Origin: Mariniblastus sp.
GTDB lineage: Bacteria; Planctomycetota; Planctomycetia; Pirellulales; Pirellulaceae
Length of the DNA stretch: 45,460 nt
Reading direction: 5' to 3'
NCBI GenBank assembly: GCA_023300235.1
Contig: JALZWN010000045.1
Coordinates: forward strand, 1 to 45,460
Below are positions 1 through 45,460 of this stretch, piece after piece. The stretch's first letter is position 1. The number at the start of each line of letters is the position of its first letter. Below the pieces are notes generated by a model that was not told the origin of the DNA, did not search any database, and saw only the letters and a list, made by a program, of their open reading frames with translations. The translations under genes and the position numbers were made by a program.

Positions 1-18
1 TGGCTTCTTAAGAAGCCA
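1..18. repeat. Perfect 18-bp palindrome at the window edge
   Basis: Bases 1-18 (tggcttcttaagaagcca) equal their own reverse complement. The site lies just outside the hairpin at 31-61. It may belong to a further terminator or a regulatory site of the gene beyond the left edge; the truncation prevents a firmer call. Confidence 0.5.
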
Positions 19-30
19 GCGCATAAAAAT

Positions 31-68
31 AAGCGGTCACTGTTAGAAAAACAGCGACCGCTTTTTTT
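31..68. terminator. Probable bidirectional intrinsic terminator after csrA
   Basis: A 13-bp stem with one mismatch (agcggtcactgtt at 32-44 against aacagcgaccgct at 49-61) closes a loop of about 4 bases. It is followed on the plus strand by a T run at 62-68 and preceded by an A-rich stretch (24-31) that gives a U tract on the minus strand. It can therefore end csrA transcription from the right and a gene entering from the left edge. Confidence 0.75.
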
Positions 69-129
69 GTTTTGATTTCAAGCAACGTCGTCAACGCAGG
101 TAAGGCGGCATCGATTTCAAAAAGGCCAC

Positions 130-378
130 TTAGTCGCCTTTTGCAGGGTGGTCGACGGGTTCGGTTGGTGATGCTTGGTCGACTGCTACGATGGTGGCTT
201 CGTTAAGCAATTTTTCGGCGGCCTCGATTTTGTGTTTTAGCTCTTCCCGTACGACGGCGAGTTCATGAGGAGCTTCGATACCGATTTTTACACCGCCGTT
301 TGTTAACCGCAAGACAGTGATCGAAATTTCATCCCCAATCCAAATTCGCTCGCCAACTTTTCGGCTTAGCACTAACAT
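130..378 (-). CDS. csrA: Carbon storage regulator CsrA
   Basis: 82-aa homologue of CsrA/RsmA, the small dimeric RNA-binding protein that binds GGA-containing leader hairpins and controls translation and mRNA stability in metabolism, motility and biofilm switching. The sequence starts MLVLSRKVGE and continues with the typical I-IGD-I-I-V and GGVKIGIEAP strands and the helix containing VVREEL. This is the complete family core of about 60 residues, followed by a polar tail rich in Thr, Pro and Asp. An SD-like gaggga (plus-strand 385-390, read on the minus strand) sits about 6 bases before the ATG, supporting this start. It appears monocistronic and ends at the hairpin at 31-61. The family assignment is secure; targets cannot be read from the sequence. 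Confidence 0.96.
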   Translation of the reverse strand: MLVLSRKVGERIWIGDEISITVLRLTNGGVKIGIEAPHELAVVREELKHKIEAAEKLLNEATIVAVDQASPTEPVDHPAKGD

Positions 379-557
379 TTCGGATCCCTCTTAAGTTGTT
401 GACTGGTTGACTCGATTGTCGCAGTCTGTTCAAGGTACACCCATTCGGTAAGCTAGGTTAGCAATTTGGGAGGCCGGTGCCAAGTAGCTAAAGGCAGCTG
501 GCAGGGTAAATCCGTTTTTGAATTCGGGTGCTTTGGTAGTCCGGCGCGGAGCCGAAG

Positions 558-690
558 AAATGTGGTGGTGGCGGTGCTTCCAGCGGTTCCAGCCTGTCAT
601 GCGTGCAGGCAGGCTGGAAGCCCATCTCCACATTTCTTAGGCTTCGCCAAGACATGCTAAAACCTTGCTGACACGTCGGGCTACCCTATT
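558..690. repeat. Dispersed imperfect palindrome (family B), copy 1
   Basis: The left arm begins aaatgtgg (558-565) and contains cttccag and agcctgtc. The right arm contains caggctggaag (610-620) and ends ccacattt (628-635). Together they form a long imperfect palindrome. It is followed by acatgctaaaa and a motif resembling gctgac-cgtcgggctacc (668-686). The right arm is identical over 26 bases to 11792-11817, and the trailing motifs recur at 12001-12023. The gene-free stretch 379-786 holds nothing else I can recognise. Confidence 0.7.
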
Positions 691-786
691 TATAAGGCCC
701 TCGGGGTTTGTGAAGTTGACTCGCCCTGAGGTGGCTGATTGGAAACCGCTTGGAGGGAGTCGGTGTCGGGGCGGTGGTCTTGGGCG

Positions 787-1095
787 TTACCGGAATATTG
801 GGAGCATGAAAGCCGCGATCAGCCAGCCAATTCCAAAGCCAATCATCGCATAGGTCGAACTGCCGCACAAAACCCCGATCAGCAGTCCCATCAGCCCAAA
901 GCAGGCACCGGTGGATAGCAGCATGACGTTGATCGTCGAGTCGAAAGGCACTGGGGCCAAGTTGTTTGTATCGATTGGCGTCAGCGAAACCATTGGTTTG
1001 GGATCGATATTGTTTTCGGCGTTGTACTGCTCGCAATTCTCGCACAGCTGAGCGGCGTTTTTGACCGGTTTTCGGCATTGATTGCAGGGACGCAT
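787..1095 (-). CDS. Small zinc-ribbon membrane protein, function unknown
   Basis: 102 aa. The N-terminus has two CxxC knuckles (Cys4/Cys7 and Cys18/Cys21), a probable treble-clef or zinc-ribbon of the kind often seen in small bacterial membrane proteins. A polar linker follows, then two strongly hydrophobic segments at about 57-79 and 82-100, so the protein is probably a two-pass inner-membrane protein with a cytoplasmic zinc ribbon. No SD is evident before the ATG. An overlapping minus-strand frame (686-1078) is longer but has shadow-like composition, whereas this frame has sensible domain structure. It lies between csrA and rpsA and diverges from rpsA. I do not recognise a named family. Confidence 0.65.
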   Translation of the reverse strand: MRPCNQCRKPVKNAAQLCENCEQYNAENNIDPKPMVSLTPIDTNNLAPVPFDSTINVMLLSTGACFGLMGLLIGVLCGSSTYAMIGFGIGWLIAAFMLPIFR

Positions 1096-1575
1096 GGCTT
1101 TTCGCGGGGGCAGTTTCGTCTTGTCAGAGCGTTTCGTCGTTATTTTAGCTGTTGCTTGCTATGCTGCAACAAAGCTGAGGGCGGCAAATTCCCTAGTAAA
1201 ACGCTCTTATTTGCTTTAGGTCTTTCAAAGAGCCACCGAAATCCTCGGCAACCGCAGGTTTGGCTAACCTTGTGCTGCCAAGGAGACGAAATAGGCGTTG
1301 GGGTAAAGCGCGATCGATAAGCATCCGTTTCGTTTTTTCGAGTCCGTCTCGTCCGATTAGGAAAAGGCTACTTGACGAAATGGGGCTGTTTTTGATAGTT
1401 TTACCGGTGTGTGATTGCCTTCGGACCATCTGAAGACTGTATCGGCAGACAAACTGCCTTTCTACCTGGTCGAAGTCAATCAGTTATATTTTTTTCACTG
1501 TCATGCTCATTCGCATGCAACCAACTCTGCTTTGGGCGTCAGTCACCCATCAACGCAGTTTGAGCTCATAAAGCT
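1096..1575. other. Intergenic leader region upstream of rpsA
   Basis: 480 bases between the zinc-ribbon gene and rpsA. I see no convincing gene. An AT-rich tatatttttttc stretch at 1485-1496 may mark the rpsA promoter area, but no convincing -35 element was found, and no strong SD precedes the rpsA ATG. A long untranslated leader is possible, as in bacteria where S1 regulates its own synthesis. Confidence 0.4.
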
Positions 1576-3480
<1,905 letters not shown>

Positions 3481-3512
3481 TTCGACTGTTAACGGTTGAT
3501 GAAAAAAATCAA

Positions 3513-3552
3513 AGCGAGTTGGAGACCGATGGTTTCCAGCTCGCTTTTTTTT
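3513..3552 (+). terminator. Rho-independent terminator of rpsA
   Basis: An 11-bp stem (agcgagttgga at 3513-3523 with tccagctcgct at 3535-3545, one G-U pair) closes a loop of about 11 bases and is followed by eight T residues, 33 bases after the rpsA stop codon. Confidence 0.9.
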
Positions 3553-3579
3553 GCTTCTACGGGCGGGCTGAATGAGGGG

Positions 3580-3660
3580 CAGCAGTGCTGCCAACGCTTC
3601 TGCCCGGGGCCCGGTCTTGCGTGGGGGCTTGCCGTGGGACAGGCTGGAAGCATTGTCGCC
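3580..3660. repeat. Partial copy of dispersed repeat family B
   Basis: The segment gacaggctggaagc at 3638-3651 matches the arm of the palindrome found at 558-635 and 11705-12023; the rest is diverged. It lies in the 326-base gap between the rpsA terminator and the sulfatase start. I see no other feature there. Confidence 0.45.
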
Positions 3661-3878
3661 AACTTGCACGCAGTAGAGTGTTTATCGCTGGGGTTGTTTT
3701 CGACCTCGCGGAGTCGCAGATACTTGCAATTAAGTCATGAAAACCCGATACTCATCCACAAACGCGAAGGGTGCGACAGGCTTCATCGTTTTCGGGTGAA
3801 TCCGATTCAGCACTCGGCGAGCGTTGGTGCTCGTCGCAAATAAGCAATCAATCAACCGGTCTTCTCGCCGACAGCAGA

Positions 3879-5321
3879 ATGAGTACTACCATGAATTCGA
3901 AAATTAATTTGTTGTTTTGGCTGTTGATCATTGGGGGAAATGTTTGTTCGGCTGGCGCGGCCAGCGAGCCGATGGAAACGAATGCCGAGTCAAAGCCGAA
4001 CATCATTTTTATCTTTGCCGACGACTGGGGCTGGGGAGATTTGAGCTGCCACGGGCATCCGTATGTGAAGACTCCCAATATCGATCGCTTGGCAAAAGAA
4101 GGTACAGACTTCCATCGATTTTCGGTCGCTAGTGGAGTTTGTTCGCCGAGTCGTGCGGCGGTGATGACGGGGCAGTTTCCAGCTCGGTACAACATCGATG
4201 GCCACTTCGCTTGGGTGCCTAGTAATGCCGGACGAAACATGCCGGATTGGCTTAGCACCGACGCACCGACGATTCCAAAATTTCTCAAGCAAGCGGGCTA
4301 TCGTAGTGCTCATTTTGGTAAGTGGCATTTGGCTAACAACATGATTCCGGATTCGCCAGTTCCGTCGGCGTACGGGTACGATCAATATGGTGCGTTCAAT
4401 TGTGCCGGAGAGCAAATGCCGGTGCACGAGGATGCTCGGCAGACGATTAAGTTCATCGAGTCTTGCCAACAGGAAAAGAAACCATTTTTCGTAAACCTTT
4501 GGGTGCACGAACCGCACACGCCGTTTCATACGGTGCCGAAATACCGCTGGCGTTTCCAAGATCTGCCCGTGGAAGACAATGTCTTCGCTTCGGTTTTGTC
4601 TCACGCAGATGATCGCATCGGCGAAGTGCTTGATGCATTGGATCGATTGGGACTGACTGAAAACACGTTGGTAATTTTCAGTTCCGACAACGGACCCGCG
4701 CGGTCTCAGAAGCCGGATGCCGAGTTAACGTTAATGAATGACACCGCTACCGGATGTGGCTATGGGATCGCTGCAGCCAAGGGGATTACCGCCGGTCGTA
4801 AAGGGTACAAGGCGTCGTTGTTTGAGGGCGGCGTTGGCGTTCCGTTTATCGCTCGATGGCCGGGGAAGATCGCTGCTGGGGAAATGGATAAGACTTCAAT
4901 GCTGTCGGCAGTGGATTTGTTGCCGACGTTTTGCGAGATCGCTGGCGTGAGTTTGCCGGAGACGTATGCAGCCGACGGCATTAGCCAGCTGAAAGCCTTG
5001 CAAGGCGATGGTGAGTCGACCCGAAGCAAGCCGTTGTTTTGGAAAGCCAAATCGCGCTGGCCTGCCGCGGCACACCAGCCTTACCATTGGGTGTCTTATG
5101 CAGTCGCGGTCGACAATTGGAAGCTCGTCTCCAATGAAGATCATTCGCATTTCGAGCTGTATGATTTGGTTGCCGATCCATACGAAGCAATGGATTTGAG
5201 TAAGTCAAAGACTGAAATCGCCAAATCATTGTTGAAAAAGATTGAGGAATGGAAATCAACGCTTCCTAGCACGCCAACAGGCGATGTATTTTCTTCCGAA
5301 CGAACTACGATGAAAAATTAG
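3879..5321 (+). CDS. Secreted sulfatase (formylglycine-dependent, arylsulfatase family)
   Basis: About 480 aa from the chosen ATG, which places a clean signal peptide (hydrophobic core LLFWLLIIGG, then SAGAAS) at the N-terminus. An in-frame upstream ATG at 3771 would add 36 residues that look non-coding; ATG 3891 is also possible. The S1 sulfatase family hydrolyses sulfate esters in the periplasm using a formylglycine made from the Cys of C-x-P-S-R. Here it is GVCSPSRAAVMTG, the Cys being residue 88 of this start. Metal ligands are visible as FADDWGWGD near the N-terminus and the later SSDNGP motif. The C-terminus contains the usual HFELYDLVADPYE strand. The downstream beta-helix protein suggests joint work on a sulfated polysaccharide. 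The substrate cannot be read from the sequence. Confidence 0.93.
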   Translation: MSTTMNSKINLLFWLLIIGGNVCSAGAASEPMETNAESKPNIIFIFADDWGWGDLSCHGHPYVKTPNIDRLAKEGTDFHRFSVASGVCSPSRAAVMTGQFPARYNIDGHFAWVPSNAGRNMPDWLSTDAPTIPKFLKQAGYRSAHFGKWHLANNMIPDSPVPSAYGYDQYGAFNCAGEQMPVHEDARQTIKFIESCQQEKKPFFVNLWVHEPHTPFHTVPKYRWRFQDLPVEDNVFASVLSHADDRIGEVLDALDRLGLTENTLVIFSSDNGPARSQKPDAELTLMNDTATGCGYGIAAAKGITAGRKGYKASLFEGGVGVPFIARWPGKIAAGEMDKTSMLSAVDLLPTFCEIAGVSLPETYAADGISQLKALQGDGESTRSKPLFWKAKSRWPAAAHQPYHWVSYAVAVDNWKLVSNEDHSHFELYDLVADPYEAMDLSKSKTEIAKSLLKKIEEWKSTLPSTPTGDVFSSERTTMKN

Positions 5322-5450
5322 CGTTTGAGGGTTGATTGAGGTCTTTAGTTTTTTGAGTTCGATTGACTTGGGGCTGAAAATCAAAGACGCCTGCGAGAAC
5401 TTTCTCGCACTTTCGCGTTTATCTCAATACTATGCGACACAGCGAAATTT

Positions 5451-5484
5451 GCGTCGCTCAAAATGTGGGTGGGGAAAGCTCTTA
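5451..5484 (+). repeat. Dispersed repeat family A, copy 1 (short)
   Basis: Contains gcgtcgctcaaaa, a short spacer and a gggaaagctctta end. It matches the 3' half of the copies at 7247-7308 and 23564-23625 in the same orientation. It lies 54 bases before the chosen start of the beta-helix gene. Confidence 0.6.
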
Positions 5485-5537
5485 GTGGTTTCGCAGGGCG
5501 CACATGTTTTTATTTCTACGATGGGCCGTTTGCTGGC

Positions 5538-7001
5538 ATGAAGAATGTTTGTTTTGTCTTGACTGTGATTTGGGTTGCGGTTGTTGCTAATTCGGTTTTT
5601 GCAACCGACTACCATATCGATTCACAGGCTGACTTTGACAAGTGGAAGCGTCATACGTTCGAAGCGGGTGACCGTGTTATTTTTCGTAACGGAAAACGCT
5701 TCAAAGGAATGTTCGCGCCGAAGGGAAACGGCCGTAAGGGAGCGCCGATTTGGATTGGTGCCGCTGGCGAGGGTAAGAGGCCACGGATTGACGCGCAGGG
5801 GAAAAAGTCCTCGGGTGTTTTCTTGCAGGACCCATCGTTTTGGGAAATCGATGGACTGGAGATCACAAACACGAATGGCTCCGACGAGGACCAAGGCGAT
5901 TTGTTTGGGATTCATGTGGTTGCCAATCAAAGCGAAGGTGTTTTTGAGCACCTATATATTTCGAATTGCTACATTCACGACGTCAATGGGAAGGTCGCGG
6001 GTAAGCGCCGAGGCGGAATCCATGTTCATCTGAAGAAACTGAAGAAGTCAATCTTTCACGACCTGCGGATCACTAACAACCGAATCGAAAATGTTGGTGG
6101 GGTCGGGATTGGAAATACCTCTTCCGCCGCCAAGGTTGTCTTTGAAAAGGACAGCTATGAAACGGCTTATCTGTGGACCGATGTTTATGTTGCCGATAAC
6201 TTTGTTAACAACACGGGCCGCAATTGCGTGATTGCTCGGTGGAGCAAGGACGCGGTCTATGAGCGGAATACGCTTGCCAATAGCAGTCGTTACGACACGG
6301 GGCATAGCATTTTTTGCTTTGGAACCGATGGCATGAAGCTCCAGTACAACGAGGCTTACGGTAATGTTGGCCCAGGGGACAAGGATCGCGGCGGGTTTGA
6401 TGCGGACTACAACTGCGTCAACACGTTCATCCAGTACAACTACAGTCACGACAACCTGTGGTTTTGTGGGATCATGAAACGTCCCACTTGGCACGTCGTG
6501 ATTCGTTACAACTTGAGCGTCAATGATCGTCAGGGGATTTATTTTTACGGATTCGATTCAGAGCGCGATGCACGCGACGTTCACATTTACAATAACACTC
6601 ACTTCATTGGCAAAGAGTATCAAGCAAGCGTGTTTCCGCGGGGGCGAACACCGGTTAACAGTAAGTTTGAGAACAATATTTTTTACTTTGAGGGCAAAGG
6701 TACTTGGGGCAAGAAGCAGTCGGGCCCCGGAGTCGCGTTTCGAAACAACTTGTACGTCGGTATCAAGCCGCACCCGGATGACGCTTCTGCGGTGACGGAA
6801 GATCCGATGTTCGGCTCTGCTGGAAAAGCTCCTTGCGATATCGAGTTAACGGAAATGAAAGAGTTGTGGGGGTATCAATTGCGAGCTCGATCTCCCGCAT
6901 TCCAAACGGGCCGAAAGATCAAAAGCAATGGCGGCCTAACACTTGACAAAGAAAAGGCCTCGTATTCGGCGCCGAACTTGGGAGCGTTTGGTTCACGTTG
7001 A
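5538..7001 (+). CDS. Secreted right-handed parallel beta-helix protein (polysaccharide lyase-like)
   Basis: 487 aa from the chosen ATG. This start gives a typical signal peptide (MKNVCFVLTV..., cleavage near SVFA-TD); the upstream in-frame ATG at 5463 lies in the repeat at 5451-5484 and is unlikely. The body has many short Asn/Gly-rich turns alternating with beta strands (for example DGLEITNTNG, YISNCYIHDV, DLRITNNRIENVGG, VYVADNFVNNTGRN). This is the pattern of PbH1 repeats in pectate-lyase-like and polysaccharide-lyase-6-like proteins. Such proteins cleave or bind acidic polysaccharides. No catalytic signature could be assigned with certainty. It follows a sulfatase on the same strand with a 216-base gap, so functional pairing is plausible but an operon is not proven. 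Confidence 0.85.
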   Translation: MKNVCFVLTVIWVAVVANSVFATDYHIDSQADFDKWKRHTFEAGDRVIFRNGKRFKGMFAPKGNGRKGAPIWIGAAGEGKRPRIDAQGKKSSGVFLQDPSFWEIDGLEITNTNGSDEDQGDLFGIHVVANQSEGVFEHLYISNCYIHDVNGKVAGKRRGGIHVHLKKLKKSIFHDLRITNNRIENVGGVGIGNTSSAAKVVFEKDSYETAYLWTDVYVADNFVNNTGRNCVIARWSKDAVYERNTLANSSRYDTGHSIFCFGTDGMKLQYNEAYGNVGPGDKDRGGFDADYNCVNTFIQYNYSHDNLWFCGIMKRPTWHVVIRYNLSVNDRQGIYFYGFDSERDARDVHIYNNTHFIGKEYQASVFPRGRTPVNSKFENNIFYFEGKGTWGKKQSGPGVAFRNNLYVGIKPHPDDASAVTEDPMFGSAGKAPCDIELTEMKELWGYQLRARSPAFQTGRKIKSNGGLTLDKEKASYSAPNLGAFGSR

Positions 7002-7246
7002 AGGTGATTCGTCAGCCGGTTGGATACAAACGATTGGTCGTCGGTTTCGATTGTCGGTTTGTAGGGTGGATTTTCGCCGCATAGGATGTTGGTGTGGTCC
7101 GGTGTGGGCGGTCAAAAACAGAAAACAAATGGCGTAAGTGGTGGTGGCAGTTCACTGTGTTTTTGGCAGTGGTTACCAGGGAAATTGAATTTGCCATCGA
7201 AGTAAGCGATCTGGATAAATCGAAACGATTGGAACTTAGCGATTGC

Positions 7247-7308
7247 CCCAATGCTTCGCGGCGGAGCAGGAAGTGCGTCGCTCAAAAAGGTCGTGAGATA
7301 AGCTCTTA
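7247..7308 (+). repeat. Dispersed repeat family A, copy 2
   Basis: Begins cccaatgcttcgcg, has about 13 variable bases, then gtgcgtcgctcaaaa, a short variable part and gagataagctctta. The same order and spacing occur at 23564-23625. It sits in the 350-base gap (7002-7351) between two convergent genes; nothing else is evident there. Confidence 0.65.
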
Positions 7309-7351
7309 AGTAAAATCAATACGCAAGGCCAATGTCTCATTTGACACGGAT

Positions 7352-8926
7352 TCAGCCCCGTTCGTTGTCCGCATCCACTTCGGTTACCGTGATCACGTTG
7401 CCGTGGATCTTGACCACGCGAATTGGTGTGCCTTGGTCAACGAATGAACCATCGCTGACCACGTCAACCACTCGGCCGTTGATTTTGACTCGGCCTGCCG
7501 GGCGAAGAAGAGAATCGGCGACGCCAAAATCACCCACCGACACGCCTTCGTAAGTTGGCGTGGTCTGGCCTTTGTCATCGCCTAGTTCGGAAGCTTTTGC
7601 TTCGCGTCCAACTTCTGAGTCCAGGATGATGCCTTTGAAGATTGGTAGGTTGCCCATCTGTCGGGTGATGAAAAAAGCTGCGAACAAAAAGCAAACACCT
7701 ACGATGGTGGTCACGATAATGGAAGTGAAAAGTTGATTCCAATCCATCGCCGTTGTGGGGATGACGAAGCTTTGGCTGGCCAAAACAATACTGGCGAACA
7801 TCAGTAGTAGGCCTGTGATGCCGGCAACACCAAATCCGGGAATCACAAACAACTCGGCCGCGATGAAACCAACTCCGGCGACAAACAACATCACCTCCAG
7901 CCAGCCCGCGGTTCCACCGAGAAAGTGGCTCCAGAAAAACAGCAACGCGCACAAGCCGGCGATCAAACCGCCGATTCCCAGCCCCGGCGCGCTCAGTTCG
8001 ACCCATAAAGCAATCAGTCCAACTAAAATGATCAACGCGGATACCCACCATTGATTCAAAAAGTGGATCGTGTGGTCAGTCATCGTTGGCTCGTAGACGG
8101 TGGTCTGGGCCAAATCGATTTTCAATTCGGCGGCGATGTCTTGACGCGATGAAGCGTGGCCTTGGGCGAGTTCAAGTTCGACCGCTCGTTGGCCGCTAAC
8201 GGTTAGGAAGCGTCCGTTTTTTGTTTCGATGACCAGTTCCCACGGCGGATCGGGCTTTAAAACATCTTCGTCGTTGACGGCGGTCAGTTCAAGTTTTCCA
8301 TCGTCGTTCAGTTTTGAGTACACCAAGTGATCCGAGTCGACCATGGCTTCGGCAAGATCCGGGTTACGGCCTTTCGATTCGGCGAGGTCTCTAGCGTCTC
8401 GCGAGAGATACGATTCGATCTTTGGTTCGATCAACCGCCAAGCCCATTGTTCGGGGTCAAAACCGATCTCTCCCGAGTCGCCGAACTTTGCATCGGGATT
8501 GATTTGGATTTCGTCACAGCCCAGAGACACCAAGCTGCCGCCGGAGATCGCTTCGTTTTCGACAATCACAACGGTGTAGGCTTTGCAGTCGCGTAGCCGT
8601 CGAGCCATCTGCAGGCTCTCGATTTTCAGTCCGCCGGGGCTGTCGACTTCCACCAAGATCAAATCCGCTCCAGCCGCTTCGGCTTTGTCCATCGACCGGT
8701 TAAAGAACCCGGTTAGGAAATCATTGATTTCGCCGTGAAACTGGATCAACACGGGCTTGCTAAAGCTATCGGGTCGATCCCGTGTGTGGTCGCGGACGGT
8801 TCGAGCGTCTTCTTGTGCGATAGCGGAGATCGCTGGCATCAGAGCGAAGAATGCGGCAACGAAAAACGTGCTGGAAAGAGTTTTAAGCGTCTTCAGAAAA
8901 GGGCTGCAATCGTGATTTTTATCCAT
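7352..8926 (-). CDS. Long-form NfeD family membrane serine protease (ClpP/SppA-like plus NfeD domain)
   Basis: 524 aa. A signal peptide (about 12-37) is followed by a ClpP-class domain at about 58-200 with VEVDSPGG and the nucleophile elbow AISGGS, in which Ser128 matches the catalytic Ser of archaeal STOPP protease 1510-N. By eye the dyad lysine region (before the ESKGRN motif) reads Arg rather than Lys; this depends on remembered alignments and is uncertain. Four to five transmembrane segments lie at about 293-425, including the Gly-rich ELSAPGLGIGG and ELFVIPGFGVAG motifs typical of NfeD. A C-terminal OB-fold NfeD domain follows (about 455-518, with GRVKINGRVVDVVSDG). Family members work with stomatin/flotillin-type proteins in membrane quality control; no stomatin gene is adjacent. 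The start has no SD. Confidence 0.93.
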   Translation of the reverse strand: MDKNHDCSPFLKTLKTLSSTFFVAAFFALMPAISAIAQEDARTVRDHTRDRPDSFSKPVLIQFHGEINDFLTGFFNRSMDKAEAAGADLILVEVDSPGGLKIESLQMARRLRDCKAYTVVIVENEAISGGSLVSLGCDEIQINPDAKFGDSGEIGFDPEQWAWRLIEPKIESYLSRDARDLAESKGRNPDLAEAMVDSDHLVYSKLNDDGKLELTAVNDEDVLKPDPPWELVIETKNGRFLTVSGQRAVELELAQGHASSRQDIAAELKIDLAQTTVYEPTMTDHTIHFLNQWWVSALIILVGLIALWVELSAPGLGIGGLIAGLCALLFFWSHFLGGTAGWLEVMLFVAGVGFIAAELFVIPGFGVAGITGLLLMFASIVLASQSFVIPTTAMDWNQLFTSIIVTTIVGVCFLFAAFFITRQMGNLPIFKGIILDSEVGREAKASELGDDKGQTTPTYEGVSVGDFGVADSLLRPAGRVKINGRVVDVVSDGSFVDQGTPIRVVKIHGNVITVTEVDADNERG

Positions 8927-9223
8927 GTCGCAATCTAAAAATTATCTCGCTTAAAAACCAGCCAAGTTGACATTAGCGTGCAGCATTCATTCTGCTGCTG
9001 GCAACGGGCCGTCACCCTAGTTTTATCGCATTATCCACTCAATGCTAGCTCGATCCGAGGGGTTTTAACTGCATCTTAAATCGAGCTTTGTCAAATTGTT
9101 GTGATGGATTCTAATTCGCAGCCCAGCCGGTTTGGAATGTCGCAATTCTTAAACTGGCGGTTCGATCATTTTCCGCAACGGAATGCGGCAGGTTCGAACA
9201 AGTTTATTACGGTCATCCAGTCC

Positions 9224-9231
9224 AAGGAGGG
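9224..9231 (+). promoter_or_regulatory. Strong Shine-Dalgarno site that fixes the start at 9237
   Basis: The sequence aaggaggg lies 5 bases before the ATG at 9237. It rules out the longer in-frame start at 9183, which has no such site. It is the clearest SD in the window. Confidence 0.85.
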
Positions 9232-9236
9232 AACGG

Positions 9237-10835
9237 ATGTTTGCGAATTTACAACACGTGCGCGCGGCCAAATGGTTGTTGCTGACGACAATCGCGGTGG
9301 CGTTTTTGGTAACGACGGCCGTCAAATCCGTTGTCGCTCAATCGGAACCATCGCCGATTTTGTACTTCTTTACCAACGATGGTTGTGCACCGTGTCTGTC
9401 GGTCAAACCGGTGATTGATCGGTTGGCGAATAACGGTTACCCCGTCAAAACGTTAAAAGCGGCAGAGCATGCTCGGTTTGCTAAGCAGCTTGGCGTAGAG
9501 CGAACCCCGACGGTCGTGTTGATCGCGGGCAATCAAATTGTTGGCAGGCACGCGGGATTGATCGACGGTTCGACTCTGCAACAGTGGTTTGACAAGGTCG
9601 GTGTCACGGCTAATCCAGCATTTGATCGAATTCAAACCGAAGAAAATCGTACCCTCGCTGACAGCCGTCGTGCGCTAGTCCCAGGAGCCCTCCAGCAAAA
9701 TTTAGCCGACAGCCGAAAAGCTCCCGGCACCAAAGTCGTCATTGACCGTCAGGTGACCAACCAAGATCCTGGGAGACGCGGTCGAGCATCGTTTAGCTCG
9801 CCCACCATGGTCAACGGGACTGCTCGGCCACGAAGTTCTGCGGAACGACGAGCGATGGAGGCGACGGTACGTTTGAAGGTGGATGACGACGAAGGTACTT
9901 CTTACGCTACCGGAACGGTGATTCACACGCACGGCAACGAGAGTCTGGTGATGACCTGCGGGCACGTGTTTCGTGATTCCCAAGGGCAGGGAGAGATCAC
10001 GGCGGAATACGATTTTTACGGTCAACCTCGAACCGCTCCTGGTCGACTGGTCGACTATGACGCAAAGGCAAAAGACATCGCGTTAGTAGTGATTCGCACG
10101 GACGCTCCGCTGACGGCGGTCCCTTTGGCCGACAAACGTTCGCCGATTCAATCCGGAGTAGACGTCTTCAGCATTGGCTGCGACCACGGCGAAGACCCAA
10201 CCATCCGACATTCGCAAATCAAAAACCGCGCCGCTTACGATGGTTCGCTGAAGTACGATATCTTCGGACGACCGGTGGACGGGCGCAGTGGCGGAGGCTT
10301 GTTTACCGAGTCAGGGCATTTGATCGGAGTTTGCAACGCAGCGGCGGTTGAAGTGGACGAAGGCATCTACAGTGCTCTTGATACGCTCTACTGGCAGCTT
10401 GCTTCGACGGGGCTGGAGCATTTATTTGACGCCAACGATAACCGATGGTTGGCTTCGAATCCAAAGTCACCGGAGATTCCCAACAGGTCGGCTTCGATTC
10501 TTCGTGGGCCAGCAACGGGCAATCGTTTTGCCGAAGCGATTGGCAGTAACGATCAATTTGCAGGCCGGTTGAGCCAAGAACGCTTGGCAAACGCTGGGGC
10601 GAGCAACAGAGTTCGTCAGCCAATGGCTCGAATCGATCGCTTGGATCAACGGGATTCGTTTGAGAGAAATCCGGTTGCTTTGACACGCCCGCTTGAGCAA
10701 ACTACCAATGACGATTCGCGGGAAGTCGTGATCATGGTTCGCTCAAAACAGGACCCGCGAGTGGCAGAGCGGATTGTGATCGACGATCCGACTCCCGAAC
10801 TACTTGAGTACCTGGGCAATATGCAAACGCAATGA
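9237..10835 (+). CDS. Thioredoxin-like / trypsin-like serine protease fusion, exported
   Basis: 532 aa from the SD-supported ATG. Residues about 12-34 are a signal peptide or anchor. A thioredoxin fold at about 38-122 has the redox motif CAPC (Cys50, Cys53) and a cis-Pro at ERTPTVV (Pro91). An Arg/Ser-rich linker leads to a trypsin-like domain at about 205-395 with an intact triad: His243 (TCGHVF), Asp280 (AKDIALVV) and Ser351 (DGRSGGGLF). The C-terminal 140 residues are disordered and polar. Both activities look catalytically competent. The stop overlaps the next start (ATGA), so it is translationally coupled to the PhyH-like gene. A plausible role is periplasmic protein quality control or processing; this is inference. 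The fusion is unusual compared with stand-alone DegP/HtrA proteases, and no PDZ domain is visible. Confidence 0.87.
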   Translation: MFANLQHVRAAKWLLLTTIAVAFLVTTAVKSVVAQSEPSPILYFFTNDGCAPCLSVKPVIDRLANNGYPVKTLKAAEHARFAKQLGVERTPTVVLIAGNQIVGRHAGLIDGSTLQQWFDKVGVTANPAFDRIQTEENRTLADSRRALVPGALQQNLADSRKAPGTKVVIDRQVTNQDPGRRGRASFSSPTMVNGTARPRSSAERRAMEATVRLKVDDDEGTSYATGTVIHTHGNESLVMTCGHVFRDSQGQGEITAEYDFYGQPRTAPGRLVDYDAKAKDIALVVIRTDAPLTAVPLADKRSPIQSGVDVFSIGCDHGEDPTIRHSQIKNRAAYDGSLKYDIFGRPVDGRSGGGLFTESGHLIGVCNAAAVEVDEGIYSALDTLYWQLASTGLEHLFDANDNRWLASNPKSPEIPNRSASILRGPATGNRFAEAIGSNDQFAGRLSQERLANAGASNRVRQPMARIDRLDQRDSFERNPVALTRPLEQTTNDDSREVVIMVRSKQDPRVAERIVIDDPTPELLEYLGNMQTQ

Positions 10836-11704
10836 AGCTAGATCTAAAAAACATTCAAACGGAAACGTTTTGGCGAGAGCTCTGTCCTGAGCTTTCGATT
10901 TCAAGCCAACCTTTGGCCGAGCAATCGGATTGGGGGCAATCGCGACCACTGGATTCTGACACGTGGGCGACTTGCCAACAGACGATCGCTGAGGATGGTT
11001 ATTTTGCGTACGACGGTTGGTTTGATCAACGGCAGATCGATCGAATGCAGGCCTGTTTTGAAAAGCTTGAGGCGACTGGAATTCATCCGGTTTTTGCGTT
11101 TGTGTATGACGAGTTTTGGGATTTGTTGATGCAGATGGATCCGTTGTTTTCGGATCTGTTGGATGACTACGAGTGTTTGCCGGCGGTGTGGAGTTGGTTT
11201 GTGCGTCCGGATAACCAATCCGCGTTCGCGCCGCACCGCGATCAAGTTCGCGAAGTGGACATCGAGGACGAAGAGCATTTGGATTACTTGACGATCTGGG
11301 TGCCGCTTACGGATTTGAATCATTTAAGTTCAGCGATCTGTGTTTTGCCCGCATCGTTGGACCCGGATTACGAAAAATGCTCGGCCGAGATTCAAGTGGA
11401 AAGTTTGCAAAACGTCCGAACGTTGCAAGGCAAACGCGGCTCGCTGTTTTGCTGGACGACTCAGCTGGCTCACTGGGGGACTCGGCAGTCAAGTCACGGC
11501 CCGCCGCGAATGAGCGTCGGCTATTACATCAAACGCACCGAGGCGGAGAATCTGGAAGAGCAACCGCCAGTGGATTTTTCGAGCCCGCTGGCATTGCAGC
11601 AGCGATTGGCGATCATTGGCCAGCAGATCAAAAATTACTCTCGATCGGCAACCGCTGAAGAGCTTGAATTTGCCCAGCAGTTAATTGACTGCGGTGTTGA
11701 GTAA
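10832..11704 (+). CDS. Phytanoyl-CoA dioxygenase (PhyH)-like Fe(II)/2-oxoglutarate oxygenase
   Basis: 290 aa. The start codon lies in the ATGA overlap with the protease gene. The double-stranded beta-helix metal triad is readable: His135-Arg-Asp137 in FAPHRDQ, the distal His214 in QLAHWGTR, and Arg226 in the GPPRMSVGYY strand as the likely 2-oxoglutarate anchor. The family hydroxylates varied small molecules in the cytoplasm, and the substrate cannot be predicted from sequence. Coupling to an exported thioredoxin/protease is odd because the compartments differ; the junction may simply reflect compact packing. No signal peptide is seen. Confidence 0.83.
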   Translation: MKLDLKNIQTETFWRELCPELSISSQPLAEQSDWGQSRPLDSDTWATCQQTIAEDGYFAYDGWFDQRQIDRMQACFEKLEATGIHPVFAFVYDEFWDLLMQMDPLFSDLLDDYECLPAVWSWFVRPDNQSAFAPHRDQVREVDIEDEEHLDYLTIWVPLTDLNHLSSAICVLPASLDPDYEKCSAEIQVESLQNVRTLQGKRGSLFCWTTQLAHWGTRQSSHGPPRMSVGYYIKRTEAENLEEQPPVDFSSPLALQQRLAIIGQQIKNYSRSATAEELEFAQQLIDCGVE

Positions 11705-12030
11705 GACGATGGCTGGTAGCCCGACGCGTGAGCGAGGAACTTGTGGTGATGGGCGTCTAGCCTGTCATTTGCATGGGGGCAGCGCGTAAGACAGGCTGGA
11801 AGCCCATCTCCACATTTTTTGCAATGTTAAAACATGCTAAATCAACAAGCCCGTGAGCGAGGAACACGTGGAGATCATCGTCAACGGGCCTGTTGATTTA
11901 GTGATGCGCAGGTAGTCGCCTTTTTATCCAGAGCCATCCGGTTTGTGACCGTCCACCGAAGGTAACGCTACTTTCACGTAGTGTAAGGCGACTATGGTTT
12001 CCTCGCTGACGCGTCGGGCTACCAGAACAC
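11705..12030. repeat. Composite repeat module with inverted 23-bp ends (family B, copy 2)
   Basis: The outer ends 11715-11737 and 12001-12023 are reverse complements with one mismatch (ggtagcccgacgcg-gagcg type). Inside lie the family-B palindrome arm (11792-11817, identical over 26 bases to 610-635), a 17-bp inverted repeat 11838-11854 / 11884-11900 (one mismatch), and another inverted pair tagtcgcctt (11913-11922) / aaggcgacta (11985-11994). It fills most of the gap between the dioxygenase and transporter genes. No open frame or transposase is present. Confidence 0.7.
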
Positions 12031-12153
12031 CCGGAATTAAAAAGTGATTTGCGCTGCGAGAAGAGCCCAAACACTATCGTGAATTGTGTTCGTTGACTAT
12101 GTTTGCCGCTTCGTTTTTTTCCCAGAAGTTCATCTTCGAAGCAATCGTAAATA

Positions 12154-13059
12154 ATGGAAATCGGACAAGCAGCTGCGTTGATGGCTGCGTTTTTATGGAC
12201 TTTCTCAAGCATGATCTGGGGGCTGATCAAGCTGCCGGCATTCACAATAAATGCATGCAAGAATTGCGTCGGCGTTACGCTGGTCGGGATTCACTTGGCG
12301 GTCGCTAGTCTCGGATTGGGCTGGGTTGAGCTGTCGGCGGACTGGCAGGCTTGGGGCTGGTTGACGCTGAGCGGTTTCATTGGGGTCGTTGTCGGGGACA
12401 CGCTGTATTTCCGTTGTTTGCAAATCGTAGGGCCCCGGCGAGCGATGGTGTTAATGTGCTTGGGACCGTTCTTTGCGGTCGTACTAGGGCTGTTGTTTTT
12501 AAATCAAACGATCAGTTTCATAGTGGTCTTGGGCGTCGCGTTGACCATGGCGGGGGTGGTGGTCGTGGTGCTAGATCGCAAAGCGAAACAAGAAGAGCCC
12601 GGGCTGATGCCAGGGAATTTTCCATTGGGAGTGGCCTGCGGAATTCTTGCGGCGGTTTGCCAAGTCAGTGGTGGGGTGTTTTCAGCGAAGGGGATGGAGT
12701 CGTGCAGTCCGTTGGAATCTACGGCGATACGATTGTTTGCTGCCGCGGTTGCGTCAAGTTTGTGGATGTTAAGCCGCAAGAAGTATCGACAAGAGTTTGC
12801 TACGGCGGTCAAGTTCCACCACCTGCGATTTATCGTTCCGGCGACGGCTCTTGGGACGTGGCTAGGAATTTGGTTTTGCCAGATGGCGTATAAGAATGAC
12901 GACTTGGCGATTGCGCAAACGTTGTTGTCGACCTGCCCGCTGTTTGCGATTCCGGTGATGTGGGTTTTGCATCGCCACCGGGTTAGTCGTTTGGCATTGG
13001 CAGGGACCGTGGTCGCAATCTTTGGGATCTGGGTGACGGTGACGTACAAAACCGGGTGA
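12154..13059 (+). CDS. EamA/DMT-superfamily transporter
   Basis: 301 aa, almost entirely hydrophobic, with ten predicted transmembrane helices arranged as two EamA repeats (about 5-137 and 155-299). The first repeat ends in a long helix with the conserved G-V (LTMAGVVVVVLDRK). The second contains the typical GTWLGIWFCQMAYK and ends with AGTVVAIFGIWVTV. The usual length is about 300. DMT transporters export or import amino acids, nucleotide sugars and other metabolites; the substrate is not predictable. No SD is seen before the ATG. It stands alone between repeat-rich gaps. Confidence 0.9.
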   Translation: MEIGQAAALMAAFLWTFSSMIWGLIKLPAFTINACKNCVGVTLVGIHLAVASLGLGWVELSADWQAWGWLTLSGFIGVVVGDTLYFRCLQIVGPRRAMVLMCLGPFFAVVLGLLFLNQTISFIVVLGVALTMAGVVVVVLDRKAKQEEPGLMPGNFPLGVACGILAAVCQVSGGVFSAKGMESCSPLESTAIRLFAAAVASSLWMLSRKKYRQEFATAVKFHHLRFIVPATALGTWLGIWFCQMAYKNDDLAIAQTLLSTCPLFAIPVMWVLHRHRVSRLALAGTVVAIFGIWVTVTYKTG

Positions 13060-13180
13060 GGTGGCTAGCAGAGTGTTACGGTTAGCCGGAAGGCGTCGGC
13101 GACAGCGCAATAGGATTCTGCACCGATGTCTGTAAGTCATTGCTATCGATGGGTTTAGTCAGGCCAATAGCCATTGGAAT

Positions 13181-13256
13181 AAATTAAAACCGCGAATGAA
13201 CGCAAATAGACGCGAATGGCTTAGCGCTGATATTGGCGTCCATTCGCGGTTAATTT
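13181..13256. repeat. Palindromic intergenic repeat (cgcgaatg type)
   Basis: The arms aaattaaaaccgcgaatg (13181-13198) and cattcgcggttaattt (13241-13256) are inverted complements apart from two extra bases. The interior repeats cgcgaatg-like units (at about 13191 and 13211). It belongs to a style of extragenic palindrome seen in many bacterial genomes. It sits in the 336-base gap between the convergent EamA and WD40 genes and may help end transcription. Confidence 0.65.
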
Positions 13257-13395
13257 CCTTTATCCAGCAGGCAAACGATGCCAAAAGCTGGCAAGCTGCA
13301 CTTCAGCGGCCCAGATCATCCGACCATGTTTCCACCCAAGGATGAATGCAGTTAAACGCAGTTGAGCTTATATAAACGCGGATGCAGTTCGATAT

Positions 13396-15666
13396 TTACT
13401 GCAGTTGCAACTGCTGGAGTTGCTTTTGAACCGCTTCGACCGCAGCGCGGGAGGCTTGGCTGGCCTGTTCAGCTTGCTTGACCTTTTCTTCGGCCAGTTT
13501 GTGTTGCTGTTGAGCTTGTTGGATGGTTTCGCGTTTGACGGCCAGTTGCGATTCAGCATCCACTAGTTGGGTTTTGAGTCGCGTTAAATCTTGCTCAAAT
13601 TGAATTGCGTTCTGCCAGCGTTCGACCGCTTTTTGCTTAGCGGCGAGTTCTTGTTCTGCGGTGGCTTTGATCTTGGATTGCTGTTGAATCATGCCGTTCA
13701 AATCTTGGATCCGTTTTTGAATTTGGTTCGTTTGATTTTTTTTTGCGTTTTGCGTCGCGTTAAGTTGATTGGTTTGCTGGACCAAGTTTCTCAGATCATC
13801 AGCGATCCGCAGGTGTTCGCGGAAATTCGCCAAGGCAAGCTGAGTAAACCGTTGGTTGCGGCGTTGGATCGCTTGGATTTCGGATTCTAAAAAAGCAACC
13901 GCTTCGACTAATCGTGGTTCGTCGGGGAGGCTTTCTAACGCTAGTTTGGCTTGCGGCAAAGCGGCTTTTAGTTGCTTTAACTTAGCTTGGTGCGCTGGCA
14001 AGTCTCGCGTTCGCCGCAGGTTTGCTAGACGATAGCCCTGTCGGTTGGCGTGTAGTTTATTTTTGCTGCCTGCCCTGCCCTGCAGTTCGCGTGTTCCTTT
14101 TTTGATTTGATCGTGAATGGCCGTTCGTTGATTTTCAGCGTTCAAAACCTGTGCTTGCATGTTCGTGCTGGACCTGCCCGCGCCGTTAACTTTCGCTTGA
14201 GTTTGTTGGAGTTCTGTTTTCGCTTGCGAGAGTTGCTGTTTTAGTGTGGGGGGATTGGCTGGAAGTGTTTTGAGGACTTTCCCGTTGTCAAGGTTCCAGG
14301 CGAGCAACTTGCCATTCCAGTCGGCCGCGAACACTCGATTGGTTTCGTCGCATACGGTTGCAGCGACCACGATGTCTTGCAAACCTTTGAACGTGCGAAT
14401 TGCTTTGCCGTTGGCTTGCCAGAGTTTCACCAAATGATCACGGCCGGCCGAGTAGATTGATCCGTCGCGGCGAAAACCGGCGACTAAGCATCCACTGCCG
14501 TGGGCATTCCACGATTTGACCGGCTTCGCTTTTTCAGTATCCCAAACGCGAACGCTGCCGTCTTCGCTGGCAGTGACAAAAAACTGGCTGTCGCTACGCC
14601 ATTGTAATGAGGTGATTGCTTTGGTGTGGCCGTCAAGTTTTTGCACAAACAAACCTGAATCCGCTTCCCACAGCAGTAAAGTACCGTTACGGTCGGCGGT
14701 CGCTAAAAATTGGCCGTCAGGGCTAAAGCAAACGGCGGTTACCCAATCGGTGTGGCGTTTCAATTCATGGATGGGTTGGCCGGCAGAGGTCATCACGGCG
14801 ACGCGTTTGTTGGGGCTTCCGATTGCGATTAGCGATTGATCGCCCGACAAGTCCGCGGTTAGGATCGTGTCGGGTTCTTTGCCGATTTGATCGATCAGTT
14901 GGCCAGTGCGAGCGTTAAACATCAGCACGCTGCCGGATTCACCGCCTCGTCCGCCGCTGGCTAATAGCAATTCGCCATTACGGCTAAAGCTTAGTGATCG
15001 AGCGATTCCGGTTTCGTAGGGTAGAACCCCGGCTAGTTCCAAGCGATCGCTGTGATACAACAAGATTTGTCGTGGCGTCGACACTGCGATCACGGGTGCC
15101 CATGGGTTGGACGCTAGAGCCAGCACCGATCCAACCGGTGGAGTGATGACGGGTTCCAATGATATGCGAAACGGCGTCGGAGAAACTTCCGGCCGCGTGG
15201 TTGGCGACAGTTTTAAGGCAAGACTAACTTTGGGTTTGCTCTTTGCTGCTTTGCTGCCGCTGTTCTCCAGCAGGCCGTCTTTGATCCATTCGGCCAGCAG
15301 TTTTATTTCGGTGGCTGGTATTTTGTTTCCGCTGGGCGGCATTTCGGGCGAACTGGCGTGAGTGACCAACTCGTACAAATAACTATCACCAGGCTCGCCG
15401 GGTTCCAGCACCGTGCCTGAGCTACCGCCTTGCATTAAGTTTACAAAGCTGGTCACGTCTAAATCGCCCTCGCGGCGATCGGAGTTATGGCAAACGCTGC
15501 AACGACGCTTGAGCAACGGACGAACGTTATCGTCAAACGTGACTTTTTTCGGCGCCTGACCATTCGCCGGAATGGCGCATGCCAACACGACGATCAGCCA
15601 TGCGATCGGTGTTGCGACGTAACGGAGATGGGTGGTTTGGGAAAACAAAATGGTGGTGGAAATCAA
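13396..15666 (-). CDS. Planctomycete cytochrome C (PSCyt1) / WD40 / coiled-coil protein
   Basis: 756 aa. An N-terminal hydrophobic export segment (about 18-36) precedes a PSCyt1-type haem domain with CSVCH (Cys56, Cys59, His60) and a candidate axial Met in SSPEMPPSG. A beta-propeller of WD40 repeats follows (about 178-470; for example DWVTAVCFSPDGQFLATADRNG). Residues about 475-756 are Gln/Lys/Ala-rich helical coiled coil. The start appears to be TTG, because no ATG or GTG lies in frame nearby upstream and this start keeps the export signal. It is the last gene of the four-gene minus-strand cluster, 46 bases after the DUF1549/1553 gene. Its job is unknown; it is presumably an exported redox protein with scaffold parts. 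Confidence 0.87.
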   Translation of the reverse strand: MISTTILFSQTTHLRYVATPIAWLIVVLACAIPANGQAPKKVTFDDNVRPLLKRRCSVCHNSDRREGDLDVTSFVNLMQGGSSGTVLEPGEPGDSYLYELVTHASSPEMPPSGNKIPATEIKLLAEWIKDGLLENSGSKAAKSKPKVSLALKLSPTTRPEVSPTPFRISLEPVITPPVGSVLALASNPWAPVIAVSTPRQILLYHSDRLELAGVLPYETGIARSLSFSRNGELLLASGGRGGESGSVLMFNARTGQLIDQIGKEPDTILTADLSGDQSLIAIGSPNKRVAVMTSAGQPIHELKRHTDWVTAVCFSPDGQFLATADRNGTLLLWEADSGLFVQKLDGHTKAITSLQWRSDSQFFVTASEDGSVRVWDTEKAKPVKSWNAHGSGCLVAGFRRDGSIYSAGRDHLVKLWQANGKAIRTFKGLQDIVVAATVCDETNRVFAADWNGKLLAWNLDNGKVLKTLPANPPTLKQQLSQAKTELQQTQAKVNGAGRSSTNMQAQVLNAENQRTAIHDQIKKGTRELQGRAGSKNKLHANRQGYRLANLRRTRDLPAHQAKLKQLKAALPQAKLALESLPDEPRLVEAVAFLESEIQAIQRRNQRFTQLALANFREHLRIADDLRNLVQQTNQLNATQNAKKNQTNQIQKRIQDLNGMIQQQSKIKATAEQELAAKQKAVERWQNAIQFEQDLTRLKTQLVDAESQLAVKRETIQQAQQQHKLAEEKVKQAEQASQASRAAVEAVQKQLQQLQLQ

Positions 15667-15712
15667 AGTCGTAAAACAAAAGGTGCAGTAGAATCGGTAA
15701 TCGGTTGCTAGG

Positions 15713-18316
15713 TCAATGATTGAAGACGAATTCTCGCGAGTTCAGGATTGCCCAAAAGACATCTTCCAAGGCTTTAATGCGGTGGGGCTCCGATTCAATC
15801 TTTTCCGCCAAACCTGTTTGTTCGGCTTCGGTAGTTTTGCGGCCAAGGCAACGCATGTAAAGTTCGTCGACGATGTCTGCGTTAGTCTTTTTTTGTTCAA
15901 GGAGCGTTTGTAATACCTGGCCTTGAATGATTTTTTGGTGCACCGTCGCTCCGTTAAGCAAGTGCAACGCCTGCGATAAGCTTGGCTCCATTTTTACTTC
16001 GCAGCTGCAAACCGTCTCGCGACTGGCCCGGCCGAATGTCTTCAAGAAGTAATTCGACGTGTTCCCGTCGGCGATCTGGACCGCTCGGGCTCCATTGGGA
16101 AGGCCGCGGAATTTGTTCTTGGTTTCGGTGACTTGACTGATCGCGTCAAACAGCACTTCGGCTCGGATCCGTCGAAGTTTCGCATGAGAAAAGTTCACGC
16201 CGTCGGCTTCGTTGCTGGCGTTCGTTTGTGTGCTCAACTGATAAGTCCGCGAGTTGCAAATGTCACGAACAAGTTGTTTGAAGTCGTAGTTGGATTCGAC
16301 CAATTTGTCGGCCATTTGTTTCAGCAAAGTCTCGTTGACGGGCGGGTTGCTCACGCGGACGTCATCGACTTGGTCAACGATTCCTTGCCCAAGAAAATGA
16401 GCCCAAACGATGTTCGCGAGGTTGCGAGAAAAGTAAGGGTTCTTGGGCGACGTGATCCACTGCCCCACCACCTCTCGGCGGTCGCCGCCTTTTTCGATGA
16501 CAGGTACTTCGCCGCCCAAGAATTTCGGCGGCACGTTGTTTTTTGTTACCGGATGTTGAGCTTCCCCACGGGCACGATTGAAGATCACCGACTCTCGCGG
16601 GTCCGCTCCGGATTTGCGGCCGATCTGCGAGAAGAACGCTTTGAACCCGTAGTAGTCTTCCATCGTCCACCGGTCGAAGGGATGGTTGTGGCACTGAGCA
16701 CATTGGATCCGCATGCCAAGGAAAACTTGGGCGACGTTTTCGGAGAGTAATCCGGTGTCAGGTTCGGCGTGGTAAAAGTTGGTTGGCGGCGATGACATGG
16801 TGCCACCAGTGGCGGCTAAAAGTTCGCGTACCCATTGGTCGATCGGGGTGTTGGCGGCGATGCGGCTGCGGAGCCATTCGTAGTACAGCAGCGTGGCTTT
16901 GTAGCTGACGTCGTTGCTGGAGCGGACTTGGAGTAGTTCCGACCATTTCATCACCCACATGTCGACAAACTCATCACGTTCAAGCAGTCGGTCGATGCAT
17001 TGACTTCGTTTGTCCGCCGACGGATCGTTGATGAATTGCTCAAGCTGTTGTGCCGTTGGCAACAAACCGCAGACATCGATAAAGCACCGCCGTAGGAATT
17101 CAGCGTCCGTGCAACGCTGGGAAGGTTGAATGCGGAGCGATTGAAGTTTGTTGTGGACGGCGGTGTCGATGTAGTTGGCTGGTTCTACTGACCGCCATTT
17201 GAAATCATCTTTGGCCGGTACCGTAGAAAACCAACGACCGACGGTGTGCGTGTCGAACCGGCACATTACAAACGCTTCGCCGCGGGCGCCCGATTCGATT
17301 TGGCCAGTTTGTTTGACCGAAAGCACGTTGTCTTGGTTGGTCGAAAAGTAAGCCAGCGAAGTGACGTCGCGGTCGCTGCCGTCTTCGTAGTGGGCGAGCA
17401 CGGTGAGGTTTTGTTTGGCGGGGCCGCTGAGCATAGCCGTTTCGGGGTACAGTTCGATGGAGGTTACTTTCGGTGGCGATTGTTTGTCAAATTTTGCTCC
17501 GTTCTGGAGCCATCGCAGGATTGTTTGGTAGTTTTCAGATTCGCGGTTAAACAACTGACCGCCGCTATGAGGCACGGTGCCGGTGGATTTGGTCATCAGC
17601 ATGCAATCTTCTGGTACGGCCAAGTCAATGCGCCGTCCGGGTTGTTCGCGAGTCAAACGATAGTAGTCGCCAGCGGGATCAAACCCGTACAACGAAAGGC
17701 GAAAACCATCTTTGCCGCGAGACGCACCGTGGCAACTGCCCGCGTTGCAGCCTGTTTTTGAAAACACGGGCATCACATCGTTGGTGAAGCTGATCGTTGG
17801 CGTGGTGTTGGAGCCGGAAACCGTTACCGAGACGGTCTGCTTGTGGCCTGCGACGTTCATGTTCAGTTGAGTCGTTCCGTCTTCGACCGGCAGCCAGTGT
17901 CCGTTTTGAAATTTGACAATCGGCTTCGTGGGTTGGCCTTTTAGTTGATCGGTCACGTCAACGGTAACGCCGTTGGAGTAAATCAGTTGAGCGACGAGGG
18001 ATTGTCGGTCGTTGGCAGCGGTGAGCGAAATGGATTTTGGCCAGACTTGGAGAGAAACGGCTTCGGCATTGGCAATTGCTGGCGAGGTTGGTTCTGCTGG
18101 CGAGGTTGGTTCTGCTGGCGTGTCGTTGGTTGCCGGGTTGATACTGCCGATTGACCGATCGTTGCCGGTCGGGTCGTCATTGGCCATCGGCGCTGCTTGA
18201 GGCGTTGCAGCGGCGGGGTGCTCGGGTTCCAGCAGCGCCATCGTACTTGCCAGGAAGCAACATGCGATGGCGAGCAAAACAGGAAGTCTTTGATTTATAA
18301 GCGTCAAAAAAATCAC
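15713..18316 (-). CDS. DUF1549/DUF1553 (PSCyt2/PSD1) cytochrome-like protein
   Basis: 867 aa. N-terminal signal peptide, a Pro/Thr-rich linker with a duplicated PAEPTS unit (about 68-80), then a bacterial-Ig-like (Big2-type) stretch at about 87-167. The haem-like motif CNAGSCHG (Cys190, Cys195, His196) is the spaced variant usual in this family. A second Ig-like stretch lies at 283-365, then DUF1549 at about 383-590 containing a classical CAQCH (Cys539, Cys542, His543), and DUF1553 at about 610-860. The start is GTG; its TGA overlap (GTGA) with the preceding PPC gene implies translational coupling. The family is greatly expanded in planctomycetes and commonly found next to DUF1501 genes, as here. 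Function is experimentally unclear; a periplasmic redox or polymer-degradation role is an inference. Confidence 0.92.
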   Translation of the reverse strand: MIFLTLINQRLPVLLAIACCFLASTMALLEPEHPAAATPQAAPMANDDPTGNDRSIGSINPATNDTPAEPTSPAEPTSPAIANAEAVSLQVWPKSISLTAANDRQSLVAQLIYSNGVTVDVTDQLKGQPTKPIVKFQNGHWLPVEDGTTQLNMNVAGHKQTVSVTVSGSNTTPTISFTNDVMPVFSKTGCNAGSCHGASRGKDGFRLSLYGFDPAGDYYRLTREQPGRRIDLAVPEDCMLMTKSTGTVPHSGGQLFNRESENYQTILRWLQNGAKFDKQSPPKVTSIELYPETAMLSGPAKQNLTVLAHYEDGSDRDVTSLAYFSTNQDNVLSVKQTGQIESGARGEAFVMCRFDTHTVGRWFSTVPAKDDFKWRSVEPANYIDTAVHNKLQSLRIQPSQRCTDAEFLRRCFIDVCGLLPTAQQLEQFINDPSADKRSQCIDRLLERDEFVDMWVMKWSELLQVRSSNDVSYKATLLYYEWLRSRIAANTPIDQWVRELLAATGGTMSSPPTNFYHAEPDTGLLSENVAQVFLGMRIQCAQCHNHPFDRWTMEDYYGFKAFFSQIGRKSGADPRESVIFNRARGEAQHPVTKNNVPPKFLGGEVPVIEKGGDRREVVGQWITSPKNPYFSRNLANIVWAHFLGQGIVDQVDDVRVSNPPVNETLLKQMADKLVESNYDFKQLVRDICNSRTYQLSTQTNASNEADGVNFSHAKLRRIRAEVLFDAISQVTETKNKFRGLPNGARAVQIADGNTSNYFLKTFGRASRETVCSCEVKMEPSLSQALHLLNGATVHQKIIQGQVLQTLLEQKKTNADIVDELYMRCLGRKTTEAEQTGLAEKIESEPHRIKALEDVFWAILNSREFVFNH

Positions 18317-20754
18317 GGCGTCTCCTGTTTCGAAAATTTACTCGCCACTCGCTTTGATTTTGGCTCGGACGTGCTTGGCCGAATCAACAGCGTGCAGTTG
18401 GCGGCTTTGGATACCATCTGTTGACCGTTCTTTGGGATCGACAGTTGGCAGAATGACGAACTGTGTTTCCCGACGGGGCTCTTGTCATTGGTGATTACCT
18501 TGAAACGAATCTCTTTCGTTTGGGCGTCAAAAGAAACGGTGGCAGAATCGTTGTCCCCGGTGATGGTAACATTGGGCGGCAGCCCTAGCAGTTTCGCGGT
18601 TGCGGTGCCTTCGAAAGGGAAATGGTGCTCCAACTGACAAACGATCTCCTTTGATTGACCGCGATCAATGCTGACTCGATCAATTTTGGCAGTCACAAAC
18701 GCTTGGTGAACTTCGAGTGTTTTCAAGTTGCTGGAAGTCCATGCCGGCCCGCCGAATTGAGCCGTCGCGGTGAAGCAGATCGGCCACTTGCCCAGCAAGG
18801 CGTTTGAGTTAGCGTTGATCGGATAGCTGCCGGTGGTTTTTCCTTTGGGAATTTCGACGTAGCTGCGTGTTCCAACGCCCGGCGAGCGGAACGGAAGCTT
18901 GACGCGAACGTTGCCTTCGAATCCTTCTTTGCGAGTCACGACGATCGGCAAGCTCATCGAACCGGTGCGGACCAGCGGAACTTTTGGTTCGCCGATATCG
19001 ACCGTGAACGGTAGGGCCTCGACCACCGCCATTGGCAAGCGGTTAATTGTTCCGCTGGTGTACACGGTGTTGTTGGGCGGACCGAGGGCGAAGTCGGCGA
19101 TGTTGCGGAAATGACCTTCGATGAGTTCGTCGCCGACCTTAGCCGTCATGGTCAAATCAAATATCGCTCCCCCGAGATCAGCGTCTTTGTCCACTTCGAA
19201 AACGACCGGCATCAAGGTCGTGCCCTTTTGCAGTGGTTGAGCCTGTGCCCGAATGCCCAGCGGCAATGATTCGGTGTTTAGGGTCACGGGACCAGGCACC
19301 ATCGACTTTTTCACATCAAACAAAACCGCATACCGACCGCCTTGGGGGACCGCTACCGTTTGCCGCTGTTGGCTATAGCGATCGATGCGTTTGATGCCGA
19401 AACTGATCTTCGGTTTTTTTTCAGTGATCTCGATACGGTAGACAAAATTTGGTTGTCCACGTTGCAAGTGATCTAGTACGCGGACAAAGTGTTCCCCGTC
19501 TTCGGTCGCTTTGAATTCAATTTCACTGTCGGGGTGTTTATTGAAATCGTCGCTGCCAATAATGCGTTTCTTCTTCGGCGAGTAAACGTTCAGTATGGGG
19601 TCTAAGCCAGAACCAATGCGCCGAGCGATACATTTAATGAGATAGGTTTTTCCTTTTTTCGCGACAAACTGGAAGTAGTCAACGTCCTTGGGTTCGCTGA
19701 TGACGCCGTTCAAAGCGATTGGCGGCGTGGCTGGTTTTTGTCGCGACTGGTTCGAGTAGTTGCCCAGAAGACTGTTGGGTTCCTGTTCAAACTCATTGCC
19801 GAACTCGACCGCTCGAAAAAGCGGCGGCGTCGGGCTGCCAAGCTCCGGCGGTAAGCCAAGTAAATCGTAGCCTCGCGATTTGACGATCGTTACTTCGGTG
19901 GGTGTTTTTTCAAATTCATCCCATCGCCCGCCGATCAAAGTCAACTTCGTTTTTTCTCCGATCTTGCCGCCGCTGGGGAAAACGACTGCCGGTCGAATGA
20001 ACGATCCAACGTGCAACCGGTATTTGCAAAGCCCCGATCCGCCAAACTCGGCATCGCGAACTTTGATAAAGTACTTTCCGGACGTTGGAATCTTTAAGCT
20101 AAAAAAGCCGTCTTGGTTGCCAAGCGGCGAATCGTCCGAACGGAGAATGAATTGTTGGTCCGAGTCATACAGCTCTAGTAGCGGGTCTAGGAAAGTTCCC
20201 AGTCGCATCGCTTGGATTTCGACGGACAGTCGTTGGTTCTGTTCAGCTTCGACGCAAAATAAATCGACATCGGCGGCACTTATCACGCCGTCGATCGTGA
20301 CGTCCATCGGGATCGTTTGAGCGGCTGTAAAATCGTTGTTGGGTTCTTTGTCAGCCACCGAAGGCATTTCGCCGACAAAGAAACTGCGGAAGTCAGAGAT
20401 GCCGTGTTTGGTTCGCAGTTGCATCATGTGTTCGCCGACTCGGCAATCGACGGCGACTTTTATCGTAACTTTGACTCGTTTGTCGTCGACGATTTCAAAA
20501 TTGGTCGCCGTTATTCCGACGTCGTGGAACAGTACTTCTTCGGTCGCCGATAATCGCACGCCGTGGAAAACGATGAGGTGTTCGTGTCCGCGTTGGGCGC
20601 CGCGGGGCGCGATTCGGTTCAGCAACGGCGTCGAAGCAACTGCCGTGGTTGAAAGGCCACCGATCCAGCCCACCAGCAAACTTAACCACAGCAACCACAA
20701 GCCATGTCGGCGCGGGTGGTTGATGTGGTGCAGGTTTTTGAAAAGTGGGGTCAT
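18313..20754 (-). CDS. Exported protein with two pre-peptidase C-terminal (PPC) domains
   Basis: 813 aa. Signal peptide or anchor at about 19-40, then an IPT/TIG-like N-terminal strand region. There are two PPC-type beta domains: about 134-250 (EPNNDFTAAQ..., ADVDLFCVEAEQNQ..., SGKYFIKVRD) and about 324-444 (EQEPNS..., KDVDYFQFVAKKGK..., DGEHFVRVLD). The remaining 370 residues are further beta-rich, Ig-like segments. No protease domain is present, so the PPC modules are probably adhesion or substrate-binding units. It begins 102 bases after the DUF1501 gene and overlaps the next gene by GTGA. Confidence 0.88.
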   Translation of the reverse strand: MTPLFKNLHHINHPRRHGLWLLWLSLLVGWIGGLSTTAVASTPLLNRIAPRGAQRGHEHLIVFHGVRLSATEEVLFHDVGITATNFEIVDDKRVKVTIKVAVDCRVGEHMMQLRTKHGISDFRSFFVGEMPSVADKEPNNDFTAAQTIPMDVTIDGVISAADVDLFCVEAEQNQRLSVEIQAMRLGTFLDPLLELYDSDQQFILRSDDSPLGNQDGFFSLKIPTSGKYFIKVRDAEFGGSGLCKYRLHVGSFIRPAVVFPSGGKIGEKTKLTLIGGRWDEFEKTPTEVTIVKSRGYDLLGLPPELGSPTPPLFRAVEFGNEFEQEPNSLLGNYSNQSRQKPATPPIALNGVISEPKDVDYFQFVAKKGKTYLIKCIARRIGSGLDPILNVYSPKKKRIIGSDDFNKHPDSEIEFKATEDGEHFVRVLDHLQRGQPNFVYRIEITEKKPKISFGIKRIDRYSQQRQTVAVPQGGRYAVLFDVKKSMVPGPVTLNTESLPLGIRAQAQPLQKGTTLMPVVFEVDKDADLGGAIFDLTMTAKVGDELIEGHFRNIADFALGPPNNTVYTSGTINRLPMAVVEALPFTVDIGEPKVPLVRTGSMSLPIVVTRKEGFEGNVRVKLPFRSPGVGTRSYVEIPKGKTTGSYPINANSNALLGKWPICFTATAQFGGPAWTSSNLKTLEVHQAFVTAKIDRVSIDRGQSKEIVCQLEHHFPFEGTATAKLLGLPPNVTITGDNDSATVSFDAQTKEIRFKVITNDKSPVGKHSSSFCQLSIPKNGQQMVSKAANCTLLIRPSTSEPKSKRVASKFSKQETP

Positions 20755-20856
20755 GGTTTGAAAAGGCTGGAGGTTCGAAGCTGAAAACCGTTGAAGGCGT
20801 TTGGTCCAAAGAGGCGTTTCGTTCAGAGATGTTTCTTGGTTCCCAAGTTGGTTTGC

Positions 20857-22164
20857 TTAGACAAGCAGTTCACGGCGGACGCTGCCGCCGTCGACGATTT
20901 CGATGGGGCGGGCTCCCGGAGCCATCAGTTCTTTTTCCGCGTTGATGCCGATGCAGTGGTAAATCGTCTTGGTCCAATCGGCCACCGAGACCGGGTACTC
21001 TTCGGGTTCCGAGGCGATCGCGTTTGACTTGCCGAAGATCAAGCCGCGTTGAGTTCCGCCACCGGCCAGCACGCTGCTGAAAACTTTCGGCCAGTGATCG
21101 CGACCGGCGGTTTGGTTGATCCTTGGGGTCCGGCCGAATTCCGAGCACAAGCAAACCAAGGTTGTATCCAGCAAGCCGCGTTGGTCGAGGTCGTTGATCA
21201 AAGCCGCGTAAGCCTGGTCGAGTTTTGGCGCTAAGTTTTTGATGCCTTGATCGATGTTGGTGTGATGGTCCCAACCACCGTAAGTCAGCGTGACGAATCG
21301 TACGCCAGCTTCGACTAAACGACGAGCCAACAGCATGCGTTGGCCGGCTTGGTTTTGGCCATAAGTTTCGCGTAGCTTTTTTGGTTCTTTCGAAAGGTCG
21401 AATGCTAGTCGAGCCTTTTCGGAACTGATCATGCTGTAGGCTCGTTGGTAAAACGTGTCCAGCGAATCGATCGCGTCTGATTTTTCTTGTTCGCGAAAAT
21501 GGTTGTTGACCACGTCCAATAGTTTGCGACGTTTGTTGAATCGCTCCATCGTCACGCCTGAGGGTAAATCGAGGTCGCGGACTTGAAAATCTTTGGCCGC
21601 CGGATCTGCGCCCAAACTAAAACCAGCAAACGACGAATTCAAATAGCCGGTGCCTTGGTAGGGGTTGGTTTGGCCAGGAACCAAAACGTACGGCGGCAGA
21701 TTATTGCGAGGCCCGAACTCGTGACTGACCACGCTGCCTATGCTCGGGTATTGCAGTGCTGGGCTGGGGCGGTAGCCGGTGTGCATGTTGTGGACGCCGC
21801 GTTCGTGAGCGGCTTCGCCATGAGTCATTGAACGGATCACGGTTAGCTTGTTCAGGATCTTGGCCGTCTTGGGGAAGTGCTGCCCGACTCGTTCGCCCGT
21901 CAGCGAAGTTGAAATGCTGTCGATCGATCCTCGGTACTCCAGCGGCGAGTAAGGTTTTGGGTCGAAGGATTCTTGCTGAGCCATTCCGCCGGGCAGGAAG
22001 ATGTAGATCACCGATTTGGCGGTCCCTTCGCGGCTTTCGAAATTGACCTGTTCGGCTTGTGCCTGTTTGATGCGAAAGAAATCCGGCAACGTGAGCCCGA
22101 GCCCGCCGACGGCGCCGAGGGTGAGGAGGTTTCGTCGGCTGAGAATGTGGTCGCTGCATTTCAT
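20857..22164 (-). CDS. DUF1501 family protein (alkaline-phosphatase/sulfatase-like fold), Tat-exported
   Basis: 435 aa. The N-terminus carries a twin-arginine signal (LSRRNLLTLGAVGGLGL). The DUF1501 body shows the family motifs IYIFLPGGMAQQESFDPKP, MTHGEAAHERGVHNMHTGY, WDHHTNIDQG and SEFGRTPRINQTAGRDHWP. These contain the Asp/His residues expected to bind metals in an alkaline-phosphatase-type core. It is the first gene of the minus-strand cluster DUF1501 - PPC - DUF1549/1553 - WD40. Substrate and activity are unknown; members occur in genomes rich in sulfatases. Confidence 0.92.
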   Translation of the reverse strand: MKCSDHILSRRNLLTLGAVGGLGLTLPDFFRIKQAQAEQVNFESREGTAKSVIYIFLPGGMAQQESFDPKPYSPLEYRGSIDSISTSLTGERVGQHFPKTAKILNKLTVIRSMTHGEAAHERGVHNMHTGYRPSPALQYPSIGSVVSHEFGPRNNLPPYVLVPGQTNPYQGTGYLNSSFAGFSLGADPAAKDFQVRDLDLPSGVTMERFNKRRKLLDVVNNHFREQEKSDAIDSLDTFYQRAYSMISSEKARLAFDLSKEPKKLRETYGQNQAGQRMLLARRLVEAGVRFVTLTYGGWDHHTNIDQGIKNLAPKLDQAYAALINDLDQRGLLDTTLVCLCSEFGRTPRINQTAGRDHWPKVFSSVLAGGGTQRGLIFGKSNAIASEPEEYPVSVADWTKTIYHCIGINAEKELMAPGARPIEIVDGGSVRRELLV

Positions 22165-22556
22165 GGTTTGACTTCCAAAGTCCAGATCGTTGCCCGGTCA
22201 TAGCTGTCGCGTCGGAACTGCCCAAAACGCGTGGCCCTAGCCAGGCAACTTCTTGTGCTGGCGGTGGGGCCGGATTACGTAGAGTTTAATGGTTCGTAAG
22301 GGCTTCCAGTGATTGGACGTTCAAGTTTTGCTTGCTATCGTCGAAATTTGACAGAAAGAGCCAAATTAAACGGGAAAAGGAAGCATCCTGTTGCCTAGTT
22401 TGAGGCTATTGACGGCGACCAATGGGGCCGGTGAACGATTGGTAAACTGCAACGATTGAGGGAGCTTCGCCGGAGGTAGTCGTTTTGAGCATCGTGCGGC
22501 TTTTAGTGGTCGATAAAAATTAGGCGACTACCTGCCTGTTTGCTGGAGACTCCAAA
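22165..22556. other. Divergent intergenic region with a short inverted repeat
   Basis: A 392-base gap between the divergent DUF1501 gene and the acidic-protein gene. It probably holds both promoters, but no clear -35/-10 pair was found. The inverted pair aggtagtcg (22474-22482) / cgactacct (22525-22533) is present. Its right arm, aggcgactacctg, is the exact reverse complement of 11909-11921, linking it to the composite repeat there. Confidence 0.5.
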
Positions 22557-23318
22557 ATGTATCGTTCTTCTTTTTCACTTGTTTTGTTGGTGGCACTTTT
22601 TGCGTTCGCTAAAAACGCTGAAGGCCAGTCATCGAGAATTACCCAGGTCAAACCCGCGTTAAATGCTCAGCTAGGCCTCGAGGCTGACGGAGACGAAGAG
22701 AGCGAGTTGGATTTGTCAGACCCGAATGATCAAGATGATGCTCTGATGGACGAAGATTCAGATTTTGGCTTAGAGGATGACGTGGATTCGGAGTTGGACG
22801 ACGATTTAGAGGACGATTTAGAGGACGATCTGGATTCTGATTTAGACGACGATTTGTTGGAGGGACTCGACGACGAAGGAGAGCCGATCAAACCGCAGCG
22901 TTTGAGTGACGATGATATTCGTAGCGGGTGGCCGAGGCATTCGATGGCTAATATTAGTTTGAGCCTCGCCGAAAGCGGGCGCGTGCCGGATGACCGATCG
23001 GAACTGCTGCAAGAGTTTGGCCGTGTCAGTCCAGTCAGCGACACCACGAAGCTGTTTGGCTGGGAAGCACCGAGTATCCGTTACCAACCGCTGTACTTTG
23101 AGGACGTAGCGTTGGAGCGATACGGGCAAACGTTGCCAGACTATCGACAGAGCGTTCGGTCGGCGATCCATTTTGGGAAATCGTTAACGGGGCTCGCGTT
23201 TCAAATGCACGAGACGCCGCCGCGAACTTGTGATTCGTCGCTGGGCTTTTGCCGGCCGGGAACCTGTGTCCCTCAAACGACTCAGCGTCATTTCTTCGGT
23301 GCGTTGAGCTTGCAATAG
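22557..23318 (+). CDS. Exported protein with very acidic repeat region, function unknown
   Basis: 253 aa. A signal peptide is clear (MYRSSFSLVLLVALFAFA, cleavage near AEG). Residues about 40-108 are dominated by Asp, Glu and Leu in short repeats (DDDLED, DLDSDLDD). This suggests a disordered calcium- or cation-binding segment. The rest (about 115-253) looks folded but shows no motif I know; it has four Cys in the last 30 residues. A weak SD-like tggag lies 8 bases upstream of the ATG. No neighbour suggests a role. Confidence 0.8.
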   Translation: MYRSSFSLVLLVALFAFAKNAEGQSSRITQVKPALNAQLGLEADGDEESELDLSDPNDQDDALMDEDSDFGLEDDVDSELDDDLEDDLEDDLDSDLDDDLLEGLDDEGEPIKPQRLSDDDIRSGWPRHSMANISLSLAESGRVPDDRSELLQEFGRVSPVSDTTKLFGWEAPSIRYQPLYFEDVALERYGQTLPDYRQSVRSAIHFGKSLTGLAFQMHETPPRTCDSSLGFCRPGTCVPQTTQRHFFGALSLQ

Positions 23319-23489
23319 TTTTTTTGAGAACCAAGCTTTCGATGCCCGGGCTTGTTGAGCGGTTTCGGCGAGTCTTGGGGCGATGGAACGGCAGTATTGT
23401 TAGACGATCGCGAAGATCGAGTTGGTGTCGAAGACAAGGTCGTGTGGGTGGACGAGTTCTTTCATTGGATTTAATGAGAGAACCTGCTT

Positions 23490-23507
23490 AAAAAGCGAGG
23501 CTTTTTT
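23490..23507 (+). terminator. Short AT-rich hairpin, possible weak terminator
   Basis: aaaaagc-gag-gcttttt forms a 7-bp stem with a 3-base loop followed by one more T, about 170 bases after the acidic-protein gene. The distance and low GC of the stem make it a tentative call. Confidence 0.3.
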
Positions 23508-23563
23508 AAACGTCCGATTTTTTTAAACCGCTGATTTGCTAGACTATGGCGTGTAGTGCTGAT

Positions 23564-23625
23564 CCCAATGCTTCGCGACCATGAAGAAAATGCGTCGCTC
23601 AAAAGAGGTGGTGGGATAAGCTCTT
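23564..23625 (+). repeat. Dispersed repeat family A, copy 3
   Basis: cccaatgcttcgcg, variable part, atgcgtcgctcaaaa, short variable part, gggataagctctt. Same orientation and layout as 7247-7308. It ends 45 bases before a small plus-strand gene. Confidence 0.65.
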
Positions 23626-23670
23626 GCTCGACAGAGCTTTTTATTCTTGCAAACAGAGGTTTAGTGTTAG

Positions 23671-23979
23671 ATGTCGCGACGAGAACAAATTGAATCGATG
23701 CTGGCGGATAATCCCAGCGATACTTTCTTGCGGTATGCGTTGGCGATGGAGTTGGCCAATGACGATGAGACGGCTGAGCAATGCTTGGATCTGCATCGCG
23801 GGTTGATGCAAGACGATCCGCCTTACGTGCCTTCGTTTTTCATGGCTGGCCAGCAGTTTGCGAGGCTAGATCGAATCGACGAAGCCCAGAAGGTTTTGAC
23901 CGAGGGCATTCAACATGCTCAAACTCAAGGCGATCTGCATGCCGCGGGCGAGATGACCGAGTTCCTCGGATCGTTGTAG
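23671..23979 (+). CDS. Small TPR-like protein
   Basis: 102 aa, all helical in appearance. It contains two to three degenerate tetratricopeptide-like units (FLRYALAMELANDDETAEQCL, then PSFFMAGQQFARLDRIDEAQ with the A/G/F positions of a TPR). No signal peptide, so a cytoplasmic protein-interaction role is likely. The start MSRREQ is preceded only by a distant agagg. The neighbour 190 bases away is convergent, so no operon partner. Confidence 0.75.
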   Translation: MSRREQIESMLADNPSDTFLRYALAMELANDDETAEQCLDLHRGLMQDDPPYVPSFFMAGQQFARLDRIDEAQKVLTEGIQHAQTQGDLHAAGEMTEFLGSL

Positions 23980-24168
23980 CGTCTTCAAGATTGAAAAAAC
24001 GCGTACTAGTTTTTCGATGAACCTCTGCCGCGAATCAGGCTCTGTCTGATAACCGCCGATGCTCGCAGGGGTTGTTCGATGCCGACGGGCGTTGGTAGAT
24101 GCATGTTTATACAAATAGCGATGCTTAACTTGAACAGCATCGCGGGTCGATTTTTTAACCGCCCCGCC

Positions 24169-25584
24169 CTACCCCTTTTTAATCGCCTTGAGTTGTTCGA
24201 ACTCTGGGCTTTTCTTATAGAAAGCATCCAACGGGTAGCAGCCAGAAATGATTCCATTTCGTGGTGCGGTTGTGCAGTCGCTAAACGTGCGGCAGATCTT
24301 CTTGCGAGTTAGCACCTGGCCGGCGAAAACATCGGCTGGCAAATCGGGATATGAAAGCACCATTCGCCCAAGGCCAATCGAATCGACCAAGCCCGCTTCG
24401 ATCGCTGCTTGCCCGACGTTGGGTAACCATTCTTGCAGGTAGCTGTAGCCTGAACCGATCACGACGATATCCGGTACGGCTTGTTTCAGCTTGCCGGTCG
24501 CCGCGATTTGACGAGCGACTCCTACAAGCGGATCCTCGGGCGGCATGTAACCGTCGGACGGCGGAAAGATTGCTGGGCGTTGGATGTGAGGATTGTAATA
24601 AGGGCTGCCGGCGGTCGAGCACAGTAATTCGATGCCCAACGACTTCATGAGTTCTAGTAACTTAATCGGTTCGGAAAGGTCCATGCCTTCGCTGGTCCCG
24701 TCACCGCCAAAGGCATATTTGTATTCGCTGGCTTCAGACAGAGCGTAGCCCCGTTTGTCTTCGCCTGGCCCAAACGGAGAGAAGTCGAAAATGCTCAGCC
24801 GCACACCGATCTCGAGTTTCGTTTTGCTACGAATGCCGGCGACGATGTCTTTCAAGAACCGCGTTCGGTTTTCGAAGCTACCACCGAACTCGCCTGTTCG
24901 ATCGAAACCTGACAACAATTCGTGGCCGAGGTAGCCGTGGCAGTGTTTGACATCAACCCAGCTAAAGCCCGCCTTTTCGGCCAGCACGGCTGCGGCAATG
25001 AAGTCGTCGATTAACTGTTTTAGTTCGTCGTCGGACAGCAGCGCGGATTCGGCGACGTTGAACTTTTTGTCCAAGACAGGATGAGCGTAGGCGGTTCGCG
25101 GTTCGATAGTGGCTTTGTTGTTTGGTCGCGCAAACCGCCCGGAGTGAGTCAGTTGCAGACCGACCGAAAGATCGTCCGTGTTGCCAAACCGTTCTTGATG
25201 GGCACCGACCAGAGTTTCGCGAAGTCCGGCGATGTCGCCGAGCGTAGACTCATTCATCATCAGTTGGTTCGGGTTGGCTCTTCCGTCCGGTCGAACGGCT
25301 ACCGCTTCGCCGCCCCAGATTAACTTTGCTCCGCTGATCCCAAAGTTTTTCCAGCGACGAGTGGTCAAGTCGGTTGGTTTGCCGTCAGTCGTTCCGTCCC
25401 AGCCTTCCATTGGCAGGATGGTAAACCGGTTTCCGATCGAGCCGTCTTTGGTTTTGATATCAGACGCTAACGCGCCCGAGGGATCAACCGTTTCGGTAAA
25501 CGGCAACTCGCAATCAATCGACGTCAAGTGATCGAGGAATAGCTCAGCGGTTTTTAGCTTGGAGATCTTTGGATAATTTGACAT
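24169..25584 (-). CDS. NADH:flavin oxidoreductase / old yellow enzyme family
   Basis: 471 aa from the chosen ATG (MSNYPKISKL). An upstream in-frame start at 25731 would add 49 residues of non-coding appearance. FMN-binding TIM barrel: PMEGWDG near the N-terminus, LQLTHSGR (about 143-150), the catalytic loop KHCHGYLGHELLSG (213-226) and the family signature GEFGGSFENRTRF (231-243). The extra C-terminal region has CRTFSDCTTAPRNG and a further Cys, reminiscent of the Fe-S or Cys-rich tails of 2,4-dienoyl-CoA-reductase-like members. The second NAD(P)-binding domain of those enzymes is missing. It reduces activated C=C bonds; the native substrate is unknown. It stands alone. Confidence 0.92.
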   Translation of the reverse strand: MSNYPKISKLKTAELFLDHLTSIDCELPFTETVDPSGALASDIKTKDGSIGNRFTILPMEGWDGTTDGKPTDLTTRRWKNFGISGAKLIWGGEAVAVRPDGRANPNQLMMNESTLGDIAGLRETLVGAHQERFGNTDDLSVGLQLTHSGRFARPNNKATIEPRTAYAHPVLDKKFNVAESALLSDDELKQLIDDFIAAAVLAEKAGFSWVDVKHCHGYLGHELLSGFDRTGEFGGSFENRTRFLKDIVAGIRSKTKLEIGVRLSIFDFSPFGPGEDKRGYALSEASEYKYAFGGDGTSEGMDLSEPIKLLELMKSLGIELLCSTAGSPYYNPHIQRPAIFPPSDGYMPPEDPLVGVARQIAATGKLKQAVPDIVVIGSGYSYLQEWLPNVGQAAIEAGLVDSIGLGRMVLSYPDLPADVFAGQVLTRKKICRTFSDCTTAPRNGIISGCYPLDAFYKKSPEFEQLKAIKKG

Positions 25585-25708
25585 TGTAAACTCGTAATTC
25601 CTATTCGCCGGGGCTTGCCCGCGAAGGTCGAAAATGTAACACGGGAATCCTGCGGACCCGTGTAGCCCAAGTGGGTAATGATTTCTATGTTTTTGTTCTA
25701 ACTTCGAC

Positions 25709-26179
25709 TTGGTGGTTCTTGCAAACAGCAAACAGCGTCAAATCCCCGATTTGGACGATGTTTATTGTCGGTGTAAGTCCGCCCGGTGTTTAACTGGGGA
25801 GCTCGACGGCAATTTTGTTGGCAAGCGGCGAGTTTGTGTTTTCGAATCAGAGAATCAGTATAGCGGAAGCGCTTGGTATCCGTCGCAGTCGACGAGTTGT
25901 AACAGCTGTAACGAAAGGTCGGCTAAGGCGCGTGACCTTATCGATCAAAAAGAGGTTTTCTATGAAAAAGACTTTTCTCTTTCGGGTGACCCTGCCGATA
26001 GGCAAGCAGTCAAGCGAACGAAACAGAGTTTGGTTGAGGGCGTTGCTGGAGCGACGCACTTGAACTTTAGTGACTCATTGAAACATTTGACAACCGCCAA
26101 TCTAGTTTCGCCGGCCAGCGAACAGAGATTGGCACGCCAGCGGATGGCATCGATGACAACGGAAGGTCTTTACCTTTAA
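25709..26179 (+). CDS. Possible hypothetical protein
   Basis: 156-codon open frame. The last 80 residues (from about DLIDQKEVFYEKDF to MTTEGLYL) have protein-like composition and codon use, while the first half is Cys/Arg-rich and less convincing. A shorter real gene starting internally is possible. A different frame carries an ATG at 25962 encoding MKKTFLFRVT and 33 residues in all, which is also conceivable. No SD and no recognised family. It lies 68 bases before the RNase H-like gene. Confidence 0.35.
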   Translation: MVVLANSKQRQIPDLDDVYCRCKSARCLTGELDGNFVGKRRVCVFESENQYSGSAWYPSQSTSCNSCNERSAKARDLIDQKEVFYEKDFSLSGDPADRQAVKRTKQSLVEGVAGATHLNFSDSLKHLTTANLVSPASEQRLARQRMASMTTEGLYL

Positions 26180-26247
26180 TTACGTGCGTGCACTTGAAGC
26201 ACCCGGTGCGCACGGAAACCTGAACTGAAACCACAGGCGTTGTCAAA

Positions 26248-26871
26248 ATGGAAACCACCGCTCCCCACTTTTTATTATTCACTCAAGCCAATCAGCACCC
26301 GTCCGGCGGTCATTGGAAATTTGTGCTTGAGAGAATTGGCTCCGAAATCCGGATCGTAGAATCGGACGTTGAGCCCGATGTCAAAGGGGAGCGGTTGCAG
26401 TTGCTCGCGGTCATTCGCGGTCTTGAAGCACTTGAACAGCGTTCGCACGTAACGCTTGTTACCCCCAGTACTTATGTTGGTCGTGGGATTCGGTCTGGTT
26501 TGCGAGTTTGGAGCAGTCAGGATTGGCAAGTCGAAGTTGACGGTCAGCTGAAACCGTTGCGGCATGCGTCTTACTGGAAACGGATTGACGCGGCGATGAA
26601 GATTCACCAAGTAAGTTGTCGCACCTGGCAGTTTGATGCTCCTCATACGTCAGTGCAGGCCGCACCAACGGCCGAATCCAAGACACCGTTTGAGAATTCG
26701 GTGCCGCAACAGACTCGCGACTACCGTCCGAATCGAATTCGAATCGACGACGAAGTCCGCCGCAATGCGTTCAAGCCGTCTCAGGCCATGATGAACGCGG
26801 CGACTGTGATGTTAACCGAACGCATCAAACCACTCGGCGAAGGGCGAGCTTATGGCTACGCGGTCAATTAA
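26248..26871 (+). CDS. RNase H-fold protein lacking the catalytic carboxylates
   Basis: 207 aa. Residues 8-130 align by eye with E. coli RNase HI over its whole core: the strand before D10, the RMELMAAIVALEAL helix (here RLQLLAVIRGLEAL) and the STDSQYV strand (here VTPSTYV). They continue through the W-x(n)-LWQRLDAA region (here SYWKRIDAAM) to the strand before the final acidic residue. However, D10, E48 and D70 read Gln13, Gln51 and Pro73, and the segment that carries D134 is absent. Residues about 130-207 are a new C-terminal tail. The reading frame is intact, so this is probably a functional non-nuclease, possibly a nucleic-acid binder, rather than a pseudogene. No SD is visible. Confidence 0.8.
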   Translation: METTAPHFLLFTQANQHPSGGHWKFVLERIGSEIRIVESDVEPDVKGERLQLLAVIRGLEALEQRSHVTLVTPSTYVGRGIRSGLRVWSSQDWQVEVDGQLKPLRHASYWKRIDAAMKIHQVSCRTWQFDAPHTSVQAAPTAESKTPFENSVPQQTRDYRPNRIRIDDEVRRNAFKPSQAMMNAATVMLTERIKPLGEGRAYGYAVN

Positions 26872-27041
26872 TTGATCGTTTGTTTACTCGCTTGGTGGCC
26901 ACCGCGGCGAAGCGATCCTTGTCTGACCCCGGCTGGGCCGGTTAAATCTGGCAGGTCCAACGGAAACGCTCGCAAACCGCAAGCGTTCCTTCCCTTGGTC
27001 TTGGTCTCCAAAGTTAATCCATTTATTTCCGAGGCACGATG

Positions 27042-27081
27042 ATTATTTTGATCATGCTTATCTATTCACTCTTAAAATAAT
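27042..27081 (+). promoter_or_regulatory. AT-rich inverted repeat and possible promoter upstream of glgB
   Basis: attatttt (27042-27049) and aaaataat (27074-27081) are inverted. Within it ttgatc (27048-27053) and taaaat (27073-27078) resemble -35 and -10 boxes, but with a 19-base spacer. This is a weak candidate only. Confidence 0.25.
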
Positions 27082-27165
27082 AGAAATTCACTGATGGCTC
27101 ATATGGCATCCAAATCTCTCGTCCACACCCATAAAAAATTCAGGCACGCTCAAGGCTCCCTAACG

Positions 27166-29082
27166 ATGACCGCCCAACAAAGAAAACCCATTGCGTCTTT
27201 TTTGACCGACCTTGATTTGCATTTGTTCAATGAAGGCAATCACGATCGCATCTACGAAAAACTCGGAGCCCACCTGCGGACGGTGGATGGAGTCACTGGT
27301 GTTAACTTCGCCGTTTGGGCGCCTAATGCGAAGCAAGTCAGCGTCGTGGGTGGTTTCAATTACTGGGACAATACTCAGCAATTGATGCAGAAGCGGGGCG
27401 GAAGTGGCATTTGGGAGTTGTTTGTTCCAGAGCTTAAAGCTGGAGAGGTCTACAAGTACTGCGTGACCGATGTCAACGGCAACCAGATCGACAAAGCCGA
27501 TCCCTACGGCACGGCCAGCGAGTTGCCGCCGCGGACGGCGTCGATTGTGACTAGCTTGGACGACTACGAATGGGCGGATGCCGATTGGATGAACAAGCGT
27601 TCGGTCAACAACGGGCTCGACCAACCGATCAGCGTTTACGAATTGCATCTTGGAAGTTGGCGACACGATCACGACAAGCCTAACGGCTGGATGAACTACC
27701 GCGATATCGCCAAGCAGTTGGTGCAATACTGTCAGGAAATGGGGTTCACGCACGTTGAACTCATGCCGGTTTCGGAGCACCCGTACACTGGAAGCTGGGG
27801 CTATCAAACGGTTGGCTACTTCGCGGCCACTAGCCGCTACGGAACGCCGGAGGACTTTATGTACTTCGTCGATTACTGCCACCAAAACGACATTGGCGTG
27901 ATCATTGACTGGGTGCCAGCTCACTTTCCCAAAGACGAATTTGGTTTGGCGAAGTTCGACGGATCGGCTTTGTACGAGCACGCGGATCCGCGGCAAGGCG
28001 AACATCCGGACTGGAGCACGTTGATTTTTAACTACGATCGCAACGAAGTCAAAAACTTCTTGATCTCCAACGCGATGTTCTGGCTGGACAAATACCATAT
28101 CGACGGTCTGCGAGTCGACGCGGTCGCATCGATGTTGTATTTGGATTACAGCCGCGAGGAAGGCGAATGGATTCCGAATAAATACGGCGGCCGTGAAAAC
28201 CTAGGGGCAATCGATTTATTGAAATCGATGAACGAGCGAGTTCATGCGGACTTCAACGGCGTGCTAACCATCGCCGAAGAATCGACCTCGTGGGGCGGTG
28301 TCTCTCGTCCGACTTACGACGGCGGGCTCGGGTTTTCCATGAAGTGGAACATGGGCTGGATGAATGATACGCTGCAGTACTTCCGCAAGGATCCGATTCA
28401 TCGTAAGTACCATCATGACGAGCTGACGTTTAGTTTGATCTACGCATTCAGCGAAAACTTCATGCTGCCGTTTTCGCACGACGAAGTTGTCCACGGCAAA
28501 GGGTCGTTGATCGATCAAATGCCAGGTGACCCGTGGCAAAAGTTTGCCAACCTTCGTTTGTTGTATTCTTACATGTGGACACATCCAGGAAAGAACCTGA
28601 TGTTCATGGGCTGCGAACTGGCTCAATGGAAAGAATGGGACTGCAACAAACAGCTCGACTGGAACCTGCTTGAATACGATACGCATCAAGGCCTGCAAAA
28701 AATGGTGGCTGATTTGAATGGCGTTTACCGTCGCGAGCCGGCGTTGCACCAAGTCGATTTTGAGGGGCAAGGCTTTGAGTGGATCGACGCGATGAGCCAC
28801 GAGAGTAGCATGTTGGCTTACGTGCGTTTTGCCAAAGACCCGAACGATTTCGTCATCGTCTGCTGTAACTTTACCCCGACGGTCCAAGAGAACTACCGAG
28901 TGGGCGTGCCAGCAGCGGGCCATTACAAAGAGATCTTTAACAGTGATTCGACCTACTACGGTGGATCGAACCAAGGTAACGGTAACGCCATCGATACGCA
29001 GAACATCGAGTCTCAGCAACGAGAGCACTCGATTGAGGTGACTTTGCCGCCGCTAGGCGTGACGATCCTAAAAAAGGTGTGA
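27166..29082 (+). CDS. glgB: 1,4-alpha-glucan branching enzyme GlgB
   Basis: 638 aa from ATG 27166; ATG 27094 in frame would add 24 residues and cannot be excluded, as neither has an SD. GlgB forms alpha-1,6 branches in glycogen. The N-terminal CBM48 module is at about 40-130 ([22 protein letters not shown]). The GH13 barrel follows with [15 protein letters not shown], and the catalytic set Asp318 (GLRVDAV), Glu371 (LTIAEES) and Asp439 ([12 protein letters not shown]). The C-terminal all-beta domain ends in [11 protein letters not shown]. Length fits short-type GlgB without the extra N-terminal N1 module. No other glycogen gene lies nearby, so it is a stand-alone locus here. Confidence 0.96.
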
Positions 29083-29287
29083 TTTGGGGAAAAAGACAAG
29101 GCGAATACCTACCCAAGCCCCCAGCGGTGCCCCGTAAATTCCGGCTTAGTGGGTATCCTCAAAAACAGGTGGGTTCGCTATACTATTGCGAAAATTAGGG
29201 CACAGCAGTGAAAAAGAAAAATGGCCGACCGTCGGCCCTCGCCCCAAATACACTCGCAGCCTCACAGGCGCGGCAAAGGAATATTAC

Positions 29288-31276
29288 GTGACAGACGAAC
29301 TATTTGACTACTTTGGCAAAGGTTCCAAGAAATTTGAACCCCTCGATGACGACCTTGATTTGCCAGAAGTCTCACCCAAACGCAGCCCCGATGCCAAAGC
29401 AGAACCGGCTGAAGAAAAAACAACCGACGACCCTACAGTCAAAGACGAAACGGTCGCTGGAGTCGAAGCTGACGCGAGCGTGGCTGAGGATGCCGACATT
29501 TTTGCTGGCTTTGGAGCAGGGCTGTTCGAAGTATCGACTGCAGAGTTGCCACCTCGTACCCAGCCGCCGAAAGTAAAGGCAGCCGCCAAGGCCGAGCCGA
29601 AAGCGAAAGCCGAGCCGAAAGTAGAAGCCAAGTCACAGCCAGCGGCCAAAGAAAAATCCAAGCCCGCAGACACGAAGCCGGCCAAGCCGAACGTTGCGGC
29701 GGTTGAGCAAGGTCAGTCGCAAGGTCAGTCGCAAGGTGAAGCCGCCGTCGATGGCGAAGATGCTGAAGGCGGCACTTGGGATTTCCTTGCCGGCATGCTT
29801 GGCATTGGTGGCAAAAAGAACAAGCCTGCAGAAGCATCCGCCGACGAAGCATCCGCCGACGATGCGTTGCAGGCGAAAGATAACCAACCGCGACGCAAAG
29901 CGAAAACGGCGGTCGAGTCCAAAGCGAAATCGAAAGCATCTTCGGCCGACACCGTTCGCGAAGAGCCACAGGCAGCGGTCGACGCATTGTTCGACGCCGG
30001 CTCTGACGATCTTGATTTGGCGGGATGGGGTGACGCACCGGCAGCAGAAGCGGAACCGGCCGTTGCGATTGAACCCGATGCCCCCAAAAAATCCGGTCGT
30101 TCGCGATCAGGGCGAGGACGCAAGCCAAAACGTGATCAAGAGGATCGATCGAGCAATCCAAAATCCGATGCGCTCAAAGCCGATGCGCCCGTTGATGACG
30201 AGCCAATTGACGACGAAAACTTCATTGAGTTCGAAGTCGAAGAGCTTTCCCCATCGGCTCGTCGAAACACGAAAGACGTTTCGTCAGAGGATCGTCCGCG
30301 TCGCCGGCGTCGCCCGGTTCGCGAAAGCAACGACGACGACGATGAAGAAACTCGCGAACGCTCTCCTCGCTCTCGTTCTCGAAAAGACAGCGATGACAGC
30401 AGCGAATCAAAATCGCGGAGCAGCGGACGTAGCCGAGGTCGCGGTCGAGGCCGAGATCAAGACAGCAACGACCGTAGCGAACGAGAAACAGGTCGCAAAG
30501 AAACGGTTGTTCGATCAAAACGAGATTCTGGTTCGGACGAATGGCAAGACGACAAGCCGGAAGCTGGAAGCCGAAACGAACGTAGTCGAGGTTCACGCGG
30601 TCGCGGCCGCAAACGTCCTCAGCGACAAAACCAAGAATCGAAGTCGTTTGATGATGACTTTGTTGACGAGGATTTAGAAGTTTCATCCTTCACTGAGGGT
30701 GACGATTTCGAGAACGAAGATTCAGACAAGAAGCCGCGTCGTCGTCGCCCACGTTCTCGGTCGCGAGGCCGCGGGCGAAATGATGAAGATCGTGACGATG
30801 CTGATCAAGAATCGTCCAATCGCGGTTCATCGGAACGCGGTTCGCGAGACGGTCGCGGAAGTTCTGGAAGAGGTCGCGGTGACTCGGGCCATGACGACTC
30901 AGGTCGTGGCAACGCAGGCCGTGACAACTCAGATCGCGGCAACTCAGATCGTGACGACTCAGATCGCGGCAGTCGTGATTCAGGATCGTCTAGCCGTCGA
31001 CGTCGAGGTTCTCGTGATAGTAGCGATCGAGACAGTTCGCGGGACGAGCGTCCACCGCAATACGCGGAAGTGCCAACATGGGACGAGACGATCGAGAGCA
31101 TGATCGAATCGAACATTAAAAACCATGAGGGCAGTTCTAACCGAGGTCGCGGTGGCCGCAATCGCGGTGGGAACAACCGTAACGGTGGCGGTGGAAACAG
31201 TCGCAGCAGTAGCGGTGGAAACAACCGCAGTGGTGGTGGCGGGAGTAGTCGCAACAGTGGGCGCAACCGACGCTAA
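29288..31276 (+). CDS. Large disordered Arg/Ser/Gly-rich protein, putative RNA-binding
   Basis: 662 aa from a GTG start chosen because aaagga sits 7 bases upstream; the in-frame ATG at 29186 has no such site and adds unlikely sequence. After a short ordered N-terminus (VTDELFDYFGKGSKKFEPLD) come Ala/Lys/Pro/Glu-rich stretches, a conserved-looking island WDFLAGMLGIGGKK, long RS/RD and RGRGR runs (SRGRGRG-type), and another island VPTWDETIESMIESNI. The C-terminal tail is of RGG/GGN type. Such RGG and SR-like sequences commonly bind RNA and drive condensate formation in eukaryotes and in RNase E-type scaffolds. That function is inferred, as no enzyme domain is present. An intrinsic terminator follows. 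Base composition of the tandem codons suggests repeat expansion. Confidence 0.78.
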   Translation: MTDELFDYFGKGSKKFEPLDDDLDLPEVSPKRSPDAKAEPAEEKTTDDPTVKDETVAGVEADASVAEDADIFAGFGAGLFEVSTAELPPRTQPPKVKAAAKAEPKAKAEPKVEAKSQPAAKEKSKPADTKPAKPNVAAVEQGQSQGQSQGEAAVDGEDAEGGTWDFLAGMLGIGGKKNKPAEASADEASADDALQAKDNQPRRKAKTAVESKAKSKASSADTVREEPQAAVDALFDAGSDDLDLAGWGDAPAAEAEPAVAIEPDAPKKSGRSRSGRGRKPKRDQEDRSSNPKSDALKADAPVDDEPIDDENFIEFEVEELSPSARRNTKDVSSEDRPRRRRRPVRESNDDDDEETRERSPRSRSRKDSDDSSESKSRSSGRSRGRGRGRDQDSNDRSERETGRKETVVRSKRDSGSDEWQDDKPEAGSRNERSRGSRGRGRKRPQRQNQESKSFDDDFVDEDLEVSSFTEGDDFENEDSDKKPRRRRPRSRSRGRGRNDEDRDDADQESSNRGSSERGSRDGRGSSGRGRGDSGHDDSGRGNAGRDNSDRGNSDRDDSDRGSRDSGSSSRRRRGSRDSSDRDSSRDERPPQYAEVPTWDETIESMIESNIKNHEGSSNRGRGGRNRGGNNRNGGGGNSRSSSGGNNRSGGGGSSRNSGRNRR

Positions 31277-31312
31277 GGGTTGATCAAGCCCCAGTCGATT
31301 TGACAAAACAAG

Positions 31313-31343
31313 AAGCCGGTAGTTTTTAACTGCCGGCTTTTTT
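31313..31343 (+). terminator. Rho-independent terminator after the RGG-rich gene
   Basis: agccggtag / ctgccggct stem (9 bp, one G-U pair) with a 7-base loop, followed by six T residues, 37 bases after the stop codon. Confidence 0.88.
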
Positions 31344-31484
31344 CGTGGCTAAACTAAAACCGAGTGGGCGAAACAAGGACGCCTGAATCACATTGCCTTG
31401 CTGGACTCGTAGCGTGGGATGATGAAACCAGGCCGAGTCTGAGGCAACTGGGACGTCTCGTCAGATTTGCCAGATAAGAAAATC

Positions 31485-31552
31485 AACCACGGCTGAACAC
31501 CGGTCAACACGGGTTTCCGCGCATTCGTGTTTGCCAGTGTTTATCGGTGGTT
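31485..31552. repeat. Palindromic intergenic repeat (aaccac...gtggtt type)
   Basis: The left half (aaccac, then aacac and caacacg units) is mirrored imperfectly by the right half (cgtgttt, gtgttta, gtggtt). It resembles the widespread extragenic element that starts AACCAC and contains repeated AACAC units. It lies in the 453-base gap 31277-31729. Confidence 0.55.
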
Positions 31553-31610
31553 AGGAACGTTTCTACAGCCCCAAGTGTGTCATAGGAAAGTGTAGCTTGC
31601 AGCATCGTTT

Positions 31611-31735
31611 TGTCATGCAAGCGTAGCCTGATTTACTATGCCGGGCTTCTTACTCACGCTGGATGCTAACGCTGGGCACGCGCCGGGCACGCGCGCGAGA
31701 CTGGCCGGAAGGGCCTTTGCCACATTTTCTTAGGC
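31611..31735. repeat. Diverged copy of dispersed repeat family B
   Basis: Contains gtcatgcaagcgtagcctg, a GC-rich centre and ctggccggaag...ccacattttcttaggc, matching the order of the right half of the element at 558-640. It overlaps the stop codon of the downstream minus-strand hydrolase gene, so the repeat supplies that stop. Confidence 0.5.
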
Positions 31736-33850
31736 GGCTCGTCGAGTTTCAGTTTTCACCTGCCCGAATAATTCGCGCCGGAGATGCATCAAGACTTCTC
31801 GATCGGCCCAGTAGTTTACATGCCCGCGAGGTCCTACAGGGATGTTCGTATATTCTGGTTGGTGCGAAAACGCTTGAGTTCCTGTTGTGGACGGCTGAGA
31901 ATCAAACTGAATCGGCGCAGGGAAGTTGATTTCGTTTCCAACGTAATCATCCACTCGAAAAATGTTCACCCAACGATCCACTCGCTGGTTCAAGTCAATC
32001 CAAAATGGCTCGTCCAACGCCGGGTAAAGATGCGCAAAGTAGTGCTGATATAAATGGCTGAACGGGGATCCTAGCGTGACCAGGGTGACGGTGCGGAAGC
32101 TGTTGTTGAGCCAGTTTAGGTCTTTGTCGTTAAGCGTTTCAATCGCAGCCATCGTACCTTGACTGTGGCTGATCACGACCAGTTCCGGCTGGTGGTCGTA
32201 CTTGTCGCGATAATGAGCCAGTATCCGCCGCAAACGATCGTGCAATGCTTCTCTACGTGAAAAGAACAGCTTGCCGTTTTCGAAGGTCGTCTCCGCGATG
32301 TCGAACTCGTCGTCGTCATCCAACACATCGCTAACGTTGGTGGGGCGAAAGTAAAAATGGTTGACGACGTCCAAGATCATGTCAAAGCCCGGACGCAGGT
32401 GGGCCAAGAAGAAAACAAATAAACCACCCAACGGCACCATCACTGAAATCGCGTAGCCATTGACGGTGGCCAAGGTGTTGGCCAGACCAGAAAGTTGATG
32501 ACTCCCCTGCCCTTGCTCTGCAAAGGTGTTCGTTAGCCAGAGCGTGCTCACTAACACCACGCCCGCGGCCGTGCACAGGAGCATCGTCGATTGCATCCAA
32601 GGGTGAATGATTAATCGCGGTGCTTTATTGCCTTGCCGGTAAGCGTCTTCTGGCGAACCGCAGCGCCACATCGCGTAGCGAATCAGCACCGCAATCAGCG
32701 ATAATAAAACCACCACCGCCATTAGCATTTGCACGCCCAAAAACGGGATCGCGTCGTCGAAGACTTCCGTGAAATGGGTTAGGTCTTCGAGCGTTCCTGT
32801 GCTTTCTTTGATTGCCAGCCATGTCATTGGGATCACCTGCCCCCACAATCCAACCGCTAAAGCTGGCAGTAGAAGGGCAATGATCAACGCTGGTCGATGG
32901 TTCTTGCGTTGGTAGCACGCCAACAAGCAGCAGCAAGCCATCGCGGTGATGACTTGAATTTCAGCAAACCACAAAAATCCAAGCAACACGACCAACACGC
33001 GGCAGTACCACATCACGCCCGGATGAACCTCGCAGCTATGTGCGATTTCGGGGAACGAGCTGTCGAGCCAGAACAGGCGAACCAGCATTACGCCAGTTAC
33101 GAAAGCTGTCGTAGCGTTCATCCAAAACCAAAATCGTTCGACCACTCGACTGCGTGTCACACGAGTTCCAATTTGAGCGGCTAGGAAGGCAAAACCACTG
33201 CACCCTAGAATCAGTATCTGAGGCCAGTTGGTGTAGGAGTGTGATTCTTTCCACACGACATGGCTGCCGCAAACCGCAACGATCATTAGCCCTAAGAAAA
33301 TGGTGACCGCCAGCACCGGTCCCTGTAGGATTCGCGAGCTCATTAAGCCCAGCCGCTTTAGCCATAACGCTGCGCTGCCCGATTGATCGCCTGCCACGTA
33401 GGCGACGTATCGCAAACCGAATACGATCTGAAAGATGCCCATCAGCACGCCCAGCCAGCCGCGGCTGACTCGGGATAGATCACCCCAGAATGCCTCGCAG
33501 AGTTCGGTGTTTTTGTTTTCGAAGCGAATGTTGGTTTGGTACACCGGAAAGGTTTTCACTTCCGCGCCGTCGCTTGCTTGTCCGGTCCGGTTTGATTTTT
33601 CAAACAACCAAGTCGTGCAAGGCGACTCCACATGCGGCCGTTCATGGTCAGCGATGGACCGACTTAGCAGGCTTAGCGTTTTGCCAGGCTCTGGATCGCC
33701 CACACCATGCACGACGACAACGATTTGGTCAGGTGGATTGCGATGAGGCTCGGACACGAATTGGCCTGGAAACGTTTGTGGATTAAAGAATGCAATGCTT
33801 TGCTGGCGGCTTCGGAGACTACTGGAATTCCAAAAATGGCTCACTATCAA
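31730..33850 (-). CDS. Integral-membrane alpha/beta hydrolase (lipase-like)
   Basis: 706 aa; the start is uncertain (TTG at 33850, GTG at 33844 or GTG near 33757). An N-terminal hydrolase segment has the strand and oxyanion-hole motif IVVVVHGVGDPEPG (about 43-56). About nine hydrophobic segments at about 132-485 then form a membrane domain. The nucleophile elbow LVVISHSQGT (Ser563) follows, then LGSPFSHLY, a likely acidic residue in RVDD (634-635) and His677 in PRGHVNYWAD. The catalytic fold is thus split by a large membrane insert. Likely a membrane-bound lipase or esterase; the substrate is unknown. It is alone on its strand. Confidence 0.82.
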   Translation of the reverse strand: MIVSHFWNSSSLRSRQQSIAFFNPQTFPGQFVSEPHRNPPDQIVVVVHGVGDPEPGKTLSLLSRSIADHERPHVESPCTTWLFEKSNRTGQASDGAEVKTFPVYQTNIRFENKNTELCEAFWGDLSRVSRGWLGVLMGIFQIVFGLRYVAYVAGDQSGSAALWLKRLGLMSSRILQGPVLAVTIFLGLMIVAVCGSHVVWKESHSYTNWPQILILGCSGFAFLAAQIGTRVTRSRVVERFWFWMNATTAFVTGVMLVRLFWLDSSFPEIAHSCEVHPGVMWYCRVLVVLLGFLWFAEIQVITAMACCCLLACYQRKNHRPALIIALLLPALAVGLWGQVIPMTWLAIKESTGTLEDLTHFTEVFDDAIPFLGVQMLMAVVVLLSLIAVLIRYAMWRCGSPEDAYRQGNKAPRLIIHPWMQSTMLLCTAAGVVLVSTLWLTNTFAEQGQGSHQLSGLANTLATVNGYAISVMVPLGGLFVFFLAHLRPGFDMILDVVNHFYFRPTNVSDVLDDDDEFDIAETTFENGKLFFSRREALHDRLRRILAHYRDKYDHQPELVVISHSQGTMAAIETLNDKDLNWLNNSFRTVTLVTLGSPFSHLYQHYFAHLYPALDEPFWIDLNQRVDRWVNIFRVDDYVGNEINFPAPIQFDSQPSTTGTQAFSHQPEYTNIPVGPRGHVNYWADREVLMHLRRELFGQVKTETRRAA

Positions 33851-34280
33851 ACCAAATTCAAGCGATCGCCGAGCCGAGACCGTAGCGGAAAGCTGAGTGT
33901 TTTCAGGTGTGGAGCAGTTAGTGCGTTCGTATTGAACGTTTGAGTTGTAGTGCTAGCGATTGTTTTTCTGGATTTGCTCGTTAGTCCGGTTTCTTAAAGC
34001 CCCTCTAAGGGATATACGGTTCACCTAGTTGTTCGATTGTGTAGGGCTAGCAAGTAAATTCGTTAAAGCTTACCAACGGATGCGTATTTTGAGTGTTTGT
34101 CAGTTGATTCGGGATCTTCACGTCGTGGGTATCGGTCCGATTGTACAGGTGTGGCTCAGGGAAGAGGCACGAACGGCAACCTGCAAGTTTTCAAGTTTGG
34201 TACCGTTTTAAAAAGATGTTTGAAAAGATTGGGGTCAGTTTTTGGCTTCAATTTTTCGTGTTGTTTGAAAGGAATCAAAA
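33851..34280. other. Intergenic region upstream of the porin gene
   Basis: 430 bases between divergent genes. No convincing coding frame. A small palindromic patch cccctctaaggg at 34000-34011 may be regulatory. The porin SD (gaaagga, 34267-34273) lies at its end, 7 bases from the ATG. A long untranslated leader is possible given the distance. Confidence 0.4.
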
Positions 34281-35537
34281 ATGCGTGCCGGATTTGCGTT
34301 TGCAGCTTTGTTGGGAGTAGCGAGCTTTGGCGTCGCTGCTTGGGGCCAAGCTCCAATGTCGAGTGTTGTTGGAACTTCTTCGGTTTACCAAGACGCCGGT
34401 TGCGGGTGCAGTGCACCAGCGGCAACGTCCTGTGGTTCAGGCTGCCAAGCAGGTGGTCAGCTACGTAGCCGAATAAGTGACATCTTTTCAGGAGATTGCG
34501 ACTATGGCGATCCTTGGACCTTGTCTGAATTCCTTCATGGCGATAATGAGCCAAAGGTCAAAATTGGAGGTTGGCTCCAAAGTGGTTACCACAGTGAAGA
34601 CAACGGCTTGTTCAATACTCGTCCAGACGAGTGGAACCTGCATCAAGCTTGGTTGTACGCTGAAAAGGAAGCTGTTGCTGGCGAAAGCCCACTCGGTTTC
34701 CGTGCTGACATCCTGTACGGTATCGATGCTCAAGACACACAGTCGTTCGGCAACAACCCAGGTAGCTTTGACTTCCAGAACGGTTTCGATCACGGATCAT
34801 TTGGCTGGGCGATTCCACAGCTTTACGCTGAATTGGCGTTGGAAAACTGGACCATTAAAGGTGGTCACTTCTACACATTGATTGGCTACGAAGTCGTTAC
34901 CGCCCCGGACAACTTCTTCTACAGCCACGCGATCACGTTCTTCAACACTGAGCCGTTTACTCACACTGGTGTTTTGGCATCTCGTAGTATCGGTGAAGAC
35001 ATTGAAGTTTATGGTGGTTGGACTTCTGGTTGGGATACGGGTTTCGATTCAGTCAACGGCGGAAGCTCTTGGTTGGGTGGTCTTTCGATGCAACTGACAG
35101 AGAACTCTTCTTTGTCATACTTCTCGACTGCTGGTAACCTTGGTGCTCGTGGATCAGATGCTTACTCACACAGCTTTGTTTTGGACACACAGTTGTCTGA
35201 TAAATTGAATTGGGTTGTTCAAAGCGACTTGCTTCGTGTCGGTTCAACAGGCGAAGACAACGTTGGCTTGAACCAGTACTTGCTTTACACCGTTAACGAT
35301 TGCCTCGGTTTGGGTGCTCGTATGGAATGGTGGAAAGGCGATGTCTTGACTGGCTACGCTCCACACGGTGCTGTTCTTCCTGCCACAGGTAGCTTGAGCT
35401 ACTACGCAGCAACTGTCGGTGCTAACATTCGCACGACAGCCAACACTGTTATTCGTCCTGAAATTCGCTACGACTGGTCACCAGCAGCTGGCTACGAACA
35501 AGCAATCTTCGGCGTTGACGCGATCTTCACTTTCTAA
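34281..35537 (+). CDS. Outer-membrane porin, BBP2 / OmpL-like family
   Basis: 418 aa. The signal peptide MRAGFAFAALLGVASFGVAAWGQ ends before APMSS. A short Cys-rich stretch follows (GCGCSAPAATSCGSGC, about 40-56) that might crosslink or bind metal. The remainder has alternating strand periodicity typical of a beta barrel, for example KIGGWLQSGYHSE, WNLHQAWLYAEKE, NWTIKGGHFYTLIGYE and VIRPEIRYDWSP, ending with Phe (IFTF), the usual BAM signal. This fits the putative beta-barrel porin-2 family, abundant in planctomycetes. Strongly biased codons and a good SD suggest high expression. It converges on the chemosensory operon. Confidence 0.87.
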   Translation: MRAGFAFAALLGVASFGVAAWGQAPMSSVVGTSSVYQDAGCGCSAPAATSCGSGCQAGGQLRSRISDIFSGDCDYGDPWTLSEFLHGDNEPKVKIGGWLQSGYHSEDNGLFNTRPDEWNLHQAWLYAEKEAVAGESPLGFRADILYGIDAQDTQSFGNNPGSFDFQNGFDHGSFGWAIPQLYAELALENWTIKGGHFYTLIGYEVVTAPDNFFYSHAITFFNTEPFTHTGVLASRSIGEDIEVYGGWTSGWDTGFDSVNGGSSWLGGLSMQLTENSSLSYFSTAGNLGARGSDAYSHSFVLDTQLSDKLNWVVQSDLLRVGSTGEDNVGLNQYLLYTVNDCLGLGARMEWWKGDVLTGYAPHGAVLPATGSLSYYAATVGANIRTTANTVIRPEIRYDWSPAAGYEQAIFGVDAIFTF

Positions 35538-35587
35538 AGCAAACCGCTTTAAAAGCGAATGTTGAAAAGTTAAGTTGATTAATTAAA

Positions 35588-35627
35588 AAGAACCGCCGGG
35601 AAATAAATTCTAGGCGGTTCTTTTTTT
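35588..35627. terminator. Bidirectional terminator between porin and chemosensory operon
   Basis: A perfect 10-bp stem aagaaccgcc (35588-35597) / ggcggttctt (35613-35622) has a T run on the plus side (35621-35627) and an A-rich left flank (35581-35589) that gives a U run on the minus strand. It serves both convergent transcription units. Confidence 0.9.
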
Positions 35628-35685
35628 GTTTTTTAAAAATCCCAGCAATCCGAACAAGCAGATGCCAGAGCGACAAGAGTCAGCC

Positions 35686-36708
35686 TTAGCTGTTCAAGAT
35701 CGACTTCAGATCCGGCACCACTAAAACCCCATCGGCAGATTCAACAGCAGCCAATTTTGGCATTCCAGACAGCCAGGCAACGTCCGATGGCGTCGAGTTC
35801 GGGGTGCGTACGGTTCTGATTTGCACTTGAGTGTAGAACCCAACGTGTTGACCTTGGCCTAAGTGACAAATCATCAAGCGGCTCTCGGAGCGGTCCGTCG
35901 TTTGGAAAGGGATATTGAATTGTTCTGCCAGATTGATGATCGGCACGGGAATCCCTCGCCACATCACCATCCCCGTAACTTTCGGTAAAGCCATGGGAAG
36001 CGGCATCTCTGCCTTTTCATTCGTCTGAAGGATCTCTGCCACAAACGGCAACGGCAAACAAAACTGAAATGCGAGTTCACTGCCAATTCCGGCAGGAGAG
36101 AACACGACGATCTGACCTTTGGAGCGATTGGTATCGCCAACGACGACACCGTCCAAGTGACCGGCTGCTTTTGTTAGTTTGGCCAGTTGGTCATCAAGTC
36201 CGAAAGCCTTCAATGGGTTGATCACCAAACGGATTTCAATATCGTCGGTTTGCGTTTTAAACAAAGCCAGCGATTCAATGAACTCATTGTTTTGTTCGCC
36301 ATAGACACAAGCCGGCAAACGGTAGAAGTTTTCATCGTCAACGACAGTGGGGCGCGAAACGGAATCAACTCGGATCGCCAGCGACTTTTGATTTGAAACG
36401 CTTCGGACAATCAACAACGTTTTACCGGCTTCGGTTTGGACTGCCGAAGGAGCGAAGTCGTTGCTGATAAGGTCTCGGAGCGGAAAAACGGGGATCGTTT
36501 CACCGGCCAAAACCATCGCTTGGCCATTGTCGACCAACGATGCGTCGCCGACTTGGATCACGTTTCGGATCAACTGGGTGTCGACGCCGAATTCAGCTCC
36601 GCCAGTGGCAACGGTAACAATCTTCCGTGTTTGTTCTTTGACGCGGTTAGCTTTCGGCAAGTAGACCGTTTGCAGCGGATTTTGTTTTGAGAGTGTTGTT
36701 TCCATCAT
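35686..36708 (-). CDS. Double CheW-domain coupling protein (ChpC-position)
   Basis: 340 aa with two tandem CheW-like SH3-type domains, about 28-170 (IVTVATGGAEFGVDTQLIRNV, then TIPVFPLRDL) and about 192-338 (IVVFSPAG..., PFVAEIL, VTGMVMWRGIPVPIINL). CheW couples receptors to CheA. Its start overlaps the CheA stop (TAATG), so it is translationally coupled. A CheW-type gene at the end of the operon matches the position of chpC in Pil-Chp systems. Two domains in one chain could bridge receptor/kinase arrays. It ends at the terminator at 35588-35622. Confidence 0.9.
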   Translation of the reverse strand: MMETTLSKQNPLQTVYLPKANRVKEQTRKIVTVATGGAEFGVDTQLIRNVIQVGDASLVDNGQAMVLAGETIPVFPLRDLISNDFAPSAVQTEAGKTLLIVRSVSNQKSLAIRVDSVSRPTVVDDENFYRLPACVYGEQNNEFIESLALFKTQTDDIEIRLVINPLKAFGLDDQLAKLTKAAGHLDGVVVGDTNRSKGQIVVFSPAGIGSELAFQFCLPLPFVAEILQTNEKAEMPLPMALPKVTGMVMWRGIPVPIINLAEQFNIPFQTTDRSESRLMICHLGQGQHVGFYTQVQIRTVRTPNSTPSDVAWLSGMPKLAAVESADGVLVVPDLKSILNS

Positions 36709-39700
36709 TAGGCTCCAACCAATTCACGGCTTTGGGCGACCATGCGAGTGATCAATTCCATCAAGCGTTCATCGTTAAATGGCTTGGTCACGTGTTCGTT
36801 GGCTCCGGCTTCAGCGGCCATCTTCCGGTGTTTTTCAGCTGCTCGCGATGTTACCATCACAACTGGAGTCGATGAGAATTCGCTTTGGGTACGGATCCGG
36901 CGAACAAATTCTAGACCGTCCATGCGCGGCATTTCCATGTCGCACAAGAACACGTCTGGCGGTGTTTCCGCGTTGGCCAATTGCTCGATCGCGTCGACGC
37001 CGTCCTTCGCGTCCAAAACGTCCCAGCCGTGCAGACGTAGGAGGTTGGTTGTGACGCGGCGGACCGACAACGAATCGTCGATGACCATCGCCAGCTTGCG
37101 GCGGTTGGCGGCCATGGATTCAAGTCGCTGGAAGCTGCTGGACATTGCGGAGGTCGTTTCTTGACCGCACAAGTCAGCCGGATCTAGGATTGGAATCACG
37201 GTACCATCACCAGAGACCGTAGCACCGATGTAACCGGGGACGGTTCGCAGGTGATCGCCAAGCGTTTTGACCACGATATCCTGTCCACCTTCGATTGAAT
37301 CAACCGTAACAGCGGATTCATCATCGCCAGCACGAATGATCAACATTGGACGAGCTGATTCGAAGTGACTCTCGTCCGCGTCCGCCATGCCCATGTGAAC
37401 TGATAGATGTCGAAGTTGCAGAGTTCCGTCCGCGGTGCGAATCAACGCTTGTTCACCAACATGTGAAACGTTGCTTGGCTCCAAACGAGTGATCTGTTGG
37501 ATCGCCTGCATTGGCACGGCGAACTGATGGCCGTTTGATTCGACCATCAATGCACGAGTTGTAGCGAGTGTGGTTGGCAGGTGAATTGTGAACGTTGAAC
37601 CCTCGCCAATTTCGCTTTCGACGCCGATGGTGCCCTTCAAACGTTTGACCGCTTCACGAACCACGTCCATGCCAACACCTCGGCCTGAAACGTCGGTCAA
37701 TGAGTCGGCGGTGCTGAAACCGGGTAAGAAAATTAACTCGAGCAACTCTTGTTTATTCAGCGGCTGGCTCTCGCTGATCAAGCCTCGCTCAATTGCTTTC
37801 GCGCGAATTCTTTCGAGGTCAATTCCGCGTCCATCGTCGATGATACGCAGGGTAACACGCGTACCTTGGTTCAACGCTTGGAGCGTTAAGTTGGCTCGTT
37901 CGGGCTTGCCGGTTGCGCGTCGTTGTTTTGGAGTTTCGATGCCGTGATCAAGACCGTTGCGGACCAAGTGCAACAGCGGATCGATAATCTCTTCCAACAC
38001 GGTTTTGTCTAGTTCGGTGTTTCCACCGACGACTTTCAAGTCGACTTTCTTGCCAATCTTGTTCGAAACCGTTCGCACGGTTCGCTCAAGGCGATTCGCG
38101 ATGCTATCCACGGGAACCATGCGAATCTGCAGCAGTGTATCCTGTGCGTCGCGATTGTAGCGTTGCTGACGTCCGAGTAGTGAATGTAAATCACCGTGCA
38201 GGTTCTTCAATTCACTGGTAATCACGGCCACGTCGCTGGTGGCTTCGGAAAGCGATCGAGCGGTCAAATGGAAGTCGGTGTAGCGGTCAAATTCGAGTTC
38301 GTCGAGTTGATTCGATCGTTGTTCGATTCCATCGAAACGTAGTTTCTGGTTTTGATGATCGAAGACGTGAGTTCGTCGGCCCGACTTCAGTGCGTCAACA
38401 CTGTACCGAGTCTCTACTTCTTGAGCCACGTTTCGGAAACGCTGCAGCGAGGTGTTCATGTCCTCGATGCGAGCCTCAAAGTCAGACAAGCGTTGATTGA
38501 ATGCGGAACGGTTAACAACCATCTCGCCAATCAAAGCAACCAAGCCGTCTAGGCGATCAATCGGTACTCGCAAGTACTGTTGATCTTTCTTGGGTTTGGC
38601 TTTTTCGTCAGAAGCTTTATCAACAACCGGTGCTGCCTTTTGCTCGCCAATTTTGACGTCTGAAGTGGTCGAGAGCTTAGTTGACTTTACAGCCTGTTCG
38701 GCTTTCGCTTCAACAATAACGACTTCTGTGTGGGGTGCCGCGCCCTTGGTCGCTGCCAACTCGGCTGCATAATTAGCGTATAGCTTTGAAATAATACTGA
38801 TTGATTCTTCAGCGTCCGCGTCGCCCGCTTGAAGCGTCTGGACTTGGTCAGTCGTACGCAAAAACAAATCGACTTGAGCTTCGGTTGGCTCGGTTTGGCT
38901 GTCAGCAAGATAATCCAGCAAGTCTTCCATGCGGTGCGTCAGCCGAGTGATCACCTCAAGGCCAACCGCTGCTGCGGCTCCTTTGAGTGTGTGAGTGGAA
39001 CGGCGAACTTGGCCGAGCGAATCGACGTCGCTACGGTCGGTGTTCATTTTGTGCAAACCGGCATACATGCTGCGGAGATGGTCTTCGGCTTCTTCGGCGA
39101 AGATCTCAACCAGTTCATCTGGCAAGGTCATGCCGCTGGTCAGCTGCTTGCGAATTTCTTGAACGTCTTCGTCCGAGATCTCATCAACGACGGTTGGTGC
39201 GGTGGTTGCTGGGGTGCTCTGGTCGGCTTGGCCCGTAGTTTCTTCTTTGACTTGAGCAGCTTCAACGACGGGGCCAGCGATCGATTCGCCCGCGGTTACG
39301 GCCTCGATCTGTTTGTCGAAATCGATCGAAACCTTTTGTAGTTGTTGAGCCAGTTCGTCGAAATCAGTTTCCATTACGAAGATGTCTGAAAGCAAATCGG
39401 CAGCGTCTAAGCACAGGCTAACTTGCGTTTCGGTGGCTCCGCGTTCCTGTTCGAGCAATAGGTTTAGCAAGGTTTCCAAACGCCAGGTAAGTTTGCTGAC
39501 CGCGGGTGAACCTACGGCACCGGCGGCGCCCTTGAGTGTGTGGGCGGATCGGCGGATGTCGCTGATGGCTTCCATGTCATTGTGTTCAACACGAAGGCGA
39601 TCCAAGCCATCGGTGATCGTATTCAAGTGATCGTCGGCTTCTTCGGCGAAAATTTCCACCAACTCCTCTGGCATATTGCCGTTGGCACGAAGGTCGTCGA

Positions 39701-39734
39701 CGAATTCTTGAAGTTCAATTTTCGATTCTGACAT
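36708..39734 (-). CDS. cheA: Hybrid histidine kinase CheA with two HPt domains and a REC domain (ChpA-like)
   Basis: 1008 aa. HPt domains at about 22-125 (RRSAHTLKGAAG, His65) and about 205-310 (RRSTHTLKGAAA, His248) both keep the phosphorylatable His. An Ala/Lys/Thr linker follows, then the dimerisation region (about 385-540). The HATPase has N-box Asn593/His597 (LVRNGLDHG), DDGRGID (633-639) and GRGVGMD (684-690). A CheW regulatory domain lies at about 722-855. A C-terminal REC domain lies at about 880-1000 with Asp886/Asp887, phosphoacceptor Asp932, Thr962 and Lys984. Multi-HPt plus REC is typical of ChpA and PixL rather than of flagellar CheA. The receptor gene precedes it by 187 bases; the CheW gene follows with TAATG overlap. 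All catalytic residues are intact. Confidence 0.95.
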   Translation of the reverse strand: MSESKIELQEFVDDLRANGNMPEELVEIFAEEADDHLNTITDGLDRLRVEHNDMEAISDIRRSAHTLKGAAGAVGSPAVSKLTWRLETLLNLLLEQERGATETQVSLCLDAADLLSDIFVMETDFDELAQQLQKVSIDFDKQIEAVTAGESIAGPVVEAAQVKEETTGQADQSTPATTAPTVVDEISDEDVQEIRKQLTSGMTLPDELVEIFAEEAEDHLRSMYAGLHKMNTDRSDVDSLGQVRRSTHTLKGAAAAVGLEVITRLTHRMEDLLDYLADSQTEPTEAQVDLFLRTTDQVQTLQAGDADAEESISIISKLYANYAAELAATKGAAPHTEVVIVEAKAEQAVKSTKLSTTSDVKIGEQKAAPVVDKASDEKAKPKKDQQYLRVPIDRLDGLVALIGEMVVNRSAFNQRLSDFEARIEDMNTSLQRFRNVAQEVETRYSVDALKSGRRTHVFDHQNQKLRFDGIEQRSNQLDELEFDRYTDFHLTARSLSEATSDVAVITSELKNLHGDLHSLLGRQQRYNRDAQDTLLQIRMVPVDSIANRLERTVRTVSNKIGKKVDLKVVGGNTELDKTVLEEIIDPLLHLVRNGLDHGIETPKQRRATGKPERANLTLQALNQGTRVTLRIIDDGRGIDLERIRAKAIERGLISESQPLNKQELLELIFLPGFSTADSLTDVSGRGVGMDVVREAVKRLKGTIGVESEIGEGSTFTIHLPTTLATTRALMVESNGHQFAVPMQAIQQITRLEPSNVSHVGEQALIRTADGTLQLRHLSVHMGMADADESHFESARPMLIIRAGDDESAVTVDSIEGGQDIVVKTLGDHLRTVPGYIGATVSGDGTVIPILDPADLCGQETTSAMSSSFQRLESMAANRRKLAMVIDDSLSVRRVTTNLLRLHGWDVLDAKDGVDAIEQLANAETPPDVFLCDMEMPRMDGLEFVRRIRTQSEFSSTPVVMVTSRAAEKHRKMAAEAGANEHVTKPFNDERLMELITRMVAQSRELVGA

Positions 39735-39857
39735 GATATTTCTCGATTGAGGACACCGTGTTCAATGAGGAACGGGGATCCAATTGAATTTGGGGGGAGC
39801 CTTGGCTGATTAATGCGAGTGCTGCCGATAGGGTTCAAGCAGCAGAGAGAAATCGCC

Positions 39858-39900
39858 CGACCGACGCTGACGGTTTTAGATCCGTCAGCGCGAGGTCGGT
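39858..39900. promoter_or_regulatory. Stem-loop between receptor and cheA genes
   Basis: cgctgacgg (39865-39873) and ccgtcagcg (39882-39890) form a perfect 9-bp stem with an 8-base loop, extended by an imperfect cgacc/ggtcg pair. There is no U tract on the minus strand, so it looks more like an mRNA processing or partial attenuation element that would set the receptor to kinase ratio than a full terminator. Confidence 0.5.
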
Positions 39901-39921
39901 AATTTCTACCAACAGAGTTTT

Positions 39922-42840
39922 CTAGACTTCAACTGTTAGGAAAGTCTTCAACAGGCCGATGCTGGCGTCTTGGTAAGAACCATCGTTGCCGGCAAGCATT
40001 GCTCCGGTGACATCACCGGCGACTTCTGCTGCTGACACTTCAGCAACGCCCATGGCCCAGGCAGCGAACTGACGTCCTGAAGCTGGCTGGCAGTACTTAA
40101 TGTCACATCCAGCGATGCTAGAACCATTTGCGACTTCTGCATAAGCAGCTTGCACAGCAGACTCAGATCCTTCAAGAACCTGAAGGAAATGTGTCTCAGT
40201 GTGCAAGACCATTCCGGTCACTTCACGACCTGGGTTGGTTTCACGTGCTGAGGCAACCAAGCCATCTACGTCGCAGGTGCTTGACTTCACGCCGGTGTAA
40301 ACCAGGCAGTACAAGTCGGCTTGACCGCTGTTGACGATGTTAGAAACATCTTCAACTTGGCTAAGAACGTTTCGCTCTTCAGCGTCACTATCACGGTCCA
40401 AAACAAACTGAGATACCGATTCACCAAGCTGGTTCGCCAATGTCGCCAGAGACGTAACTTGCTCGGTCGCTTCACGAGACTTGTGAGCAGAGCTTTTGGT
40501 AGCATCAGAGATTTGGTTCATCGTATCGGCAATTTCTTGCGACGCTTTCGCTTGTGTCAACGCAGATGTCGAAACTTGCTGAATCATGTCTTCCAGCGAT
40601 TTCGAAACGTCGTTAATTTCAGCCAGCGTTTCACCCGCCTGAGAAGCAAGGTGAGAACCTTCCACAACCTCACGGGTTGATTCTTCCATGTCGGTGATCG
40701 CCTCAGACGTTTCCGTCTGAATCGTTTTAATCAGCGAGGCGATCTGCTTTGTCGCATCAGTAGATCGTTCAGCCAGACGCTCAACTTCTTCCGCAACAAC
40801 CGCAAAACCCTGTCCCGCGTCACCCGCCATCGCCGCCTGAATCGAAGCGTTCAACGCCAAGATAGAAGTACGGTCAGCAATGTCAGAAATCAACTGGACG
40901 ATCTCACCAATTTCTTGCGATGATTCACCCAGACGCTTAATACGTTTAGAAGTCTGTTGCACCTGTTCACGGATGCGATCCATACCTTCAACGGTGTTCG
41001 CCACGGCCTCGTAACCACGTGTCGCAGTTTCACGGGCTTGCTTCGCAACCGCCACCGAGTTTTCGGTTTCTTTCGCAACCGTCTGGAACTGGTCAGTCAT
41101 GCTCAACACCTTATTCGATGTTTGACCAATTCGAGCTGCTTGAGATTCACTTTCAGCGGACAACTTGTTCGATGCGTCTACAATCTCGTCCGCAGATGAG
41201 GTTACCATGTAAGACGCGTTTTGCACACGCTGGACAATACCGCGAAGTTCTTCCGCCATATGGTTAACCGAGCCCGCAATCGCACCCGTGATGTCACTAC
41301 GAACCTCGGCAGCAACTCCTAGGTTACCAGACGCGATCTGCTCCATCTCGCCAATCAAACTTTCAATCGACGATTCGATTTCAGCACGTTCATCAGAAGA
41401 CTGAATCAAAGACAGCGTGTTGTCAGACATCGCGTTCAACGCGACGGCAACGTCACCAAGTTCATCGTTGGTGATTTTTTCAGCACGAGCGTCGAACATA
41501 CCAATACCAATCATCGACAACATGTCGGTAATCGAGTCCGCTTGTTTTCGAATACGTCCAGCAATTAAGTAAATCGCAGTAAAACCAGCAATCGACGCTA
41601 ACAAGAACAAAAACAAGCCTTGCTGAGCGACAGAAAGGAAAGAAATTGGTCCCTTCACTTCCGCTTCGTCAATTTCTGACATCAACGCCCAAGTAATCGG
41701 TTGTGCCTGTCCTTCGACACCGGCGTAAATTTGTACCGGAGCCCACGCGCTGTATACAGGCTCGCCTCGGTAGTCAGGAATGATTTTTTTTCCAGAGTTA
41801 CCTTTAAATGCTTCCTGGGTTGCGATGGTGTCAACGGCCTGTTCAAAGGTCACGTCTTCACCTCGCTCTTCGGCAAAACGCGAGTTGTTACGCATCAAAA
41901 GGTCTTTTCCGACCGCATAAGTCTCACCTGTGTTACCTAGACCAGTACGTTCACCCATAATGGCCGCAATTTTATCCAAAGGCATCTGGAAGATCGCAAC
42001 GCCGATTTTTGTGTCACCTTCGTAGATCGGCGATGAAATGAAAGATGCCGGAGCTTCGTAAGAAGGAATGTAATCTTCATAGTCAACTAGAAAGACGTCA
42101 TCTTTCGATGTTGCATTGGCAGCCAATTCAAACGCTTTACCAAAGTTGGTTCCCGCGTATGGACCTTGCGACAATGAAGTCGTGAAGTCCAATTCCTTAA
42201 ACACGGAATAAACAATGTCGCCTGATTTCAGGTCGCACAAGAAAATATCGTAGTAACCAAACTTCTGCAGGTAACTTCGAACGATCGGGTGATACGTGCC
42301 ATGAAGTTTTGAGTAAGTAGTAGCATCCTCGGCAGCGTCCAATTTTTCCTTTGAACCAAGCGGATTGGGGTTGTTCGCAATGTATTGATGTTGCAAGAAA
42401 ATTGAATCGCTATCCAGTGGCCCGAGTTGTTCTGTGACTGGCGGTTTCTTCCCTGTAATGCCTTCAAATTCGTTGGTAAAGTTGATTTTGTAGTACGCTT
42501 CAACTTTTGTCCGCATCTCGGCTAGTTGATCAGCAGTGACTTCGGCTTCGGACGCCGCAGCAACTTCAGCAGCTGGGAACTGCTTCATCGCTTCAACGAT
42601 CATTGCGTTTTCGCTAAAGGTACGAACTTGATTTTCGATCAGCTCAAAGTAACCAGTTAGCTGGTTCGCCTTAACGGTCTTGATCGCTTCCAATTGGTCA
42701 ATCGCCTTGGTTTCAATCGCGGTGTAGGAAGACGAGTAAATCGACCAACCTACTACGAAAGTCGGCAGAGTACCAATAAGAAACAACAGAAAGAACAACT
42801 TCCTGGAGATGCTTTGGCTAATAAATTGAACAATATTCAT
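39922..42840 (-). CDS. PilJ-type chemoreceptor fused to a C-terminal BLUF blue-light domain
   Basis: 972 aa. TM1 (about 14-36), a large periplasmic dCache-like region (about 38-398), TM2 (about 403-428), HAMP (428-480) and a second HAMP-like segment (about 495-540). The MCP signalling hairpin (about 545-812) has tip [19 protein letters not shown]; the IQAAMAG and following ERLAERS are the PilJ/PixJ form, not the enteric form. A 28-residue linker precedes a BLUF domain (842-935). BLUF domains bind FAD and respond to blue light through Tyr, Asn, Gln and Trp/Met. All are present: Tyr848 (LVYTG), Asn869, Gln887 (FLQVLEG), Trp928 and Met930 (FAAWAMG), and the Gln-Trp and Gln-Met spacings equal those of AppA and PixD. 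A 37-residue tail follows. SD gagga lies before the ATG. The protein could sense both a periplasmic cue and light. Confidence 0.93.
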
Positions 42841-42952
42841 CGAGGATTCCTCACGTGGTCGGATGGGTGGTTGTGGACGTAGTTAGTTGAGTAAGTAAAA
42901 CAATCGCTGACTGTGCGACAGACGAGTCGCATTTTTGAATGAGCCAATCAAA

Positions 42953-43723
42953 TTACCTTTGTGTGGCGAACCGTTTTAGTTCATCGCAGCCAAGTAGTTC
43001 GTCGGGGTCGATCAAAACGGTAGTCGCCTGATCGGTGACCGAAACGCTATCAGCGAAGTTAGCAATTCGATCGGACAGTCCAGCGAGAGGTTTACGCTCG
43101 CCGCTCAGGTTGCGGATGCCAAGTACCCGATCAACAACCAGAGCCGTGTGTGCGTTGTGACGCTCGCTATGGACAACAATAATCTTTTCACTTGCGGATT
43201 GGCGGTCACCAGGTAAGTCCAGCAGGTTACGGAAGTCCGTCACCGAAAGGATTTGCCCTCGCAAGTTAGTCACCCCACGAAGCCAAGCTGGCGTCCGCGG
43301 AAGAACGGTGACTTTTCCACAGCGATCAATTTCGCGAACTCCTGTCAAGGGAATTCCAAAAACTTGATCACCGACTGCGAATACGGCATGACGTGGTCCA
43401 ACGTCTTCTTGGTCCGTATCCGTTTGTTCTGTAGAGGCAGATTTTTTAGAGGCTAGTTTTTCAGAGGCAGATTTTTCGCCTGTTTCCAGTTCGGCAGTCA
43501 GCCCGGTTAGAATGGCGTCAAGTGCTCGTTCGCCCGGGAAACTGCCATCGTCTGATCCGCTATCTTGGTTGGCAAGGATCTTGGCTAGTTGCGCGTCGTT
43601 TTGAGCATCATCTTGGTCGTTGTCTTCAAGCCAATCACCAGCATCATTGCCAAAGGCGGCTAGCAGTGCGTCTTGCAAGTCGTCGCGATCTGACTTGGAC
43701 GGGTCCGTATTTGAATTGGACAT
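42953..43723 (-). CDS. cheW: CheW-like coupling protein (PilI-position) with acidic N-terminal extension
   Basis: 256 aa. The first 105 residues are Asp/Ser/Lys-rich, largely disordered, with a short repeat (SASEKLASKKSAS). The CheW domain spans about 110-250 (HAVFAVGDQVFGIPLTGVREI, TPAWLRGVTNLRGQILSVTDFR, HTALVVDRVLGIRNL), with the conserved NLRG core that binds receptor and kinase. It is longer than PilI (about 180 aa) because of the extension. The gene sits between the PilH-like regulator and the receptor, the same place as pilI. The upstream gap is 63 bases and the downstream gap 112 bases. Confidence 0.93.
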   Translation of the reverse strand: MSNSNTDPSKSDRDDLQDALLAAFGNDAGDWLEDNDQDDAQNDAQLAKILANQDSGSDDGSFPGERALDAILTGLTAELETGEKSASEKLASKKSASTEQTDTDQEDVGPRHAVFAVGDQVFGIPLTGVREIDRCGKVTVLPRTPAWLRGVTNLRGQILSVTDFRNLLDLPGDRQSASEKIIVVHSERHNAHTALVVDRVLGIRNLSGERKPLAGLSDRIANFADSVSVTDQATTVLIDPDELLGCDELKRFATQR

Positions 43724-43786
43724 ATTTAATTGTGTGTGTAAAAGACGTTTGTGATGAGTGGGTGTAGTACGGCTTTTTGTGTGCGT

Positions 43787-44164
43787 CTACGGAGTCGCAA
43801 CGGAGATCAGGCTCTCCACTGACTCGATTAATTTCTCTGGATCAACTGGCTTGGCCAGGTATCCATCGGCTCCCTGTCGTTGACTCCAGATACGATCTTT
43901 TTCCATCGCCTTGGAGGTTACGATCATGACCTTGATGGCAAGATCTGGATCTGACTTGATCGAACGGCAGACTTGGTAGCCGTTCTTTTTTGGAAGGACG
44001 ATGTCTAACACAACCAGTTCAGGGTGATGTTCGAGTGTTAACTCAATCGCCTGCTGCCCGTCTTCTGCGGTCAACACGTGGTAGCCTTGTTGCTCAAGGA
44101 TGCCAGCAATTTTTCGCCGAGTCGTGGGGCTATCTTCAGCTACCAAGATGGTTTGTTTTTCCAT
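43787..44164 (-). CDS. Single-domain response regulator, PilH-like
   Basis: 125 aa, one receiver domain. Acidic pocket Glu10/Asp11 (VAEDSPTTRRK), phosphoacceptor Asp54 (LVVLDIVLPKKNG), switch Thr83 (IVTSKAMEKD) and Lys105 (YLAKPVD). The pattern IWSQRQGADGYLAKPV resembles PilH and PixH, as does the position just before the CheW gene. It has no output domain, so it acts as a phosphate sink or a direct-binding CheY-type signal. PilH in Pseudomonas opposes PilG at the pilus motors; the same here is inference. Confidence 0.92.
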   Translation of the reverse strand: MEKQTILVAEDSPTTRRKIAGILEQQGYHVLTAEDGQQAIELTLEHHPELVVLDIVLPKKNGYQVCRSIKSDPDLAIKVMIVTSKAMEKDRIWSQRQGADGYLAKPVDPEKLIESVESLISVATP

Positions 44165-44203
44165 GATGCTAAGCTCTCTTTCTTGAAATGCGAAACATCA
44201 TCT

Positions 44204-44728
44204 CTACCAGTTCTTGGTGAACTCTTCGACGAACAATTCCATGCTCTGTTCGACTTGCCTGACAACACTAGATTCAGATCCTAAGCGTTGGATGGTGGCT
44301 ACAAAAACTGTTGCACAGACTTTCGCCATTGAAACGCCAAGCTGAGTGTGTGTGGCGACTGAATTTTCGTCGACGGAGTCAAAGAACACGCGAACGAAAG
44401 AATGTTTCCACGACTGGCTTTTAACCACCTTGCGATGCTCATTGATTTTCTTAATGGTCGACTGCATCGCGACTCTTATATCTTCCATGTCATCTAGGAG
44501 ATGAGCTTCAGAGAAGTCTATTAGCATCTTGAGCATTCGCTCGGACGTCACATCGGATTCGCCAACTTGGACGTCGCGGTAGCCTTCTTTGGCAACAGCA
44601 AGCTGATGTTCAAGCTGGCAGACCAAGTCAATGCACGCGATTTCCATCTCGGTGTCAGTGTTGATGGGAGCTGCAGCTTTTGTTGGCTGGCTGGTTATCG
44701 TTTTAGATTGTTGGGGTGCGTGGTTCAT
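44204..44728 (-). CDS. Unknown 174-aa protein between the two response regulators
   Basis: I do not recognise a family. The N-terminus (about 1-25) is polar and disordered. The rest is mostly helical with heptad-like stretches (IDLVCQLEHQLAVAKEG, LDDMEDIRVAMQSTIKKINEH, VRQVEQSMELFVEEF). No signal peptide or membrane segment is seen, so it is cytoplasmic. The gaps are 89 bases upstream and 39 bases downstream, on the same strand, which indicates an operon. Pil-Chp and Pix operons I know of have no gene here, so it may be a system-specific adaptor, phosphatase or regulator. No CheZ, CheC or CheX motif was identifiable. Confidence 0.82.
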   Translation of the reverse strand: MNHAPQQSKTITSQPTKAAAPINTDTEMEIACIDLVCQLEHQLAVAKEGYRDVQVGESDVTSERMLKMLIDFSEAHLLDDMEDIRVAMQSTIKKINEHRKVVKSQSWKHSFVRVFFDSVDENSVATHTQLGVSMAKVCATVFVATIQRLGSESSVVRQVEQSMELFVEEFTKNW

Positions 44729-44817
44729 TTCACTATCACTATCGCAATCGTTTGCGCTTTGAGGTATTCAAAATGTCTTTTGAGGAATGGGGGATGTTCG
44801 ATTGGAAGTGGTGTGGT

Positions 44818-45460
44818 TTAGGCGTGAGTTCCAATGAAGCTACGGATCTTTTCAAGCAAGTCTTTTGATTCAAATGGCTTGGTCAGGTAACCGTCGCAAC
44901 CACTCATGCGGCCGCGGAGTTTGTCAAAGACGCCGTCCTTGCCCGAAAGCATGATCACGGGGATGTGTTTCGTTTTGGCATGCTTCTTAATGAATTTGCA
45001 AAGCTTGTAGCCGTCAAGGCGAGGCATGTTGATGTCTGACAAAATCATGGCCGGGTTGCATTCAGACATCTTGTTGAGTGCCTCAACGCCATCTTTAGCC
45101 TGGACGACATGAAATCCTTCACGCTCCAAGGTCATCATCAGCAACTTGCGGATCGTAGGGCTGTCGTCAACGGTCAAGATTGTTAGCTTCTCGCCAGCGT
45201 TTGCCGGGGCAACGGTAGGTGTTGAATGTGGTGCGACAGCAGCTTCATGAACTTCGTCCGCAAGCTCTTCAGCATCGGCGGCAATGGCCTCTTCTCGTTC
45301 TTTTTCTTCTTGCTCCGCTTTGGCAGCTGCTTCTGCTTGTTGTTTTTCTTTTTCTTCTTGCTCTGCTTTGGCGGCAGCTTCTGCTTGTTGTTTTTCTTTT
45401 TCTTCTTGCTCTGCTTTGGCGGCAGCTTCTGCTTGTTGTTTTTCTTTTTCTTCTTGCTCT
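44818..45460 (-). CDS. PilG-like response regulator with long helical repeat extension (5' end outside window)
   Basis: At least 213 codons, open to the right edge. The C-terminal receiver domain (about the last 122 residues) has LTVDDSPTIRKLL, phosphoacceptor Asp in ILSDINMPRLDGYKLC, then VIMLSGKDGVFDKLRG and GYLTKPFE. This is the PilG/PixG form, including the unusual KDG-FDK sequence. The visible N-terminal part is a charged helix made of 16-residue units with consensus AEQEEKEKQQAEAAAK, then an acidic linker. A TTG at 45177 could be misread as a start, but the frame stays open and protein-like beyond it. PilG stimulates pilus extension in Pseudomonas; the extension is unusual. More domains may lie further upstream. 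Confidence 0.88.
   Translation of the reverse strand, partial: EQEEKEKQQAEAAAKAEQEEKEKQQAEAAAKAEQEEKEKQQAEAAAKAEQEEKEREEAIAADAEELADEVHEAAVAPHSTPTVAPANAGEKLTILTVDDSPTIRKLLMMTLEREGFHVVQAKDGVEALNKMSECNPAMILSDINMPRLDGYKLCKFIKKHAKTKHIPVIMLSGKDGVFDKLRGRMSGCDGYLTKPFESKDLLEKIRSFIGTHA
45311..45460 (-). repeat. 48-bp in-frame tandem repeat inside the PilG-like gene
   Basis: Units begin at plus-strand 45311, 45359, 45407 and 45455 (the last cut by the window edge), exactly 48 bases apart. The units from 45359 onward look identical; the first differs by a few third-position changes. Each encodes 16 residues of Glu/Lys/Gln/Ala-rich helix on the minus strand. Recent expansion is likely, and copy number may vary between strains. 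Confidence 0.92.

Follow-up and report, generated by a model that had tools for sequence, protein, structure and literature searches.

What does a blue-light photoreceptor domain do when it sits on the very tail of a chemoreceptor? The question is raised by one gene in the window, by which we mean the whole 45,460-nucleotide stretch of Mariniblastus sp. DNA analyzed here. A sequence-only reading of the gene saw in it a PilJ-type chemoreceptor (MCP) with a dCache-like sensor and a C-terminal BLUF domain, and proposed a two-input receptor that integrates a chemical cue with blue light.

Layout of the Fused Receptor

The gene and its parts are laid out as follows.

39922..42840, minus strand: MCP-BLUF fusion receptor, 972 aa (one open frame from ATG; Pfam HAMP, MCPsignal and BLUF)
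42739..42795, minus strand: predicted transmembrane (TM) segment 1, residues 16-34 (Kyte-Doolittle window 19, peak 2.02)
41617..42738, minus strand: extracytoplasmic sensor region, approximately residues 35-408, weakly Cache-like (dCache_1 below cut-off, residues 262-370)
41560..41616, minus strand: predicted TM segment 2, residues 409-427 (Kyte-Doolittle peak 2.36)
41419..41559, minus strand: HAMP, residues 428-474 (PF00672, E 3.4e-7)
40501..41049, minus strand: MCP signaling domain (MCPsignal), residues 598-780 (PF00015, E 6e-41)
40315..40404, minus strand: linker, residues 813-842 (alignment)
40048..40314, minus strand: BLUF domain, residues 843-931 (PF04940; Foldseek to PixD/AppA)
39925..40047, minus strand: C-terminal cap, residues 932-972 (alignment)

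The frame holds no internal stop, and Pfam confirms what had been proposed of the chain as a whole, namely that a transmembrane chemoreceptor and a BLUF domain share it in the order TM-sensor-TM-HAMP-MCPsignal-BLUF, in frame on the minus strand. The signaling hairpin scores 140.5 bits against a curated PF00015 cut-off of 34.6, which places the protein among the MCPs, while PF00672 is reported as two stretches. The first part of the linker aligns to the C-terminal tail of orthologues that lack BLUF, and the C-terminal cap is common to all fused copies and shorter in this one.

The sensor is harder to name. The dCache_1 match, at E 0.009 and 16 bits, stays below the cut-off of 45 and does not bear out the "dCache-like" label; Pfam finds no PilJ N-terminal domain in the region, and a sequence search found no solved relative of it. 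The term "PilJ-type" thus rests on the surrounding operon, which is Pil/Pix-like, and names the pathway rather than the receptor's sensor. The full-length AF2 model, built from three sequences, has a mean pLDDT of 42, too low to serve for the proposed placement of BLUF next to HAMP.

Fold and Photochemical Core of the BLUF Domain

PF04940 matches residues 843-931 (E 2.3e-15; 56.9 bits against a cut-off of 25), within the stretch, residues 842-935, where the sequence-only reading had placed a BLUF domain. The AF2 model of this region (mean pLDDT 74) finds PixD/Slr1694 as its top Foldseek match (E 1e-10) and superposes on AppA with an rmsd of 1.2 Å over 96 columns, so that the isolated C-terminal region is a predicted BLUF fold. 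All five residues singled out from the sequence are in place by alignment: Tyr848, Asn869, Gln887, Trp928 and Met930 align, respectively, with Tyr8, Asn32, Gln50, Trp91 and Met93 of PixD and with Tyr21, Asn45, Gln63, Trp104 and Met106 of AppA. None of the four fused copies that we found lacks the Tyr–Gln photochemical pair.

Distribution and Origin of the Fusion

Those four copies come from a survey of 28 genus genomes, five of which carry BLUF: four as a fusion (the window genome G000, G025, G001 and G009) and one as a short protein (G021). G025 is a single-contig genome of 6,570,840 bp, apparently that of the cultured Mariniblastus fucicola FC18, and G001 and G009 are metagenome-assembled genomes (MAGs) of uncultured Pirellulaceae. 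The four fused genes share their operon position, and the presence of the same fusion in three other genus genomes means that it is due neither to chance nor to misassembly. Six syntenic receptor orthologues, 62-68% identical, lack BLUF (G014, G015, G013, G020, G006 and G010) and end in a short tail where the fused copies run into BLUF; the operon order is the same across the receptor orthologues. Sequence 3′ of the BLUF-less receptors yielded only short, weak BLUF matches (E > 0.03). What these comparisons establish is an in-frame junction of BLUF to the C-terminal tail of the receptor, a single family made up of the four fused BLUFs, and the existence of syntenic orthologues that do without the domain.

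Set against 40 other BLUFs, the fused domains form one group with bootstrap 91, which argues for a single fusion event. In the receptor tree, three of the fused copies are each paired with a BLUF-less one (G025 and G015, G001 and G006, G009 and G013), and the concatenated operon tree agrees. This pattern could have arisen by one gain and some five subsequent losses, by several gains from a common source, or by exchange of 3′ ends between species, and the BLUF tree of the fused copies, with its four taxa, is compatible with all three histories.

Beyond the genus, samples of 294 phylum and 296 order genomes contained no other BLUF frame long enough to hold this receptor. The three longest other BLUF frames were considered as MCP fusions and rejected, none having an MCP partner as judged by eye; in L030 the neighbor of BLUF is an EAL-like frame, in L035 BLUF is extended at its C-terminus, and in L040 it comes with a cyclase-like part. 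When contigs were scanned with a profile of the fused BLUF family, the matches were confined to the two Pirellulaceae MAGs and a pair of short BLUFs from proteobacteria; of the best 30 tblastn matches on plasmids, none was an annotated MCP. The short BLUF protein of G021, a genome with no close receptor orthologue, stands alone at L053:1492-1920.

Erosion of the Copy in the Window

Is the BLUF domain of the window as well preserved as its photochemical core? We compared the fused copies over 17 near-invariant columns, those in which 40 non-fused BLUFs reach a conservation of 95% or more. Six of these columns (S>G, L>V, I>V, D>G, R>S and H>I) are changed in the window copy and none in the other three fused copies, which leaves the window copy alone among the four in departing from the BLUF pattern by this measure; each of the 40 non-fused BLUFs, left out and tested likewise, differs at no more than three. 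Two of the affected sites deserve to be located.

40291..40293, minus strand: Gly850 in place of an invariant Ser (40 of 40 other BLUFs), two residues past the photoactive Tyr848 (alignment)
40114..40125, minus strand: eroded BLUF relay motif, residues 906-909, here G-S-S-I (alignment to 40 other BLUFs)

Elsewhere residues 906-909 read D-x-R-H in 97-100% of the 40 other BLUFs, and the lost relay residues are the equivalents of AppA Asp82, Arg84 and His85, a numbering checked on AppA chain alignments. In PixD numbering, the lost S10, D69, R71 and H72 are each 97-100% conserved in the 40 other BLUFs and are kept in the other three fused copies. Rates of change tell a similar story. For pairs among the other fused copies the BLUF distance is smaller than the MCP distance (0.30 vs. 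0.55; 0.65-0.68 vs. 0.94-1.00), whereas in every pair that includes the window copy it is larger (1.03-1.34 vs. 0.74-0.99).

In simulations of AppA, the flavin of the light state slides towards His85, and Arg84 switches its salt-bridge partner from Asp82 to Asp28, relaying the change to the β-sheet; Asp82 had earlier been proposed from FTIR as a signal-transduction site (PMC10278134). This role of the three residues, which derives mainly from simulation and from one FTIR observation in AppA, may not be transferable to an MCP fusion. Judged by its residues, the window copy has kept the photochemical pair while the usual path out of the flavin pocket is gone; given the loss of the relay residues, the light input in this strain is probably weakened, altered or rewired. 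To call the domain simply dead would be wrong, given its open 972-aa frame and kept Tyr/Gln/Asn core. The copies of M. fucicola and the two MAGs look fully equipped. Thus, of the earlier proposal of a working two-input light receptor, the intact core stands, but function was deduced from five residues, and more than a third of the near-invariant positions have been lost here.

A Pil/Pix-Like Operon Around a Sole Chemoreceptor

The genes that flank the receptor indicate the pathway into which it would signal.

35686..36708, minus strand: CheW-domain protein with two CheW stretches (Pfam)
36708..39734, minus strand: CheA hybrid kinase, ChpA/PixL-like, with two Hpt, HATPase, CheW and REC (Pfam; syntenic in relatives)
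42953..43723, minus strand: CheW in the PilI/PixI position (Pfam; syntenic)
43787..44164, minus strand: REC protein in the PilH/PixH position (Pfam; syntenic)
44204..44728, minus strand: conserved operon protein, 174 aa, family unassigned (present in relatives)
44818..45460, minus strand: REC protein with a charged-repeat N-terminus in the PilG/PixG position, ending at the contig edge (Pfam; relatives)

Read in their own direction, the genes run REC, 174-aa protein, REC, CheW, MCP-BLUF, CheA and double CheW. The succession REC-REC-CheW-MCP-CheA (multi-Hpt, REC)-CheW corresponds to the Pil/Pix chemosensory operon order, here with one extra gene. Both cheA and cheW adjoin the receptor gene and are syntenic in relatives, which provides it with the linked partners expected of an MCP. 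The 174-aa protein between the two REC genes has no Pfam or NCBIfam match, and its identity among relatives is 26-33%. The REC protein at the contig edge (44818-45460) carries in its N-terminal part a near-perfect tandem repeat, EQEEKEKQQAEAAAKA.

Apart from this receptor the genome (94.8% complete) yielded no MCP, and CheR was not detected in it, both statements being provisional because the compared genomes are 82-95% complete; the window genome, G001 and G009 have one MCP each. Adaptation through CheR methylation is common in MCP systems and does not define them, and some Pix-type systems may likewise operate without CheR.

As to output, contig C243 of the genome encodes two PilB-like T2SSE proteins with MshEN, a PilT-like T2SSE and a PilC-like T2SSF, and these matches suggest that the type IV pilus machinery is present. 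On contig C67, a large secretin gene (L095:2849-8281) is followed, two genes on, by a 238-aa protein with only the FliG C-terminal domain. Given this FliG_C protein, the output might instead be flagellar; no flagella were seen in M. fucicola (PMC7717058).

How Light Might Reach the Kinase

The reading that we favor, with somewhat better than even confidence, is that this receptor serves as the sole chemoreceptor of a Pil/Pix-like operon and that the BLUF domain of its family lets light bias CheA, probably towards type IV pili, the input of the window copy being probably weakened or rewired. The BLUF domain of the family would bind flavin and respond to blue light with a red shift through its Tyr–Gln pair. 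Illumination would alter the hydrogen bonds among Tyr, Gln and flavin, upon which the sheet and the C-terminal cap would move. By general MCP topology, a domain at the C-terminus would come to lie near the base of the signaling hairpin. There, tethered by approximately 30 residues close to the membrane-side base, BLUF could shift the on/off balance of the receptor; CheA would then integrate light with the periplasmic cue, and the output would probably be exerted on type IV pili. A broader proposition, to which we give rather less than even credence, is that a BLUF-gated receptor, in some of these genomes the sole one, joins a periplasmic cue and blue light to set the pilus behavior of surface-dwelling marine planctomycetes, its light module having been gained once, lost several times in sister species and partly retuned in this strain.

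Several other accounts of the same facts must be weighed. That two genes were spuriously joined by assembly or annotation has a negligible probability: most genus genomes are indeed fragmented assemblies, but the same junction recurs in four genomes, one of them a single 6.57-Mb contig, with a conserved C-terminal cap, and four independent copies rule the artefact out. More serious, though still unlikely in our estimation, is that the BLUF domain of the window is merely carried along and decaying, towards the loss that sister lineages may already have undergone. The six lost near-invariant residues fit this account, as does the patchy spread, with BLUF-less orthologues sister to each of three fused copies, and the lack of remnants in the BLUF-less genes implies that loss can be clean. 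Against it, the frame has stayed open over 130 codons, and what has been kept is exactly the photochemical core, which random decay would not favor. The sequence appears to fit decay and a rewired output alike.

At the opposite extreme, the protein of the window could be a fully working dual-input receptor, with ligand and blue light acting on the same helical bundle. We consider this improbable: the intact frame, the kept Tyr848, Gln887, Asn869, Trp928 and Met930, and a BLUF part that differs little in base composition from the remaining gene would be expected of such a receptor, but S10, D69, R71 and H72 are missing here although the other three fused copies have them, and the window BLUF changes faster. 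About equally doubtful is a use of the BLUF fold for something other than light, such as redox or flavin sensing or docking at the receptor tail, an idea suggested by analogy. C-terminal non-light sensors such as PilZ and hemerythrin are established on MCPs (PMC13401364), and flavin-based blue-light proteins often have other roles beside light-dependent ones, according to a review (PMC4844311), but the retention of the Tyr–Gln pair in every fused copy speaks against it.

Relation to Known Systems

In cyanobacterial PixJ, the photosensor sits before the signaling domain. PixJ resembles the present receptor in being the light-sensing receptor of a Pil/Pix operon that drives type IV pili, and differs in that its photosensor is a cyanobacteriochrome rather than BLUF (PMC5812497). 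PixD/Slr1694, the closest solved fold to the window BLUF by Foldseek, feeds type IV pilus motility together with the CheY-PATAN regulator PixE, but is a separate short protein that acts at the response regulator and is not fused to a receptor (PMC5812497). The BLUF domain of AppA (PDB 2iyg, 4hh1) shares the fold and the Tyr21/Asn45/Gln63/Trp104/Met106 set, in contrast to its Asp82/Arg84/His85, which are Gly/Ser/Ile in the window copy. BLUF proteins at large were 64% short and 34% EAL-linked in a 2014 census (PMC4844311).

The nearest precedents are MCPs with a C-terminal PYP domain, followed by DcrH and Tlp1/Aer. Twelve PYP-MCP fusions, including those of Methylomicrobium alcaliphilum and Nitrincola alkalilacustris, carry a blue-light domain C-terminal to a HAMP-MCP receptor; PYP binds p-coumaric acid, has an unrelated fold and is not accompanied by BLUF (PMC12826048). 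The PYP domain on its own was shown to undergo a photocycle, and tests for phototaxis, made in a single organism, did not detect it (PMC12826048). DcrH of Desulfovibrio vulgaris (hemerythrin) and Tlp1/Aer of Azospirillum brasilense (PilZ) likewise place a second sensory domain after the MCP signaling domain, and in DcrH the periplasmic and HAMP parts are there as well, although the cue of these proteins is oxygen or c-di-GMP and not light; how a signal passes from hemerythrin to the MCP in DcrH is described as inadequately understood (PMC13401364). No BLUF-MCP chain is described in the papers searched, a provisional absence given that subscription literature and cross-phylum architectures lay largely outside the search. 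The earlier suggestion of an undescribed architecture survives to that extent, but C-terminal PYP, hemerythrin and PilZ domains on MCPs make it less isolated than had been claimed.

The BLUF-fused receptors and their BLUF-less syntenic orthologues amount to natural paired constructs for a tail-mounted light sensor on a chemoreceptor array, and light offers a clean on/off stimulus for asking whether and how a C-terminal domain biases an MCP. Since the cultured M. fucicola FC18 apparently carries a fused copy, relatives of its kind are a better place for such tests than the window copy. If light sensing proves true, a photoresponse would be added to the planctomycetes, for which none is described in the papers searched.

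A Conserved Hairpin Between Receptor and Kinase Genes

The gap between the receptor gene and cheA holds one further element.

39844..39911, minus strand: covarying hairpin with two conserved internal loops, in the receptor-cheA gap (covariation)

The hairpin, approximately 70 nt long and without an Rfam match for the copy in the window, has 10 of its 24 pairs changed on both sides, with 98% of cells paired and a covariation that none of 500 shuffles equals. It occurs once per genome in seven of the 28 genus genomes, always at the receptor-cheA junction. We considered it as a part of the light system and rejected the idea, since genomes with BLUF and genomes lacking it both carry the hairpin, which was not found in the BLUF-bearing G025. 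This RNA-like hairpin is possibly a processing or expression-balancing element. Further copies lie at the same junction in L069, L070, L071, L073, L074 and G009.
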